A stretch of 64,000 bases of DNA from Lysobacteraceae bacterium SCN 69-320. GTDB taxonomy: Bacteria > Pseudomonadota > Gammaproteobacteria > Xanthomonadales > Rhodanobacteraceae. Below the pieces are notes generated by a model, which was not told the DNA's origin, searched no databases, and worked only from the letters and a program-made list of their open reading frames with translations. The stretch covers positions 124,001-188,000 of the forward strand of contig MEFP01000019.1 in assembly GCA_001725155.1 (NCBI GenBank), given 5' to 3'. Shown piece after piece: positions 1-64,000 of the stretch. The position numbers and the translations under genes are program-made. Position 1 is the stretch's first letter, and every line of letters begins with the position of its first letter.

Positions 1-1684
1 CCTTGCCGGTGAACGTGCGGATCGCATTGATGCTCTTGCCGGTGCTGGTGACGTTGAGATCTTCCTGCGCCTGGTCGTTGAGCTTCACCGCCACGCCGCT
101 GATGTCGGCGACCGCGACGTTGGCCGGCGCCTTCCAGACGCCGCGCGTGCGATCCACCGCCGCGTAGATGCCGGCCACGGCGCCCGAAGGCGGCTGCAGG
201 GTCATCGCGCGCGTCACCTGCTCGAGGATGTTGGCGAACACCGGATGCCTGTCGAACAGCTGGCGCTGCGCTTCGTCGGCCAGGAATTCCACGCTCGTGA
301 AGATCGCGAGCACGGCGGCCGCCGGCGGATCGAACAGCCGGCGCAGCGCCGAGGCCGCATTCAGCGCCGTCGCGCGCACGGAAGCATCGGCGAACACGTC
401 GGCGCTGGCGCCGATGGCCGTCGCGTCGGCATTGGGCGCTATCCACGGCGTGCCGTTGAGCGCGGCGTAGCTGGCCACCACGTCGCCGACCACGCGCGTG
501 GTCGAGATCGAACTCATGACGCCGGCGTTCTTCTCGTAGGCGATCAGCGCCGAAATGCCGGCCGCCAGCTCGGTGTCCTTGCTCAGATCGGTCACTGCAA
601 GATTCACCGAGGCCGGCAGCGACGGCGCCGCGGTCTGCAGCGCGCGCAGCGCCAGCACCACCGCGCGCGCCAGGATCACGAGGTTGGCGAACCGCTGGCG
701 CACCGTGGCCACCGGCGTCGCAGCCTCGGTCTGGCGCAGCAGGGCGAGGAAGTTCGCGTAGTGATCGCCGAGCTGTCCGAAGTTCGCGCGCGTCAGCGTC
801 AGCGCGTTCGGCCCGGTCATCGCGGAGACGTTCACCGTGCCCACCACGGTGTTCACGGCGGCATCGGCCGCGCGCGTCGCGGTCGCCAGACCGTCGATCG
901 CCGCGTCATTGATCAACGCGTCGATCGTGGCCGGCGGAATCGGGGCCAGCGCCGGGGTCACCAGGTTGAGCTGGCGGAAATCCACGTCCGGCCGATAGAT
1001 CGTCCGCAACCAGGGGTAGTAGGCCGCGCCGTAGCGCAGCGACGAGGTGCCCACGTTCTGGCGGAAATTGCCGATCGGATCCAGCGCCAGCGACACCGGC
1101 TGGTCGCCCTGCACGAGGTCCATGATGACGAAGCGGTCCTGCAGCTTCTCGCACTGCGCCAGCGCCGCGACCTGCAGCGAGCCCATGTCGGTCGCGCTGA
1201 GCGAGACGCCGTCGGGAAACACGAGGAGGGTGGGTTCGTCCACGGGTTCGACGCGCGACAGCCCGCCGAGCAGGCCGGCCGGCGTGGTCGTATCGCCGAG
1301 CACCGGAGCGTCGCCGTACGCCCCCACGGAAACGACGTAGCAGGGACCGCCGCCGTTGGCGTAGTAGTGGCGCAGCGCGGCGGCCAGGTAGTAGCGCCGC
1401 TCGGCGTCGGCTGCATTGCGCGGCGATACCGCGCCGACGGCGTTTCCGCTGGCCGTGTCGACGACGACGCGATACGACGCCGGCGTGAAACCGCCGCCGT
1501 AGAACTGCTGGTATTCGAGCAGCGAGCGGATGCGTGTCGGCACGAAATGCAGGTCGTCGCCCGCTGCGCTCTGCGCGCGTTCGCTGTAGCCGATGAACAC
1601 GGGGACGGCGGTTTCCACCGCCACCACGGACGGCGCCAGAGTGGAGATCTCCTCCACGTATACACCGGGTGTCTTGTACGCCAT
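1..1684 (-). CDS. Contractile sheath protein, second paralogue (partial, runs off left edge)
   Basis: The frame opens at ATG 1684 and stays open to base 1, giving about 561 residues without the C-terminus. The N-terminus reads MAYKTPGVYVEEIS, the classic start of phage-tail and injection-system sheath proteins, which polymerise around an inner tube and contract to drive it through a target membrane. A second landmark, GIYAAVDRTRGVWKAPAN, and the visible end, STGKSINAIRTFTGK, match the same places in the neighbouring sheath gene, so the two are paralogues. This copy is much longer because of a large insertion between the N-terminal half and the GIYAAVDRTRG landmark. The upstream sheath gene stops 3 bases before this start (TGA tcc ATG), so they are co-transcribed. 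Tube, baseplate and ATPase genes would be expected beyond the left edge. T6SS TssC is unlikely because the neighbours are of Pvc16 type. Confidence 0.88.
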   Translation of the reverse strand, partial: MAYKTPGVYVEEISTLAPSVVAVETAVPVFIGYSERAQSAAGDDLHFVPTRIRSLLEYQQFYGGGFTPASYRVVVDTASGNAVGAVSPRNAADAERRYYLAAALRHYYANGGGPCYVVSVGAYGDAPVLGDTTTPAGLLGGLSRVEPVDEPTLLVFPDGVSLSATDMGSLQVAALAQCEKLQDRFVIMDLVQGDQPVSLALDPIGNFRQNVGTSSLRYGAAYYPWLRTIYRPDVDFRQLNLVTPALAPIPPATIDALINDAAIDGLATATRAADAAVNTVVGTVNVSAMTGPNALTLTRANFGQLGDHYANFLALLRQTEAATPVATVRQRFANLVILARAVVLALRALQTAAPSLPASVNLAVTDLSKDTELAAGISALIAYEKNAGVMSSISTTRVVGDVVASYAALNGTPWIAPNADATAIGASADVFADASVRATALNAASALRRLFDPPAAAVLAIFTSVEFLADEAQRQLFDRHPVFANILEQVTRAMTLQPPSGAVAGIYAAVDRTRGVWKAPANVAVADISGVAVKLNDQAQEDLNVTSTGKSINAIRTFTGK

Positions 1685-1687
1685 GGA

Positions 1688-3157
1688 TCAGGACTCCTGC
1701 ATCTTGTGCGAGAAACGCAGCACCACGAACTCGGCCGGCCTCGCCACCGCCATGCCGATCTCGACGTTCATGCGGCCTTCGAGGATGTCCTGCGCCGTCA
1801 TCGTCACGCCCAGTCCGACGTTGACGTAGAACGCATCGACGGGCTTGGCGCCGACCAGCGCGCCGTCGCGCCACTGGATGATCAGGAAGTTCTCGATCAT
1901 CGCCTTGACCTTGGCCCAGGTCCTCGCGTCGTTGGGCTCGAACACGAACGGCTCGGTGGCCTTGCGCGTGGATTCCTCGACCATGTTGAAGAAGCGCCGC
2001 ACGGACACGTAGCGCCATTCGTTGTCGTTGCCGGCCAGGGTGCGCGCGCCCCAGACCAGGAAGCCCTTGCCGCTGAACGCACGCAGCGCGTTGACGGCCT
2101 TGCCGCTCGGCTCCAGGTTCATGGTGTCGTTGAGGTCCTGGTCGATGCGCACGCTGAGGTCGATGACCGAGCTCAGGCTCTCGTTCGCCGGCGACTTCCA
2201 CACGCCGCGCGTACGGTCCACCGTGGCGTAGATGCCCACCACCGCAGCGGCAGGCGGCAAAGTGACGCTGAACCGCGCCAGTTCGCTGCGCGCGTTGGCA
2301 TAGATCAGCGGGTTGGAATTCGGCGAACCCGACTTGAGCGCCGTCAGCGTCATGCCGTTGTGCGGACTGGGGCGCGTGACGCTGCCGTCGTCATTGCGGC
2401 GCGCGATCTGCGCGACCGTGATGGTCGACTCGTCCCAGCTCCACGCCATCGTGGTCTGGATGTACGGGTGATAGGCCGCGCCGTACTTGAGATTGCGCGT
2501 ACCGATGCCGTTGCGGAACGCAGCGATGCCGTCGCTGCCGGGCCGGTCGCCGTCCCAGAGATCGCAGACCAGGAAGCGATCGCCGAGCTCGGCGCATTGA
2601 TTCAACGCCTGCACCAGCACCGAGTGATACGCGGCGCGCGTGGCGGCGATATCCGCCGGTGTCGCGGCCGGCGGTGGCCGCATCCCGCTGAGGTCGGGAA
2701 AGACGATCAGGGTCGGCTCGTCCTCGCGCGCCAGTGCATCGAGCGCGGCCACATGCGCGTCGACGATGTCGCTGGTCGCCGCGCTGGCGGCGTAGGTCCC
2801 CAGGCTCACGACGTAGCAGCGGCCGCCGCCGTTGTCGTAGAAATGACGCAGCGCGTAGGCCAGGCGGAACCGCGCATTCGCTCCCTGCCCCGGATCGGCG
2901 ACGGGTGCGGCGACGTTGCCGTCCTCGTCCAGCGCGATGGCGAACCCGCCGAGCGCCGGCGCAAGACCGAAGATCTCCTGGAATTCCAGCAGCGAATTCA
3001 CCGCCACCGGATGATTGACCAGGTCGGTGCCCTTGTACTGCGCGTTGCGCGTGTAACCGAAAAACGCGGGAATCGCGGTTTCGACCGGCACCACGGACGG
3101 AGGAAACTTCGATTCCTCCACGATGTACACGCCCGGAGTTCTCAGATTCAGCGGCAT
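1688..3157 (-). CDS. Contractile sheath protein, first paralogue
   Basis: A complete 489-residue sheath protein of a phage-tail-like injection system. It begins MPLNLRTPGVYIVEESKFPP, has the GIYATVDRTRGVWKSPAN and SGKAVNALRAFSGKG landmarks, and ends with the conserved C-terminal sheath domain (around residues 380-489: RRFFNMVEES, FLIIQWRDGALVG, IGMAVARPAEFVVLRFSHK). That C-terminal domain carries the contacts linking successive sheath rings in known systems. The start at 3157 lies 3 bases after the stop of the upstream gene and opens with the family-typical motif. Having more than one sheath gene is usual in PVC/Afp-type particles (Afp2-4), where the forms occupy different levels of the trunk. 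No signal peptide or membrane segment is seen, as expected for a particle assembled in the cytoplasm. Confidence 0.93.
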   Translation of the reverse strand: MPLNLRTPGVYIVEESKFPPSVVPVETAIPAFFGYTRNAQYKGTDLVNHPVAVNSLLEFQEIFGLAPALGGFAIALDEDGNVAAPVADPGQGANARFRLAYALRHFYDNGGGRCYVVSLGTYAASAATSDIVDAHVAALDALAREDEPTLIVFPDLSGMRPPPAATPADIAATRAAYHSVLVQALNQCAELGDRFLVCDLWDGDRPGSDGIAAFRNGIGTRNLKYGAAYHPYIQTTMAWSWDESTITVAQIARRNDDGSVTRPSPHNGMTLTALKSGSPNSNPLIYANARSELARFSVTLPPAAAVVGIYATVDRTRGVWKSPANESLSSVIDLSVRIDQDLNDTMNLEPSGKAVNALRAFSGKGFLVWGARTLAGNDNEWRYVSVRRFFNMVEESTRKATEPFVFEPNDARTWAKVKAMIENFLIIQWRDGALVGAKPVDAFYVNVGLGVTMTAQDILEGRMNVEIGMAVARPAEFVVLRFSHKMQES

Positions 3158-3160
3158 GGC

Positions 3161-4534
3161 TCACGGTCCCAGGGTCAGGTTCGGAAGATGTGTTTCGGAG
3201 AACCATTCGTCGTTCTGGCGCCGCAGGCGGTCAACCTCGGGCGCGGGAAGCAGGATTTCTTCGGACGCCGGTGTCGCCGAGACGTCGGCCTGCAGGCGCG
3301 ATCCCGCGCCGAAGCGCGACAGCGGACGCGCGGCAGCGGTGACGAGAACGCGCTGGTCCGCCCCTTCGGCGGCGACGTCCGCACCAGCGCCGACGGCCTG
3401 CGCGGCAGGAAAGATGTAACGCCAGCGGGTGGCGCGATTGAGAAAGCGCAGCACGTAGCGCGGCGAGCGCAGTGCGCCGGCGCCGTCGAGCAGCGCGTAG
3501 TCCGCCGTGCCGCGCGTGATCTCGATCACGCCGAATGCGCCGGCCGAGCGCGCATCGGGGGCGACGAACAGCGACGTCGTGAGACCGGGCTGCGGCGTCT
3601 GCGCGTCGTCCAGGACGTCGAGACGGCAGATACCGGATGGCAGCGCACGCAGATCGACCCGAATCCGGCTCAACGTGCCCTGCTCTGCCGCAAAGCGCTG
3701 TTCGGAAAGCGGCGTTGCCGCGCCGGCCCGCGTCACGCGCACGATGGCGCCGGTCAAGGCGGCGCTGGCGATGTCGAGCGTCGCGAACCCGAAGTCGGCA
3801 CGCATCGCATCCGCGGCGCCGGCGTACTGGTTGCCGAGCAGCGCGACGGGCTGCCACTGCGCCGCGTTCGTGAGATCGGTTCCCGGCGCATCGACGAGCG
3901 CGCGGTATACCCGGTTCGCGGCCAGGACGACCGCACCGGACCGATAGCTTGCGCTCGCGCTGAACGTATCGGCCGGAATGCGACGCCAGTCTGCGGCAAC
4001 CGGCGTCGCGGCCGGTCCGCTGTCGCGCAGCGCGAGGAACAGATCGAACGTCGGACCTGCCGCCTCGGCGCGAACATCGCCGGCCAGGTAACGGCGCGTC
4101 GGATCGAACGCCGGGACAGGCCGCGACAGGTAGCTGACGCCGGCGACGCGGTTCAGCGCGTCGTTGCCGAAGCGATAGAAGTTCGCGGGCTGGCCGAGCT
4201 CCGTGTAGTTCGCGAACCGCGCGTCGCGCACGCGCAGCAGAAACGCCAGTCGGAATGCTCCGCCCGGCGCGACGAGCGGCCGCGGCGGCGTCGACGCATC
4301 GACCTGCGCGGCGACGAAGAATCCCGTGCGCGTGCTGCGGAACACCAGCCGGTGACCCGCCAGCGTGGCGAGCGTCGCCGCATCGGGCTGGATATCGAGA
4401 ACGTCGGCCGCCGAATACAGCGCCGTCAGCGCGGCCCGGTCCGCGTCCGACTGCGCGTCGAGCACGATCTCGCCGCGACTCGTGAAATAGTCGTGCGCAA
4501 TGTCGACTTCGAACAATGTGCGGTAGCGGATCAT
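3161..4534 (-). CDS. Uncharacterised injection-system protein between Pvc16-like and sheath genes
   Basis: A 457-residue protein, not recognised with confidence. It starts MIRYRTLFEVDIAHDYF, has no signal peptide and no transmembrane helix, and is rich in Ala, Arg and Asp with many short beta-like stretches; an SYLSRPVPAFDPTRRYLAGD segment lies near residue 135. Its ATG overlaps the stop of the Pvc16-like gene by four bases and its stop is 3 bases from the sheath start, so it is translated in step with particle components. The position argues for a structural or assembly role such as a cap, collar or fibre-like part. That is inference from context only. Confidence 0.75.
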   Translation of the reverse strand: MIRYRTLFEVDIAHDYFTSRGEIVLDAQSDADRAALTALYSAADVLDIQPDAATLATLAGHRLVFRSTRTGFFVAAQVDASTPPRPLVAPGGAFRLAFLLRVRDARFANYTELGQPANFYRFGNDALNRVAGVSYLSRPVPAFDPTRRYLAGDVRAEAAGPTFDLFLALRDSGPAATPVAADWRRIPADTFSASASYRSGAVVLAANRVYRALVDAPGTDLTNAAQWQPVALLGNQYAGAADAMRADFGFATLDIASAALTGAIVRVTRAGAATPLSEQRFAAEQGTLSRIRVDLRALPSGICRLDVLDDAQTPQPGLTTSLFVAPDARSAGAFGVIEITRGTADYALLDGAGALRSPRYVLRFLNRATRWRYIFPAAQAVGAGADVAAEGADQRVLVTAAARPLSRFGAGSRLQADVSATPASEEILLPAPEVDRLRRQNDEWFSETHLPNLTLGP

Positions 4535-5130
4535 GCGGTCGCATCCCGGCTCAGCACGTCGACCTCGCGGATGTAGCCGCCGCCCGCCAGAGTGCGGTCG
4601 TCGGAGATCGCCACGAGGCGCCCGCGATACAGCACCGAAACGCCCTGCTTGGCGCCGAGGAATCCCCAGAGGTGATTGACTCCCTCCAGCGTCGGCGACA
4701 GGAGATCCATCGTGAGCGAGAACTCCGCGATCGGCGGCTGCGGCAGCGCGCCCGGCGAGTTCGCCAGCGTGAACTTCTGCTTGCCCTGGAAGAACGTCAG
4801 CACCTGCGACAGCCGGCGCAGCGCCGTGCCGTAGTTCCGGTAGTTCGCCGTGAACAGCAGGAACAGGTTCAGATGGACAGGGCGGTTGCGATATGCCACG
4901 TCGGAGCCGACGCTCACGAACGACTTGCCGTTCTTGAGCGCCCGTTCCTCCTCGATATTCACGAGCGTCAGCACGATGTGGTTCTCGAGCTCGGTGGCGA
5001 CTTCCGGCCGCTCGATCTGCGCGACGTTGCCCCAGACGGCTTGCACGGGCGCGCCGGGACCGTCGCCGTCGGCCTGCGCCACGTAGCCGTTGAGCTGCCT
5101 GAGCAGCAGTGTCATCGCCTCGACCATCAT
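4531..5130 (-). CDS. DUF4255 / Pvc16-type trunk-terminating protein
   Basis: 199 residues if translated from the first of two adjacent ATG codons (5130 and 5127). It carries the hallmark series of the Pvc16 N-terminal (DUF4255) family: an N-terminal helix with LLLRQLN, IVLTLVNIEEERALKN near residue 52, YRNRPVHLNLFLLFTANYRN near residue 80, and LSQVLTFFQGKQKFT near residue 107. Members of this family (Afp16, Pvc16) cap the distal end of eCIS particles and influence trunk length. The start is set by an ATGA overlap with the upstream 92-residue gene, and the stop overlaps the next gene by four bases. Its presence is the main reason to assign the cluster to extracellular injection systems rather than to a Myoviridae prophage or a T6SS. 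Confidence 0.88.
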   Translation of the reverse strand: MMVEAMTLLLRQLNGYVAQADGDGPGAPVQAVWGNVAQIERPEVATELENHIVLTLVNIEEERALKNGKSFVSVGSDVAYRNRPVHLNLFLLFTANYRNYGTALRRLSQVLTFFQGKQKFTLANSPGALPQPPIAEFSLTMDLLSPTLEGVNHLWGFLGAKQGVSVLYRGRLVAISDDRTLAGGGYIREVDVLSRDATA

Positions 5131-5405
5131 CTGTCGCGATCCTCGACTGCGGTCTGCGCTCCTGGCGCGCCCCCCGCGGCGCAGCCCGAACATCCGAACA
5201 GGGTCGTTCCGTCGTTGAGACGGTGCGCGGTCACGACCTGGCGCTCGATCAGGTAGGCCATCGCCGCCTCGAGGACATCCCGCTCGTCCGCCGCGCGCTG
5301 GAACGCAAGCCACCACGCGATGCCGTCGAGCGTGTCGCAAGCACCGGGATGCGCGTCGCAATACCGTTTGACGTCGGCGGCAACTTCCTGCACAGAACGA
5401 GTCAC
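5127..5405 (-). CDS. Small protein heading the injection-system operon, possible winged helix
   Basis: A 92-residue protein starting at GTG 5405, supported by a strong GGAGGGGG ribosome-binding site at 5411-5418. The core (residues about 20-70: ACDTLDGIAWWL, then ERDVLEAAMAYLIERQVV, then RLNDGTTLFGC) has the length and pattern of a short winged-helix unit: helix, helix, beta wing. Two cysteines (CSGC) close the fold and a polar tail follows. Its stop overlaps the ATG pair of the Pvc16-like gene, so it is the first gene of the operon. It could be a local regulator or a small adaptor, and the sequence does not decide between them. Confidence 0.7.
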   Translation of the reverse strand: MTRSVQEVAADVKRYCDAHPGACDTLDGIAWWLAFQRAADERDVLEAAMAYLIERQVVTAHRLNDGTTLFGCSGCAAGGAPGAQTAVEDRDR

Positions 5406-6150
5406 CCGCGCCCCCTCCGTTCTCGTCCGTCCGCTGTGTATTCAGCAACCTTCTTGCCAGCGCAGGGCTCGACGAAATCCCTTTTGAATCAATGGACTTT
5501 CATCACGAATCCGGTGGAGCGGGTCGAAAGACACCCGGGGCAATGCAGGCGCAGGTGCGCGCGATGACCCGGCCCGGAACGTCGCCGGGCGACGCGCTGG
5601 AAGCGTCGGGCGGAAGAAATTCCGATCGCAGAATGGCGGCGAACGGCGGTGCCGGGTGCCTGTGCGTTGGCGACGCCGCGGATGCCGGAGTGCTTCAGGC
5701 GAGAGCACGCGCGTTGCTGAGCCGGCTGCGTCGTTGCCATGGCATCCGCCGGAGGAAGCGCCGGACAGCGCTCGTCCCGTATCGGGGAATCTCGAGAAAC
5801 CGGCGTTCCGACGATTCTTCGGGCCGACGAGTCCGGCACAGGTCCGGATTCGTCTCCGCTGATCAAGCGCTCACACGCTCGATCGCGAGCGGCACGTCGA
5901 AGTTTGGCGAGGTGCCCGTCGCGCGCTGCGGATAACTGCGCTGTGCAACCGGGCCCTCGCCTTCCGCTCGCGACGGCGGCGGCGATGCCTCCGGGAGTGG
6001 ATTGCCGGGGGCGTGGTCCTCGCCGGCTCAGCTCAGCCCCTTCACGTGCCCGCAGGCCCGGGACGCCCGCCGGTTCCACGCGCGCCGGTCGGCAGAAAAT
6101 CGCCGACCGTCAATACACTGCAGAACAATCAAGCCGTGGTGGCGCGGGGA
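5406..6150. other. Long non-coding stretch upstream of the injection-system operon
   Basis: About 745 bases between the first injection-system gene and the 3' end of the iron-sulfur carrier gene. Several frames stay open, as expected at this GC content, but none has family resemblance, a good ribosome-binding site or coding-like composition. The operon promoter should lie near 5420-5500, which is locally less GC-rich. No convincing -35/-10 pair could be fixed. Confidence 0.6.
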
Positions 6151-6477
6151 CTAGCCCGTCGTGAAGCTCTCGCCGCAGCCGCATTCGCCGGTCATGTTCG
6201 GATTGGTGAACACGAACTGGGCGTTGAGGCCGCTTTTCCGGAAGTCGATGGCCGTGCCGTCGAGCAGCGGCAGGCTCCTGGCGTCGACGACGAGGCGGAC
6301 GCCGGCGTCCTCGACCCAGTGGTCGTCGGCGGCGATCGTGTCGGTCAGGTCGACGACATAGCTGTAGCCGGAACAACCGGTGCGCTTGACGCCGAAACGC
6401 ACGGCCTTGGCATTCGTATCGCGGGCCAGGAAATCGAGCATGCGCTGGCGCGCGGCGGGAGTCAGGGAAATGGACAT
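6151..6477 (-). CDS. A-type iron-sulfur cluster carrier (IscA/SufA/ErpA family)
   Basis: A 108-residue cytoplasmic protein that would accept iron-sulfur clusters from a scaffold and pass them to apo-enzymes. It starts SISLTPAARQRMLDFLARD and has the three invariant cysteines: Cys35 in TGCSGYSY and Cys99/Cys101 in GECGCGESF. The length is typical. The sequence cannot settle which of IscA, SufA or ErpA is the orthologue, so no symbol is given; no isc or suf genes are adjacent. It is divergent from asnS, with 184 bases between the starts. Likely clients in this same window include complex I (NuoG, NuoI, NuoF), HemN, CcoG and FNR. Confidence 0.9.
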   Translation of the reverse strand: MSISLTPAARQRMLDFLARDTNAKAVRFGVKRTGCSGYSYVVDLTDTIAADDHWVEDAGVRLVVDARSLPLLDGTAIDFRKSGLNAQFVFTNPNMTGECGCGESFTTG

Positions 6478-6661
6478 GGGCGGATTCTAGAGGCCGGGGC
6501 CGGGACTACCAACTGTGCGGCCTTCGCAGGCCTGCGTGTTCCGGCATGGGGACGCGGTTGGCCGAACCCAAGGGTGCGCCCCGCCGCGGCGGCGCAGTTC
6601 CGCTATCATCGCGGGCTTTCCGGCGCCTGCGGCGCCTCCAGTTCTGGCGGAGTAACGATCC

Positions 6662-8062
6662 ATGGCGGTAGTCAGCATCAAGGCCGCGCTGGCCGGCACC
6701 TATCCGGTCGGCAGCGAAATCACGGTGCGCGGCTGGGTGCGCACCCGGCGCGATTCCAAGGCCGGCCTGTCGTTCGTGAATCTCAGCGACGGCTCCTGCT
6801 TCGACCCGATACAGATCGTCGCGCCGAACACGCTGCCGAACTACGAATCCGACGTGCTGCGCCTGACCGCCGGCTGCGGCGTCATCGCGACCGGCACCGT
6901 CGTCGCCTCCCAGGGCAAGGGCCAGGCTTTCGAGATCCAGGCCACGGCCGTCGACGTCACCGGCTTCGTCGACGATCCGGAAACCTATCCGATCCAGCCC
7001 AAGCCGCACTCGATGGAGTTCCTGCGCGAAGTCGCCCACCTGCGCCCGCGCACGAACATCTTCGGCGCGATCACGCGCGTACGGCACTGCCTGGCCCAGG
7101 CCGTGCACCGCTTCTTCCACGAGAACGGCTACTACTGGATCAACACGCCGATCATCACGACCAGCGACGCCGAAGGCGCCGGTCAGATGTTCCGCGTCTC
7201 GACCCTGGATCTGGCCAACCTGCCGCGCACCGCCAGCGGCGCGATCGACCATTCCAAGGATTTCTTCGGCAAGGACGCATTCCTGACCGTCTCGGGCCAG
7301 CTCAACGTCGAGGCCTACTGCCTTGCGCTCAGCAAGGTCTACACCTTCGGTCCGACCTTCCGCGCCGAGAACTCGCAGACCTCGCGCCACCTGGCCGAGT
7401 TCTGGATGATCGAGCCGGAAATCGCGTTCGCCGACCTCGCCGCCGACGCCGATCTGGCCGAAGCGCTGCTGAAGTACGTGTTCAAGGCCGTGCTCGAAGA
7501 GCGCGGCGACGACATGGCGTTCTTCGCCGAGCGCGTCGAGAAGACCGCGATCTCGCGCCTGGAGAACTTCATCGCCTCGCCGTTCGCGCGCATCGACTAC
7601 ACCGAGGCGGTGGAAATCCTGCAGAAGTCCGGCAAGTCCTTCGAATTCCCGGTCGAATGGGGCATGGACCTGCAGACCGAGCACGAGCGCTACCTCGTCG
7701 AACAGCACGTCGGCCGGCCGGCCGTGGTCATGAACTATCCGGAACAGATCAAGGCGTTCTACATGCGCCTGAACGACGACGGCAGGACCGTCGCGGCCAT
7801 GGACATTCTCGCGCCGGGCATCGGCGAGATCGTCGGCGGCTCGCAGCGCGAGGAACGTCTGGACCTGCTCGATCAGCGCATGGCCAAGATGCACATCGAC
7901 CCGGCCCATTACCAGTGGTACCGCGACCTGCGCCGCTACGGCACCGTGCCGCATGCGGGTTTCGGCCTGGGCTTCGAACGCCTGGTCGTCTACACCTGCG
8001 GCCTGGCCAACATCCGCGACGCGATCCCGTATCCGCGCGTGCCGGGCCACGCCGAGTTCTAG
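6662..8062 (+). CDS. asnS: Asparaginyl-tRNA synthetase
   Basis: A 466-residue class IIb aminoacyl-tRNA synthetase that charges tRNA-Asn with asparagine using ATP. The N-terminal OB-fold anticodon-binding domain (about residues 15-100, [20 protein letters not shown]) is followed by the catalytic core with motif 2 ([20 protein letters not shown]) and motif 3 ([20 protein letters not shown]). The [15 protein letters not shown] ending and the 466-residue length are typical of bacterial AsnRS rather than AspRS. ATG 6662 is preceded by GGCGGAG at 6646-6652. It is apparently monocistronic, separated by about 130 bases from the following small membrane gene. Confidence 0.97.
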
Positions 8063-8194
8063 CAAATGGCGGAGCCGGCCCCACGGTAAGGTTTTCGTAC
8101 CGCGCTGCCTGCTCCGCGCACCCGTCCGTCGCCGGCCCGGCCGTCGCTGGACTGCCCTTCACGCCAAGGGCCCGAACAGAAGAGGTTGGCTGAC

Positions 8195-8500
8195 GTGCTG
8201 TTTCTCCTGCTGCTCGCACTGGGCATTGCGATCTTCGGCCTGACCGCCTATCTCATGAGCTGGCCGCTGGTCGCGACCCAGATGCGCGACCATCATGCGC
8301 AGGACCGCCCGCTGCTCGGCAAGACACCGTTCTCGCCGAGCGCGTTCGGCTGGTTCCTGCGCCTGGCCTGGCGCGGCTCGCCCGACCAGGCGCTGCGTTT
8401 CCTGGCAATGCCCGGCAGCGTGGCGGCCTGGTCCATCGCCATCGGCGGCGCCTGCGCCCTCGTGCTGTTGCTGCTGCGGATCAGTGGAGTGCTGCGATGA
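8195..8500 (+). CDS. Small two-helix membrane protein, conserved hypothetical
   Basis: About 101 residues with one hydrophobic helix at the N-terminus (VLFLLLLALGIAIFGLTAYLM) and one near the C-terminus (WSIAIGGACALVLLLLRISG), flanking a soluble stretch. The frame is also open from TTG 8186, but the AGAGG ribosome-binding site at 8181-8185 directly abuts that codon, whereas it is well spaced for GTG 8195, so 8195 is preferred. Its TGA overlaps the ATG of the next gene (ATGA at 8497-8500), indicating coupled translation. No family was recognised. Confidence 0.65.
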   Translation: MLFLLLLALGIAIFGLTAYLMSWPLVATQMRDHHAQDRPLLGKTPFSPSAFGWFLRLAWRGSPDQALRFLAMPGSVAAWSIAIGGACALVLLLLRISGVLR

Positions 8501-8841
8501 ACGACGAAGCGACGATTCCCGACGACGCGGCCGAACCGCGTGCGCATTCCTACTGGTGGTGCGCCGGCTTCGGCGACACCCTGATCTGGTCGCGCCTGGA
8601 CGTGCGCGAGGACGGCATTGCCGAAGTGCTCGGCGCGACGGGCGAATACCTGCGCTACGACGACGAGACTGCCGCGCGCATGGCGCTGCTCGATGCGGAC
8701 TTCCGCGAATTCGACGGCCTGGACGAGGAAGACGCCGCGCTGATGGGCTTTGATCTCGACACCATGGACGTGCCGCGCGCCGACAGCGACGAGGAACTGC
8801 TGCCGCGCATGGTGCACAAGATCGCCCGCGGTCTCGGCTGA
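8497..8841 (+). CDS. Small acidic conserved hypothetical protein
   Basis: A 114-residue soluble acidic protein with no signal peptide. It has an aromatic N-terminal strand pair (AHSYWWCAGFGDTLIWSRLDV), a compact alpha/beta middle and an acidic EFDGLDEEDAALMGFDLDTMD segment. It is translationally coupled to the preceding membrane protein and followed 16 bases later by an SDR gene, so the three probably share a transcript. Function is not recognised. Confidence 0.7.
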   Translation: MNDEATIPDDAAEPRAHSYWWCAGFGDTLIWSRLDVREDGIAEVLGATGEYLRYDDETAARMALLDADFREFDGLDEEDAALMGFDLDTMDVPRADSDEELLPRMVHKIARGLG

Positions 8842-8857
8842 AACGACGGAGGTTGAC

Positions 8858-9646
8858 ATGCAGCTCGATCTGAACGGCCGGCACGCGCTGGTCTGCGGCG
8901 GCTCGCAAGGCATAGGCCGCGCCGCGGCGCAGGAGCTGGCTCTGCTCGGCGCCAACGTCAGCGTGCTCGCGCGCAGCGCCGAAACCCTGGCGCCCGTGGT
9001 CGAGGCGCTGCCGCGCGTGCATGCCGCGCAGGAGCACGGCTACATCGCCGTCGACATGGCCGATGCCGAAACGCTGCGCCGCAAAGTGGAAAGCACCGCA
9101 AACGCCGCACCGTTCCAGATCCTGATCAACAACACCGGCGGCCCGCCGGGCGGCCCGGCGCATACGGCCGAAGCCGCCGCCTTCGTCGCCGCGTTCGGCC
9201 ACCATCTGCTCGCCGGCCACGCGCTGCTGCAGGCCGTGCTGCCGGGCATGCGCGAAGCCGGCTACGGCCGCGTCGTCAACGTGATCTCGACCTCGGTCAA
9301 GGAGCCGATCCGCAACCTCGGCGTGTCCAACACGATACGCGGCGCCGTCGCGAGCTGGGCCAAGACCCTGGCGAGCGAACTCGGCCCGTACGGCATCACG
9401 GTCAACAACGTGCTGCCGGGCTATACGCGCACGCAGCGGCTGGAGCAGATCCTGGCCGACCGCACGCGGACCACGGGCAAGCCGCGCGAGGACATCGAAC
9501 AGGCCATGCTCGCGAGCGTGCCGGCCGGCCGCTTCGCCGACGCCGCCGAAGTCGCCGCGGCAATCGCCTTCCTGTGTACGCCGGCCGCCGCCTACGTCAA
9601 CGGCATCAATCTGCCGGTCGACGGCGGACGCACGCAGTCGCTGTAA
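8858..9646 (+). CDS. SDR-family oxidoreductase, BKR-like subgroup without the usual Tyr/Lys
   Basis: 262 residues from ATG 8858, with ribosome-binding site ACGGAGG at 8846-8852. The Rossmann fold is clear: CGGSQGIGRAAA for the dinucleotide and LINNTGGPPGG in place of the NNAG motif, with the C-terminal GINLPVDGG of FabG-like enzymes. Where classical SDRs have YxxxK after the catalytic Ser, this one reads SNTIRGAV (Asn and Arg). That is characteristic of a beta-ketoacyl-reductase-like SDR subgroup known to lack the complete tetrad. It may reduce an acyl substrate by another mechanism or bind cofactor only. The substrate cannot be inferred. Confidence 0.85.
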   Translation: MQLDLNGRHALVCGGSQGIGRAAAQELALLGANVSVLARSAETLAPVVEALPRVHAAQEHGYIAVDMADAETLRRKVESTANAAPFQILINNTGGPPGGPAHTAEAAAFVAAFGHHLLAGHALLQAVLPGMREAGYGRVVNVISTSVKEPIRNLGVSNTIRGAVASWAKTLASELGPYGITVNNVLPGYTRTQRLEQILADRTRTTGKPREDIEQAMLASVPAGRFADAAEVAAAIAFLCTPAAAYVNGINLPVDGGRTQSL

Positions 9647-9682
9647 GCCGGCGCGACGCGCGGCATCGAGTCCACCGACCGG

Positions 9683-9698
9683 AGCGCGCCGGCGCGCT
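9683..9698. repeat. Perfect 16-bp palindrome downstream of the SDR gene
   Basis: AGCGCGCCGGCGCGCT reads identically on both strands and lies 37 bases after the SDR stop. It has no loop, so it is a poor terminator. It may be a protein site or chance in GC-rich DNA. The rest of 9647-9920 shows no gene. Confidence 0.3.
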
Positions 9699-9920
9699 CA
9701 CGGTCGCCGCCAGCCGCATTGCATGAAGTTCCCTGCGGCGCGCGACGGCCGCCGCGGCAGTACGGCCGCAGTTCAGCGCGACGATGGGAAAACCGCGGCA
9801 GACAGTCGTGCCGGCAACGCCGATGCGTGGCCGCCGCAACATCCGTCGGCAGCCGCCGCAATCGCCGCACCGCACACTGTCGCGACGCGCCGCCGCCGCG
9901 GCGCCGAGAGCCGTGCCGAG

Positions 9921-10517
9921 GTGCGCCGCGTGCAAGCGTCCCCTGTCCGCATCGCCATACTCGCTGCCATCGTCGCGGCGCAGACCCTGCTGATCGGACT
10001 GGACGCCGCACACACCCTGCAGTCGCTGGATCGCGCGGGCTGGCTGCTGAGCCTGGCTGACGGCTACGCGGGCTGGCTGCGCCAGGGCGTGATCGCGCTG
10101 CTGTACTGGCTCTCCGGTGCGCTGCCGCCTTTGCTGGCGCTGGCCCTCGGCGCCGTCGCAGCCTGGGCGTCGCGGCGCTACTCGGCCACGCCGGCACATG
10201 TCGCCGGCCTCGGCCGTCCGCTCGGCGTGCTGCTGCTGATCCAGGCCGGCGTGCTGACCACCTGGTTCCGCCTGCTGCCGGCGCCGACGCCGCGCGATGC
10301 GTGGCAGAGCGATGGCCTGCTGATCTACACCCTGCTGCTGGTCGCGACGGCGCTGCTCTGGCTGTTCTGCAATGCGCTGCTGCTGTGGCGCGCCGCCGGC
10401 GGGCGCCCGCCGCCGCGCGACGCGCAGGAGCTGCGCCACCTGCGCGAGATCGCGGCGCGGCGCGCGCGCGCGATCGACCCGGCCGCGCCGCGGCCGCCGT
10501 CGCAGCCGCCGTCCTGA
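9921..10517 (+). CDS. Four-helix membrane protein, hypothetical
   Basis: 198 residues from GTG 9921. Four hydrophobic segments are visible: RIAILAAIVAAQTLLIGL, VIALLYWLSGALPPLLALAL, PLGVLLLIQAGVLTTWFRLL and LLIYTLLLVATALLWLFCNA, followed by a basic, proline-rich cytoplasmic-type tail. The frame is open from ATG 9723, but the extra residues are of non-coding, arginine-rich character, so a start at 9921 or 9930 is preferred; no strong ribosome-binding site marks either. It ends 36 bases before the aldehyde dehydrogenase. No family was recognised. Confidence 0.55.
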   Translation: MRRVQASPVRIAILAAIVAAQTLLIGLDAAHTLQSLDRAGWLLSLADGYAGWLRQGVIALLYWLSGALPPLLALALGAVAAWASRRYSATPAHVAGLGRPLGVLLLIQAGVLTTWFRLLPAPTPRDAWQSDGLLIYTLLLVATALLWLFCNALLLWRAAGGRPPPRDAQELRHLREIAARRARAIDPAAPRPPSQPPS

Positions 10518-10553
10518 TCGCGGCGGCACAGGCCGCCGCGCTACCATCGCGAC

Positions 10554-12008
10554 ATGACCCTGCAGACCCTGAGCAACCTCATCGACGGCCGCCTCGATGC
10601 GCCGGTCGGCGGCCTCTACCTCGACGTCGTCGAGCCGGCCACCGGCCTGACCTATGCGCGCTGCCCCGATTCCGATGCGGCCGATGTCGCGCTGGCCGCT
10701 GAGGCCGCACAGCGCGCATTCCCGGCCTGGTCGCGCCTGCCGGCCGACGAACGCGCCCGCTATCTGAACCGCCTGGCCGATCTGGTCGAGCAGCGCCTGG
10801 AGGATTTCGCCGCGGCCGAATCGCGCGACAGCGGCAAGCCGCTCGCGCTCGCGCGCCAGGTCGACATCCCGCGCGCGATCAGCAACCTGCGCTTCTTCGC
10901 TGCGGCAATCACGCAATGGGCCAGCGAAGCGCATGCGATGGAAGAACGCGCGCTCAACTACACCTTGCGCCAGCCGCTCGGCACGGTCGCCTGCATCAGT
11001 CCGTGGAACCTGCCGCTGTACCTGTTCACCTGGAAGATCGCGCCGGCCCTGGCCGCCGGCAACTGCGTGCTGGCCAAGCCGTCGGAAGTCACGCCGCTGA
11101 CCGCGCAGATGCTGGCCGAAGCCAGCATCGAGGCCGGTTTTCCGCCGGGCGTGCTGAACATCCTGCAGGGCAGCGGCGCGCGCACGGGCCAGTCACTGGT
11201 CGACGCTGACGCGGTCAAGGCGGTCTCGTTCACGGGCTCCACGCGCGTCGGCGCGCAGATCGCGCAGAGCGCCGCGCGGCGCTTCCTCAAGACCTCGCTC
11301 GAACTCGGCGGCAAGAACGCGACGCTGGTATTCGCCGACTGGGAAGGCAGCGACGCCCAGCTCGACACGATCGTGCGCTCGGCGTTTTCCAACCAGGGGC
11401 AGATCTGCCTGTGCGGCTCGCGCATCCTGGTCGAGCGCAGCCGCTACGCCGAATTCCGCGACCGTTTCGTCGCGCGCGCCGCAGCGCTGCGCGTCGGCGA
11501 TCCGCAGCAGGCCGGCAGCGACCTCGGCGCGGTGGTCTCGCAGGCCCATTTCGACAAGGTGCTCGGCTGCATCGCACTTGCGCGCGAGGAAGGCGGCACG
11601 GTGCTGACCGGCGGCGAGGCGGTGCGGCTCGACGGCCGCTGCGCCGGCGGCTGGTTCATCGCGCCGACCGTCATCGAGGGTCTGGGTCCGGACTGCCGCA
11701 CGAACCAGGAAGAAATCTTCGGTCCGGTCGCGACCCTGCAGCCGTTCGACGACGAAACCGACGCGCTGGCGCTGGCCAACGCCACGAACTACGGCCTGGC
11801 CGCATCGGTCTGGACGCGCGACCTCAAGCGCGCGCATCGGGTCGCCGCGCGGCTGCACTGCGGCATCGTCTGGATCAACTGCTGGATGCTGCGCGACCTG
11901 CGCACCCCGTTCGGCGGCGTCAAGCAGTCCGGCGTCGGGCGCGAGGGCGGTGTGGAAGCGCTGCGCTTCTTCACCGAAGCCAAGAACGTCTGCATCGCGC
12001 TGGAATAG
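10554..12008 (+). CDS. Aldehyde dehydrogenase, 2-aminomuconate/2-hydroxymuconate semialdehyde type
   Basis: A 484-residue NAD(P)-dependent aldehyde dehydrogenase. Catalytic features are complete: ISPWNLPLYLFTWKIAPAL with the oxyanion Asn near 152, FTGSTRVG, the general-base Glu250 in LELGGKN and nucleophile Cys285 in NQGQICLCGSRI. The PWNLPLYLFTWK and QICLCGSR segments resemble the 2-aminomuconate-6-semialdehyde (ALDH8A1-like) branch. The RidA-type gene at 14229, which resembles 2-aminomuconate deaminase, supports a role in the lower tryptophan/kynurenine route: oxidise 2-aminomuconate semialdehyde, then deaminate. The other pathway enzymes are not in the window, so the substrate is inferred. 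Confidence 0.85.
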   Translation: MTLQTLSNLIDGRLDAPVGGLYLDVVEPATGLTYARCPDSDAADVALAAEAAQRAFPAWSRLPADERARYLNRLADLVEQRLEDFAAAESRDSGKPLALARQVDIPRAISNLRFFAAAITQWASEAHAMEERALNYTLRQPLGTVACISPWNLPLYLFTWKIAPALAAGNCVLAKPSEVTPLTAQMLAEASIEAGFPPGVLNILQGSGARTGQSLVDADAVKAVSFTGSTRVGAQIAQSAARRFLKTSLELGGKNATLVFADWEGSDAQLDTIVRSAFSNQGQICLCGSRILVERSRYAEFRDRFVARAAALRVGDPQQAGSDLGAVVSQAHFDKVLGCIALAREEGGTVLTGGEAVRLDGRCAGGWFIAPTVIEGLGPDCRTNQEEIFGPVATLQPFDDETDALALANATNYGLAASVWTRDLKRAHRVAARLHCGIVWINCWMLRDLRTPFGGVKQSGVGREGGVEALRFFTEAKNVCIALE

Positions 12009-12089
12009 GTCGCGGCCCGCCGCCGCGTCGTCACCCCGTCATTACCTGCCGCGGCGCTATGCTTGCGGCTTTACCCAGGAATCCGGTCC

Positions 12090-12746
12090 ATGCCCGATCT
12101 GTCCGATCTGCTCAAACGCAACAAGGCCTGGGCCGAGGCCATGCGCGCGCAGGACCGCGACTTCTTCAAGCGCCTGTCCAACCAGCAGGCGCCGAAATAC
12201 CTCTGGATAGGCTGTTCCGACAGCCGCGTGCCGGCCAACCAGATCACCGACATGCAGCCCGGCGAGGTGTTCGTCCATCGCAACATCGCCAATGTCGTCG
12301 TGCACACCGATCTGAACTGCCTGTCGACGATCCAGTTCGCAGTCGACCTGCTCAAGGTCGAGCACATCATGGTCGTCGGCCACTACGGCTGCAGCGGCGT
12401 GCATGCGAGCCTGACCGGCGTGCGCGTCGGCCTGGCCGACAACTGGCTGCGCCATGTCGGCGACGTTGCGCAGAAGCATGCCGCGATGCTCGACGCGCTG
12501 GAGCTCGACACCTTGCGCCATGCGCGCCTGTGCGAACTCAACGTCATCGAACAGGTGTTCAACGTCTGCCAGACCACCATCGTCGAGGACGCCTGGTCGC
12601 GCGGGCAGAAGCTCAGCGTGCACGGCTGGATCTACAGCCTGTTCGACGGCCGCATCACCGACCTGCGCATGAGCGTCAAGGCCCGCGACGAGCTCGCCGA
12701 CGCCTACCAGTCGGCCCTCGCGGGACTGGCGGCCCGCGAGAAGTGA
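12090..12746 (+). CDS. Beta-class carbonic anhydrase
   Basis: 218 residues from ATG 12090, with ribosome-binding site CAGGA at 12076-12080; an in-frame ATG at 12063 is less well placed. It hydrates CO2 to bicarbonate in the cytoplasm. All zinc ligands and the Asp/Arg dyad of the E. coli Can type are present at matching positions: Cys42-Asp44-Arg46 in GCSDSRVPAN and His98/Cys101 in VVGHYGCSGV. The VHGWIYSLFDGRITDL ending is typical of this group. It sits between an aldehyde dehydrogenase and a secreted protein, with its own apparent upstream region, so a shared pathway is not implied. Confidence 0.95.
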   Translation: MPDLSDLLKRNKAWAEAMRAQDRDFFKRLSNQQAPKYLWIGCSDSRVPANQITDMQPGEVFVHRNIANVVVHTDLNCLSTIQFAVDLLKVEHIMVVGHYGCSGVHASLTGVRVGLADNWLRHVGDVAQKHAAMLDALELDTLRHARLCELNVIEQVFNVCQTTIVEDAWSRGQKLSVHGWIYSLFDGRITDLRMSVKARDELADAYQSALAGLAAREK

Positions 12747-12885
12747 CGCTGCCGCCGGTTGCCGCGCTTGACGCCGGTTGCGCGTTCGCGCCGGCGGCCG
12801 CGCAGTTGCGGCAACGCACACGCGCTGCAAAATCGGCGCGGGCGGCGCTGCCCTATGCTGCAGGCGACGCCCGAGGAGCCTGTCG

Positions 12886-14232
12886 ATGCGCCCCACTACC
12901 CTGACTGCCCTGCCCCTGTTCGCCCTGCTCGCCGCCGTCGCCGGCCCGGCACCGGCGGCGAGCTGGAAAGAACAGCAGATCGCCGCCGCGGAAAAATCCG
13001 AATCCATACTGCGCCAGGCGGAAAAGGTCCGCGGCCTGCTGCCGCAATACCAGATCATGCGCGCCGCCTACGTCGCCGACGAGAGCAAGGCGTTCCGCCT
13101 GATCTTCGGCCAGTACCTGAGCTGGCATCAGTCCTATCTCGGCCTGCACGAGGACGCGATGCAGTCGTTCGCGATCCAGCAGGGCGCCGACAAGCAGGAC
13201 GCACCGTCGCCGCTGGACGGCGCCACCTGGCACATCGAACCGGCTGCCGACACCATCGCCCGGCTCTCGCAAGACCAGCGCGCGGTGTTCTTCAACGAAG
13301 CGCACAACGCCGCGATCACGCGCAGCCTGACCGTCGAAATGCTGCCGCGGCTCAAGCAGCTCGGCTATACCCATTTCGCCGCCGAAACCCTGTACGAGAC
13401 CGACAGGAACCTCGCCACGCGCGGCTATCCGAACGAGGACAGCGGCTTCTATACGCAGGAGCCGGTCTACGCGGAGATGGTGCGCACGGCGCTGAAGCTC
13501 GGCTTCACCGTGGTCGCCTACGAGGCCGCTTCCGACGCGGTCGGCGACGCGCGCGAACGCGAGCAGGCGCGCAATCTGTACAACCGCGTGTTCAAGGACA
13601 ACCCCGATGCGCGCGTCGTCGTCAACGCCGGCTATGCGCACATCGTCGAATCGGGCAAATACCTCGGCGGCGCGAGCATGGCGCAGCATTTCCGCAAGAT
13701 CGCGCACATCGACCCGCTGACGGTCGAGCAGACCATGCTGATCCCGCACGTGGAAACCGCGCAGGATCATCCCTACTACCGCGCGCTGCTGGCCAAGGCG
13801 ACGCCGAAGACCGCGGTCGCGTTCGTCGACAAGGACGGCAAGCCCTGGACCCTGCGCGAAGGCCAATACGACGTCAGCGTCGCGCTGCCGCCGTACACGC
13901 GCGAGAACGGCCGCCAGAGCTGGCTCGCTCTCGGCGGCGCGCGCCAGGCCTACACCGTCGACGGCGAGATCTGCCGCTCGGTCATGCCCTGCCTGATAGA
14001 GGCGCGCTACGCCGGCGAAGGCGACGACGCGATACCGGCCGACCGCATCGTCATCGGCCTGCACGATTCGTCGCTGACCGGCAACGAGCAGAAATTCCGC
14101 ACGGTCAACCAGCTGCGCACCGATCTCTGGCTGCGCCCGGGCCGCTACCGCGTGCGCGTCAGCGGCGCCGACGGCCAGATCGTCAACACCCAGAACATCA
14201 CGGTCGCCAGCACCAAGGAACGCACCTCATGA
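12886..14232 (+). CDS. Exported protein with EreA/ChaN-like domain, function unknown
   Basis: 448 residues from ATG 12886, with GAGGAG at 12873-12878. A signal peptide is evident (about residues 1-24, ending GPAPAA before SWKEQQ), so the protein is periplasmic or outer-membrane associated. The middle contains FFNEAHNAAITRSLTVEML followed by LGYTHFAAETLYE, resembling the EreA/ChaN/TraB superfamily, in which such Glu/His clusters sit at an active or ligand site. The C-terminal third looks beta-rich and ends near the stop. The gene overlaps the RidA-type gene by four bases (ATGA), so both are made from one message although one is exported and the other cytoplasmic. The superfamily assignment is tentative. 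Confidence 0.65.
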   Translation: MRPTTLTALPLFALLAAVAGPAPAASWKEQQIAAAEKSESILRQAEKVRGLLPQYQIMRAAYVADESKAFRLIFGQYLSWHQSYLGLHEDAMQSFAIQQGADKQDAPSPLDGATWHIEPAADTIARLSQDQRAVFFNEAHNAAITRSLTVEMLPRLKQLGYTHFAAETLYETDRNLATRGYPNEDSGFYTQEPVYAEMVRTALKLGFTVVAYEAASDAVGDAREREQARNLYNRVFKDNPDARVVVNAGYAHIVESGKYLGGASMAQHFRKIAHIDPLTVEQTMLIPHVETAQDHPYYRALLAKATPKTAVAFVDKDGKPWTLREGQYDVSVALPPYTRENGRQSWLALGGARQAYTVDGEICRSVMPCLIEARYAGEGDDAIPADRIVIGLHDSSLTGNEQKFRTVNQLRTDLWLRPGRYRVRVSGADGQIVNTQNITVASTKERTS

Positions 14233-14651
14233 GCCAAGCCGTCCATGCCAGCCAGGCCCCGGCGCCGGTCGGCGCCTATCCGCACGCGCGCCGCGTCGGC
14301 GATCTGCTGTTCCTGTCCGGCGTGGGCCCGCGCATGCCCGGCAGCAACACGATTCCCGGCAACGTGTACGACGCCGACGGCCGCCTCGTCGCCTACGACA
14401 TCGAAGCGCAATGCCGCCAGGTCTTCGCCAACGTGCGCGCCGTGCTCGAAGCCGCCGGCGCCTGCTGGGAAGACCTCGTCGACGTGACCGTCTACCTGAC
14501 CGACATGGCGCGCGACTTCCCCGCCTACAACCGCCTCTACGCCGAACACTTCACGACGGCCCAGCCCTGCCGCACGACCCTGGGCATCACCGCGCTGCCG
14601 ACGCCGATCGCGATCGAGCTCAAGTGCGTGGCGGCGCTCGGGGGCGGCTGA
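14229..14651 (+). CDS. RidA-family protein, 2-aminomuconate deaminase-like
   Basis: A 140-residue member of the YjgF/YER057c/RidA family. The opening PAPVGAYPHARRVGDLLFLSGVG and DGRLVAYDIEAQCRQVF are close to 2-aminomuconate deaminases, and the CRTTLGITALPTPIAIELKCVA ending carries the RidA core, including the substrate-binding Arg. It would hydrolyse 2-aminomuconate or a related enamine/imine to release ammonia. The aldehyde dehydrogenase 2.2 kb upstream would make that substrate, so both may serve tryptophan degradation. A general RidA housekeeping role remains possible. The start overlaps the upstream stop. Confidence 0.8.
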   Translation: MSQAVHASQAPAPVGAYPHARRVGDLLFLSGVGPRMPGSNTIPGNVYDADGRLVAYDIEAQCRQVFANVRAVLEAAGACWEDLVDVTVYLTDMARDFPAYNRLYAEHFTTAQPCRTTLGITALPTPIAIELKCVAALGGG

Positions 14652-14958
14652 GCCGGACGGGAAGACGACAGGACAGCGGCGGGCTGCGCGGCCGCAACCA
14701 TCCGCGATCCGGCATCGGAGTCAGCCTGCCCCGCTCTGCTCCAAGCCCTTCGCGAAGACCGCGCCGGCTTCGACGGCGCCGGCCCGCGGAGGTCAGGGCC
14801 GGCGTCGATCCGGCATTGTTCGCCGGGCCCGAGGCGCAGGCGACGGGATCAGAAGCGGATCATCGTCCCGCCCCCCAGCGCTTCCCGCATGCGGGCCAGC
14901 AGGCCGCCACGCCCGGGGCAGACGGACGGGGGACAGACAGGGTGGAAATCGTCGACTG
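14652..14958. other. Non-coding stretch after the RidA-type gene
   Basis: About 300 bases with no supportable gene, repeat or strong terminator. It leads into the decayed fragment at 14959. Confidence 0.5.
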
Positions 14959-15180
14959 GACGAGATCGGCTATCTGAGCTGGGCCCACGCCCATCCCGGC
15001 GGCTTCGTCGCCAGCGTCGCTCGTGCCGGCCGCCCAGGGCGCTGTCCGGTGGTCCGCACCGCGCGATCTTCAGCCCGAAGATCGGCAACTTCACGACCCG
15101 CGATGACCTCAAGTTCTGGCCGACGGACCGCGCCGCCCTGCAGGCCTGCTCGCAAGTCCGGCTTGGCCGGCGGCCGACTC
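14959..15180 (+). pseudogene. Decayed fragment of a small conserved protein (frameshifted)
   Basis: One frame reads DEIGYLSWAHAHPGGFVASVA from 14959. A different frame, from about 15050, reads GPHRAIFSPKIGNFTTRDDL then FWPTDRAALQAC. Joined across a frameshift near 15020-15050, they reproduce the pattern of a widespread small hypothetical family: YLxW..HPxGFVLN followed by LHRA.C.IS...TT.DY.K....D..AL..W. No start codon, ribosome-binding site or single open frame links them, so this reads as a gene remnant. The family pattern is recalled, not searched. Confidence 0.42.
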
Positions 15181-15215
15181 GCTGCGCCCTGCGCATGTAG
15201 CCGGCGCCATCGCAA

Positions 15216-15229
15216 ATTGATCCGGATCA
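15216..15229 (+). promoter_or_regulatory. FNR/Anr box upstream of hemN
   Basis: TTGATCCGGATCAA is a perfect match to the FNR consensus TTGATnnnnATCAA. It is centred 43 bases before the hemN ATG. The FNR-type regulator encoded two genes downstream has the matching recognition helix. The position implies anaerobic or low-oxygen activation of hemN with a very short or absent 5' leader. Confidence 0.88.
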
Positions 15230-15265
15230 ACGCGACCGCCGCAGCCCCGGCGCAGAGTAGCCGCC

Positions 15266-16666
15266 ATGAACGCCCAACTCGCGCCGCAGACTGTCTTCGA
15301 TCCCGAACTGATTGCCCGCTACGACGTGGCCGGGCCGCGCTATACCTCGTATCCGCCGGCGACCCGCTTCGTGCCGACGTTCAGCGAGGAGGACTTCGTC
15401 GCCGCGGCGCTGGAAAGCAACAGTCATCCGATTCCGAATCCGCTGTCGCTGTACCTGCACGTGCCGTTCTGTCTGGCGCCGTGCTACTACTGCGGCTGCA
15501 ACCGCGTCATCAATCGCGATCCGCGCAAGGTCGAGCGCTATCTCGACCAGTTGCAGAAGGAAATCGCGCTGACGGCGCGCCTGTTCGACCGCGACCGCCG
15601 CGTCGTGCAGCTGCATTTCGGCGGCGGCACGCCGAACCTGCTCGATGCGCGCCAGCTGGCCAGTCTCATGGCCACCTTGGACCGGCATTTCCTGCTGCAG
15701 CGCACCTGGCCGGCCGAGATCGGCATGGAGCTGGATCCGCGCACGGTGGATCCGGGCTACGTGCGCCTGCTCGCGGCGCTGGGCTTCAACCGCATTTCCG
15801 TCGGCATCCAGGATTTCGATCCGGCCGTGCAGCAGGCCGTCAACCGCCTGCAGAGCCGCGAGCAGACCGAGAATGTGATCGCCGCGGCGCGCGCCCACGG
15901 CATGCGCTCGGTCAGCGTGGATCTGATCTACGGCCTGCCGCGACAGACGCTGGAAGGCTTCGGCCGTACGCTCGACGAAGTCGTCGCGATGGCGCCGGAC
16001 CGCATCGCGATCTACGGCTACGCGCATCTGCCGCAGCGCTTCCGCGCGCAGCGGCTGATCGACGCAGACACCTTGCCGACGCCGGCGACGCGCCTGGCGC
16101 TGCTCGATCTGGCCGTGCAGCGTCTGGACGCCGCCGGCTATCGCTACATCGGCATGGACCACTTCGCACGGCCCGAGGACGATCTTGCCGTGGCTCAGCG
16201 CCAGCAGCGCCTGCAGCGCAACTTCCAGGGCTATTCCACGCATGCGGACTGCGATCTGGTCGGTCTCGGCGTCAGCGCGATCTCCCATGTCGGCACCACG
16301 TTCAGCCAGAACGCGGCCGACCTGCGCAGCTACTACGCGGCGCTGGACGAGGGGCGCCTGCCGCTGGTGCGCGGACTGGCGCTCAACGACGACGACTTCA
16401 TCCGCAATGACGCGATCCAGCAGCTCATGTGTCACGGCAAGCTGGATTTCGCCGCGTTCGAGCAGCAGCACGGCCTGCGCTTCGCCGAGTATTTCGCCGC
16501 CGCGCTGCGGCGCCTGCGGCAGCTGGAGCTCGACGGGCTCGTCGAACTCGACGCACGCCGCATCACGGTCACGCCGCGCGGGCGCTTCCTGCTGCGCATC
16601 GTCGCGATGTGTTTCGACGCCTACCACGACGGCACGCCGGCGCAAGGCGGATCGCGCGTGATCTGA
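15266..16666 (+). CDS. hemN: Oxygen-independent coproporphyrinogen III oxidase
   Basis: A 466-residue radical SAM enzyme that decarboxylates coproporphyrinogen III to protoporphyrinogen IX without oxygen, in haem synthesis. The [4Fe-4S] motif is CLAPCYYCGC (CxxxCxxC plus the extra Cys of true HemN) near residue 70, preceded by RYTSYPPATRF, with LHFGGGTPNLL and the GSAM-like IGMELDPRT and ISVGIQDFD motifs. The extra Cys and the length distinguish it from HemW. It is preceded by a perfect FNR box, so its product would supply haem when oxygen falls, in keeping with the haem-rich cbb3 oxidase encoded nearby. Confidence 0.97.
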   Translation: MNAQLAPQTVFDPELIARYDVAGPRYTSYPPATRFVPTFSEEDFVAAALESNSHPIPNPLSLYLHVPFCLAPCYYCGCNRVINRDPRKVERYLDQLQKEIALTARLFDRDRRVVQLHFGGGTPNLLDARQLASLMATLDRHFLLQRTWPAEIGMELDPRTVDPGYVRLLAALGFNRISVGIQDFDPAVQQAVNRLQSREQTENVIAAARAHGMRSVSVDLIYGLPRQTLEGFGRTLDEVVAMAPDRIAIYGYAHLPQRFRAQRLIDADTLPTPATRLALLDLAVQRLDAAGYRYIGMDHFARPEDDLAVAQRQQRLQRNFQGYSTHADCDLVGLGVSAISHVGTTFSQNAADLRSYYAALDEGRLPLVRGLALNDDDFIRNDAIQQLMCHGKLDFAAFEQQHGLRFAEYFAAALRRLRQLELDGLVELDARRITVTPRGRFLLRIVAMCFDAYHDGTPAQGGSRVI

Positions 16667-16828
16667 AAATTCAGCGCGGCGGCGACGCCTGCACAGCCGG
16701 CCGCACCACAGGGGTTGCGGCCATGCGCGCAAGCGGCGTCGGCGCACCGTCCCCACCCCGACCAAGGTCGTCGCGGCAGAACGTCGCGGCCGTCGTTGCG
16801 GCTGTCGCCCGGAGCCTAAGCTTGCTGC

Positions 16829-17569
16829 ATGGAGACTTCGTCCGTCATTGATCTGGAATCCCAGCGCCGTGCCTGCACCCAATGCTGGCTGCGCACCCTG
16901 TGCCTGCCGGCCGGTGCGACCACGGACGACATGGAGCGCCTGGAACGGCTGGTGAAGAAGCGCCGTACGGTCGGCCGCGGCGAATATCTGTACCGCGCCG
17001 GCAGTGGTTCTGCGCGTCTCTACGTCGCGCGCGACGGCGCGTTCAAGACCGTCGCCGGCGATGCGGACGGCTCGCAGCAGGTCGTCGGCTTCCATCTGCC
17101 CGGCGAACTCGTCGGACTCGATGCGCTCGGCGACGACGCGCACCGCTGCGACGCGATCGCACTGGACGCGGCGCGCGTCTGCGAGGTGCCGCTGGCCGAA
17201 CTGGCCGAAGCCAGCGCCGCGATCAGCGGCCTGCAGCGTCAGCTGCTGCGCGTGATCGGCTACGCGCTCAATCGCGGCCACGACCACCTGGAAATGATGG
17301 GACGGCGCCAGGCCGACGAACGCATCCTGCTGTTCCTGCTCGACCTGTCGCGGCGCTTCGAAGCGCTGGGTCGCGACGGCGAGGAATTCGTGCTGCCGAT
17401 GACGCGCGAGGACATCGCGAGCTATCTCGGCCTGGTCATCGAGACCGTCAGCCGCAGCTTCACGCGGCTGCAGGACGACGGCGTCATCGCCGTGCGCGGC
17501 CGCCGTCTGCGCCTGCTCGCACCCCGGCGCGGCGAGGAAACCCGCGACGCCGCCGCGCGCCGGCACTGA
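16829..17569 (+). CDS. fnr: FNR/Anr-type oxygen-sensing transcription factor
   Basis: A 246-residue Crp/Fnr family regulator. The N-terminal cysteines Cys16, Cys19 and Cys25 (CTQCWLRTLC, the same CxxCx5C spacing as E. coli FNR) plus Cys107 can hold an oxygen-labile [4Fe-4S] cluster. The cyclic-nucleotide-like beta domain is followed by a dimerisation helix (about 130-170) and a winged helix whose recognition helix, LGLVIETVSRSFTRL, has the Glu205, Ser208 and Arg209 that read TTGAT. Two perfect FNR boxes occur in this window, ahead of hemN and of azurin-cco. The gene follows hemN on the same strand after about 160 bases and faces the convergent cco block. Confidence 0.95.
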   Translation: METSSVIDLESQRRACTQCWLRTLCLPAGATTDDMERLERLVKKRRTVGRGEYLYRAGSGSARLYVARDGAFKTVAGDADGSQQVVGFHLPGELVGLDALGDDAHRCDAIALDAARVCEVPLAELAEASAAISGLQRQLLRVIGYALNRGHDHLEMMGRRQADERILLFLLDLSRRFEALGRDGEEFVLPMTREDIASYLGLVIETVSRSFTRLQDDGVIAVRGRRLRLLAPRRGEETRDAAARRH

Positions 17570-17603
17570 GCGGCGGCTTGCGGAAAATGAGCTGCCAGTT
17601 TCA

Positions 17604-17622
17604 ATCGCCGGCGCCCGGCGAT
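17604..17622. terminator. Hairpin between convergent fnr and TauE/SafE-like genes
   Basis: ATCGCCGG and CCGGCGAT form a perfect 8-bp stem around a 3-base loop, 34 bases after the fnr stop. There is no T run on either side, so it is at best a weak or factor-assisted terminator. Confidence 0.4.
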
Positions 17623-17738
17623 GGCGATCCGGCGCGCCTGCCGCCAGCGCGCGCCGCACGCTGAAATTCCATCGCGATTTTCACGTGTCGCCGTGACGCG
17701 GCAACCGGCTGCCGCGACCGGGACACGCGGCAACCGGA

Positions 17739-18464
17739 TCAGCGCACGCTGCAGCCCAGGCCGGCCAGCAGCGCATGCGCGCCGGGCATCTGCAGCAGCC
17801 ACGGCGTGGCCATGGTCATGACGCCGGCCAGCAGCACCAGGGTCGCGCCGGTGCGGCGGAATGCCGGCTGGGCCAGGCGCCGGCCCAGATGCACGCCGCT
17901 CCAGGTCAGCGGCAGCATCAGCAGTTGCGTGCCGAGGCCGAAACTCGCCATCAGCACGGCCGCATTCAACGGATCGGCCTGCAGCCACGCAGCGAGCAGC
18001 AGACTGCTGCTCAGGCCACAGGGCATCCAGCCCCAGAGCAGACCCAGGCCGAGCTGACGCAGCGGCGTGCGCGCCGGCAGCAGCCGGCGCTGCAGCGGCG
18101 CGAGCAGCCGCCAGAGGCCGGTGTCGGCGCGATGCAGCACGGCGAAGCGCTTGCCGACATCGAACAGGCGCAGCGCGATCAGGATCATGAGCACGCCCAG
18201 CAGCAGGCGCAGGGTCAGCGGCAGCCACTCGTTGCGCACGAGGCCCAGCAGGCCGCCGCCGAAGGCGCCGACGGCCGCACCGGCGATGGTATAGCCGAGC
18301 AGGCGGCCGAGATTCAGGCGCAGCGCCGCGGCGAAATTCGTGCGTCCGCCGCCGGCCGCGGCGCCGAGGCCGGTCGCGATGCCGCCGCACATGGCCACGC
18401 AGTGCAGGCTGCCGAGCAATCCGCTGAGCAGCGCCGCGCCGGCGACGAGCAGGTCGATCGGCAT
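17739..18464 (-). CDS. TauE/SafE-type membrane protein closing the cbb3 assembly operon
   Basis: About 241 residues with six to seven hydrophobic segments. The N-terminal GLLGSLHCVAMCGGIATGL, the second GLLWGWMPCGLSSSLLLAAW repeat and the small C-terminal helix ALLAGLGCSVR are typical of the SafE-like proteins found with ccoS/ccoI in many proteobacteria, where a part in copper delivery or oxidase maturation is suspected. Starts at 18464 or 18479 (ATG) both fit; 18464 lies just past the ccoS stop. CcoI, the copper ATPase, is encoded two genes upstream, which supports a metal-related role. No transport activity can be claimed from the sequence. Confidence 0.85.
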   Translation of the reverse strand: MPIDLLVAGAALLSGLLGSLHCVAMCGGIATGLGAAAGGGRTNFAAALRLNLGRLLGYTIAGAAVGAFGGGLLGLVRNEWLPLTLRLLLGVLMILIALRLFDVGKRFAVLHRADTGLWRLLAPLQRRLLPARTPLRQLGLGLLWGWMPCGLSSSLLLAAWLQADPLNAAVLMASFGLGTQLLMLPLTWSGVHLGRRLAQPAFRRTGATLVLLAGVMTMATPWLLQMPGAHALLAGLGCSVR

Positions 18465-18468
18465 CGTC

Positions 18469-18633
18469 TCAACCGGCATCGTCTTCCTGCGCCGGCGCAT
18501 CGTCGAGGAGCACCTCCAGCGCCGGCGTGTCCAGATCGTCGAACTGGCCCGAGCGCACCGCCCAGTAGAACGCGGCGATCGCCGCACCGAGCAGCAACAG
18601 GCTGATCGGAACCAGCAGCAGCAGGATGGTCAT
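18469..18633 (-). CDS. ccoS: Cbb3 oxidase assembly protein CcoS
   Basis: A 54-residue single-helix membrane protein. MTILLLLVPISLLLLGAAIA is the membrane segment, followed by FYWAVRSGQFDDLDTPA, the CcoS signature (W-x-x-x-x-GQFDDLD). CcoS is needed for cofactor insertion into cbb3 oxidase. Its ATG overlaps the ccoI stop by four bases. Confidence 0.95.
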   Translation of the reverse strand: MTILLLLVPISLLLLGAAIAAFYWAVRSGQFDDLDTPALEVLLDDAPAQEDDAG

Positions 18634-21158
18634 GCGGGTTTCCTCACGAGACGCAACGCATTGAGCACGACCAGCAGCGAGGAACAGGCCATGCCCAGCG
18701 CGGCCAGCCACGGCGCTATCCAGCCCAGCGCGGCGAACGGCAGCGCGAGCGCATTGTAGATCACGGCCCAGACCAGGCTCTGGCGCATGACGCGGCGCGT
18801 GCGCCGGGCCAGCGCTATCGCCTCGGCCACGCGCAGCAGCGAATCGCCGGCGAGCACGAAGTCCGCCGCCCGATGCGTCAATGCGGCGCCGCCGGCGAAC
18901 GCGAACGACACGCTCGCGCCGGCCAGCACCGGCGCATCGTTGATGCCGTCGCCGAGCATCGCGACGACGTGGCCCTCGCGCTGCAGCGCCTCGGCGCGCG
19001 CGAGCTTGTCCTCGGGTGTCTGCCGGGCACGCCAGTGCGCGATGTCCAGCGCCTGCGCCGTCGCCGCGACGGCTTCGGGCGCATCGCCGCTGGCGATTTC
19101 CAGCGCGACGCCGAGACGGCGGAATGCGGCGACCGCAGCGGCCGCGTCGGCGCGCAGCGGCTGGTGCACGACGAAGCGCGCGAACGCGCGGGCGCCGTCG
19201 CCGAGCCAGACCGCGCCATCGTCCGCGCGCGCCGCCGCGAACCCGGCACGGCCGAGGCGGTAGTACGTCGTGCCGACGCGGCCTTCCACGCCCTGCCCGG
19301 CGACGATGCGGCGCTCGTCGGCAGTCCCGTCGGCAGCGCCGCACGCAAACGCGGTCGCAAGCGGATGGGTCGGATCGCACTGCAGCGCCGCGGCGATCGT
19401 CAGCGCCGTGTCGCGGGCGAGGCCGTCGAAGGTATCGACCTGCTCCAAGGTGAATGCGGCCGTGGTCAGGGTGCCGGTCTTGTCGAGCACCAGCGTGTCG
19501 ACGGCGGCCAGGGTTTCCAGCGCGTCGGCGCGCAGCACGAGCACGCCGCGGCGCGCGAGCGCATCGGTGGCCGCGGCGAGTGCCGCCGGCAGCGCGAGCG
19601 ACAACGCGCACGGACAGCTGATGACGAGCACGGCCAGGGTGATCTCGAACGCGCGCTGCGGCTGCCATTGCCACCAGGCCGCGAACACGAGCACGGCGGC
19701 GACGAACAGCGCGATCACGAAATGCCGCGCGACGCGGTCGGCCGCGCGCACGAGGCGCGGGCGCTGGGTCTGCGCCTGAGACACTAGACGCACCAGTTCG
19801 GCCAGACGCGTCGCATTGCCGCTGCGCTGCACGCGCAGGCGCAGCGGTGCGCCGCGGCACAGGCTGCCGGCGGCCAGCGTCTCGCCGCGCAGCCGGTGCA
19901 CCGGCAGCGATTCGCCGGTCAGCAGCGACTCGTCGAGCTCTGCCTGCGCATCGAGCAGTTCGCCATCGGCCGGCAGGGCTTCGCCGGCGGCGACCAGCAG
20001 CACGTCGCCGACCTGCACCTGGCCCAGGGCGACGCGTTCGGACGTGCCGTCGGCGCGCTCGCGCCGGGCGAACGCCGGCCGCGCGCGCGCCAGCGCATCG
20101 GCCTGGGCCACGGCGCGGCGCCGCGCCCAGTGTTCCAGCTGGCGCGCGGCCAGGAGCAGGAAGACGAACATCACCGCCGCGTCGAACCAGACCTGGGCGC
20201 CGCCGCGCACGGTGGCGACGACGCTGGCCGCATAAGCGATCAGGATCGACGTGCCGACCAGCACGTCCATGCTCGCCGCGCGCTCGCGCAGGCCGCGGAA
20301 CAGACCGGCGAGGAACGGCCAGCCGGCGATGAACACGACCGGCGTCGATACCAGCAAGGTGATCCAGCGCAGGAAGTCGCGCGTCGCCAGCGGCATCTGC
20401 GCAGACGTGTCCAGATACAGCGCCTCGGCAAACATCATGGCCTGCATCGCGCCGAGGCCGGCCAGGCCCAGGCGCAGCAGGTCGCGGCGCGATTCGCGCC
20501 GGCGCGCCTGCTCGCGCGCGCTGCCGCCGGACAGGCCCGGCGCGAAACCCAGCGCCGCGAGGCGCTGCAGCAGCACGCACAGGTCCACGCGCTGCGGGTC
20601 CCAGCTCAGGCGGATACGACCGGTCACCGCGTTGGCGGCGACATCCAGCACGCCGGATTCGCGCAGCAGCGCCTGGTCGATCAGCCAGGCACAGGCGGCG
20701 CAGCGCAGGCCGTCGGCCAGCACGACGATCGCCAGACCGCCGGCGACGGGCCAGGCCTGTTCGGCGAGCACGTCAGGCTGCATCCATTCGCGGAAATCGC
20801 CGGCGTCGGGATCGACGCGCGCGGCTTCGGACTGGCGCAGGCGGTAGTACTGGCCGAGTCCTGCATCGCGGATCCAGCGCGCCGCGGCGCCGCAGCCGTC
20901 GCAGCAGACGGCGCGCTCGGCGCCGTCGATCTGCACCCTGACCGGCTGCGCCGGCAGCGCCTGGCCGCAGTGGAAGCAAGCGCTGTCGGCGACGGCGGCA
21001 GCGTCTGCGGATGCGCGCGCATCGCGCGCCGGCAGTGGTATTGCGCCGACCTCGGGCGGAGCTTGCGCCGCCGGCGCCTCGCGCGGTGGCGAAAAAAGCT
21101 GGCTCGGCACCGTGGCCATGCGGCGGGCAGTGATGGCGCTGCGGTCTAGTGCTGCCAC
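18630..21158 (-). CDS. ccoI: Copper-translocating P1B-type ATPase for cbb3 oxidase (CcoI/FixI)
   Basis: Up to 842 residues from GTG 21158; ATG 21119 would remove 13 residues and avoid the overlap with fixH. N-terminal cysteine motifs (CFHCGQ and CCDGCG) and a heavy-metal-associated domain with CAACAW precede eight membrane helices. The CPC ion channel motif is in ISCPCALSLALP, the phosphorylation site in DKTGTL, the TGES actuator in LLTGESLPVH, and the hinge in GDGINDAPVL. CcoI exports Cu(I) for delivery to the CuB site of CcoN. The long N-terminus with extra cysteines is typical of FixI/CcoI rather than CopA. It is part of the ccoGHIS set, translationally coupled to ccoS. Confidence 0.96.
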   Translation of the reverse strand: MAALDRSAITARRMATVPSQLFSPPREAPAAQAPPEVGAIPLPARDARASADAAAVADSACFHCGQALPAQPVRVQIDGAERAVCCDGCGAAARWIRDAGLGQYYRLRQSEAARVDPDAGDFREWMQPDVLAEQAWPVAGGLAIVVLADGLRCAACAWLIDQALLRESGVLDVAANAVTGRIRLSWDPQRVDLCVLLQRLAALGFAPGLSGGSAREQARRRESRRDLLRLGLAGLGAMQAMMFAEALYLDTSAQMPLATRDFLRWITLLVSTPVVFIAGWPFLAGLFRGLRERAASMDVLVGTSILIAYAASVVATVRGGAQVWFDAAVMFVFLLLAARQLEHWARRRAVAQADALARARPAFARRERADGTSERVALGQVQVGDVLLVAAGEALPADGELLDAQAELDESLLTGESLPVHRLRGETLAAGSLCRGAPLRLRVQRSGNATRLAELVRLVSQAQTQRPRLVRAADRVARHFVIALFVAAVLVFAAWWQWQPQRAFEITLAVLVISCPCALSLALPAALAAATDALARRGVLVLRADALETLAAVDTLVLDKTGTLTTAAFTLEQVDTFDGLARDTALTIAAALQCDPTHPLATAFACGAADGTADERRIVAGQGVEGRVGTTYYRLGRAGFAAARADDGAVWLGDGARAFARFVVHQPLRADAAAAVAAFRRLGVALEIASGDAPEAVAATAQALDIAHWRARQTPEDKLARAEALQREGHVVAMLGDGINDAPVLAGASVSFAFAGGAALTHRAADFVLAGDSLLRVAEAIALARRTRRVMRQSLVWAVIYNALALPFAALGWIAPWLAALGMACSSLLVVLNALRLVRKPA

Positions 21159-21649
21159 AACGGCGCGAGTTCGGCCTCGCGCACACCGGCCGGCAGACGG
21201 CCGGCCAGACGCCAGGCGTGATCGGCGCTTTCCAGGCGCAAGTTCCAGGCGTGGCCGGCGAGACCGTCCAGACGCGCATGCCAGTTTCCGTCCGCATCGC
21301 GCTGCAAGGTGGTCTGGCGGTCGAATTCCGCGCGCGCCGGATGCAGCAGCTGCAGGCGCAGCGCACTCGCCTCGACGGTGCCGCGCAGTTGCAGGTCGAT
21401 GCCGCCGTCCTGGTCGAACGCGAGCCGCGCCGACAGGCCGCGGCGCAGTGCTTCCTCGTCGGCACGCGTGTCCTCGACCTGGATCTGCGCGGTGCGGCGC
21501 ACGTCGGTGTTCAGCGCGTCGCTGCCGCCGGACTTCACGGCCGCGACGACCACGCCGATGCCGGCGACGACGCCCAGCGCCGGCAGACCGGCGACGAGCC
21601 AGAACAGGGGTTCGCGCCAGGCGCGGCGCGCACGGGAATCGATAGTCAT
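21146..21649 (-). CDS. ccoH: FixH/CcoH-type cbb3 assembly protein
   Basis: A 167-residue protein anchored by one N-terminal helix (LFWLVAGLPALGVVAGIGVVVAAV) with a periplasmic domain of beta character (RLAFDQDGGIDLQLRG, LRLQLLHPARAEFDRQT, WNLRLESADHAWRL). This is the FixH layout, and the gene lies between ccoG and ccoI as in fixGHIS clusters. FixH associates with the early cbb3 assembly intermediate. The start overlaps the ccoG stop by four bases. FixH proteins are poorly conserved, so the call rests on layout and position together. Confidence 0.85.
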   Translation of the reverse strand: MTIDSRARRAWREPLFWLVAGLPALGVVAGIGVVVAAVKSGGSDALNTDVRRTAQIQVEDTRADEEALRRGLSARLAFDQDGGIDLQLRGTVEASALRLQLLHPARAEFDRQTTLQRDADGNWHARLDGLAGHAWNLRLESADHAWRLAGRLPAGVREAELAPLWQH

Positions 21650-23193
21650 GGCGCAGGTCCGAAGAAGGCGCTGCGTACGCGCAGCGGGCCGGGACGGTCG
21701 AGGTCTTCGACCAGGAACTGGAATTCGCGGCGGCCGTGCACGACGCCCGCGTCGGCGGCCACCGTGACGGCGGTGCTGTAGACGCTTTCGGCCGGCACTT
21801 CCACGGTCTCGCTGCTGCGCAGGCGCAGCGGCGTGCCGTCGGCCAGACTGATGCGCAGGCGCCGCGGCGTGTGCTGCTTGTTGACGATCTTCAGGCCGTA
21901 GCCGTTCTCGACGCTGCCGTCGACGGCCGTGCGGTACAGCGCATTGCGGTCGCGCAGCACTTCCACGGTCAGCGGCGCGCGATGCGTGACGCCCCAGACC
22001 CAGGCAGTCGCGATGACCAGCAGCAGCAGGCCGTAGACCCAGACCCGCGGCCGCAGCAGGCGCCAGGGTTTTTCGTCGATCGCGTTCTGCGAGGTGTAGC
22101 GGATCAGGCCGCGCGGATAACCGACCTTGTCCATGACCTGATCGCAGGCGTCGATGCAGGCGCCGCAGGCGATGCACTCGTACTGCAGGCCGTTGCGGAT
22201 GTCGATGCCGACCGGGCAGACCTGCACGCACCAGGTGCAGTCGATGCAGTCGCCGAGTTCGTCGATGCTCGCCGTGATCGGCGCGGCGGCCTCGGTCTGC
22301 TGGTAGGCGCCGGTCGTGCGGCGCACGTCGAGCGCGCGCTGCGCAGCGCTTTCGAAATGCATGGCCTGCGCCATCCAGCGTTCGGCCGAGGCAGCCGACA
22401 GCAGGCCGCGGCCGCGCGCGATCACGTCGGCCAGGCCACGCTTGCGCGGACCGCGCGGTTCGCCGCGCCGCGGCTCGTAGGCGATGATCAGGGTGTCGCG
22501 ATCGAACATCGCGCCCTGGAAGCGCGCATACGGGCACATGTACTTGCACACCTGCTCGCGCAGCACACCGGCATTGCCCCAGGTGGCGAAGCCGTAGAAC
22601 AGGGTCCAGAAGGTTTCCCAGCCGCTCCAGCCGAAGGCCGGCAGCCGCGCGGCGAGATCGCGCACCGGCGTGAAGAAGCCGACGAAGGTGAAGCCGGTCC
22701 ACAGCGCGAACACAAACCACAGCAGGTGCTTGCTGCCCTTGCGCAGCACCTTCTCCCGCGTCCACGGCCCTGCGTCGAGCTTGATCCGGCGCGCACGGTC
22801 GCCTTCGGTCCAGCGCTCTATCCAGAGGAATACTTCGGTCCAGACGGTCTGCGGGCAGGCATAGCCGCACCACAGCCGTCCGGCCACCGCGGTGAAGAAG
22901 AACAGCGCGATGCCGGCCATGATCAGCAGCAGCGCGAGGAACACGAAGTCCTGCGGCCACAGGGTCAGACCGAACACCGAGAACTTGCGCGCCGGCAGGT
23001 CGAACAGCACCGCCTGGCGGCCGTCCCAGGACAGCCACGGAAACACGTAGTACATGCCGAGCAGCACGACCACGGCGATGCGCCGCAGGCGGTCGTAGCG
23101 GCCGTGCACGTCGCGCGGGTAGACCTTGCGCTCGGCCTGGTACAGGCCGACCGGCTCGTCGTCCTTCAGCGCGATCGGTATCGTCTTGCTCAT
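21646..23193 (-). CDS. ccoG: Cbb3 oxidase accessory ferredoxin-like protein CcoG (RdxA/FixG)
   Basis: 515 residues, with about five membrane helices in the N-terminal half (including VVLLGMYYVFPWLSW, FLALLLIMAGIALFFFT and LWFVFALWTGFTFVGFFTP). The polyferredoxin motifs CIDCTWCVQVCPVGIDIRNG and CIACGACIDACDQVM lie around residues 315-355, and a periplasmic Ig-like domain (FixG C-terminal) forms the last 120 residues. CcoG has been shown in other bacteria to reduce Cu(II) for cbb3 assembly. It also has cysteines in the membrane half (WCGYACPQT). The start overlaps the preceding 97-residue gene by four bases. Confidence 0.96.
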   Translation of the reverse strand: MSKTIPIALKDDEPVGLYQAERKVYPRDVHGRYDRLRRIAVVVLLGMYYVFPWLSWDGRQAVLFDLPARKFSVFGLTLWPQDFVFLALLLIMAGIALFFFTAVAGRLWCGYACPQTVWTEVFLWIERWTEGDRARRIKLDAGPWTREKVLRKGSKHLLWFVFALWTGFTFVGFFTPVRDLAARLPAFGWSGWETFWTLFYGFATWGNAGVLREQVCKYMCPYARFQGAMFDRDTLIIAYEPRRGEPRGPRKRGLADVIARGRGLLSAASAERWMAQAMHFESAAQRALDVRRTTGAYQQTEAAAPITASIDELGDCIDCTWCVQVCPVGIDIRNGLQYECIACGACIDACDQVMDKVGYPRGLIRYTSQNAIDEKPWRLLRPRVWVYGLLLLVIATAWVWGVTHRAPLTVEVLRDRNALYRTAVDGSVENGYGLKIVNKQHTPRRLRISLADGTPLRLRSSETVEVPAESVYSTAVTVAADAGVVHGRREFQFLVEDLDRPGPLRVRSAFFGPAP

Positions 23194-23483
23194 GCGCCGT
23201 CACGCCCGCGGTTGAAGCGGCTGGCCGGGCGCAGCAGCAGCCAGGTGAACAGGCTGGACGACGCGGTCGCCGTCCAGAAGGCGAAAAATCCCAGCGTATA
23301 CCCCCATTCCCGGCTGATCGCCCAGTCGGGGAAGGTGAGATCGCGCCATTCCAGCGGATCGACCAGCGCGAAGAACACGATGGTGCAGATCCCGGCCGCG
23401 AAGAAACTCGGCCAGAGGATGGCGCCCCAGCGCTGCACGCGCGGCCGGGGCGGGCAATCCGGAATGGCGCGACCGCCGGTCAT
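23190..23483 (-). CDS. Small two-helix membrane protein inside the cbb3 operon, unknown
   Basis: 97 residues with two hydrophobic helices (WGAILWPSFFAAGICTIVFFAL and LGFFAFWTATASSSLFTWLLL) separated by a short aromatic loop containing DPLEWRDLTFPDW. Four-base overlaps on both sides lock it between ccoP and ccoG, so it is made in step with the oxidase. It is not CcoQ, which is present separately between ccoO and ccoP, and it lacks CcoS or CcoH features. An assembly or subunit role is an inference from position only. Confidence 0.75.
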   Translation of the reverse strand: MTGGRAIPDCPPRPRVQRWGAILWPSFFAAGICTIVFFALVDPLEWRDLTFPDWAISREWGYTLGFFAFWTATASSSLFTWLLLRPASRFNRGRDGA

Positions 23484-24397
23484 TGCGGCGCGGCCTGTGC
23501 CGCCGGCTGCGCATGCGACTGGGCATAGACCCAGGCCGCGACGACGCGCGCGCGGGCCGGTCCGAGCAGTGGTCCGTGCGCCGGCATCTGGCCGTTGCGG
23601 CCGTCGACGATGGTCTGCTTCACCGTCGCCGCATCGCCGCCGTAGAGCCAGTAGCTGTCGGTCAGGTCGGGCGCACCCATCAGGGTATTGCCCTTGCCTT
23701 CCGGGCCGTGGCAGGCGGCGCAGGTCGTCGCGAAGCGCGGTTCGCCGCGGGCGGCGAGCTCCTTGTCGACGTTCTGGCCCGACAACGAGCGCACGTAGGC
23801 GACGGTCTCGTCGACCTCGGCGTCGTTGGCGAACGCCGCGCGCAGCGGCGGCATCATGGCCTGACGGCCGTTGGTCACGCTGTCGAGGATGTCCTGCGGC
23901 AGGCCGCCCCAGTGCCAGATCGTGTCGGTCAGGTTGGGAAAGCCGCGCGCGCCGCGCGCATCGGCGCCGTGGCAGGCCGCGCAGTTGTTGGCGAAGATGG
24001 CCTGGCCCAGACGCAGCACGGTCGGATCCTTGGCCAGTTCCTCGACCGGCTTGTCCGCATACGGCGCGAACGCGGCATTGATGCGCGCCTGGTTCTCGGC
24101 ACGGTCGGCGTCATGCTCGCGGCCCGACGTCCAGCCGCCGGTGCCGCGCCAGCTGCCCAGCCCCGGGTAGTACAGCAGGTAGCCCAGGCTGAACACGATG
24201 GTCAGGTAGAACAGGATGATCCACCAGCGCGGCATCGGCTTGTTGTATTCGGTGATGTCGCCGTCCCAGTAGTGACTGGTCTGCTCCGGCGACGGATCAC
24301 CCGGACGCCGCCGCCCGGTCCACCAGATCAGCCATACGCAGCCCACGATGTTGAGCGCGACCAGCGCGCTCACGTACCACGACCAGCCCCCAGTCAT
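23480..24397 (-). CDS. ccoP: Cbb3-type cytochrome c oxidase subunit III, dihaem cytochrome c
   Basis: 305 residues. Two N-terminal helices (WYVSALVALNIVGCVWLIWW and WWIILFYLTIVFSLGYLLYY) flank the conserved HYWDGDITEYNKPMPRWW segment. Two periplasmic class I cytochrome domains follow, each with a haem site CAACH (ANNCAACHGADARG near residue 140 and ATTCAACHGPEGKG near residue 225) and later methionines as axial ligands. CcoP passes electrons from the bc1 complex or soluble carriers towards CcoO and CcoN. The start overlaps the ccoQ stop (ATGA at 24394-24397). Confidence 0.97.
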   Translation of the reverse strand: MTGGWSWYVSALVALNIVGCVWLIWWTGRRRPGDPSPEQTSHYWDGDITEYNKPMPRWWIILFYLTIVFSLGYLLYYPGLGSWRGTGGWTSGREHDADRAENQARINAAFAPYADKPVEELAKDPTVLRLGQAIFANNCAACHGADARGARGFPNLTDTIWHWGGLPQDILDSVTNGRQAMMPPLRAAFANDAEVDETVAYVRSLSGQNVDKELAARGEPRFATTCAACHGPEGKGNTLMGAPDLTDSYWLYGGDAATVKQTIVDGRNGQMPAHGPLLGPARARVVAAWVYAQSHAQPAAQAAPQ

Positions 24398-24549
24398 TGA
24401 TGCGTCTCCTTGTCCTCGTCCTCGAGCGGCAGGCGCGCGGCAGCCTCGAATTCGTCGCGCCGCTTCTCGCTCCAGACCCAGCGCCAGCCGCCGAGAAACA
24501 GCACCAGCAGCAGCAACGTGCACAGCCCCGATACGGTGCCCGGATTCAT
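24394..24549 (-). CDS. ccoQ: Cbb3-type oxidase small subunit CcoQ
   Basis: A 51-residue single-helix protein ([19 protein letters not shown]) followed by a short charged tail beginning [20 protein letters not shown], the usual CcoQ/FixQ plan. It sits between ccoO and ccoP with four-base overlaps on both sides. CcoQ stabilises the association of CcoP with the core complex. Confidence 0.93.
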
Positions 24550-25199
24550 GGCGCACCTCCGGCCTGCGGCGCGGCGCCGGCCGCATCGGCGGTCGGCGCA
24601 TGACGGCCCAGACCCTGCAGATAGGCCACGACCGCATCGAGCTCGGTCTTGCCCTGCACGGCGTCCTTGGCCCCGGCAATGTCGGCGTCGCTGTACGGAT
24701 CGCCGAGCTTGCGCAGGCCCTGCAGATGCGCGGTGAGCTGGTCGGCGTCGATCGCGTTCTGCGCGAGCCAGGAATAGGCCGGCATGTTGGATTCCGGCAC
24801 CACGTCGCGCGGATTGTTCAGATGCGCGCGGTGCCAGTCGTCGGAATAGCGGCCGCCGACGCGGGCCAGATCCGGCCCGGTGCGCTTGCTGCCCCACTGG
24901 AACGGCCGGTCGTAGACCGATTCACCGGCCAGCGAGTAGTGGCCGTAGCGTTCGGTCTCGAAGCGCAAGGTGCGCACCATCTGCGAATGGCAGTTGTAGC
25001 AGCCTTCGCGCACGTAGACGTCGCGGCCGGCCAGTTCCAGCGGCGGATACGGCTTGACGCCGGGCAGCGGCTGGATGGTTTCGGCCTGGTACATCAGCGG
25101 CACGATCTCGGCGAGGCCGCCGAAGCTGATCGCCACGGCGATCAGCACGGCCATGAGGCCTACGCTCTTTTCGACTTTTGCGTGAGCATGTTCGGTCAT
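24546..25199 (-). CDS. ccoO: Cbb3-type cytochrome c oxidase subunit II, monohaem cytochrome c
   Basis: 217 residues with one N-terminal anchor ([22 protein letters not shown]) and a periplasmic cytochrome domain. The family signature [20 protein letters not shown] supplies the haem c site (CYNCH), followed by [20 protein letters not shown]-type residues and the distal Met in ESNMPAY. It relays electrons from CcoP to the haem b of CcoN. The gene starts 10 bases after the ccoN stop and overlaps ccoQ by four bases. Confidence 0.97.
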
Positions 25200-25209
25200 G
25201 ATGCGGGCC

Positions 25210-26649
25210 TCAGTGGGCGGTTGCCGGCGGCAGCACGAGGGCGTCCTCGGTGGTACGTGCCTGGCGCCAGGTCTGCCAGACGTTCCAGGCCATCAGGCCC
25301 ATGCCGCCCAGGACGAGCAGGCCGCCGAGCAGACGGATCAGGTAGTACGGATAGGTCACCGCGAGCGATTCGACGAAGCTGTAGCTCAGGGTGCCGTCGC
25401 TGTTCGTCGCGCGCCACATCAGACCCTGCATGACGCCGGCGATCCACATCGAGGCGATGTAGAACACCACGCCGATCGTATGCACCCAGAAATGGGTGTC
25501 GATGAGCTTGACGGACCACATCTGTCCCTGGCCCAGCAGGCGCGGCCACATCGCGTAGACCGAGCCCAGCGAGATCATCGCGACCCAGCCCAGCGCGCCG
25601 GCATGCACGTGGCCGACGGTCCAGTCGGTGTAGTGGCTCAGCGAGTTGACCGTCTTGATCGACATCATCGGGCCTTCGAAGGTCGCGATCATGTAGAACG
25701 ACACCGCGACGATCAGGAACTTGATGATGGGATCGGTGCGCAGCTTGTGCCAGGCGCCCGACAGGGTCATCACGCCGTTGATCGCGCCGCCCCAGGACGG
25801 CGCCAGCAGGATCAGCGAGAACACCATGCCCAGCGACTGCGCCCAGTCCGGCAGCGCGGTGTACTGCAGGTGGTGCGGACCGGCCCACATGTAGATCGCG
25901 ATCAGCGCCCAGAAATGGACGATGGACAGGCGATACGAATACACCGGCCGCTGCGCCTGCTTGGGCACGAAGTAATACATCATGCCGAGGAAGCCCGCGG
26001 TCAGGAAAAAGCCGACCGCGTTGTGGCCGTACCACCACTGCGCCATCGCGTCGACCGCGCCGGTATAGACCGAGTACGACTTGAGCCAGCCGACCGGCAG
26101 CGACAGGTTGTTGACGATGTGCAGCAGCGCGACGGCGACGATGAAGCTGGCGTAGAACCAGTTCGCGACGTAGATGTGGCTGACGCGGCGCTTGGCCAGG
26201 GTGCCGAAGAACACGACCGCGTAGGCGACCCAGACCAGGGTGATCAGGATGTCGATCGGCCATTCGAGCTCTGCGTATTCCTTGCCCTGGGTGTAGCCCA
26301 GCGGCAGGGTGATCGCGGCGCTGACGATGACCGCCTGCCACCCCCAGAACACGAAGGCCGCGAGACGGTCGGAGAACAGTCGCACGTGGGAGGTTCTCTG
26401 CACCACGTAGAGACTGGTCGCCATCAGCGCGCAGCCGCCGAAGGCGAAGATCACCGCGTTGGTGTGCAAGGGACGCAGGCGGCCGTAGCTCAGCCACGGT
26501 ATGCCTTCGCCGATCTGCGGCCAGTACAGCTGGGCCGCGATAAGGACACCGACCAGCATGCCGACGATGCCCCAGACCACCGTCATCACGGTGAACTGGC
26601 GTACCACGCGGTCGTTGTATCGTTCGTCTGCGCGCATTGCGCTGCTCAT
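25210..26649 (-). CDS. ccoN: Cbb3-type cytochrome c oxidase catalytic subunit I
   Basis: 479 residues with about twelve membrane helices. It reduces oxygen to water at a haem b3-CuB site with high affinity and pumps protons. Ligand histidines sit in [15 protein letters not shown], in [14 protein letters not shown], in [10 protein letters not shown] and in [14 protein letters not shown]. The Tyr of [12 protein letters not shown] is the C-family cross-linked tyrosine position, and [10 protein letters not shown] is also typical. It is the first oxidase gene and follows azurin on the same strand after 115 bases containing two hairpins. No FNR box was found in that gap, so transcription probably comes from the azurin promoter or an unrecognised one. 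Confidence 0.97.
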
Positions 26650-26686
26650 GCCATCGACTCCAGGCTGGCGACAGGACGATGCCGTC

Positions 26687-26707
26687 CCGCGCCGCCGGAC
26701 GGCGCGG
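26687..26707 (-). terminator. Hairpin just ahead of ccoN
   Basis: CCGCGCCG and CGGCGCGG form an 8-bp stem around CCGGA, 38 bases upstream of the ccoN ATG. There is no T run. It may tune read-through or protect the 5' end of a processed ccoN message. Confidence 0.4.
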
Positions 26708-26730
26708 TGGCGGATTCGTGCGGGAAGGAA

Positions 26731-26758
26731 GCGGCGGCGCCGGGAATGGCGCCGCCGC
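26731..26758 (-). terminator. Strong hairpin after azurin, likely partial terminator
   Basis: A perfect 11-bp GC-only stem (GCGGCGGCGCC with GGCGCCGCCGC) around a 6-base loop begins 7 bases after the azurin stop. On the minus strand it is followed by TTCCTTCCC, a weak U-rich tail. Partial termination would give more azurin than oxidase transcript. Confidence 0.6.
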
Positions 26759-26764
26759 GCGGGA

Positions 26765-27205
26765 TCACTTGACGATGAGCTTGCCCTTCATGATCGCCCA
26801 GTGACCCGGGAACGAGCAGAAGAAGCTGTAGTCGCCACCGGCCTTGAGCGCACTGCCGGCGAACTTGACCGAGGTCGAGGCGCCGCCGCCGACCAGCGGG
26901 GTGTGCGCGATGACGCGCTTGTCGTCGGCCGCGACGTAGTTCGCCGCCGCGCCGGCCTTCTGGCCGTCGGTGGCGATCGGCTGCAGGTCCGGCGTCGCCG
27001 CGATGACGACGTTGTGACCCATGGCCGTGACCGGCAGCTTGCCGGTATGGGTCAGCTTGATCTCGATGCTCTTGCAGGAAGCAGCGACCGTGACTTCGGT
27101 CTTGTCGAACTTCATCGCGTCGTCGGCCTTCAGGTCGATGACGCAGTCCTCGGCGTGCACGGCCGAAGCACTGAGCAGAAGAGCGAACAGGAGATAGCTA
27201 CGCAT
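26765..27205 (-). CDS. azu: Azurin, periplasmic blue copper protein
   Basis: 146 residues with a signal peptide ([18 protein letters not shown], cleaved before EDC). Mature azurin features are complete: the Cys pair forming the conserved disulfide, the copper ligand His in GHNVVIA and the C-terminal ligand set Cys-His-Met in [16 protein letters not shown]. It carries single electrons in the periplasm to oxidases, denitrification enzymes or peroxidases. The gene heads the same-strand cbb3 block and sits downstream of a perfect FNR box with class II spacing, suggesting that it feeds, or is co-induced with, the low-oxygen chain. Confidence 0.96.
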
Positions 27206-27235
27206 GGTGGTCTCGCAACGTGGTTGGATGGTGCA

Positions 27236-27277
27236 AGACTAGTCGCGGGCGCTTCACCGCATCTTGATCGAGATCAA
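27236..27277 (-). promoter_or_regulatory. FNR-dependent promoter of azurin (and probably the cco operon)
   Basis: TTGATCGAGATCAA at 27264-27277 matches the FNR consensus perfectly. On the minus strand a -10-like TAGTCT lies at 27241-27236, exactly 22 bp from the box edge. That is the spacing expected when FNR is centred at -41.5 (class II activation). The predicted start near 27229 leaves a leader of about 24 bases before the azurin ATG. A TACACT at 27305-27310 could serve the divergent gene, but its spacing from the box is 27 bp, so FNR control in that direction is less likely. Confidence 0.85.
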
Positions 27278-27343
27278 TCCGGCCGCGGCGGTGTCCGCAG
27301 CGGCTACACTGCGCGGCGTTTCCCTGAGCCGGAGTCTGCCCGC

Positions 27344-27892
27344 ATGCATCCGTTTCTTTCCGCCAGCCTCATTCTCTCGGCCACCGGCGTCGGCGCCGGC
27401 GGCAGCGAATTCCGCCTGAGCAGCCGCGACATCGCCGACGGCGCCACCCTGCCGCAGGCGCAGGTGTTCAACGGCTTCGGCTGCGACGGCGACAACGTCT
27501 CGCCGCAGCTGAGCTGGAGCGGTGCACCCGAAGGCACACGCAGCTTCGCGATCACGGTCTACGACCCGGATGCGCCGACCGGCAGCGGCTGGTGGCATTG
27601 GACGGTCGTGAACCTGCCGGCGAGCACGACTGAACTGCCGACCGGCGCCGGCAGCCCCGGCGGACTGCTGCCCGAGGGCGCCGTGCAGGGCCGCACCGAC
27701 TACGGCCAGAGTGGCTTTGGCGGCGCCGCGCCGCCGCCCGGCGACAAGCCGCACCGCTACCAGTTCACGGTCTGGGCGCTCAAGGTCGATTCGCTGCCGC
27801 TGGACGAGAACGCGAGCGGCGCCATGGTCGGCTTCATGCTCAATGCGAACGTGCTGGCCAAGGCCACGCTGACCGCGACCTACGGCCGCTGA
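27344..27892 (+). CDS. Exported YbhB/YbcL-type PEBP family protein
   Basis: 182 residues from ATG 27344, with a short probable signal sequence (MHPFLSASLILSATGVGAGG). The phosphatidylethanolamine-binding protein fold is seen in GDNVSPQLSWSGAPEGTRSF, ITVYDPDAPTGSGWWHWTVVNLP and HRYQFTVWAL, with the DPDAP and HW residues lining the anion pocket. Bacterial members are related to Raf kinase inhibitor protein in fold only, and their physiological ligand is unsettled. The gene is divergent from azurin across a 138-base region with the FNR box. Confidence 0.9.
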   Translation: MHPFLSASLILSATGVGAGGSEFRLSSRDIADGATLPQAQVFNGFGCDGDNVSPQLSWSGAPEGTRSFAITVYDPDAPTGSGWWHWTVVNLPASTTELPTGAGSPGGLLPEGAVQGRTDYGQSGFGGAAPPPGDKPHRYQFTVWALKVDSLPLDENASGAMVGFMLNANVLAKATLTATYGR

Positions 27893-28104
27893 GGGTCCCA
27901 CCGGCATCGCGCGCCGGCTGCGGACCCGACGACCCGACGGCGGCCGCACCGCGCGGCCCGCCGTCGCCACCGCCGGCCGGCCGGCGCCCGCCGCGACTGT
28001 CCGCCACAGCAACACATCGCGGCGGCGTCCGCTTCCCGCTGTGCCCGTTACCCCGTAGCATGCCGCGCTCGCCTGCCGCCTCCCCTACCGGACCGCACTG
28101 AACG

Positions 28105-29514
28105 ATGCTGCTGATCCCGACCGCTGCCCGCACCGCGCCGTCGCCGCGCTACTGGCTGGTGCTGGCCCTGCTGCTCGTCGCGATCAAGCTCGCGCTGATG
28201 CTGGCCGACCCGACCCAGCGCTTCTTCCTGGGCGATTCGGAAAGCTATCTGCATTCGGCACTGACCGGCTGGATTCCGCCGGACCGCTCCTTCCTCTACG
28301 GCCTGTTCATCCGCTATACGGCGGTCGCTGCGGGCAGCCTGGGCGGCCTGCTCGTCGCACAGAGTCTCTGCGGCATCGCCACCGCCCTGCTCTGCGCGCG
28401 CCTGGCCGTGGCCGACCTCGGCGTGGACCGGCGCGCCGCGGCGCTGCTGGCCGTGCTGGTTGCGATCGAGCCGGCGCAGCTGTTCTACGAACGCATGGTC
28501 ATGGCCGAGAGCCTCGGCACCCTGTGCCTCCTCGCGATGCTCAGCTGCGGCTTCGCCTACCTGCGCCGCGGCTGGTGGCCGTGGCTGCTCGCGATGGCGC
28601 TCGCCGGCATCGTCACGGTCGCGTTGCGCATGAGCCTGTTGCCGGTAGTGCTCGGCTTCAGCGTTCTGCCGCCGCTGGCCGCCGCGGCCGAGCGCGGCGC
28701 GCACCGTTCGTGGCTGCGGGTCGGCATGCATCTGGTCATCGCCGTGGCCGCGACCGTGCTGCTGCATCAGACGTATCAGCGGCTGTACGGCTACCTGTCC
28801 GAAGGGCCGCCAGGCTATCTGCAGGCCAGCGGTACGTTCCGCCTCGGCCTGGTCGCACCGCTGGTCAAGCCCGAACATCTGCAGCGCGTCGGCCTGGATC
28901 CGGCACTGCTGCAGCAGGTCGGCCCGGCGCTGGCCGATCCGCGCGCTCGCGAGGCGCAGCTGTGGCTCGACGACGGCCTGATCGCGGTGCTGCGCCGCGC
29001 CGCCGGCAACGACACCGAACGGCTCGCGCGCAAGATCGTCTCGCGCGCACTGGCCGACGATCCGCTGGGCCTCGTGCGCATGGGGCTGGCCACGACGGCA
29101 GACTATTTCGTCGCCGGCGAAACCCGCCAGCGCATGCTCGACGATCTCGGCGTGCGGCCGCTCAGCGACGGCATGCAGACCTCGCTGCGCGAGCGCCTGG
29201 GCTACGTCGCCGCCGCCGATCCGGCGCGGCTGAATCCGGCAGCGACGTATTTCGAGCAGGCCGGTCCCTGGTTCATCGTCTGCCTGTTCGCGCTGGCGCC
29301 GCTGGCCCTGGTCGCGGCGCTGCGCCTGGGCAGCGCGCGGCGCAGCGCGGCACTGCTGCTGGCCCTGGCCGCGCTCGGTCTGGTCGCCGGCCAGCTGCTG
29401 TTCTCGCACATCATCTCGTTCCGCTACCTGCATCCGTTTCCGCCGCTGCTGCTGCTCTGCGCGGCGGCGGCGCTGGCGCCGGCGCGGCGGCGCAGCGGAC
29501 TGCAGATCGGCTGA
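28105..29514 (+). CDS. Multi-span membrane glycosyltransferase-like protein (GT-C type)
   Basis: 469 residues with about ten hydrophobic helices. The first periplasmic loop carries GDSESYLHSALTGWIPPDRS, an acidic motif in the position used by GT-C enzymes that take sugars from polyprenyl-phosphate donors. ERMVMAESLGTLCL and ISFRYLHPFPPLLLL fit the same architecture. A large soluble loop lies around residues 245-365. The convergent neighbours are a GtrA-type flippase and a GtrB-like transferase, which together would supply a flipped undecaprenyl-linked sugar. This gene could be the specificity enzyme of a Gtr-like system. The acceptor is unknown. Confidence 0.65.
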   Translation: MLLIPTAARTAPSPRYWLVLALLLVAIKLALMLADPTQRFFLGDSESYLHSALTGWIPPDRSFLYGLFIRYTAVAAGSLGGLLVAQSLCGIATALLCARLAVADLGVDRRAAALLAVLVAIEPAQLFYERMVMAESLGTLCLLAMLSCGFAYLRRGWWPWLLAMALAGIVTVALRMSLLPVVLGFSVLPPLAAAAERGAHRSWLRVGMHLVIAVAATVLLHQTYQRLYGYLSEGPPGYLQASGTFRLGLVAPLVKPEHLQRVGLDPALLQQVGPALADPRAREAQLWLDDGLIAVLRRAAGNDTERLARKIVSRALADDPLGLVRMGLATTADYFVAGETRQRMLDDLGVRPLSDGMQTSLRERLGYVAAADPARLNPAATYFEQAGPWFIVCLFALAPLALVAALRLGSARRSAALLLALAALGLVAGQLLFSHIISFRYLHPFPPLLLLCAAAALAPARRRSGLQIG

Positions 29515-29519
29515 CACAG

Positions 29520-29924
29520 TCAGCCCGGCGCGGCCTTGTCCTTGCTGCGGTAGATCCACCAGCGCGACGACACATAGTTCACGACGAGACCGGCGACCGA
29601 GCCGGCGGCGACGGCGAGTTCGGGATAGCGCTGCGCCAGCGGCATGAAGGCATACATGACGGCATAGGCGGAATAGTTCACGGCAAAGCCGCCGCTCATC
29701 GCGAGCAGATAGCGCGCCCATTCGCCGAACAGGCCGTAGCGGCGCGTGCCGCGAAACGTGTTGTGGCGATTCCACAGCCAGGTCGCCGTGGCCGCACAGA
29801 GAAACGACAGCAGGCGCGCCGCGTACGCGTTCCAGCCCAGGCCGCTGACCAGCAGCCGCAGTATCCCGGCGTCGACGACGAAACCGATGACGCCGCCGAC
29901 GCAGAACAGCAGGAATTGCCGCAT
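29520..29924 (-). CDS. GtrA-family membrane protein (probable lipid-linked sugar flippase)
   Basis: 134 residues with four helices. FLLFCVGGVIGFVVDAGILRLL, LLSFLCAATATWLWNRHNTF and VAGLVVNYVSSRWWIYRSK are characteristic of the GtrA/DPMS-associated family (signature Trp/Asn-Arg and FVSSR-like ends). Members are thought to flip undecaprenyl-phosphate-linked sugars across the inner membrane. It lies 3 bases after the stop of the GtrB-like gene, as in gtrAB pairs, and ends only 5 bases from the convergent GT-C gene. Confidence 0.9.
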   Translation of the reverse strand: MRQFLLFCVGGVIGFVVDAGILRLLVSGLGWNAYAARLLSFLCAATATWLWNRHNTFRGTRRYGLFGEWARYLLAMSGGFAVNYSAYAVMYAFMPLAQRYPELAVAAGSVAGLVVNYVSSRWWIYRSKDKAAPG

Positions 29925-29927
29925 GGC

Positions 29928-30872
29928 TTATTCCGGCGCCGGATGGCCGAGATAGGCCAGCATCTTGAGCTCGCGCCGGCCGCGCGTGACCGTGTCGAGG
30001 ATCAGCCCGGCGAAGAAGGACAGTGCGGCGAGCAGCATCAGTCCGGTCGACAGGATCGCGGTCGGGAAACGCGGCACCAGGCCGGTTTCCGCATAGGTCA
30101 CGAACAGCGGCACGGCCAGCAGCACGGCGAGCAGCGCGAGTGCGCCGGCGATGGCCGAATAGAACGCGAGCGGCCGCTCGGCGCCGAACAGGCGCACCAT
30201 GGTCACGACGATGCGGATGCCGTCGCGCACGGTCGACAGCTTGCTGTGCGAGCCTTCCGGGCGCTCCTTGAACGGCGTGCCGACTTCGGCCACGGCCATC
30301 TTGAGCTCCAGCGCATGTACGGTCAGCTCGGTCTCGATCTCGAAGCCCTGGCTCAGCACCGGGAACGACTTGGCGAAGCGGCGCGAGAACACGCGATAGC
30401 CCGACAGGATGTCGGAGCAGTTGCGGCCGAACAGCTGGCTCAGGAAGCCCGTGAGCATGCGATTGCCGAACGCATGGCCGGGCCGGTGCACGTCGGCATG
30501 GATCGGTTCGCGCACGCCGACGACCATGTCGAGGTTTTCCGCGAACAGGCGCGCGACGAGCTGCGGCGCGCTGGCCGCGTCGTAGGTGTCGTCGCCGTCG
30601 ACCATGACGTAGGCGTCGGCCTCGACGTCGGCGAACATGCGCCGCACGACGTGGCCCTTGCCCTGCAGCCTGACGCTGTGCACGGTCGCGCCGGCGGCGG
30701 CGGCCACATCGGCCGTCCCGTCGCGGGAATTGTTGTCGAAGACGTGGATGGCCGCGCCCGGCAGCGCGCGGCGGAAATCCTGCACGACGGCGGCGATCGC
30801 GATCGCTTCGTTGTAGCAGGGAATCAGTACGGCCACGCGGCGCGGGCGCAGGACGGCAGCCGACTCAACCAT
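29928..30872 (-). CDS. GtrB-like polyprenyl-phosphate glycosyltransferase (GT2)
   Basis: 314 residues from ATG 30872. The GT-A fold domain starts [18 protein letters not shown], has [13 protein letters not shown] and the metal-binding [14 protein letters not shown], and later [19 protein letters not shown] and [12 protein letters not shown], all typical of dolichyl/undecaprenyl-phosphate sugar transferases. Two C-terminal membrane helices ([19 protein letters not shown] and [19 protein letters not shown]) match GtrB. It would load a sugar onto the lipid carrier at the cytoplasmic face, for GtrA to flip. It overlaps the mtnA stop by eight bases, although the two functions look unrelated. Confidence 0.88.
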
Positions 30873-31881
30873 GGCCGGGCGCGAACAGGATTTGCATGGC
30901 ATGGCGGTCCGGACGGTGGATCACGCCGCGTTCGGTCACGATCGCGTCGATCAGCGAGGCCGGCGTCACGTCGAACACCGGATTCCAGGCCTGCGCGCCG
31001 TCGACGACGGTGCGCTGGCCGGCGATGCCGAGCAGCTCGGCCGGATCGCGCAGTTCGATGTCGATGGCCGAGCCGTCGGGAGTGGCCATGTCGACGGTCG
31101 AGGACGGCGCGACGACCATGAACTTCAAGCCGTGGTGGCGCGCGGCGATCGCGAGCTGATAGGTGCCGATCTTGTTCGCCGTATCGCCGTTCGCGGCGAT
31201 GCGGTCGGCGCCGACGATGACCCATTGCACGGCGCCCGAACGCATCAGATGCGCCGCGGCCGAATCGGCGATGAGCTTGGCCGGAATGCCGTCGCGCACG
31301 AGTTCGAACATGGTCAGGCGCGCGCCCTGCAGCCAGGGCCGCGTCTCGCCGGCATAGACCTGGCTGATCTTGCCGGCGGCATAGCCGCTGCGGATCACGC
31401 CGAGCGCGGTGCCGAAGCCGGCCGTCGCGAGCGAACCGGTATTGCAGTGGGTCAGCACGCCGCCGCCGTCGAGCAGCGCGGCGCCGAGTCCGCCCATGCG
31501 GCGGTTCGCGGCCAGATCCTCGTCCTGGATGGCCTGGGCTTCAACCGCCAGCGCCGCCGGATCGGTGCCGGCGCCCTGCATGCGGTCCAGCGCCCACATC
31601 AGATTCACCGCGGTCGGCCGCGAACTGCGCAGGGTGCGCAGCGCCTGGTCCAGCGCCTGCGGCTCGTTCTGCGCCGCGAGCACCACGCCCCAGGCCGCGG
31701 CGATGCCGATGGCCGGCGCGCCGCGCACGACGAGATCCTTGATCGCCTGGGCCACCTCGGCCGCACTGCGGCAGTCGATGAAGGTCTCCTCGAACGGCAG
31801 CCGGCGCTGGTCGAGCAGGCTCAGGCGGTCGCCGCGCCAATGCACGGCGCGGATGGTGTCGTGGCGGTCCAGTTCCGACAT
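30865..31881 (-). CDS. mtnA: S-methyl-5-thioribose-1-phosphate isomerase
   Basis: 338 residues from ATG 31881 ([20 protein letters not shown]); an open extension upstream lacks family resemblance. The methionine salvage enzyme interconverts methylthioribose-1-phosphate and methylthioribulose-1-phosphate. Diagnostic segments are [34 protein letters not shown] with the active-site Cys, [16 protein letters not shown] and [20 protein letters not shown] with the catalytic Asp; the last two separate it from eIF2B-alpha relatives. No other mtn genes are in the window, so the pathway is dispersed. Confidence 0.95.
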
Positions 31882-32089
31882 GGGCTCAGGCTCGAAAAGG
31901 CAACGCACAAGGATAGCGTAGGTTGCCGGTGAGCCGAAGGCGAGCCGCAACGTCGAGGTTCGTCCCCTCCGAAGAACGGTCGTCGAAGGAAGAATCGGCG
32001 TGACGCTGTTGATGGCTGCGCCAGGGTATTTCGCCGCGGAAACGCCGCGATGCTGCGGTTCGCTGCGCTCACCGCGGCCTACGCCGTCT

Positions 32090-33871
32090 TCATGCCGCCG
32101 CGCCGGTCTGCACGCGCCACAGCGCCGCGTAGGCGCCGTTGCGCGCGATGAGTTCCGCGTGGGTGCCGAGCTCGGCGATGCGGCCGTTCTCGACCACGGC
32201 GATCTGGTCCGCCTGCACGATGGTCGACAGGCGATGCGCGATGACGACGACGGTGCGCTGGTGGGCCAGACGCGCGAGCGAACGCTGGATCGCCGCCTCG
32301 GTCTCGTTGTCCACCGCGCTGGTCGCCTCGTCCAGCAGCAGGATCGGCGGGTTCTTCAGCAACGCGCGCGCGATCGACAGGCGCTGGCGCTGGCCGCCCG
32401 ACAGCTTGACGCCGCGCTCGCCGACCGGTGTGTCATAGCCCTGCGGCAGACGCAGGATGAACTCCTGCGCCTCGGCGGCGATCGCCGCGGCCTCGATCTC
32501 CGCGGCGCTCGCGCCGGGCCGGCCGTAGGCGATGTTCTCGCGCACCGTGCCGTCGAACAGGAATACGTCCTGGGCGACCCAGCCGATCTGGCTGCGCAGC
32601 CAGCCCAGCGGATAGCCGTCCAGATTGCGGCCGTCCAGACGAATCCGCCCGCGCGTGGGTTCGTAGAAGCGCAGCAGCAACTTGATCAGCGAGGACTTGC
32701 CGCCGCCGGTCGCGCCGACCAGCGCGACGGTGCGGCCGGCCGGTATCTGCAGGGTTATGCCGCGCAGCACTTCGCTGCCGTTGGCGTAGGCGAAATGCAG
32801 GTCCTCGATAGCCAGGTCGCCGCGCGCCGGATGGTCGGGCTGGGTCGCGTCGCTGTCGCGTATCGTGATGGGCGTGCTCAGAAGAGCGAGTATGCGCCTC
32901 GTGGAGGCCATGGCCCGCTCGAACAGGTCGACCGTATCGGCCAGCCGCGTCAGCGGCCAGAGCAGGCGCTGGGTCAGGAACACGAGCACGGCGTAGAAAC
33001 CCGCCTGCAGATGGCCTTCGATCACGAGCTGGCCGCCGCGCACGAACGTGCACAGGAAGCCGAACAGGATGGCCATGCGGATCAGCGGCACGAAGGCCGA
33101 ACTCAGCCGGATCGCATGACGGTTCGCCGCGACATAGGCCAGGCTCTCCTGCGCCAGGCGCTCGTGCTCGCGCGGCTCGGCGGCAAAGCTGCGTATCGTC
33201 GCGATGCCGGCGAGGTTGTTGGCCAGCCGGCCCGACAGCGCCGACACCTTTTCCCGCACCAGGTCGTAGCGCGGCCCGGCCTTGCGCTGGAAATAGAACG
33301 CGCCCCAGAGGATGACCGGTATCGGCGTGAACGCGAGCACGGCGATCTGCGGCGAGATCGCGAAGAACACCGCACCGCAGGCCAGCACCGTCACGACGAC
33401 CTGGATCAGGTCGCTGGCACCGCCGTTGAGAAAGCGCTCGAGCTGGTTGACGTCGTCGTTGAGCACGGCCACGAGGCCGCCGGAGGAGCGGTCCTCGAAA
33501 TAGGCCAGGTCGAGGTTCTGCACGTGGGCATAGGCCGAGGTGCGCAGCTCGTGCTGCAGGTCCTGGGCCAGATTGCGCCAGAGCACGAGGTAGGCGAACT
33601 CGAAAATCGACTCGAACACCCAGATCGCCAACGTCAGTGCGCCCAGCAGGTAGACTTGCTGCAGCGGATCGCGCACGCCCAGGCCGGCAACGAAGGAGTC
33701 CTGGCCGCGCACGACCACGTCGATGGCGACGCCAATCAGGATTTCAGGCGCGACGTCGAACAGTTTGTTCGCCACCGAGCACAGGCTGGCGGCGACGAAG
33801 CGGGCGCGGTATGGACGCGCATGACGGATCAGCTGCCAGAGTGCAGCAAACGACGAGGTGGAAGATGGCAT
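32090..33871 (-). CDS. ABC transporter half-exporter (fused membrane and ATPase domains)
   Basis: 593 residues: six membrane helices in about 1-320 (including [20 protein letters not shown] and [15 protein letters not shown]), then the ATPase domain with Walker [14 protein letters not shown]-loop [10 protein letters not shown], signature [17 protein letters not shown], Walker [13 protein letters not shown] and switch IAHRLST. The layout is that of MsbA/MdlB-like type IV exporters, which work as homo- or heterodimers. The substrate is not indicated by sequence or neighbours. Its ATG at 33871 overlaps the ATG of the divergent gene (33865), so its promoter must lie inside that gene or it starts elsewhere. 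Confidence 0.93.
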
Positions 33872-34899
33872 CGCGAAAGCCTAGCACGGAGATTCCCGCC
33901 CGACGCGCACCGGCCAACGACCGCGATGCCCGCTTCCAGGCCCTGCTGCGCACGGCCTGCGTCAAGGCTGCCGGCGTCGGCGCGCTGTCGGCGCTGGTCG
34001 GCGCGATTCCGGGCGCCGGCGTCCTGCTGCGCTACGCCGTCGGCGAACTGGCCGACATGGCTGCGGTCAGCGCGATCCAGGAAAAGCTCATCGAGGACAC
34101 CCTGGCGCTGTACGAGCTGCCGCTGCCCGACGCGCTGCGCAAGCCGCTGATCACGCAGATCAGCGCACTCGGCGCCGGCGCCAGCATCGGCGTCGACGCG
34201 CTGGGCCGGCGCCTGCTCGGCCGCTTCGGCAGCAAGCTCGGCGGCGGTGTGTTCAGCCGCGTCGCGCCGCTGGTCGGCGTGCTGACCAGCGCGCTGGGCA
34301 ACGCCGCGACCACCTATGCGATAGGCCGCCGCGCCGAAGCCTTCGCCAAGATGGGCGTGGCGCCGGCCGAAAGCCTCGTCGACGCATTCCGCGCGTTCAC
34401 CGGCATGGACGAGCGCCGCGTCTGGGAATGGTCGGTCGCGGCAACCAAGGAAGCGCTTGCGACGGTCGGCCGCGTGACCGAGCGGGTCAAGGCGATGAAT
34501 CCGTTCGCGCGCGGCGAAGCGGCGCAAGGCGAAGGCGCGACGAAACGCGGCGCGACTTCAGCACGCAAGGCGGCGAAGACCGCAAAGCGCGCGAAGCCGC
34601 CGCGCGATGCCGGGACGGCGCGAGCCGCGCCGGACGCGGCGAAGCGCAGCGCAGCCAAGACCGCCGTGGCCGACAAGGCGACCGCGAAAAAAACCGGTGC
34701 TGCAAAAAAGACCGGCGCTGCGAACAAGGCGGCCGCGGCGAAGAAGAGCGCGGCCGGCTCCGCCACGTCCGGTACGGCAGCGAACGCGAAGCGGCCAGGC
34801 GCCGCAAAGACGGCCTCCACGACGAAGGCCGCTTCCACGTCGAAGACCGCTCCCGCTGCGAAGAAACCGCGCGCGCGTCGCGGCACCCGTGCGGTCTGA
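33865..34899 (+). CDS. Protein with hydrophobic helical core and histone-H1-like Lys/Ala tail
   Basis: 344 residues from ATG 33865, preceded by a GAGG at 33855-33858. Residues about 25-180 are hydrophobic and helical with Gly/Pro breaks (VGALSALVGAIPGAGVLLRY, IQEKLIEDTLALYELPLP, LTSALGNAATTYAIGRRAEA), recalling the DUF697/EcsC kind of membrane-associated domain; that resemblance is weak. From about residue 215 the protein becomes a low-complexity tail of Ala, Lys, Thr and Arg with repeated AAKKTGA-like units, similar to AlgP/H1-type tails that bind DNA or polyphosphate. Tails of this kind change length readily. The start overlaps that of the divergent ABC exporter. Function unknown. Confidence 0.7.
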   Translation: MASRKPSTEIPARRAPANDRDARFQALLRTACVKAAGVGALSALVGAIPGAGVLLRYAVGELADMAAVSAIQEKLIEDTLALYELPLPDALRKPLITQISALGAGASIGVDALGRRLLGRFGSKLGGGVFSRVAPLVGVLTSALGNAATTYAIGRRAEAFAKMGVAPAESLVDAFRAFTGMDERRVWEWSVAATKEALATVGRVTERVKAMNPFARGEAAQGEGATKRGATSARKAAKTAKRAKPPRDAGTARAAPDAAKRSAAKTAVADKATAKKTGAAKKTGAANKAAAAKKSAAGSATSGTAANAKRPGAAKTASTTKAASTSKTAPAAKKPRARRGTRAV

Positions 34900-35244
34900 A
34901 AGACTTCCGGTCCACCGCAGCGCCATTGATTTCCTCGCGCTACCGAGGAGAAAGAGCGGCGAAGCGAGGCTGCCGGCAGTTGCCGCCGCCCCGGCCTCGC
35001 CCGGCATTGGCAACTTGTGCATTAAGCACAAAATCGCCAGCGCGTCCGCCGCCCCTCGCCCGATACCCTCCACCCGGCAACGCCGCGGAGAAGGCGCGCG
35101 TCGGCCGCCACGCGTCGCCGACGGCATGCATACGCGAATGACCGGGACGGCGTAGACGAACGACGGCATCGCCCGCGCCGGCGGAGCTGTCTGGATTGCC
35201 GATCGAAGGTCGCGGCGGCTGCAGCGCCGCCGCGACGGGGACGA
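34900..35244. other. Convergent intergenic region with operator-like repeat and terminator
   Basis: About 345 bases between the H1-tailed gene and phaC, both ending here. It holds a TTGTGC-ATTAA-GCACAA inverted repeat at 35015-35031, set in an unusually AT-rich patch, and a strong hairpin at 35209-35236. No gene was supported. Confidence 0.55.
35209..35236 (-). terminator. Hairpin terminator after phaC
   Basis: GTCGCGGCGGC and GCCGCCGCGAC form a perfect 11-bp stem around TGCAGC, 8 bases past the phaC stop on the minus strand. The following T content is low. Confidence 0.6.
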
Positions 35245-36309
35245 TCAGGACCGCTTGGCCAGCCAGTCGTGGATGGCCGGCGGCACTTCGCGCTGGGCGC
35301 GGCTGGAGACGTAGATGCCGATGTGGCCGCCCTTGAATGCGATCTGCGAGTAGTCGCCGCTGCCGACGACGTCCTTCAACGCGCGTGAGGCGGCCGGCGG
35401 CACGAGGTGGTCCTGCTCGGCGAAGATGTTCAGCACCGGCGCCGTGACGTTCTTCAGATCCACGGCCTTGTCGCCGATGCGCAGGCCGCCCTTGAGCAGC
35501 TTGTTGCCCTGGTAGAAATCCTTGATGAACTGGCGGAACGCTTCGCCGGCCTGGTCGGGCGAGTCGAAGATCCACTTTTCCATGCGCAGGAAATTTTCCA
35601 GCTCGGTCTTGTTGTCGAGGATGTCGACGAGGCCGACGTATTTCTGCTGATTCAGACGCAGCGGCTTCAGGGTCAGATAACAGTAGTTCATGAGATCCGC
35701 CGGCACGTTGCCGAGCGTGTCCACGAACAGGTCGACGTCGAGGTCGCGCACCCAGTGCGACAGCATGTTGTCCGGCGTGTGGAAATCCACCGGCGTGACC
35801 ATCGTGATCAGGTTGCGGACCTTCTCCGGATAGATCGCCGAGAAACACAGCGAGAACGCGCCGCCCTGGCAGATGCCGAGCAGGTTGATCGCATCGACGC
35901 CGAGGGACTTGCGCAGGAAGTCGACGCTGCGGCGCAGATAGCCGTTGATGTAGTCGTCGAGGGTCAGGTACTTGTCCGAACCGTCCGGGTAGCCCCAGTC
36001 GATCAGATAGACGTCCTGGCCCAGCGCGAGCAGGTTCTTGACCATCGAACGGTCGTCCTGCAGGTCGACCATGTACGGCGTGTTGACGAGCGCGTAGCAG
36101 ATCAGCAGCGGCGTCTTCGCAGTCGGCGCCCTGTCGCCCTTGAAGCGGTACAGCGTGACCTTGTCGTCACGGTAGACGGCTTCCTTCGGCGTGACGCCGA
36201 AGGTGACCGGATCCAGCGCGCGCAGGGTCTGCGCGCCGGCCGACAGTTTCTGCTGCAGCTTCAGCGCCTCGTCCAGCGCCTTCTGCGGTTCGATGCGGAT
36301 GGGGCCCAT
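35245..36309 (-). CDS. phaC: Class III polyhydroxyalkanoate synthase catalytic subunit
   Basis: 354 residues, the short length of class III PhaC. It polymerises (R)-3-hydroxyacyl-CoA into storage polyester. The lipase-like box GICQGG contains the nucleophile Cys147; the partner Asp is in IFAEQDHLVPP near residue 300 and the His in GGHIGIYVS near residue 330, agreeing with the known A. vinosum enzyme positions. LIDWGYPDGSDKYLTLDDYI is also typical. The class III enzyme needs PhaE, encoded immediately upstream (9 bases between the genes). No beta-ketothiolase, PhaB, phasin or depolymerase gene is in the window. Confidence 0.96.
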   Translation of the reverse strand: MGPIRIEPQKALDEALKLQQKLSAGAQTLRALDPVTFGVTPKEAVYRDDKVTLYRFKGDRAPTAKTPLLICYALVNTPYMVDLQDDRSMVKNLLALGQDVYLIDWGYPDGSDKYLTLDDYINGYLRRSVDFLRKSLGVDAINLLGICQGGAFSLCFSAIYPEKVRNLITMVTPVDFHTPDNMLSHWVRDLDVDLFVDTLGNVPADLMNYCYLTLKPLRLNQQKYVGLVDILDNKTELENFLRMEKWIFDSPDQAGEAFRQFIKDFYQGNKLLKGGLRIGDKAVDLKNVTAPVLNIFAEQDHLVPPAASRALKDVVGSGDYSQIAFKGGHIGIYVSSRAQREVPPAIHDWLAKRS

Positions 36310-36318
36310 GGCGATTCC

Positions 36319-37380
36319 TCAGCGCTTGGTCTTCTTGGACGTGGCCGCCGGCTTGGCGGCCGGCTCGGCGGACTTGGCCGCGGCGGCAGGCTTGGCGCCG
36401 GCCAGCTCGCGCTTGAGCGCGGCGACTTCGGCGCGCAGCGCGGCGATCTCGCCGGAAAGGTCTGCGGAAGCGGATTCCTGCTCCGCCTTGAGGTGGCGGC
36501 GCAGTTCCTGCAGCGACTTCTCCACGCCTTTGAGCTCGCTGCGCGTAGGCATGCCGAGCTGGCGCGTCTGCTGTTCGACTTCACCCTGGACCAGCGAGCG
36601 CACGCGCATCTGCGCATTGACCATCGCGCCGTAGGCCTTGCGGAATTCGTCCGACAGCGCGATCTCCGCGTAGGCTTCCTCGGCCGCGTCGATCCACAGA
36701 TCGTAGACCGCGCGCACCGAGTCGAGCTGGCGGCCGGGTTCCTCGCGCTCGGCGAGCTTGGACTGGAAGCGGTCGAAACCCTGCTGGCTGGCCTTGAGGA
36801 TCAGCGTGTTGTAGCGGTTGGTCTGTTCCTGGTACTCGACGAGCGCGGCGCCGAGCTGCTGCCAGCGCTCCTGATGCTCGCGCGCGAGGCCGAAGGTCGG
36901 CATGCCGAGATTGGCCAGCAGTTCCTGACGCATAGGGCCGGCCGCGCCGCGGCCGAACTCGGCCATGAGCTGCTCGAAGCCCTTGGCGCCCTGCCCGGCC
37001 AGATCGCGGAAACCGGCGCCGAGTGGATTGTTCCACAATGACGGATCCATGCCCGGCACGTTGAAGCCGCCGCGCAGCGCTTCGGTCCAGGCCGCCGCCG
37101 AACTGCCGCCGTCCTGCCCCATCGCCGTATTCAACAGGGATTGCATCAGGCCGACATAGGACTTGGCGTTGGCCGAAACGCGGTCGACGAGATCGCTCTG
37201 CTGCGCGCTCTGGCCGAACAGCTGGGTCCACTGATCCAGCGCCGCCTGCCACGGCGCGCTCGCGTCGGACTTGCCGAAACCGCCCGGCGGCGTGACGCCA
37301 TGGCTCTTCCAGCCGTCCCAATAGCGCTGTGCGAGCGCCTGCCACTGGTTCATCCAGTCTTGCGCGGAATTCGACGCCAT
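36319..37380 (-). CDS. phaE: Class III polyhydroxyalkanoate synthase subunit PhaE
   Basis: 353 residues. The N-terminus is WMNQWQALAQRYWDGW, the middle is helical with Gly-rich spacers, and residues about 265-330 form a coiled coil (LKGVEKSLQELRRHLKAEQE, LRAEVAALKRELAG) followed by an Ala/Lys-rich tail. This is the PhaE plan, the non-catalytic subunit that activates PhaC in class III synthases. ATG 37380 has a good GGAGAGGG site upstream, and a promoter-like pair is seen at 37405-37433. It is the first gene of a two-gene operon. Confidence 0.92.
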   Translation of the reverse strand: MASNSAQDWMNQWQALAQRYWDGWKSHGVTPPGGFGKSDASAPWQAALDQWTQLFGQSAQQSDLVDRVSANAKSYVGLMQSLLNTAMGQDGGSSAAAWTEALRGGFNVPGMDPSLWNNPLGAGFRDLAGQGAKGFEQLMAEFGRGAAGPMRQELLANLGMPTFGLAREHQERWQQLGAALVEYQEQTNRYNTLILKASQQGFDRFQSKLAEREEPGRQLDSVRAVYDLWIDAAEEAYAEIALSDEFRKAYGAMVNAQMRVRSLVQGEVEQQTRQLGMPTRSELKGVEKSLQELRRHLKAEQESASADLSGEIAALRAEVAALKRELAGAKPAAAAKSAEPAAKPAATSKKTKR

Positions 37381-37404
37381 AAGCCCTCTCCGAAATGCGG
37401 CCGG

Positions 37405-37433
37405 ATGCTACCCCGCCGCCTGTTGCACGACAA
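37405..37433 (-). promoter_or_regulatory. Sigma-70-like promoter of phaE-phaC
   Basis: On the minus strand, -35 TTGTCG (37433-37428) and -10 TAGCAT (37410-37405) are separated by exactly 17 bp. The expected start near 37398 leaves a leader of about 18 bases before the phaE ATG. Confidence 0.6.
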
Positions 37434-37728
37434 CGAAACGTCAGGCTGCCGAGCGTACCGCATCGGCATGTCGATGCGGGCGACGCCCGGGCCACGCAGC
37501 GGCCGGACCTGCGGCTGCGGCGTCCGCCAGCCCCGTCGTCATGAGCGCCAATGGTCCGAGCCCCCGCGATGCAACGCCGGTTTGCGGCTTGCACCCGCAT
37601 CGCCGGCGCACCTATGCTCGGCACGGGCGGCTATGAAGGTCCTTCCTTCTCCCTTCGAACCTAGGGTCTTCGCTCTCCGCCCTTTTCCTTTTTCGTTCCC
37701 CGCCCGCGGCCAGGACTCGCGCGATTCC

Positions 37729-39789
37729 ATGAAGGATGTGCTGCTGCGCCGGAGTCTCGCCGTCATCGTGCCGGAAGGCGATGCGCACACGCCGCTGCGT
37801 GTGCTGGCGACGATGCAGAAGAACCTCGAGGCCTTCGGTTATTCGCTGTCGCCGGCGCTGTTCGCGCGCCTGACCACGCTCGGCAGCGAGGCCGTGGCCG
37901 TGCTGTATCACGACATCCGCAGCGAACTGCAGCGCATGCTCGGCGCGCACCGGCCGGTAAGACCGCTGTACCCGGATTTTCCGACTCAGGTGATGGCGCT
38001 GCCGGAAGCGCAGCTCTACTGCAACGCGCTGCTGCACTACCTCGGACTCGCCGACCAGTTCGGCATCCGCACGCCGCGACCGCCGCTGCAGGAAACGACG
38101 TCGCTGCGCCTGATCGAGCTCGCGCCGGCCGGCGCCCTCGAGACGCTGTATGACCGCCTGCTGCGGGCCAGGTCGCCGTATTCGCCGCAGGACCGCGCCG
38201 ACCTCGCGACCCTGTTCGCGCAGCAGCCGGACCTCGCTGTCGCGCTGCTGCCCGATACCGTGTCGTGCAAGGAAAACCTCGCCGTGATCGCGGCGCAGCT
38301 GTTGCGCGCCGCGCGCGACGATGCCGCCGGCTGGCTCGATCGCAACATACGTACCGCAACCGATGTGCTGCGCATCGCGGCGGCATTGAGCGACGGCGAC
38401 GTATCGCTGGCCGCGGCGACGAAGTTCACGCGCCTGCGCCGTGCCTGGCGCGTGCGCCTGCTCGGCTGGGTCGAGAACGCCGGCAATGTACTGGAAGACA
38501 TGCAGCGCTGGACCGGACGCTGGCTGCGTCTGGGCGAACGGCTTCATCCCGGCGAATACGCCGGGCGCTTTCCCGTCGCCGCCGAAGCGTTCCGGGCCTT
38601 GCGCAACGGCGAACGCGCCACCGGCTTTGCCGCGCAGGTCGAAACCGCGCTGAGCGCTCAGGCGCACGCGGACGCGCTGCGCCTGCTGCGGCAGCGTCCC
38701 GGCGAGCTCGCGCGGCGGCTCGATCATCTCGCGCGCACGGGCGACGCCGCGGACGTCATGGCCGCGTTCGCCGGCTGCGCCGACGCCGTATCGACGGCCG
38801 TGCTGCTGCAGGTCATGACGCATTTCCGCCTGCGCGACCAGGCATCACCGCTGCGCGTGTTTTTCCCGAAGGGCGATGTCGGCAAACTGTTCGCCATCCA
38901 GGACCGGCGGGCGACGGTCAGCGGACCGATCGCCACGGCCTTCGCGAACCTCAGTGAACAGGCGCTGCTGCGGCGCTTCGCACAACTGCCGCCGCTGGGC
39001 CGCAGCTACGTCGATCCGCAGCTGCGGCATTTCCTGGTGCCGTTCTCGCAGCGTTCCGCGGCCAAAGCCCTGCGTACGCTCGTACGCGGCAGCCGCATGC
39101 CGCTGCCCGACTGCTCCACCTTGCGGTTCTTCCTCTGGTGGCGCAACGCCAGGGGCCGCGTCGACATCGATCTGTCAGCCGCGCTGTATGCGGACGACTA
39201 TGCCCACATCAGCACGCTGGCCTACTACAACCTCAGGAATTTCGGCGCGCACCACAGCGGCGACATCGTCGACGCCCCCGAGGGCGCGAGCGAGTTCATC
39301 GACATCGACCTGCAGCGCTGCCGCAAGGCCGGCGTCCGCTACGTGGTGATGTCGGTCAACAACTTCACCGAGCAGGCTTTCTGCGACCTGCCGGAATGCT
39401 TCGCCGGCTGGATGGCGCGCCGGGCGCCGGCCAGCGGCGAGATCTACGAGCCCGCCAGTGTGCACGACCGCTTCGACCTCGCCGCGGATACCTGCGTCTG
39501 CCTGCCGATCCTGTTCGACATCCAGGCTGGCGAAGCAATCTGGTGCGACATCGCGCTGAGGCGGCGGCCGCGCTATGCGAACAATGTACACAACCACCTC
39601 GCCGGCGTTTCGCTGATGCTGCGAGCCATGACCCAGCTGCGCAAGACCGACCTGCATACCTTGTTCGATCTTCACGTCCGCGCACGTGGTCAGGCCGTCG
39701 CCGATCCGGACAAGGCCGACACGGTATTCGCCGTCGACACGGGCATACGGCCCACCGACCTCGACGTGATCGCAGCGGAATTCCTCTGA
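37729..39789 (+). CDS. Large protein with C-terminal TerD-like domain, stand-alone
   Basis: 686 residues from ATG 37729 (MKDVLLRRSLAVIVPEGDAH); an earlier in-frame ATG at 37633 would add 32 residues of poor coding character. The N-terminal two thirds is largely helical. From about residue 460 the sequence shows a TerD/calcium-binding-like beta sandwich: RVDIDLSAALYADDY, NFGAHHSGDIVDAPEGASEF, IDIDLQRC, VRYVVMSVNNFTEQAF, CFAGWMARR. The repeated Asp motifs bind calcium in TerD proteins. The whole resembles a MXAN_6230/SCO0854-type family, but I see no RING-like cysteine cluster here. No other ter genes are nearby. The family call is from memory and moderate in confidence. Confidence 0.72.
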   Translation: MKDVLLRRSLAVIVPEGDAHTPLRVLATMQKNLEAFGYSLSPALFARLTTLGSEAVAVLYHDIRSELQRMLGAHRPVRPLYPDFPTQVMALPEAQLYCNALLHYLGLADQFGIRTPRPPLQETTSLRLIELAPAGALETLYDRLLRARSPYSPQDRADLATLFAQQPDLAVALLPDTVSCKENLAVIAAQLLRAARDDAAGWLDRNIRTATDVLRIAAALSDGDVSLAAATKFTRLRRAWRVRLLGWVENAGNVLEDMQRWTGRWLRLGERLHPGEYAGRFPVAAEAFRALRNGERATGFAAQVETALSAQAHADALRLLRQRPGELARRLDHLARTGDAADVMAAFAGCADAVSTAVLLQVMTHFRLRDQASPLRVFFPKGDVGKLFAIQDRRATVSGPIATAFANLSEQALLRRFAQLPPLGRSYVDPQLRHFLVPFSQRSAAKALRTLVRGSRMPLPDCSTLRFFLWWRNARGRVDIDLSAALYADDYAHISTLAYYNLRNFGAHHSGDIVDAPEGASEFIDIDLQRCRKAGVRYVVMSVNNFTEQAFCDLPECFAGWMARRAPASGEIYEPASVHDRFDLAADTCVCLPILFDIQAGEAIWCDIALRRRPRYANNVHNHLAGVSLMLRAMTQLRKTDLHTLFDLHVRARGQAVADPDKADTVFAVDTGIRPTDLDVIAAEFL

Positions 39790-39967
39790 GCCGCCGACGG
39801 CGGTGCGCGGAGTTCGCGCGGCAGGCATGCCCCCCTCTGCCGCCGGATCCGGGCCGGCAGCCCTCGTTCGTTTCGTCGGCGCGCCGGCGTTCCCTGCAGG
39901 ACCTGCACCGTCGCCTCGGCGAATCCGCCGGCGTCCTGCGAACGAAAGCCCTCCACGGATCATCGCC

Positions 39968-40531
39968 ATGCCGATCACGAACTCCCGCCTGCGCCGTCAC
40001 GGTGCAGCCCTGTTGCTGGCCCTGCCCGCGCTGCTGCCGGCGGCCTGCCGTTTCGTGCCGAACACGCCGCAGGAGTATTTCGGCCGTGCCGCGCTGAACG
40101 CGAACGCGGTCGCCGCGTTCGGCAGCGCCTGGTTCCGCGTGCACGACTGCAGCAATCCGCCGGCCAGCACACCGGCGGCGTTCAACAGCTGCGAGAAGCT
40201 GCTGCAGAACTCGGTCAGCCAGCTCGAAAACTCCATCGAGCGCGCCGACGCGCTGTACCGCACCGACGAGACGCGGCCGATGATCGAGGCCGGTCTGGAC
40301 CTCTACCGCTTCGTGCTCGACAGCTATCGCACGGATCATCTGCAGGTCGCGCGGCTGCTCGATGCCAAGGCGCCGGCCGCGCAGGTCGAGCAGGCATTGC
40401 ACGCGCTGGATGCGAAGAGCTACGCCGGCTTCGAGCAGCGCTACGACAAGGTCTGGGGCATTGCCGAGCCCTACGCCAAGGCGCACGGCATCAAGCTGAT
40501 CACGACGCAGACCTCGCCGCGACCGCGCTGA
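39968..40531 (+). CDS. Small exported protein, unknown function
   Basis: 187 residues from ATG 39968. The N-terminus RLRRHGAALLLALPALLPAACRF is a signal peptide. The Cys after LPAA could be a lipobox, though the residue at -3 (Pro) is unusual. The mature part is helical (NSCEKLLQNSVSQLENSIER, GLDLYRFVLDSYRTDHLQVA) with two other cysteines. The gene ends 95 bases before a strong bidirectional terminator. No family was recognised. Confidence 0.68.
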   Translation: MPITNSRLRRHGAALLLALPALLPAACRFVPNTPQEYFGRAALNANAVAAFGSAWFRVHDCSNPPASTPAAFNSCEKLLQNSVSQLENSIERADALYRTDETRPMIEAGLDLYRFVLDSYRTDHLQVARLLDAKAPAAQVEQALHALDAKSYAGFEQRYDKVWGIAEPYAKAHGIKLITTQTSPRPR

Positions 40532-40625
40532 ACGGGCAGCGCCGGCGCAACGGATCCGGCGATGGCGCCATCACCGGCGCAACGCGGACGCAGGCGACGG
40601 CACGACACCGCTCCGATCGCAGAAA

Positions 40626-40658
40626 CGAAAAAAGCCGGCGCTAGGCCGGCTTTTTTCG
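40626..40658. terminator. Bidirectional intrinsic terminator between the exported-protein gene and pnp
   Basis: CGAAAAAAGCCGG and CCGGCTTTTTTCG form a 13-bp stem around a 7-base loop, with six A on one side and six T on the other. It can terminate both the plus-strand gene ending at 40531 and pnp ending at 40677. Confidence 0.93.
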
Positions 40659-40676
40659 TAACGCATGGACTCGGGC

Positions 40677-42794
40677 TCAGGCCGAAGCAGCGCCCTGCTC
40701 GTCTTCGAGCACGGCCTTGATCGACAGGCGGATACGGCCCTGCTTGTCGACTTCGAGCACCTTGACGCGGACCATGTCGCCTTCCTTGAGCTTGTCGGAC
40801 ACCTTCTCGACGCGCTCGTTGGAGATCTGCGAAACGTGGACGAGACCGTCCTTGCCCGGCAGGATCGTGACGAAAGCGCCGAAATCCATGAGCTTGGCGA
40901 CCTTGCCTTCGTAGATGCGGCCCGGCTCGACGTCGGAGACGATCATCTCGATGCGCTTCTTGGCCTCGTCGGCCGCGGCACGGTTGACCGAGGCAATGAC
41001 GATGCTGCCGTCGTCCTGGATGTCGATCGTCGTACCGGTTTCCTCGGTGATCGCGCGGATGACCGAACCGCCCTTGCCGATGACTTCGCGGATCTTGTCC
41101 GGGTGGATGCGCATGGTCAGCAGGCGCGGCGCGAACTCGCTCATTTCCGAGCGGGCCGAGGTGATGACCTTGTTCATCTCGCCGAGGATGTGCAGGCGGC
41201 CCTGCTTGGCCTGCTGCAGCGCGACGCGCATGATTTCCTCGGTGATGCCGTCGATCTTGATGTCCATCTGCAGCGCGGAGATGCCGTCCTGCGTACCGGC
41301 CACCTTGAAGTCCATGTCGCCGAGGTGATCCTCGTCGCCGAGGATGTCCGACAGCACGACGAACTCGTCGCCTTCCTTGACCAGACCCATCGCGATGCCG
41401 GCGACCGGAGCGGTCAGCGGCACGCCGGCGTCCATCATGGCCAGCGAGGAACCGCAGACCGAGGCCATCGACGAGGAGCCGTTGGACTCGGTGATCTCCG
41501 AGACCACGCGCAGCACGTACGGGAACGCTTCCATCGTCGGCTTGACGGCCTGCACGCCGCGCTTGGCCAGACGGCCGTGGCCGATTTCACGGCGCTTCGG
41601 GCCGGCCATGCGGCCGCACTCGCCGACCGAGAACGGCGGGAAGTTGTAGTGGAACAGGAAGGTGTCCTTCGACTCGCCTTCCGGCGCGTCGATGATCTGC
41701 GAGTCCTTGGTCGTACCGAGCGTGACGGTGACCAGGGCCTGCGTCTCGCCGCGCGTGAACAGCGCCGAGCCGTGGGTACGCGGCAGCACGCCGACGCGGA
41801 TGTCGATGTTGCGCACGGTGTCCAGCGCGCGGCCGTCGATGCGCACCTTGGTCTTGAGCACGCCGTCGCGCAGGGCGCGGTATTCGATGTCGCCGAACGC
41901 GAAACCGATTTCGCTGTCGGTCCACTTGTTCGCCGCAGCCTGCTCGGCGATCGCGGCCTTGACTTCGCTCTTGAGCGCGGACTGGGCATCGCGGCGGGCG
42001 AGCTTGTCGCGGATCTTGAACGTTTCGGCCATGCGGTTGCCGATCTGCGCTTCGAGCGCGGCGAACAGCGCGTCGTTGCGGGCCGGAGCGGTCCAGTTGA
42101 AGGTCTTGCGGCCGGCTTCGGCGGCAAAGGCTTCGATCGCGGCGATCGCGCTCTTCAGCGCGTTATGGCCGAAGGTGACCGCGCCGAGCATGACTTCTTC
42201 GCTGAGCAGCTTGGCTTCGGATTCGACCATCAGCACGGCGTTGGCCGTACCGGCGACGACGAGTTCGAGCGCGGAGTTCTTCAGTTCGCTGACGCTGGGG
42301 TTCAGCACGTAGTGGCCGTCGATGACGCCGACCTTGGCCGCGCCAATCGGGCCCTTGAACGGAACGCCGGCGAGGACCAGGGCGGCGGAGGCGCCGATCA
42401 GGGCCGGGATGTCGCCGTCGACTTCCGGATTCAGCGACATGACCGTCGCGATGATCTGGATCTCGTTGCGGAACTCTTCCGGGAACAGCGGACGGATCGG
42501 ACGGTCGATCAGGCGCGAGGTCAGCGTTTCCTTTTCGGTAGGACGGCCTTCGCGCTTGAAGAAGCCGCCGGGAATGCGCCCGGCGGAGTAGAACTTTTCC
42601 TGATAGTCGACGGTGAGGGGGAAGAAATCCTGCCCCTCGCGCGCCTTGCCGGCTGCCACCGCCGTGACCAGCACGACGGTACCGCCCATGCTGACCATGA
42701 CTGCACCGCTAGCCTGGCGGGCGATTTCGCCCGTTTCCAGCGTGACTTCGTGATTACCGTACTGGAACGACCTGGTTACTTTCGCCACTGCCAT
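40677..42794 (-). CDS. pnp: Polynucleotide phosphorylase
   Basis: A 705-residue 3'-5' phosphorolytic exoribonuclease of the degradosome. Two RNase PH-like domains (about 10-220, with the helical linker to 310, and 310-545) contain [50 protein letters not shown] and the catalytic-site [18 protein letters not shown] ([20 protein letters not shown]) and S1 ([18 protein letters not shown]) RNA-binding domains close the protein. It follows rpsO after 18 bases, the usual rpsO-pnp pairing, in which E. coli pnp is controlled through RNase III cleavage of the leader. The 3' end is set by the terminator at 40626-40658. Confidence 0.98.
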
Positions 42795-42812
42795 CTCCTC
42801 GTGCTGTTGCGC

Positions 42813-43079
42813 TTAGCGGCGGATGCCGAGGCGGTCGATCAGGGTCTTGTAGCGGGTGGCGTCCTTGGCCTTGAGGTAGGCCAGCAGGCGGCGGCGCTGA
42901 TTGACCATCTTCAGCAGGCCGCGGCGGGAATGGTGGTCCTTGGCATGCTTGGCGAAATGGCCGGAGAGGCTGTCGATGCGGGCCGACAGCAGGGCGACCT
43001 GGACTTCCGGGGAGCCGGTGTCGTTCGGCACGCGGCCGAAGTCGGCGAGGATCTTCTGGGTTTGTTCGACGTTCAACAT
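42813..43079 (-). CDS. rpsO: Small ribosomal subunit protein uS15
   Basis: 88 residues, typical length. The core contains [21 protein letters not shown] and [20 protein letters not shown], the conserved 16S rRNA-binding helices, and ends [10 protein letters not shown]. The leader between truB and rpsO (43080-43265) holds a 12-bp hairpin at 43111-43152. In E. coli S15 represses its own translation through its leader; whether this hairpin serves the same end is open. Confidence 0.98.
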
Positions 43080-43110
43080 GTTTTTTTGTGACCTTGAAAG
43101 CTAGACGAGG

Positions 43111-43152
43111 CTTGTGCAGCGCGACCGGGTACGTTCGATGGCGCTGCACAAG
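43111..43152 (-). promoter_or_regulatory. Long hairpin in the rpsO leader
   Basis: CTTGTGCAGCGC pairs perfectly with GCGCTGCACAAG (12 bp) around an 18-base loop, ending 31 bases ahead of the rpsO ATG on the minus strand. It could be an S15 autoregulatory element, an RNase III site or a truB terminator without a T run. Confidence 0.5.
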
Positions 43153-43265
43153 CCCCGCGGGGGGTGAATTGTCAAGAGAGCCGCGGGATTTTAACGCCAG
43201 ACCCCGCGGCGCAACAAGCCTGCAAGATTGCCCGGCCGTTCAGCCGGCCGCAGCCGGGCCGGGAT

Positions 43266-44192
43266 TCAGGCCGGCAGGTTCAGACCGCGACGCACACGCA
43301 GCAGGCCGCCGGCGTCGACTTCGCCGAGCGCGAGCAGGCGGCCGCCGGGGCCGTGCACGCGGCACAGCGCCTGCGCCGCACCGCAGCCGGCCACCGGCTG
43401 GCCCTGGACCAGCTGCTGCGCCTGCGTCGTGTCCAGCGTCACGACCGGCAGCGCGGCAAGGCCGGCGTCGGTATCCAGCAGCAATGCGTCGATGGCCTCG
43501 CGGCCCTGGGTCAGCAGCAGCCGCTCCAGCTCGTCCAGGCCGTGCATCCGCGGCTGGCGGAACGGCTCGACCCAGGTCCGGCGCAGCCCGACCAGATGGG
43601 CGCCACAGCCCAGCGCCTCGCCGAGATCGCGCGCGAGGCTGCGCACATAGGTACCGGAGCCGCATTCGACGTCGAGTTCGAGCTCGTCGCCGTCCCGGTG
43701 CCGCAGATCGAGGCGGAACACGTCGACCTCGCGCGGCGCGGCGCTGACGTCCTCGCCGTCACGCGCACGCTTGTACAGCGGCACGCCGCCCAGCTTGAGC
43801 GCGCTGTATACCGGCGGAACCTGAATGATGCGGCCGCGCAGCGGCGCCAGCGCGGCTTCGATGGCATCGCGGTCCAGAACCGGTACGGGGCGGCGCTCGA
43901 GGATTTCACCGTCGGCGTCACCGGTCGTCGTCGTCGCGCCCAGGCGCACGGTCGCCTGATAGGCCTTGGCCGATCCGAGCAGATAGCCGGCGATCTTGGT
44001 CGCCTCGCCGAAGCACAGCGGCAGCAGGCCGGTGGCCATGGGGTCGAGACTGCCGGTATGGCCGCCCTTGGCAGCCAGGAACAGGCGCCGCGCCTTCTGC
44101 AGCGCCTGGTTGGAGCTGAGCCCCGGTGGCTTGTCCAGCAGCAGGATGCCGTGGACCTCGCGCCAGGGCGTGGGATCTTTCTTCTTGCTCAT
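43266..44192 (-). CDS. truB: tRNA pseudouridine(55) synthase
   Basis: 308 residues. It makes the conserved pseudouridine in the T loop of tRNAs. The catalytic Asp50 is in KGGHTGSLDPMATGLLPLC, with YQATVRLGATTTTGDADGE and VPPVYSALKLGGVPLYKRAR as further TruB motifs and a C-terminal PUA-like domain (about 245-308). In relatives truB directly follows rbfA; here the two are separated by a kinase gene on the other strand, so truB needs its own promoter in the 177 bases before its start. No good ribosome-binding site precedes the ATG. Confidence 0.97.
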   Translation of the reverse strand: MSKKKDPTPWREVHGILLLDKPPGLSSNQALQKARRLFLAAKGGHTGSLDPMATGLLPLCFGEATKIAGYLLGSAKAYQATVRLGATTTTGDADGEILERRPVPVLDRDAIEAALAPLRGRIIQVPPVYSALKLGGVPLYKRARDGEDVSAAPREVDVFRLDLRHRDGDELELDVECGSGTYVRSLARDLGEALGCGAHLVGLRRTWVEPFRQPRMHGLDELERLLLTQGREAIDALLLDTDAGLAALPVVTLDTTQAQQLVQGQPVAGCGAAQALCRVHGPGGRLLALGEVDAGGLLRVRRGLNLPA

Positions 44193-44369
44193 GCGGGGAA
44201 AATTCGCTGTCAGCCGTCCATTCTGTCATCTTGCGGCGACGGAGCGTACCGGTGCCGCGCGCCCCTATCTGCCTGGCCATTGACGCGTGGACGCCGTACC
44301 GTCTCCGATCCTCCTCGAACGCGCCACCGGCGCCGCGGCGCCGTCGGCCGTCGCCGCCCGCACCAAGCC

Positions 44370-47027
44370 ATGAACGACACCACCGACCACCAGCTCTGGC
44401 GCACCATGCAGCGCCTGTTCGACGAAGCACTGGCGCATCCGCCCGCGGAACGCGGCGCTTATGTCGACGCCGAGGCCGGCAGCGCGGAGATCGCCGAGGC
44501 CGTGCATCGGCTGCTCGCGGCCCACGCCGACTACCCGGCGACCCAGGACATCGTGCGCGGATCGCACACCCTCGCCCTGGCCCTGCGCGCCTTCACCCGG
44601 CAGGGCCAGCTGCAGCCCGGCGCGGAACTGGATGGCGGCTACCGCATCGAATCCCTGCTCGGCAGCGGCGGCATGGGCAGCGTCTATCTCGCCACACGCA
44701 GCGTCGGCGGCAGCGTGCAGCGCGTGGCCCTGAAGATCGCGCCGCCCGCGCCGGACCACGCGCGCGTCGTGGAGCATCTGCGGCGCGAACGGGCGATCCT
44801 TGCCGGACTGGACCATCCGAACATCGCGCGCCTGATCGACGCGGGCGAGCTGACCGGCGGGCATCCGTATTTCGCGATGGAATACGTCGACGGCACCCGC
44901 ATCACCAACTACTGCGACGAACACGGCCTGGGCCTGCCCGCGCGGCTGGCGCTGTTCGCGACGGTCTGCGACGCGGTCGCCTACGCGCACCGGCGCTTCG
45001 TGCTGCATCGGGACATCAAGCCCGGCAACATCCTGGTCGATCGCGAAGGCCGCGCGCGGCTGCTCGATTTCGGCATCGCCAAGGCCATCGACGAGGCCGG
45101 GGTCAACGAGGCTACGATCGACGGCGGATTCTTCTCGCCGGACTGCGCCGCGCCGGAACAGGTCGCCGGCCAGGCCACCGGCATCGCCACCGACGTCTAC
45201 GGCCTGGGCTGCCTGCTGTACCAGTTGCTCTGCGGCACGGCGCCGTTGGATTTCAGCGGCAAGTCGCGCACGGCGGTCGTCGAAAGCATCCTGCGCGAAG
45301 AGCCGCCGCGGCCGAGCGAATCGGTCGTCCGCGGCGACGGCTGGACGCGCCGCGGCCACGCCGATGCGGCGTCGCTGAGCGCGGCGCTGCGCGGTGACCT
45401 GGACCTGATCGTCGCCAAGGCCCTGCGCAAGCCCCCGGACGACCGCTACGGCTCGGTCGACGCGTTCGTCGGCGACGTGCGCAACGTGCTCGCGGCACGG
45501 CCTATCGCGCTGCGCGGAAGCGCGCGCGGCTATCGCCTGCGCTGCTTCGTGCGGCGCCATCGGATCGCCGTGGCGGCGACCGCACTGGCAGCGATCGTCG
45601 CGCTGACGGCGCTGGTTCTCGTCATTGCGCAGTCGCGCAACGTCGCCGCCGCGCGCGCGGTGGCCGAACGCGAACGCGACCATGCCCGCGGCGTCACCGA
45701 GTTCCTGGTCCGGGCGTTCGGCAATGCGGCCGCATTCCGCCGGCAGAACCGCGACGTATCGGCCGGCGAACTGCTGGAAAGCGCCGCCCACGAGCTGCGC
45801 AGCGTGCCGCCGGCGGATGCGGAGCTGACCGCCGCGGTGGGTCAGACCCTGGCGCAGCTCTACATGCGCCTGGACATGAAGGAGCCGGCCAGGGCCCAGG
45901 CCCAGCTGGCGAGCGAAGCGATGGCGCGTCTGCCGCGGGCGCCGACCTTGCTGCGCGTGGGCCAGCTCGGCGTGGACGCCGAGCTGGCCGTCCACGACGG
46001 GCGCCTGCGCGAGGCACTGACCACGGTCGCCGCGGCCGAAACGGCGATCGCCGCCGACCCGGGCTTCCGCGACGCCGACGCGGAAATCCGCATCGCCCAG
46101 CTCAAAGCCCAGGTCATGCGCCAGGACGGCGATCCGCTGGGATCCATCGCCCATCTGCGCCGCAGCTACGACCGCTTCCGACAGCGGACCGACGTGGAGC
46201 CGATCCGGCTGGAGGCGATGGTGCAGGTGCTGGCACGGCATCTGTCGCTGAACGGCGATCCGGTCGAAGCGCTGTCGCTGCTCGACCCGCTGCTGGCCGA
46301 ACAGCGCCGGCGGCTGCACGGAGGCGACGATGACGCCGCCGCGATCGAGACGCTGCGCAGCCTGGGCCAGACCTATTACCGGCTGCGCCGCAACGACGAT
46401 GCGATAGCCGCCTACGAACAGGGCATCGCCGGTTTCCGCAAGAACTACGGCAACAGCTACATCGACCTGTCCACCATGCTCTCGATGCTGAGCAATATCT
46501 ATCTCGAGGTCGGCCGCGCGGCCGAAGCCGAGCAGCTGCTGCGCGAAGCCTTGCGCATCACCCTGGGCCGGGACAAGAACCGGCGCCATATCGCCAACCT
46601 GTACGGCGATCTCGCCAGCCTCTATCGCGACGGCTACCACGACTACGCCGCGGCCCTGCGATTCGTCGGGTTGTCCTATGCCGCCGCGCCGGCGGAAGCC
46701 CATGACGTGCGCGCCTACAGCGGCCGCATACTGGCCGAGACCCTGCTGGCCAACGGCGACTGGTTCGAAGGCATGCTGCATGCCGAGGCGGCGCTGCCGT
46801 ACATGATCAAGAGCTGCGTCGACTGCCAGCAGATCGCCTACCTGCGCGGCGACGTGGCCTACGCGCGCTTCCGCCTGTACGACCTGGACGGCGCGCGCGA
46901 ATGGCTCACCGCCGACACCTTGACGACCTTGCGCGTGTGGTCGCGCTGGCCGCACAACGTGCGCATGCGCGCCGAGACCATTGCGCGGACGATCGGCACC
47001 GGCGAGGAGGTCGCCGCGGAGCACTGA
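44370..47027 (+). CDS. Membrane Ser/Thr protein kinase with TPR-like extracytoplasmic region
   Basis: 885 residues. A short N-terminal helical region (about 1-85) precedes a Hanks-type kinase domain (about 90-370): GSGGMGSVYLA, the VAXK-type Lys in VALKIAP, VLHRDIKPGNILVD, LLDFGIAKA and CAAPEQVAGQATGIATDVYG. One membrane helix (RIAVAATALAAIVALTALVLVIA) near residue 405 is followed by a long coiled-coil and TPR-like region (for example LGQTYYRLRRNDDAIAAYEQ and EVGRAAEAEQLLREALRITL). This plan is common for PknB-like kinases in Xanthomonadales and Myxobacteria. The target is unknown. The gene lies opposite to and between rbfA and truB. Confidence 0.93.
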   Translation: MNDTTDHQLWRTMQRLFDEALAHPPAERGAYVDAEAGSAEIAEAVHRLLAAHADYPATQDIVRGSHTLALALRAFTRQGQLQPGAELDGGYRIESLLGSGGMGSVYLATRSVGGSVQRVALKIAPPAPDHARVVEHLRRERAILAGLDHPNIARLIDAGELTGGHPYFAMEYVDGTRITNYCDEHGLGLPARLALFATVCDAVAYAHRRFVLHRDIKPGNILVDREGRARLLDFGIAKAIDEAGVNEATIDGGFFSPDCAAPEQVAGQATGIATDVYGLGCLLYQLLCGTAPLDFSGKSRTAVVESILREEPPRPSESVVRGDGWTRRGHADAASLSAALRGDLDLIVAKALRKPPDDRYGSVDAFVGDVRNVLAARPIALRGSARGYRLRCFVRRHRIAVAATALAAIVALTALVLVIAQSRNVAAARAVAERERDHARGVTEFLVRAFGNAAAFRRQNRDVSAGELLESAAHELRSVPPADAELTAAVGQTLAQLYMRLDMKEPARAQAQLASEAMARLPRAPTLLRVGQLGVDAELAVHDGRLREALTTVAAAETAIAADPGFRDADAEIRIAQLKAQVMRQDGDPLGSIAHLRRSYDRFRQRTDVEPIRLEAMVQVLARHLSLNGDPVEALSLLDPLLAEQRRRLHGGDDDAAAIETLRSLGQTYYRLRRNDDAIAAYEQGIAGFRKNYGNSYIDLSTMLSMLSNIYLEVGRAAEAEQLLREALRITLGRDKNRRHIANLYGDLASLYRDGYHDYAAALRFVGLSYAAAPAEAHDVRAYSGRILAETLLANGDWFEGMLHAEAALPYMIKSCVDCQQIAYLRGDVAYARFRLYDLDGAREWLTADTLTTLRVWSRWPHNVRMRAETIARTIGTGEEVAAEH

Positions 47028-47060
47028 GCCGGCCGCAGCGCAGCGCGGCGGCCCGGCGGG

Positions 47061-47423
47061 TCAGTCCTGGGCCGGACCGCGCTCGCGGTCGGCGCGCAGC
47101 AGCTGCTCGATGCGCTCGCCCTTGTCGACCGAGTCGTCATAACGGAAGCGCAGCTCCGGCACGCGGCGGATCTTCATGATGCGCGACAGCTCGCGGCGGA
47201 AGTCCTTGGCCATCTCGTTGAGCAGTTTGACCGCCGGCGGGCCCTGCTCGGCAAGCAGCGCGGTCACGTAGACCGTCGCGACGTCGAGATCGCGCGAGGC
47301 TTCGACGTCGGACACGCTGACCGACGGCAGAGCGTGGTCGCGTACCACCTCGTGCACCAGGGTGCCGACGAGACGGCGCAGCTCGGCCGAGATGCGGTCG
47401 GCGCGGTTGAAGGTAGTGGGCAT
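47061..47423 (-). CDS. rbfA: 30S ribosome-binding factor A
   Basis: A 120-residue KH-fold protein for late 16S rRNA maturation and cold adaptation. NRADRISAELRRLVGTLVHE, the HALPSVSVSDVEASRDLDVATVYVT-type core (around residues 30-55) and the LRFRYDDSVDKGERIEQLL ending are standard. It follows infB in the same direction after a 252-base gap that contains a hairpin. Confidence 0.96.
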   Translation of the reverse strand: MPTTFNRADRISAELRRLVGTLVHEVVRDHALPSVSVSDVEASRDLDVATVYVTALLAEQGPPAVKLLNEMAKDFRRELSRIMKIRRVPELRFRYDDSVDKGERIEQLLRADRERGPAQD

Positions 47424-47589
47424 GGCGTTCTACTCCCGTGCGGCGGGCAAGCCGTTGACGGCGTGCGCGGTGGTGCGGCGGCGACAATGGCGGATAGTGC
47501 GATCGGACGAGAAGCGTGCGTCCGGGCCATCATAGCCGCCGCGCGGTGCGTTGCCGTCCTGGGGCCCGCGCCCTGAATCAGGAAAGCAG

Positions 47590-47617
47590 CCGTCCCCCTG
47601 CAGGCGCAGGGGGACGG
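47590..47617 (-). terminator. Hairpin between infB and rbfA
   Basis: CCGTCCCCCTGC and GCAGGGGGACGG form a 12-bp perfect stem around AGGC, 58 bases past the infB stop. The downstream sequence on the minus strand has only a short T cluster, so termination may be partial, leaving read-through into rbfA. Confidence 0.6.
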
Positions 47618-47675
47618 TGAGGCGATGGAAACGGGCTGCCGGCTCAGGGGCCGCGGCGGCCGCGCTGCAGCGATC

Positions 47676-50444
47676 TCAGAACGTTCTCTGCACTTCGATG
47701 CGCTCGAAGCACTCGATCTGGTCGCCGGCCTTGACGTCGTTGTACTGCTTGACCGCGATGCCGCACTCCATGCCGTTGCGCACTTCGTCGACGATGTCCT
47801 TGAAGCGGCGCAGCGATTCGAGCTCGCCCTGGAAGATCACGGTGTTGTCGCGCAGCACGCGGATCGGCTTGTTGCGCTTGACGAAGCCCTCGATGACCAT
47901 GCAGCCGGCCACCGCACCGAACTTCGAGCTGCGGAACACCTCGCGGACCTGGGCCACGCCGATGATCTCTTCGCGCACCTCGGTGCCGAGCAGACCCGAG
48001 GCGACCTGCTTCACCTGGTCGATCACGTCATAGATGATCGAGAAGTAGCGCAGATCCAGGCCGTTGGCCTCGATGACCTTGCGCGCCGACGCGTCGGCAC
48101 GGACGTTGAAGCCGATGATGGTGGCTTTCGACGCGGCCGCCAGGGTCGCGTCCGATTCGGTGATGCCGCCGACGCCCGAGACGATCACGTTGACCTTGAC
48201 CAGTTCGTTGGTCAGCTTGGTCAGCGCGTCGCGCAACGCTTCGGCGGAACCCTGCACGTCGGCCTTGACGACGAGGTTCAGCGTCTGCTGCTCGCCGCCC
48301 TGGGTCATCGTCGCCATGATGTCTTCGAGCCTGGTGCTCTGCTTGATCAGGCGCGACTCGCGGCGCTTCTGGTTGCGCTGCTGGGCCACGTCCTTGGCCA
48401 GGCGCTCGTCGGCGACCGAGACGAAATCGTCGCCGGCGTCGGGCACGCCCGACAGACCGAGCACCTGCACCGGAATCGACGGACCCGCCTCGTTCACCTG
48501 CTGGCCGGACTCGTTGAACATCGCACGCACACGGCCGTATTCCACACCGCAGACCAGGAAGTCGCCGCGCCTGAGCGTGCCGCTCTGCACGAGCACGGTC
48601 GCGACCGGTCCGCGGCCCTTGTCGAGGCTGGACTCGATGACCACGCCGGCGGCGCGGCCGTCGCGCGCGGCCTGCAGTTCCAGCACTTCGGACTGCACGA
48701 GGATCGCGTCGAGCAGCGCGTCCACGCCCATGCCAGTCTTGGCCGACAGCGGCACGAACTGCGTGTCGCCGCCCCACTCTTCCGGCACGACTTCGTGCTG
48801 CACCAGGCCCTGCTTGACGTTGTCCGGGTTGGCCTCGGACTTGTCCATCTTGTTGACCGCGACGATGATCGGCACGCCCGCGGCGCGCGCATGCTTGACC
48901 GCTTCGACGGTCTGCGGCATGACGCCGTCATCGGCCGCCACGACGAGCACGACGATGTCGGTCAGCTTGGCGCCGCGCGCACGCATCGACGTGAACGCCG
49001 CGTGGCCCGGCGTGTCGAGGAAGGTGATCACGCCCTTGTCGGTCGTCACGTGGTACGCGCCGATGTGCTGCGTGATGCCGCCGGCCTCGCCCGCGGCGAC
49101 CTTGGCGCGACGTATGTAGTCGAGCAGCGAGGTCTTGCCGTGGTCGACGTGGCCCATGATGGTGACCACGGGCGGACGCGTTTCCTTCTCGCCCTGCTCG
49201 GCTTCGGAATGGGCCAGCAGCGCCGATTCGGCGTCGTCCTCGGTGGCCTTGACCGCCTTGTGGCCGAGTTCCTCCACGACGAGCACGGCCGTGTCGTGGT
49301 CGATGGTCTGGTTGATCGTCGCCATGACGCCCATCTTGAACAGCGCCTTGACCACGTCGGAACCCTTGACCGCCATCTTGGCGGCCAGGTCGGCGACCAT
49401 GATCGCGTCGCCGAGCGCGATCTCGCGCACGACCGGCGCGGTCGGCTTGGCGAAGCCATGCTGACCCGTGATGCGGCTGATGTCGGGCTTGCCGCGCGGC
49501 TTCTTGCGGCTGGAACGGCGTGCACGCTCCTCGGCCGTCAGGTGCAGCTCGCCGCCGGCGAAGCGGTGGCCGCTGTCGGGCGACGGACCTTCGGTCATGC
49601 GGTGCGAACCGTGCTTGACGCGACTGTTGCCCCGGTTCTGGTTGTCGTCCGGGCGCTTGGCCGGTGCGGCCGGGCGATGCGGTACGTGATGCGTGGTCGG
49701 ATCGCGGCGCGGCGGACGTGCGTCGCCGCCGGCAGGCGGCGCACCACCCGGTGCGGGGCGCGCCGACGGCGGCGTGGACGGCCGCGAGGACGGCGGAGCC
49801 GACGGACGCGAAGACGGAGACATCGGCGGTCGCGACGACGGCGGAGTGAACGGACGCGACGGCGCGGCGGCCGCTTCCGGACGCGGCGTTGCGGCGGCCG
49901 CGGGCTCTTCCGGCTTGTGCGCGGCCTTGGCTTCCTCTTCGGCGCGACGGCGCGCTTCTTCCGCCGCTGCGGCCGCGGCCGCAGCGGCGGCCCTGGCCTC
50001 TTCCTCGGCGCGGCGCTTTTCCTGCGCGGCGCGCTCGAGCTCCTCGCCTTCGCGCCTGAGCGTCGATTCGCCGAGCTTGCGCAGCGCGTCCTCGCGCTCG
50101 CTGTCGACCTTCTGTTCTTCGTCGACCGAGCTGCGCTTGACGTAGGTGCGCTTCTGGCGCACTTCGACGTTGACCGTCTTGCCGCGCGCCGCGCCCTGAT
50201 TGACGGTGATCTCGCTGACCGTCTTGCGCTTGAGCGTGATCTGACGCGGCGCTGCGTCTTCGGCGGCGGCTTCGGCCTTGCCGTGAGTGCGGCGCAGGAA
50301 GCCGAGCAGCTTCACCTTCTCGGTGCTGCTGATCACCTGGTCGGCGTTCGTGAACTTCATACCGGCTTCGGCGAGCTGCGACAGCAGCTTCTCGACCGGC
50401 GTGCCCAGTACCTGGGCCAATTGCTTGATAGTGACGTCCGACAT
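47676..50444 (-). CDS. infB: Translation initiation factor IF-2
   Basis: A 922-residue GTPase that places initiator fMet-tRNA on the 30S subunit. The order is an IF2-N domain (residues 1-60), a charged helical region ([20 protein letters not shown] near 150), a Ser/Arg/Pro repeat segment near 190-225, then the G domain with [16 protein letters not shown] near residue 430, [12 protein letters not shown] and NKMD, followed by domains II, III and the fMet-binding C-terminal domain. Its tRNA partner, the initiator tRNA, is encoded at the head of this same cluster. It follows nusA after 58 bases. Confidence 0.98.
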
Positions 50445-50502
50445 ATTTCGTTACTCCGTGATCCGCATGCTGCCCGTTGCTACCGCCGCAAAACTGGGCG
50501 GA

Positions 50503-51993
50503 TTACGTTTCCGCAGCGCGCGCAGCCACGATCAACGCGGCAGCACGATCCTCGTCCATCCCGTCGATGCCGAACTCCATGAGCTCGTCGGTGGCGAGAT
50601 CCGCGAGACTCTCGCGGGTCGCGACACCGTGCTGAGCCAGCGCATAGGCCAGCTCCTCGTCCATACCGTCGACAGCGACGAGGTCGTCGGACGGCTTGTG
50701 TTCGTCGATATTCTCTTCCACTGCCAGCGCTTCCGTCAGCAGCGCGTCGCGGGCACGGGCGCGCAGCTCCTCGACGATGTCTTCGTCGAAGCCTTCGACC
50801 GCGAGCAGCTCGCCGGTCGGCACATAGGCGATTTCCTCGACCGTGGAGAAGCCTTCCTGAACCAGGATCGCGGCGATTTCCGCGTCCACTTCCAGGCGCG
50901 CCATGAACAGCTGGCGTGCGGACTCCTGCTCGGCCTCGCTCTTGTTGCGCACCTGCGCCTCGGTCATGACGTTGAGCTGCCAGCCCGACAGCTTGCTCGC
51001 CAGGCGCACGTTCTGACCGCCGCGGCCGATGGCCTGGGACAGCTTGTCCTCGGCGACGGCGATGTCCATCGAATGCTTGTCTTCGTCGACGATGATCGAC
51101 TGCACTTCGGCCGGCGCCATCGCGTTGATGACGAACTGGGCCGGATTGTCGTTCCACAGAACGATGTCGATGCGCTCGCCATTGAGCTCGTTCGACACGG
51201 CCTGTACGCGCGAACCGCGCATGCCGATGCAGGCGCCGATCGGATCGGTGCGCGTATCGGTCGCGAGCACGGCGATCTTGGCGCGGTCGCCGGCGTCGCG
51301 GGCGCAGGCCTTGATCTGCACCAGACCCTGGCCGACTTCCGGCACCTCGAGCTTGAACAGCTCCATCATGAATTCCGGCGCCGTGCGCGAGACGAACAGC
51401 TGCGGACCGCGCGCTTCGGCGCGCACGTCGTACAGATAGCCGCGCACGCGGTCGCCGGTGCGCACGGTCTCGCGCGGGATGGTCTTGTCGCGGGCGATGT
51501 AGGCCTCGGCGTTGCCGCCGAGATCGAGATAGACCGAACCGCGCTCGACGCGCTTGACGACGCCGGTGATGAGTTCACCGATGCGGTCGCGGAACGCGTC
51601 GACGACCTGGGCGCGCTCGGCTTCGCGCACACGCTGCACGATGACCTGCTTGGCGGCCTGCGCGGCGATACGACCGAATTCGGGGTTTTCGATCTGCTCT
51701 TCGACGAAGTCGCCGATCGTGGAGCCGGGCTTCTCGTCCTCGGCATCCATGAGGCGGATCATGCGCTCGGGCGACTCCATGACGATGTCGTCGGCGACGA
51801 CTTCCCAGCGCCGGAACGTCTCGTAGTCGCCGCTTTGGCGATTGATCGACACGCGGATGGAGACGTCCTGATCGACGTAGCGTTTCTTCGCCGCCGACGC
51901 CAGCGCCGCCTCCATCGCGTCGAAGATGACCGCCTTGTCGACGCCCTTCTCGTTGGCGACCGCGTCGACCACCAGCAACAGTTCTTTGCTCAT
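50503..51993 (-). CDS. nusA: Transcription termination/antitermination factor NusA
   Basis: 496 residues. The N-terminal RNA-polymerase-binding domain is followed by S1 (GVVKRVERGSVYLDLGGNAE near residue 135), KH1 and KH2 (IGACIGMRGSRVQAVSNELN and RGGQNVRLASKLSGW), and two C-terminal acidic helix-hairpin-helix repeats (FSTVEEIAYVPTGELLAVEG and ATRESLADLATDELMEFGID) as in E. coli NusA. Position between rimP and infB is conserved. E. coli NusA feeds back on its own operon; the terminator ahead of rimP is a possible target here. Confidence 0.98.
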   Translation of the reverse strand: MSKELLLVVDAVANEKGVDKAVIFDAMEAALASAAKKRYVDQDVSIRVSINRQSGDYETFRRWEVVADDIVMESPERMIRLMDAEDEKPGSTIGDFVEEQIENPEFGRIAAQAAKQVIVQRVREAERAQVVDAFRDRIGELITGVVKRVERGSVYLDLGGNAEAYIARDKTIPRETVRTGDRVRGYLYDVRAEARGPQLFVSRTAPEFMMELFKLEVPEVGQGLVQIKACARDAGDRAKIAVLATDTRTDPIGACIGMRGSRVQAVSNELNGERIDIVLWNDNPAQFVINAMAPAEVQSIIVDEDKHSMDIAVAEDKLSQAIGRGGQNVRLASKLSGWQLNVMTEAQVRNKSEAEQESARQLFMARLEVDAEIAAILVQEGFSTVEEIAYVPTGELLAVEGFDEDIVEELRARARDALLTEALAVEENIDEHKPSDDLVAVDGMDEELAYALAQHGVATRESLADLATDELMEFGIDGMDEDRAAALIVAARAAET

Positions 51994-52033
51994 CGCTCGT
52001 CACTCCGGCCGGCGTCGTCGACGCCGGCAATGT

Positions 52034-52603
52034 TCATTTGTTTGGCTTGCGCCTGGGGGCGCCGGGTTTGGCGCTGCCGGCTTTGGAAGCCCCCGGCTTG
52101 GGCTTTGCTCCGGCCTTGCCGGCCGGCTTTTCGGGCGCCAGGCCCAGCGCCGCATAGTCGGGGACTATGCGCGCTTTTTGTACGTTGTCGTGGACGACGA
52201 CGAATTCGACGCCGTCCTGGTCGATAGTGATGCGGTCGCCGTCGACGGCGCGGATCGCGCCCTGCAGACGGCGGCGTCCCTCGACCGGCAGATTCAGACT
52301 GAGCTTGGCCTTCTCGCCGATGAAGCGCGCGAACTGCGCCGGCGTGAACAGCGGCCGGTCGATGCCCGGCGAGGACACTTCAAGGGTGTAGCGGCCGCTG
52401 ATCGGATCGTTGACGTCCAGCTGCGCCGACAGCTCGCGGCTGACCGCTTCGCAGTCCTCGATCGTGATCGGACGTTCGGAATGGTCGATATAGATGCGCA
52501 GCAGACTGTTGCCGCGGCTGGGCGCGTACTCGATGCCGAGGCATTCGAGGCCCAGGTCGGCGACTACGGGATTGATCAACTGGATGAGTTCGTCGTCTTT
52601 CAC
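52034..52603 (-). CDS. rimP: Ribosome maturation factor RimP
   Basis: 189 residues. The N-terminal domain (LINPVVADLGLECLGIEY, LRIYIDHSERPITIEDCEAV) and the C-terminal SH3-like domain are standard, with the YTLEVSSPGIDRPLFTPAQF signature near residue 85. It assists 30S assembly. A basic Lys/Pro/Gly tail of about 35 residues (EKPAGKAGAKPKPGASKAG region) extends beyond the usual end. It is the first protein gene after the initiator tRNA. Confidence 0.97.
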   Translation of the reverse strand: MKDDELIQLINPVVADLGLECLGIEYAPSRGNSLLRIYIDHSERPITIEDCEAVSRELSAQLDVNDPISGRYTLEVSSPGIDRPLFTPAQFARFIGEKAKLSLNLPVEGRRRLQGAIRAVDGDRITIDQDGVEFVVVHDNVQKARIVPDYAALGLAPEKPAGKAGAKPKPGASKAGSAKPGAPRRKPNK

Positions 52604-52621
52604 GCTGCTTTCTGCACAAAC

Positions 52622-52645
52622 AAAAAATGGGCACTAAGGCCCATT
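52622..52645 (-). terminator. Intrinsic terminator/attenuator between metY and rimP
   Basis: On the minus strand AATGGGC pairs with GCCCATT around six bases and is followed directly by TTTTTT, 19 bases upstream of the rimP ATG. This is a canonical terminator in a leader, so rimP expression would depend on read-through or antitermination. Confidence 0.82.
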
Positions 52646-52754
52646 CCATAGTCCGCCGTTGTCTCGCTTCCCAACATCGGCTACACGCGCATCCTGCGCT
52701 TCGTCCGGCAAAGCCCCGATCGCAGCTCGTTCGATCGGTCTTGCCGGCTTTAGC

Positions 52755-52779
52755 AAAAAGGCCACACGAGGTGGCCTTT
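52755..52779 (-). terminator. Intrinsic terminator of the initiator tRNA gene
   Basis: On the minus strand AAAGGCCAC pairs with GTGGCCTTT around five bases and continues into TTTTT, 11 bases after the tRNA 3' end. Confidence 0.88.
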
Positions 52780-52789
52780 CGCTGAAACC

Positions 52790-52866
52790 TGGTAGCGGGG
52801 GCAGGATTTGAACCTGCGACCTTCGGGTTATGAGCCCGACGAGCTGCCAGACTGCTCCACCCCGCA
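52790..52866 (-). tRNA. metY: Initiator tRNA-fMet (CAT anticodon)
   Basis: A 77-base tRNA with encoded CCA. The anticodon stem-loop is CGGGCTCATAACCCG, with the three G-C pairs (GGG/CCC) diagnostic of initiators. The T loop is GGTTCAAATCC and D-stem residue 11 is A. Position 1 is T and position 72 is T, so the first acceptor pair is unpaired as initiators require, but as U-U instead of the usual C-A. It lies upstream of rimP-nusA-infB, as E. coli metY does. Confidence 0.97.
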
Positions 52867-52879
52867 TCAGAGAAACGGA

Positions 52880-52908
52880 ACTATACGGATCGTGAGGAGT
52901 TTCCGCAA
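52880..52908 (-). promoter_or_regulatory. Promoter of metY (and possibly rimP-nusA-infB)
   Basis: On the minus strand -35 TTGCGG (52908-52903) and -10 TATAGT (52885-52880) are separated by exactly 17 bp, with the expected start about 7 bases before the tRNA 5' end. Confidence 0.8.
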
Positions 52909-53035
52909 GCCTTTAAACGAAACCCGGGCAAATTTTCTTGTGCTGCGGCGCTGTAGCCTGCCGCTGCCCGGTACGACTGCGCCGCACGCTGCGCGCCCGA
53001 CGCCCCCCCTGCACACCGGAGGACTGGGGAAAGTC

Positions 53036-53092
53036 CCGCGGAAACCGCTTCCGCGGACTCTGCGTTGACGCTCTGCCGGGGAAAACCCCGGC
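53036..53092 (-). terminator. Two hairpins after nuoN
   Basis: GCCGGGG-AAAA-CCCCGGC (53075-53092; 7-bp stem with tetraloop) comes first on the minus strand, then CCGCGGAA-ACCGC-TTCCGCGG (53036-53056; 8-bp stem). Neither has a T run. Together they probably end or protect the nuo message. Confidence 0.55.
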
Positions 53093-53123
53093 ATTCCGGA
53101 AACCGATCTCGCGGCGCAGGGCC

Positions 53124-54563
53124 TCAGCGAACGATGCCGAAGGCCTGCGCACACCAACCGTACAACGGCCCCCAGGTGAGGCCGAGTACGAGCAATGCAA
53201 GGGCATTGACCGACAGCACGGCGCGCATCGGTGCGTCGGCCGGTCCGGCGATGACGGCCTCGCCATCCGGCTCGTCGAAGTACATGACCTTGACCACGCG
53301 CAGGTAGTAGTAGATGCCGATGATCGCGAATACCGCACCGACGACGGCCAGCCACAGGGTGCCCGGCACGGCCACGGCCTTGAGCACGAGCAGCTTGCCG
53401 AAGAAGCCGAACAGCGGCGGCACACCGGCCAGCGAGAACATGATCAGCGCCATCAGGAACGCATACCACGGCGCGCGCTGGCCCAGCCCCTTGTAATCGG
53501 AAATTTCCTCGGCTTCGAAACCGGCGCGCGACAGCAGCAGGATGATGCCGAAGGCCGCCGCCGCGGTCAGCGCATAGCTGATCGCGTAGAACATCGCCGC
53601 CGCATAGCCCTCGGGCTGGCCGTTGACCAGGCCGAGGAACAGGAAGCCGACGTGCGAGATCGTCGAGTACGCCAGCATGCGCTTGAGATTGCTCTGCATG
53701 ATGGCGGCGATGTTGCCGATTGCCAGCGACAGCACCGCGAGCAGCGCCAGCATCAGCTGCCAGTAGCCGCCGAGGCCGTCCAGGCCCGATTCGAGCAGCC
53801 GATAGGCCATGCCGAACGCGGCCAGCTTCGGCGCCGAACCGATGAACACGGTGACGGCCGTGGGCGCGCCCTGATAGACGTCGGGCAGCCACATGTGGAA
53901 CGGCGCCGCGCCGAACTTGAACGCGATGCCGACGACGACGAAGACGACGCCGAACAGCAGCAGGCCGCGCTGGGTGCTGGTCGCGGCGACCGCATGGATG
54001 GTGTTGAGGTCCAGCGAGCCGGCCGCGCCGTAGATCATCGACATGCCGTACAGCAGCATGCCCGAGGCCAGCGCACCGAGCACGAAGTACTTCATGGCGG
54101 CTTCGGACGACAGCGGCGAGTCGCGGTTCAGCGCGACCAGCGCGTACGAGGACAGCGCGAGCAGCTCCAGACCGAGATAGATCATGACGAGGTTGCCGGC
54201 CGAGACCAGCAGCATCATGCCGAGCACGGCGAACAGGCAGAGCACGTAGTACTCGCCGACGAACAGCGAACGGTCACGCAGGTACGGCCGTGCGTAGACG
54301 AACACCAGCGCGGTCGTCAGCAGCACGAAGACCTTGAGGACGGCGGCGATGCCGTCGCGCACGAACATGCCGCCGAACGCGGTCGGTTCGCCGAAATGCT
54401 GCAGCACCAGCCAGCCGGTCACGGCCAGCACGATGATGGCCAGGTAATGCGTGACGCTGCGCTGGGCCGGCTTCAGGAACAGGTCGATCAGCAGCAGCGC
54501 GCAGATCGCCAGGGTCAGGAACGACTCGGGCAGCAGGGTGAGGATGTCGGTCAGGCTGATCAT
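53124..54563 (-). CDS. nuoN: NADH-quinone oxidoreductase subunit N
   Basis: A 479-residue antiporter-like membrane subunit of complex I with about fourteen helices. Proton-channel residues are visible in the conserved Lys/Glu/His segments, for example YYVLCLFAVLGMMLLVSAGN, FKFGAAPFHMWLPDVYQGAP and LAYSTISHVGFLFLGLV. The last gene of the nuo operon, it starts 10 bases after the nuoM stop and is followed by two hairpins. Confidence 0.97.
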   Translation of the reverse strand: MISLTDILTLLPESFLTLAICALLLIDLFLKPAQRSVTHYLAIIVLAVTGWLVLQHFGEPTAFGGMFVRDGIAAVLKVFVLLTTALVFVYARPYLRDRSLFVGEYYVLCLFAVLGMMLLVSAGNLVMIYLGLELLALSSYALVALNRDSPLSSEAAMKYFVLGALASGMLLYGMSMIYGAAGSLDLNTIHAVAATSTQRGLLLFGVVFVVVGIAFKFGAAPFHMWLPDVYQGAPTAVTVFIGSAPKLAAFGMAYRLLESGLDGLGGYWQLMLALLAVLSLAIGNIAAIMQSNLKRMLAYSTISHVGFLFLGLVNGQPEGYAAAMFYAISYALTAAAAFGIILLLSRAGFEAEEISDYKGLGQRAPWYAFLMALIMFSLAGVPPLFGFFGKLLVLKAVAVPGTLWLAVVGAVFAIIGIYYYLRVVKVMYFDEPDGEAVIAGPADAPMRAVLSVNALALLVLGLTWGPLYGWCAQAFGIVR

Positions 54564-54573
54564 GGTCGGTCCT

Positions 54574-56130
54574 TCACGCGCCCTTGCTGATGACGATGTG
54601 CTTCACGAGCTCGGCGATCGGCGCATCCATGAGATTGCCCAGCGGCTGCGGCCACAGGCCGAGCAGCAGTACGGCGACGGCCAGGGTGGCCAGCACCAGG
54701 GTCTCGCGGCCGTTCATGTCCTCCAGCGCCGCGACCTGCTCGTTGGCGACTTCGCCGAAGATCACGCGCTTGACCAGCCACAGGGTGTAGGCCGCGCCGA
54801 TGATCAGGGTGAACGCAGCCAGCGCGCCGACCAGCGGGTTGTGCTGGAACGCGGCCAGGATGACCCAGAACTCGCCGACGAAGCCGCTGGTGCCGGGCAG
54901 GCCGCAGTTGGCCATAGCGAACAGCACGAACAGCGTGGCGAAGCGCGGCATCGTGTTCACGACGCCGCCGTAGTCGCGGATCATGCGTGTGTGCATGCGG
55001 TCGTACAGCACGCCGACGCTGGCGAACATGGCGCCGGAGATGAAGCCGTGCGAGATCATCTGCACCATGGCGCCCTGGATGCCGACGGCCGCGCCCGAGG
55101 CGTTGCCGCTGCGCGCCAACGCCAGCGAGATGAACACGCCCAAGGTGACGAAACCCATGTGCGCGATCGACGAATAGGCGATCAGCTTCTTCATGTCTTC
55201 CTGCACCAGCGCGACGTAGCCGACGTAGACGACGGCGATCAGCGACATGGCGATGACGAGCCAGGCGTATTCCATGCTCGCGTCGGGCACGATCGGCAGC
55301 GAGAAACGGATGAAGCCGTAGCCGCCGATCTTCAGCATGATCGCGGCCAGCACGACCGAACCACCGGTCGGCGCCTCGACGTGGGCGTCGGGCAACCAGG
55401 TATGCACCGGCCACATCGGCACCTTGACCGCGAACGCGATCAGGAACGCGAAGAACAGCCAGGCCTGTTCCTTGGCGCTCAGACCCACCTTGGCCAGCTC
55501 GGCCAGTTCGAACGTGCCGGTCTTGAAGTACAGATACAGCAGTCCGATCAGCATGAAGATCGAACCGAAGAACGTGTAGATGAAGAACTTCAGGGTCGCG
55601 TAGACGCGCCGCGCGCCGCCCCAGACGCCGATCAGAATGAACATCGGGATCAGCATGCCTTCGAAGAAGACATAGAACAGCAGCGCATCGAGTGCACAGA
55701 ACACGCCGATCATCAGGCCTTCCAGCACGAGCATCGCGGCCATGTACTGGGCGACCTTCTTCTCGACCGAGCCCCAGCCGAGGATCACGACGAGCACGCT
55801 CGTGAACGTGGTCAGCAGCACCAGCGCGACCGAGATGCCGTCGACGCCGAGGTGATAGCGCACGCTCAGCGTTTCGATCCAGAGCAGGTTTTCCTGCAGC
55901 TGCATGTTCTTGAACAGGCCGGGATCGGCCGCGCCGCGCGCGGCGGCGTCGGCGATGCCGTGGTTGAACGCCGACAGCATGACGAGGCTGACGAGGAAGG
56001 TCGCCGCGGCGACCGCCAGCGCGATGCGTCGCGCGAGGTCGGCGCGCTTGTCGCCGGCGAGCAGCACCGGTATGGCGCCGAGGATGGGCAGCCAGATCAG
56101 CAGGCTAAGCAAAGGCCAGTTTGCAAACAT
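54574..56130 (-). CDS. nuoM: NADH-quinone oxidoreductase subunit M
   Basis: A 518-residue antiporter-like subunit. Typical segments are VLLTTFTSVLVVILGW, FYVFFEGMLIPMFILIGVWG (channel Glu), KVPMWPVHTWLPDAHVEAPT and LIAYSSIAHMGFVTLGVF. It transfers protons across the membrane arm of complex I. It starts 24 bases after nuoL and precedes nuoN. Confidence 0.97.
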   Translation of the reverse strand: MFANWPLLSLLIWLPILGAIPVLLAGDKRADLARRIALAVAAATFLVSLVMLSAFNHGIADAAARGAADPGLFKNMQLQENLLWIETLSVRYHLGVDGISVALVLLTTFTSVLVVILGWGSVEKKVAQYMAAMLVLEGLMIGVFCALDALLFYVFFEGMLIPMFILIGVWGGARRVYATLKFFIYTFFGSIFMLIGLLYLYFKTGTFELAELAKVGLSAKEQAWLFFAFLIAFAVKVPMWPVHTWLPDAHVEAPTGGSVVLAAIMLKIGGYGFIRFSLPIVPDASMEYAWLVIAMSLIAVVYVGYVALVQEDMKKLIAYSSIAHMGFVTLGVFISLALARSGNASGAAVGIQGAMVQMISHGFISGAMFASVGVLYDRMHTRMIRDYGGVVNTMPRFATLFVLFAMANCGLPGTSGFVGEFWVILAAFQHNPLVGALAAFTLIIGAAYTLWLVKRVIFGEVANEQVAALEDMNGRETLVLATLAVAVLLLGLWPQPLGNLMDAPIAELVKHIVISKGA

Positions 56131-56154
56131 TGTCGTTATTCCCTTTGCGTCCGC

Positions 56155-58215
56155 TCAGCGCGCCGCCATCCACAGACCGCCGAGCAGCACGATCAGGCCG
56201 AGGATCATCGCGAAGGCGTAGTGATACAGGTAGCCCGACTGCACGCGGCGCACGGTCGCGGCGATGCGCTGCACCAGCGCGGCCGAGCCGTTGACGATGC
56301 CGTCGTCGATGACGGCCACGTCGCCGCCGCGCCAGAGACCGCGGCCGAGCTTGAGACCGCCGCGGGCGAAGATCGCGAAATACAGGTCGTCGATGCCGTA
56401 CTTGTTCTGCAGCAGGCGATAGATCGGCGCGAACAGCTTCGCCGCGCGATCGGCAATGGCCTGGTTGAACAGGTAGACGTAGGTCGCCACGGCGAAGCCG
56501 GCGACGGCGAACCAGAACGGCAGCCCCATCAGGCCGTGCAGCAGCATCGCGCCCGGGCCGTGCCATTCGTGGGCCAGTTCGGCCAGCGGACCGCCTTCCT
56601 TGACGACGATGGCGCCGGCGAAGAAATCGCCGAACAGCATCGGGCCTATGGTCAGCCAACCGATCACGACCGACGGGATCGCGAGCAGGATCAGCGGCAG
56701 GGTCACGACCCACGGCGACTCGTGCGGCGCGTGTTCCAGATGACCCGGTTCGTGGTGGCCGTGGTCGTCGGCGTCATCCTCACCATGCGCATCGGCATGC
56801 GCGTCGTGATGGCCGTGGCCATGCGCCTTGTGCTCGACGACGAAGCGCTCCTTGCCGTGATAGGTCAGGTAGATCAGGCGGAAGCTGTACAGCGCGGTCA
56901 CGAACACGCCGATCAGCACGCAGAAATAGGCATAGCCCGAACCGAAGCGGTGCGATTCGTGCACGGCCTCGATGATCGCGTCCTTGGAAAAGAAGCCCGA
57001 GAAGCCCGGGAAGCCGGTCAGCGCGAGCGTGCCGATCCAGCCCGTGATGAACGTGATCGGCATGTACTTCTTCAGGCCGCCCATGTAGCGCATGTCCTGC
57101 TCATGGTGCATCGCGATGATGACCGAGCCGGCGCCAAGGAACAGCAGCGCCTTGAAGAACGCATGCGTCATCAGGTGGAAGATCGCGGCCGAATAGGCCG
57201 ACACGCCGAGCGCGACCGTCATGTAGCCGAGCTGCGACAGCGTCGAATAGGCCACGACGCGCTTGATATCGTTCTGCACGATGCCGATCAGGCCCGTGAA
57301 CAGCGCCGTCGTCGCGCCGATGACCAGAACGAAGGACAGCGCGGTCTCCGACAGCTCGTACAGCGGCGACATGCGCGCGACCATGAAGATGCCGGCGGTC
57401 ACCATCGTCGCCGCGTGGATCAGCGCCGAGATCGGGGTCGGACCTTCCATCGAATCCGGCAGCCAGACGTGCAGCGGCACCTGCGCCGACTTGCCCATCG
57501 CGCCGATGAACAGCAGCACGCCGATGACGGTGGCGGCCTGCCACGGATGGCCGGCGATGATTTCGAGGGTGCGGCCGGTCAGGGTCGCGTCGGCCGAAGC
57601 GAACACGGTCGCGTAGTCGAGCGAGCCGAAGCAGAACAGCACCGCGGCGATGCCGAGCAGGAAGCCGAAGTCGCCGACGCGGTTGACCAGGAACGCCTTC
57701 ATGTTGGCGAAGATCGCGCTGGGCCGCTTGAACCAGAAGCCGATCAGCAGGTACGAGACCAGGCCGACCGCTTCCCAGCCGAAGAACAGCTGCATGAAGT
57801 TGTTGCTCATGACCAGCATGAGCATCGAGAACGTGAACAGCGAGATGTAGCTGAAGAAACGCTGGTAGCCCGGGTCGTCGCGCATGTAGCCGATCGTGTA
57901 GACGTGCACGAGCAGCGACACCGAGGTGACCACGACCATCATGACCGCGGTCAGGCGGTCGACGAGAAAGCCGACATGGGCGCTGAGCTTGCCGACTTCG
58001 AACCAGGTGTAGAGGTTCTCGTTGAACACGCCCCAGCCGCCGGTGGACAGCTGGTACAGCGCATAGCAGGAAAGCACGAACGACACGGCGACGCCGGCGA
58101 TCGTGACCGTATGCGCGCCGGCGCGGCCGACCCGCCGGCCGAACAGGCCCGCGACGATCGCGCCGACCAGCGGCGCGAGGGCGATGACGAGGAGAATGAG
58201 CTTGGGCGTGATCAT
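56155..58215 (-). CDS. nuoL: NADH-quinone oxidoreductase subunit L
   Basis: A 686-residue distal antiporter-like subunit, with the long lateral amphipathic helix expected in the C-terminal part. FFGWEAVGLVSYLLIGFW, KSAQVPLHVWLPDSMEGPTP and RVVAYSTLSQLGYMTVALGV are conserved channel and helix-breaking regions. A His- and Asp-rich insertion (about residues 460-500, with HGHGHHDAHADAHGEDDAD) occupies a loop between membrane helices; this segment is highly variable among relatives. The gene follows nuoK after 7 bases. Confidence 0.97.
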   Translation of the reverse strand: MITPKLILLVIALAPLVGAIVAGLFGRRVGRAGAHTVTIAGVAVSFVLSCYALYQLSTGGWGVFNENLYTWFEVGKLSAHVGFLVDRLTAVMMVVVTSVSLLVHVYTIGYMRDDPGYQRFFSYISLFTFSMLMLVMSNNFMQLFFGWEAVGLVSYLLIGFWFKRPSAIFANMKAFLVNRVGDFGFLLGIAAVLFCFGSLDYATVFASADATLTGRTLEIIAGHPWQAATVIGVLLFIGAMGKSAQVPLHVWLPDSMEGPTPISALIHAATMVTAGIFMVARMSPLYELSETALSFVLVIGATTALFTGLIGIVQNDIKRVVAYSTLSQLGYMTVALGVSAYSAAIFHLMTHAFFKALLFLGAGSVIIAMHHEQDMRYMGGLKKYMPITFITGWIGTLALTGFPGFSGFFSKDAIIEAVHESHRFGSGYAYFCVLIGVFVTALYSFRLIYLTYHGKERFVVEHKAHGHGHHDAHADAHGEDDADDHGHHEPGHLEHAPHESPWVVTLPLILLAIPSVVIGWLTIGPMLFGDFFAGAIVVKEGGPLAELAHEWHGPGAMLLHGLMGLPFWFAVAGFAVATYVYLFNQAIADRAAKLFAPIYRLLQNKYGIDDLYFAIFARGGLKLGRGLWRGGDVAVIDDGIVNGSAALVQRIAATVRRVQSGYLYHYAFAMILGLIVLLGGLWMAAR

Positions 58216-58222
58216 CGGAAGC

Positions 58223-58528
58223 TTATCCCTTCATCGAATCTATTTCGGCCACATTGATCGTGCTGCGGTTGCGGAACAGCACGACGAGGATGGCCAGACC
58301 GATGGCGGACTCCGCCGCGGCGACCGTCAGAATGAAGAACACGAACACCTGCCCCGACGGATCGCCCAGGTAGCGGCTGAACGCGACGAAATTCATGTTG
58401 ACGGCGAGCAGCATCAGCTCGATCGCCATCAGCAGCACGATGACGTTCTTGCGGTTGATGAAGATGCCGGCGACGGAGATGCAGAACAGGATCGTGCCCA
58501 GCACGATGAAATGCGCGAGCGAGATCAT
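58223..58528 (-). CDS. nuoK: NADH-quinone oxidoreductase subunit K
   Basis: 101 residues with three helices. The conserved membrane glutamates lie in [20 protein letters not shown] and [16 protein letters not shown], and [19 protein letters not shown] supplies the third helix. These residues are part of the central proton pathway of complex I. The start overlaps the nuoJ stop by four bases. Confidence 0.97.
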
Positions 58529-59139
58529 GGGGATTCTCCGGTCGACGGGGCTTCGCTGGCCATCTTGACGACGCGCAGGCGCTCGTCGCGCTGCACCAGC
58601 ACCTGCTGGCCCGGCTTCTGCGAACGCACGCCGCCGCGCTTGCGCAGGGTCAGCGTGACTGCGGCGATCAGCGCGACGGTCAGGATCAGCGCGGCAACTT
58701 CGAACGGCAGCAGGAACTGGGTGAACAGCGCCTTGCCGAGCCAGCTCGTGTTGCTGCCGGCGGCCAGGGCCGGATTCTCCGGCAGCGGCACCGCCTGCAG
58801 CGCGCGCACGCCGATCAGGCTCAGCATCTCGGCAAGCATGACCACGGCGACGACGACGCCGACCGGCAGGAAGCGGATGAAGCCTTCGCGCACCGCCTCC
58901 TCTTTGATGTCGAGCATCATGACCACGAACAGGAACAGCACCATCACGGCGCCGACGTAGACCACGATCAGGGCCAGGCCCAGGAACTCGGCCTCGGCCA
59001 GGATCCAGATGCTCGCGGCGGTGAAGAACGTCAGTACCAGGCAGAGTGCCGCGTGCACCGAGTTCTTCACGGTGATCACGGCCAGCGCGGAAGCGACGAG
59101 CACCGCGGCGAAGGCGTAGAACAGTATCTGTTGCGTCAT
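58525..59139 (-). CDS. nuoJ: NADH-quinone oxidoreductase subunit J
   Basis: 204 residues with five helices: [58 protein letters not shown] (the NuoJ signature helix that changes conformation during turnover), and two more. A cytoplasmic tail of about 35 polar residues follows. ATG 59139 lies 20 bases after the nuoI stop. Confidence 0.96.
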
Positions 59140-59159
59140 CGGGGCGTTCTCCTGCGCGC

Positions 59160-59651
59160 TCAGCGATAGGCCGCGTCTTGCGCGCGTGCGGCCGCGATCT
59201 GGGCTTCGTAACGATCGCCCAGAGCCAGCAGCTTCTCCTTGGTCAGGATGTTCTCGCCGCGCTTTTCGAAGTGGTATTCGTGGATGTCGGTCTCGACGAT
59301 GGAGTCGACCGGGCAGGACTCTTCGCAGAAGCCGCAGAAGATGCACTTGAACAGGTCGATCTCGTAGCGCGTCGTGCGGCGCTGGCCGTCGCTGGCGCGC
59401 GGCGCCGCGTCGATCGTGATGGCCAGGGCCGGGCAGACCGCCTCGCAGAGCTTGCAGGCGATGCAGCGCTCTTCGCCGTTCGGATAGCGGCGCAGCGCGT
59501 GCAGGCCGCGGAAGCGATTCGACTTCGGAATCTTTTCCATCGGGTACTGCATGGTGTACTTCGGCTTGACGAAGTACTTGCCGGTGACCCAGAGGCCCTG
59601 CAGCAGTTCGAGCAGGAACAGGCTCTTGATATAGCGGACGACGCGGTTCAC
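59160..59651 (-). CDS. nuoI: NADH-quinone oxidoreductase subunit I
   Basis: 163 residues from GTG 59651, which overlaps the nuoH stop (GTGA). It carries two [4Fe-4S] clusters, N6a and N6b, in [16 protein letters not shown] and [18 protein letters not shown]. The N-terminal amphipathic part ([20 protein letters not shown]) docks it to the membrane arm. It passes electrons towards cluster N2. Confidence 0.97.
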
Positions 59652-60712
59652 GGATTCACTCCCGGGCCGATGGTCACGCCGCCGAAGAAGGCGAGGCAGC
59701 CGGCCACGAAGATCCAGGCGATGGTGATCGGGATGAACACCTTCCAGCCCAGACGCATGATCTGGTCGTAGCGGTAGCGCGGGAACGTCGCGCGGAACCA
59801 GAGGAACAGGAAGGCCATGCCGAAGGCCTTGGCGAACAGCCACCACCAGCCCGGCGCCGACAGCGGTCCGAGGTGCCAGCCCTGGAACGGCGAAAGCCAG
59901 CCGCCGAGGAACAGCACCGAGGACAGGAACGCGACCAGGATCATGTTGGCGTATTCGGCCAGGAAGAAGATCGCGAAGGCCGAGCCGGAATATTCGACGT
60001 GGAAGCCGGCGACGATTTCCGATTCGCCTTCGGCCACGTCGAACGGCGCGCGGTTGGTTTCGGCGACGCCCGAGATGAAATAGATCACGAACATCGGCGC
60101 GAGCGGCAGCCAGAACCACTCGAACAGGCCCTTGCTGCCGGCCTGCGCGTTGACGATGTCGGACAGATTCAGACTGCCGCAGAGGATCAGCACGCTGACC
60201 AGCGCCATGCCCATGGCGATTTCATACGACACGACCTGCGCGGCCGAACGCATCGCGCCGAGGAAGGCATATTTGGAGTTGGACGCCCAGCCCGCGAGGA
60301 TGATGCCGTAGACGCCGAGCGAGGTCATCGCCAGCAGATAGAGCAGACCCGCGTTCGCGTTCGACCAGGCCATCCGGTTGCCGATCGGCACGACGGCCCA
60401 GGCGGCCATGGCCGGGGTCAGTGCGAGCAGCGGCGCGAGATAGAACAGGAAACGGCTAGCCTTTTCGGGAACCGTGATTTCCTTGAACAGCAGCTTGAAC
60501 ACATCGGCGAAGGCCTGGGCCAGTCCCATCGGACCGACCTGGTTCGGTCCGAGGCGCACATGCATCCAGCCGATGACCTTGCGTTCCCACCAGACGTACA
60601 TCGCCACCGAAATGATCAGCGGCAGCAGCGGCAGCAGGATCAGGCCGATGACCAGCGACAGGTTCGGCCAGTCGTGGATGAAGTTGTTGAGCAGCGCGAT
60701 CAGAGAGTCCAT
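59648..60712 (-). CDS. nuoH: NADH-quinone oxidoreductase subunit H
   Basis: A 354-residue membrane subunit with about eight helices forming the quinone chamber with NuoB and Nuo[21 protein letters not shown], the strongly conserved [20 protein letters not shown] and [20 protein letters not shown] are diagnostic. It begins 4 bases after the nuoG stop. Confidence 0.97.
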
Positions 60713-60716
60713 GCGC

Positions 60717-63062
60717 TTATGCCTTGCTGATGCTGAGTTCGGCGCCGTAAGCCGGCAGCGCTGCGGTCTCGACGTAGGCGGCCTCGATCCACGCGCCGCC
60801 GCGCGGTACGTCGTGGGTCACGACGACCGGCAACGTGGCCGTGCCGGCGGCGCCGCTGATCCTGACCATGCTGCCGTGCTCGACGCCGAGCGCGGCCGCA
60901 TCCTGCGGATGAAGGCCCAGCCCTGCCCCGCTGTTCAGCGGATGCGCCTGCAGCGCGGCAGCGCGGCGCACGACGGCGTCGCTGCGATAGATCGGCACCG
61001 TCGCGATGCGCACAAGGCCCTTGGCGTCCTGACGACCGGCGATCTTGGCCTGCACCTGCGGCGCGATCGCCGCAGTGCGCGCGGCCAGCACGGCGCGCAG
61101 TTCGGCCAGTTCGGTGAACTCGAAGCCGGCGGCGCCGAGCTTGCCGCCGAGCGCGCGCAGCACCTTCCAGCCTGGGCGCGCTTCGCCGGGCGCCTTCGCG
61201 CCGGCGCCGACGCTCTGCGTCAGGCCGTTGAGATTGACCAGGGTCGCGTCGGTTTCCGGCAGCGCGGCAATGGGCAGAATGACGGTCGCGACGGCCTTGA
61301 GCGCATCGCTGGCGAACGCGCTGAACGCGACGACGACGTCGGCCTTGGCCAGCGAGGTCATCGCCAGGCCACCGTCGCCGAAGTCGTACGGCGGTTCGGC
61401 GCCGTACAGCAGATAGCCCTTGCGCGGCAGCGCGAGCATCGTGCGCGCATCCAGGCCGCCGGCGGCAGGCACGACGCCGTGGCGCGTCAGGCCCAGCGCA
61501 TTGGCGCCCAGCGGCACTTCGTTGTAGCCCGAGTCGGTGGCCAGCGCGACGAAGCGCGCACAGGCGCGCAGCAGCGACGCCTGCGGATGCATCGCAGCGG
61601 CTTCGCCGAAGATCAGCACCGACGAGGCGGCGTCCTTCAGCGACCTGGCCAGCGCGCGCGCCGCGTCGTCGGTCGTCGCCGAAGCGAGCAGCGCGGCCAG
61701 CTCAGCCGGGGCTTCGCCGCCGAGCTCCAGCGCGGCCTTGGCCAGCTTGACGGCTTCGTCGGCCAGCGCGGCCGGCGCGAGCACGAGCGAGCTCGCCAGC
61801 GCATAGTTCAGATCGAACGCGATCGGATTCAGCGCATGCACCCTGGCGCCGCGCCTGGCCGCCTTGCGCACGCGATGGTTCACGAGCGGCAGCTCGTGGC
61901 GCAGGTTGCTGCCGAGCAGCAGCACGGCACCGGCCTTCTCGATTTCCTCCAGCGGGGTGGCGAAGCCGAAGCCCGCCGCAGCGTCGCTGAAGTCGAGCTG
62001 GCGCAGACGATGGTCGATGTGCTTGGAACCCAGCGCGCGCACGAGTTCGGCCAGCAGGTGGCCTTCCTCGTTCGACGTCGCCGGATGCACCAGCGCACCG
62101 AGATCGTCGCCGCGCACGGTCTTGAACTGAGCGACCGCGGCGTTCAGCGCCTCGTCCCAGCCCACCGCGGTCCATTCGCCGTTCTTCTTGAGCAGCGGCT
62201 GGGTCGCACGGTCGGCCGCGTACAGGCCCTGGTGGCTGTAGCGGTCGCGGTCCGACAGCCAGCACTCGTTGACGGCTTCGTTGTCGCGCGGCACGTGGCG
62301 CAGCACTTCACCGCGGCGCGTATGCAGCCAGAGGTTGGAGCCCTGCGCGTCGTGATAGCCGACGCTTTCGCGCGCGATGAGCTCCCAGGCGCGGGCCTGG
62401 AAGCGGAACGGCTTGTTCGTCAGGGCGCCGACCGGGCAGACGTCGATGATGTTGCCGCCGATCTCGCTCTGGATCGTCCTGCCGACGTAAGTGCCGATCT
62501 CGAGGTTCTCGCCGCGGTTCATGCCGCCGAGTTCGTAGGTGCCGGCGACGTCGCTGACGAAACGCACGCAGCGCGTGCACTGGATGCAGCGCGTCATCTC
62601 GGTCGCGATCAGCGGACCGATGTCCTCGTCGGCGACGGCGCGCTTGCGCTCGACGAAGCGGCTGACCGAGCGGCCGTAGCCCATCGAGACATCCTGCAGC
62701 TCGCACTCGCCGCCCTGATCGCAGATCGGGCAGTCCAGCGGGTGATTGATCAGCAGGAATTCCATGACGTTGCGCTGCGAGTTCAGCGCCTTCTGCGAGC
62801 GCGTCAGCACCTTCATGCCTTCCATGACCGGCGTGGCGCAGGCCGGCATCGGCTTGGGCGACTTCTCGACCTCGACCAGGCACATGCGGCAGTTGGCCGC
62901 GATCGGCAGCTTGTCGTGGTAGCAGAAACGCGGGATCGGCACGCCGGCCTTGTCGGCGGCATGGATGATCATCGAGCCTTTCGGCGCGGTCATGGCCTTG
63001 CCGTCGATCTCGATGTTGACGTGATCCGGCGGCGTGTTCGGGTTGACGGGCTGGGCGCTCAT
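60717..63062 (-). CDS. nuoG: NADH-quinone oxidoreductase subunit G
   Basis: 781 residues from ATG 63062. The N-terminal ferredoxin-like part binds a [2Fe-2S] cluster and [4Fe-4S] clusters: [27 protein letters not shown], the His-containing N5-type site before it, and CIQCTRC with DVCPVGAL for N4. The large C-terminal region has the molybdopterin-oxidoreductase fold ([29 protein letters not shown]) without a cofactor. It carries electrons from NuoF/NuoE towards NuoI. It starts 13 bases after the nuoF stop. Confidence 0.97.
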
Positions 63063-63075
63063 GCGTCGTTCGTCC

Positions 63076-64000
63076 TCAAGCGGCCTTGCCGGGCTGGTCG
63101 TCGACGAGCGAGCGCTTGTTGACGATGAAATATTCGAATTCGTGCCAGAAGTGACGCAGCATGCCCTGCACCGGCCAGGCCGCGGCTTCGCCGAACGCGC
63201 AGATCGTGTGGCCTTCGATCTGGCCGGCGGCCTGCTTGAGCATGGCCAGGTCGGACATCTCGGCCTTGCCGGCGACGATGCGCGTGAGCATGCGGTACAT
63301 CCAGCCGGTGCCTTCGCGGCACGGCGTGCACTGGCCGCAGGATTCGGCGTAGTAGAAGCGGCTGATGCGCTGGCAGGCACGCACCATGCAGGTCGTGTCG
63401 TCCATGACGATGACCGCGCCCGAGCCGAGGCCGGAACCGGCCTTCTGGATCGAATCGTAGTCCATCGTGCATTCGAGCATGGTCGCCGCCGGCAGCACCG
63501 GCATCGACGAGCCGCCCGGAATCACGGCCTTGAGCGTACGTCCCGGACGCAGACCGCCGGCGAGGGCGAGCAGATCCTTGAACGGGGTGCCGAGGCGGAT
63601 CTCGTAGTTGCCCGGCCTGGTCACGTGGCCGGAGACCGAGAAGATCTTCGGGCCGCCGTTGTTCGGCTTGCCGAGATTGAGGAACCAGTCCGCACCGTTG
63701 CGCAGGATGGCCGGCACCGAGGCATAGGTCTCGGTGTTGTTGATCGTGGTCGGGCGGCCGTACAGACCGAAGCCGGCCGGGAACGGCGGCTTGAAGCGCG
63801 GCTGGCCCTTCTTGCCTTCGAGCGATTCCATCAGCGCGGTTTCTTCGCCGCAGATGTAGGCGCCGGCGCCGAGCGCCGTGTGGATGTCCACGTCGATGCC
63901 CGAACCCTGGATGTTCTTGCCGAGCAGACCCGCTGCATACGCTTCTTTCAGCGCTTCCTCGAAATGCTCGAACGGCTCGTGGTGGAACTCGCCGCGCAGG
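63076..64000 (-). CDS. nuoF: NADH-quinone oxidoreductase subunit F (partial, N-terminus off right edge)
   Basis: About 307 C-terminal residues; the frame is open through base 64000, so the start and the first part of the NADH/FMN fold lie outside. Present are GAGAYICGEETALMESLEGK (flavin and nucleotide binding), RPTTINNTETYASVPAIL, and the N3 [4Fe-4S] cysteines in ESCGQCTPCREGTGW plus HTICAFGEAAAWP. This subunit oxidises NADH and passes electrons through N3. nuoA-E would be expected beyond the right edge. Confidence 0.96.
   Translation of the reverse strand, partial: LRGEFHHEPFEHFEEALKEAYAAGLLGKNIQGSGIDVDIHTALGAGAYICGEETALMESLEGKKGQPRFKPPFPAGFGLYGRPTTINNTETYASVPAILRNGADWFLNLGKPNNGGPKIFSVSGHVTRPGNYEIRLGTPFKDLLALAGGLRPGRTLKAVIPGGSSMPVLPAATMLECTMDYDSIQKAGSGLGSGAVIVMDDTTCMVRACQRISRFYYAESCGQCTPCREGTGWMYRMLTRIVAGKAEMSDLAMLKQAAGQIEGHTICAFGEAAAWPVQGMLRHFWHEFEYFIVNKRSLVDDQPGKAA

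Follow-up and report, generated by a model that had tools for sequence, protein, structure and literature searches.

An apparently intact AlgoCIS-like contractile injection locus in a Lysobacteraceae bacterium, with a predicted envelope-anchored VWD protein encoded behind the tape measure

How free contractile particles of the cytoplasm reach the membrane, leave the cell and spare their maker is the question addressed here for bacteria outside Streptomyces and Anabaena. A gene cluster of Lysobacteraceae bacterium SCN 69-320 poses it in concrete form: which machine does the cluster encode, and what is the role of the exported VWD protein encoded within it? The source genome comprises 5.71 Mb in 30 contigs, and the window, i.e. 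the whole stretch of 64,000 nucleotides that was analysed, corresponds to C19:124001-188000. Five genes of an extracellular contractile injection system (eCIS) lie at its left edge. The complete cluster has 20 genes in 27.5 kb, is encoded on the minus strand throughout and runs leftward from window position 5405, with the remaining genes downstream in the left flank, which was read from C19:70001-129800 and C19:100001-120000 (Table 1). Spacings among the five window genes are -4, -4, +3 and +3, the largest gap as far as the tape measure is 28 bases, and beyond the tape measure gaps of 68, 288, 7 and 43 bases follow in this order. The G+C content of the locus is 0.675 compared to 0.692 and 0.684 in the flanks, and 1-kb values fall to 0.607 over the payload gene. 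Unrelated genes, encoding a HerA-like protein, a TPR protein, an Fe-S biosynthesis protein and a class II tRNA synthetase, flank the cluster on both sides, and no tRNA was found in L002, L003 or L005.

Table 1. Genes of the contractile injection cluster in the order in which they are read.
Product	Position	Strand	Remarks
92-aa conserved small protein	window 5127-5405	minus	heads the run; overlaps the cap gene by ATGA
Pvc16_N/DUF4255 tube cap, 198-199 aa	window 4531-5130	minus	PF14065 101 bits, cut-off 27
Cap adaptor (Alg16B / All3326 family), 457 aa	window 3161-4534	minus	PDB matches 7adz, 7b5i
Short sheath, 489 aa	window 1688-3157	minus	Phage_sheath_1C 49.9 bits
Long sheath, 686 aa	window 1-1684, ends C19:123624 (376 bases left of the edge)	minus	Phage_sheath_1C 47.1 bits
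Two gp19 tubes	C19:123599-123168 and 123164-122661	minus	PF06841 166 and 107 bits
DUF5908 plug	C19:122661-122440	minus
CIS_tube, 253 aa	C19:122440-121679	minus	Pfam
VgrG-like spike	C19:121682-119931	minus	AlgoCIS 7aef 519 bits
PAAR	C19:119912-119625	minus	Pfam
gp25	C19:119623-119210	minus	Pfam
J-like baseplate protein	C19:119213-115941	minus	PDB 7aeb 394.5 bits; no Pfam match
S74 fibre (P0002)	C19:115912-114836	minus	Peptidase_S74 43.3 bits, cut-off 22
Alg12-like (Afp12-like) wedge	C19:114839-111420	minus	PDB: All3315 175.5 bits, Alg12 157.6 bits; no Pfam match
Tape measure	start about C19:111430, to 109958	minus	PF19268 (CIS_TMP) 335 bits
Exported VWD protein, 512-513 aa	C19:109889-108348	minus	directly after the tape measure
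283-aa protein	C19:108059-107208	minus
eCIS_core (DUF4157) payload, 1298 aa	C19:107200-103304	minus	PF13699 113 bits
AAA+ ATPase	C19:103260-101869	minus	PF00004 93 bits

The original prediction for this DNA described five genes joined by four-base overlaps or 3-base gaps, two sheath paralogues and a Pvc16/DUF4255 protein, and this observation is confirmed in all three parts. The two sheaths share 48% identity and each has its own orthologue in relatives. Hence, they are old paralogues, and a recent duplication is rejected. Both exceed the Pfam cut-off for Phage_sheath_1C (PF17482, 26.9 bits; scores in Table 1) and stay below that for Phage_sheath_1 (26.9 and 28.9 versus 31.4 bits), and the long sheath matches the AlgoCIS sheath 7adz with 459.2 bits and the tCIS protein All3325 with 459.0 bits in the PDB. 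The 457-aa gene has no Pfam match. A phmmer search of the PDB connected it to the cap adaptor of 7adz (E 1.9e-12) and to All3326 of 7b5i (E 2.1e-12), and a profile built from 20 homologues reached E values of 3.2e-48 and 5.3e-47, respectively, so that this previously unnamed gene beside the cap can be assigned as cap adaptor. The cap that it adjoins is short, as in AlgoCIS/tCIS-type systems, and close in size to Alg16A (197 aa). By eye, residues about 140-230 of the adaptor appear to form two tandem repeats resembling carbohydrate-binding modules (Y-GD ... W); the same is seen in L062, and other homologues apparently have one or none. The 92-aa protein has no Pfam match above cut-off. Its homologues lead other eCIS loci as well (L042, L043, L054, L055, L107 with 30 bits and HS124 with 40% identity), and a pattern HP-A-DTL-GI--WL ... 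LP-G--LY recurs in several of the eCIS loci. Possibly it is a so far unnamed factor in regulation or assembly.

Tube, baseplate, AAA+ and payload genes had been predicted to the left of the window, and all are present there in one co-directional run. Among the individual genes expected, the gp19 tube, gp25, J-like and AAA+ genes were found, together with CIS_tube; the expected LysM domain was not, the 253-aa CIS_tube protein giving no Pfam match to it. The locus combines a Pvc16 cap, two sheaths and two gp19 tubes, spike, PAAR, gp25, J-like and Afp12-like wedges, a tape measure, an AAA+ ATPase and an eCIS_core/DUF4157 protein, and as far as gene content can tell this supports the predicted eCIS. 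The best solved homologues of the sheath, spike, J-like and Alg12-like proteins are chains of AlgoCIS and tCIS. TIGR02243 scored 48.7 bits on the J-like protein, below that model's cut-off, and PHROGs and NCBIfam added nothing that mattered for the 457-, 512- and 283-aa proteins. A type VI secretion system (T6SS) or a decaying prophage is hardly credible and is rejected on gene content: the spike, PAAR and gp25 families are common to T6SS and phages, but the Pvc16 cap, cap adaptor, CIS_tube, DUF5908 plug, CIS_TMP and eCIS_core proteins are all there, the 20 cluster genes gave no Pfam match to T6SS parts (TssB/TssC pair, TssK, TssJLM) or prophage parts (capsid, terminase, portal, lysis), several of which the original prediction had named as contrary evidence, and the listed genes are open throughout, with no internal stop. 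In our judgement, it is highly probable that the window holds the head of a complete, apparently intact AlgoCIS-like eCIS of which the exported VWD protein is most likely an accessory part. The eCIS itself is of an already known kind and ordinary in these bacteria, since Pvc16 genes occur in 56 of 233 genomes of the source family (one copy was matched in the source genome). Two genomes of the family (G071 and G085) carry three Pvc16 genes each, in different score classes, so several eCIS types coexist. The lineage described here is rare in the family, as the cap adaptor search matched 4 of the 233 genomes, namely the source genome and three with a partial match.

Relatives were collected with a four-row alignment of the spike, and the best 80 of at least 224 confirmed relatives were kept. 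Among these 80, the closest is Lysobacter antibioticus HS124 at 85%, followed by an Acidobacteria MAG at 68% and Marimonas arenosa at 52%; the remaining 77 lie at 41-47%. The gene order recurs in named genomes. HS124 has the same genes over two contigs, with the contig break falling where the second tube, which was not seen, would lie; this recurrence shows that the cluster in the window is more than chance. Fourteen machine proteins are 69-96% identical between the source genome and HS124 (tape measure lowest with 69%, PAAR highest with 96%), as are the VWD protein (81%) and the 283-aa protein (82%), whereas the 92-aa protein reaches 40% and the eCIS_core protein only 27%. Thus, the payload was exchanged and the rest of the machine was kept. 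With the Marimonas payload the source protein shares 41% over about 1,150 positions, and the sequences are seen as pointing to payload exchange between phylogenetically distant hosts. Two side observations concern single genes. The payload gene (C19:103304-107200) has a G+C content below its surroundings and is nearer to that of Marimonas (41%) than to that of HS124 (27%), and the tape measure of the Acidobacteria MAG (L061 10099-11549 / L154) consists of two overlapping ORFs and may be frameshifted or misassembled.

The fibre protein carries a Peptidase_S74 domain after an N-terminal part and shaft that are common to six homologues, and an S74 fibre match was found in 6 of the best 80 loci (of at least 224), several of these 80 loci being short. 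A Ser-Asp-x-Arg-x-Lys motif, whose Ser and Lys we take to be the catalytic dyad, is kept in all eight S74 fibres and is missing from the related short fibre of a Bacteroidia MAG (L072). The S74-type relative of the fibre in the PDB is MYRF (7dc3, E 4.7e-8). In endosialidases and MYRF, the S74 protein trimerises and cuts off its own chaperone, and by analogy the fibre described here should trimerise and cleave its chaperone, leaving about 247 residues. In the part of the eCIS survey available to us, Peptidase S74 is named as an eCIS shell domain and such operons are without annotated Afp13 fibres (Geller et al., 2021; PMC8213781), and the S74 fibre of Microscilla marina is put under the anchor type eBAP2 in the accessible part of another study (Nachmias, 2026; PMC12923769). 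S74 is not an exact mark of the lineage, the L072 locus having a short fibre without S74 and the exported protein nonetheless. A short fibre was rejected as a mark: short genes of four comparison loci (L048-L051) are weakly fibre-like (15.9-17.8 bits) and a Chryseobacterium region (L193) has two short fibre-like ORFs, in both cases with no exported protein. Two sheaths were likewise rejected as a mark, as loci of Mucilaginibacter, Chlorobiaceae and Desulfobulbus without an S74 match also have two and L072, which belongs to the clade, has a single sheath of 650 aa.

In the source genome, the exported protein has a signal peptide that by eye ends in AQA, a VWD-like domain and, at its C-terminus, a hydrophobic helix ending in RKK. 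Pfam scores of the VWD domain are 17.6 bits in this protein and 17.6-20.8 bits over the VWD members, all under the cut-off of 22.9, and in the PDB it matches FCGBP (E 1.4e-6). Throughout the family, a signal peptide and a common N-terminal domain are followed by VWD (3/9) or VWA (6/9, above the Pfam cut-off or by profile), and six of the nine members end in a C-terminal anchor, the three without it all belonging to the order of Spirosoma. The signal peptides are assigned by eye, and 4/9 pass an N-terminal hydropathy threshold. The VWA metal-site residues DxSxS..T..D, presumably a MIDAS, are invariant in all six VWA members. Searched against 13,153 ORFs, a profile of the VWA N-terminal domain matched its own seven members and, beyond these, just the three VWD proteins, a striking rank at weak scores (E 9e-5, 0.006 and 0.07; 22, 16 and 13 bits). 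Based on the Sec signal combined with the C-terminal anchor, six members are predicted to reside at the outer face of the inner membrane.

Downstream DNA was taken for five relatives with an S74 match, for 20 further loci and for two loci from the order of Spirosoma that were found after the pattern had been noticed. The exported protein is encoded directly after the tape measure in 9/9 loci of the fibre/baseplate clade over three phyla (source, HS124, Acidobacteria MAG, Marimonas, Spirosoma profusum, Lunatibacter, the Bacteroidia MAG L072/L185, G962 and G923). It was found in none of 28 comparison loci with visible tape measure and following DNA (17 of the 20 further loci, L158-L160 and eight with AAA+ immediately next), where the whole-family profile matched no ORF; left out of this comparison were L184 (end of contig), L193 (tape measure not seen) and L185 (itself a member). 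In one comparison locus, L186, a short lipoprotein-like ORF occupies the slot after the tape measure. Fisher's p of 8e-9 for 9/9 versus 0/28 presupposes independence of the loci and is invalid in this form, the nine being one clade. At the thresholds used, searches of the phylum (398 genomes), the Marimonas order (235) and the Acidobacteria class (193) gave no further full-length member and two weaker partial matches, and two further members were found in 390 genomes of the order of Spirosoma. Viral contigs scanned with the Alg12-like alignment yielded 18 loci, all distant.

A quick tree of 76 J-like proteins places the S74 loci and L072 in one clade (8 rows, SH-aLRT 99; G962 excluded) that takes in Bacteroidota, Alpha- and Gammaproteobacteria and Acidobacteriota, with an inner order that is unsure owing to long-branch warnings for L074, L072 and L062. 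Since all nine loci fall into a single clade of the baseplate tree, their association with the exported protein may go back to one acquisition followed by inheritance. The single sheath of L072 sits among other single long sheaths (FastTree, open forks), a weak indication that the exported gene moves with baseplate and fibre but not with the sheath. The single clade would also fit an exported protein that is an unrelated surface or envelope protein, present by chance in the ancestral cluster and hitch-hiking since then, and VWD proteins indeed exist apart from eCIS, in 11 other genomes of the 233 in the family and as a second copy in the source genome, none of them beside a Pvc16 gene. However, the gene has held the same slot in 9/9 loci over three phyla while its adhesive domain (VWA or VWD) and the neighbouring payload changed, and we consider such hitch-hiking unlikely. 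The second VWD protein of the source genome (G000:C12:181574-182473, open frame 779 aa, on a contig without a Pvc16 gene) shares 43% identity with the VWD part of its eCIS counterpart. The VWD search of the family gave copies only away from eCIS, and VWD alone is a general domain in this family.

That the exported protein is instead a payload of the particle appears improbable. Its gene does belong to the cargo region that separates the tape measure from AAA+, and in the part of the survey available to us VWA (PF00092) is counted among eCIS toxin domains thought to act on eukaryotes (Geller et al., 2021; PMC8213781). However, a Sec-type signal peptide (by eye) would take the protein out of the cytoplasm, the site of loading, the C-terminal anchor is present in 6/9 members, and the eCIS_core domain has no match in the exported protein. 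Furthermore, the protein was kept between source and HS124 where the eCIS_core payload was replaced, and it therefore looks like machine equipment rather than cargo. VWA has also been found in eBAP4 fibres, according to the accessible part of that study (Nachmias, 2026; PMC12923769). Our literature search found no membrane-anchored VWA/VWD partner of eCIS in the portions of the articles that were available.

In sum, we lean towards a machine role of some kind for the exported protein, which, judged from the sequences, is tied to the baseplate/fibre lineage rather than to the payload. By analogy with known systems, it may serve in docking and firing (CisA-like, with another topology), hold released particles on membranes, as in tCIS ghosts, or protect the producer. 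Only tentatively do we propose a horizontally spread eCIS lineage, mostly with two sheaths and an S74 fibre, whose dedicated envelope-anchored VWA/VWD adhesin docks, fires or holds the particle or shields the producer.

By homology, tube and sheath would assemble in the cytoplasm upon a baseplate whose wedges are the J-like and Alg12-like proteins, to a length set by the tape measure, and the far end would be closed by the Pvc16 cap and its adaptor. The AAA+ ATPase would aid the loading of cargo, for example the eCIS_core protein. The fibres, in six-fold arrangement, would owe their trimerisation and release to the self-cleaving S74 chaperone; they would then bind the target, followed by contraction of the sheath. 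The exported VWD protein, judging by its conservation and anatomy, would be a lineage-specific accessory part beyond the inner membrane of the producer, with a function in docking, firing or self-protection.

For the question of how such particles meet the envelope of their maker, the exported gene is a concrete candidate, being kept with baseplate and fibre over three phyla, exported, and not swapped together with the payload. This suggests that part, at least, of the 'VWA toxins' in eCIS surveys could belong to the envelope of the producing cell. With the particle, a rare lineage gains a near-complete locus, together with a clear case of payload exchange between close relatives. If the exported protein is indeed an envelope partner, the eCIS would have a partner at the inner membrane's outer face, which would set it apart from free eCIS, from tCIS with its anchor inside the fibre and from CisA with the opposite weighting of its topology.

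Among known systems, AlgoCIS of Algoriphagus machipongonensis (PMC8894135, available part) resembles the source locus in its short Pvc16 cap with separate cap adaptor, DUF5908-type plug (alg6), long sheath (692 aa in 7adz, 459 bits), spike (7aef), J-like wedge with a large extension (7aeb, 395 bits), Alg12-like wedge and DUF4157/eCIS_core cargo. The source locus differs by its second, short sheath, by an S74 fibre where AlgoCIS has the Ig-like Alg19, and by the exported VWD/VWA protein, of which that part of the AlgoCIS report makes no mention. The tCIS of Anabaena is similar by sequence in cap adaptor (All3326), sheath (All3325), spike and baseplate wedges, and is described as anchored by its own fibre-like protein, Cis13, which carries a transmembrane helix (PMC8894136, available part). 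In contrast, the S74 fibre of the source has no transmembrane helix by hydropathy, and the membrane-anchored protein is a separate gene. In the available parts of the studies of S74-bearing eCIS (PMC8213781, PMC12923769), the fibre is not linked to an exported membrane-anchored partner. CisA of the Streptomyces CIS, as described in the accessible part of PMC12237407, is, as predicted for the exported protein, a single-pass membrane protein of the CIS cluster that does not belong to the particle. In CisA, however, the long N-terminus is cytoplasmic and the C-terminus periplasmic, whereas the bulk of the exported protein is predicted to lie outside, with a cytoplasmic tail of a few residues.
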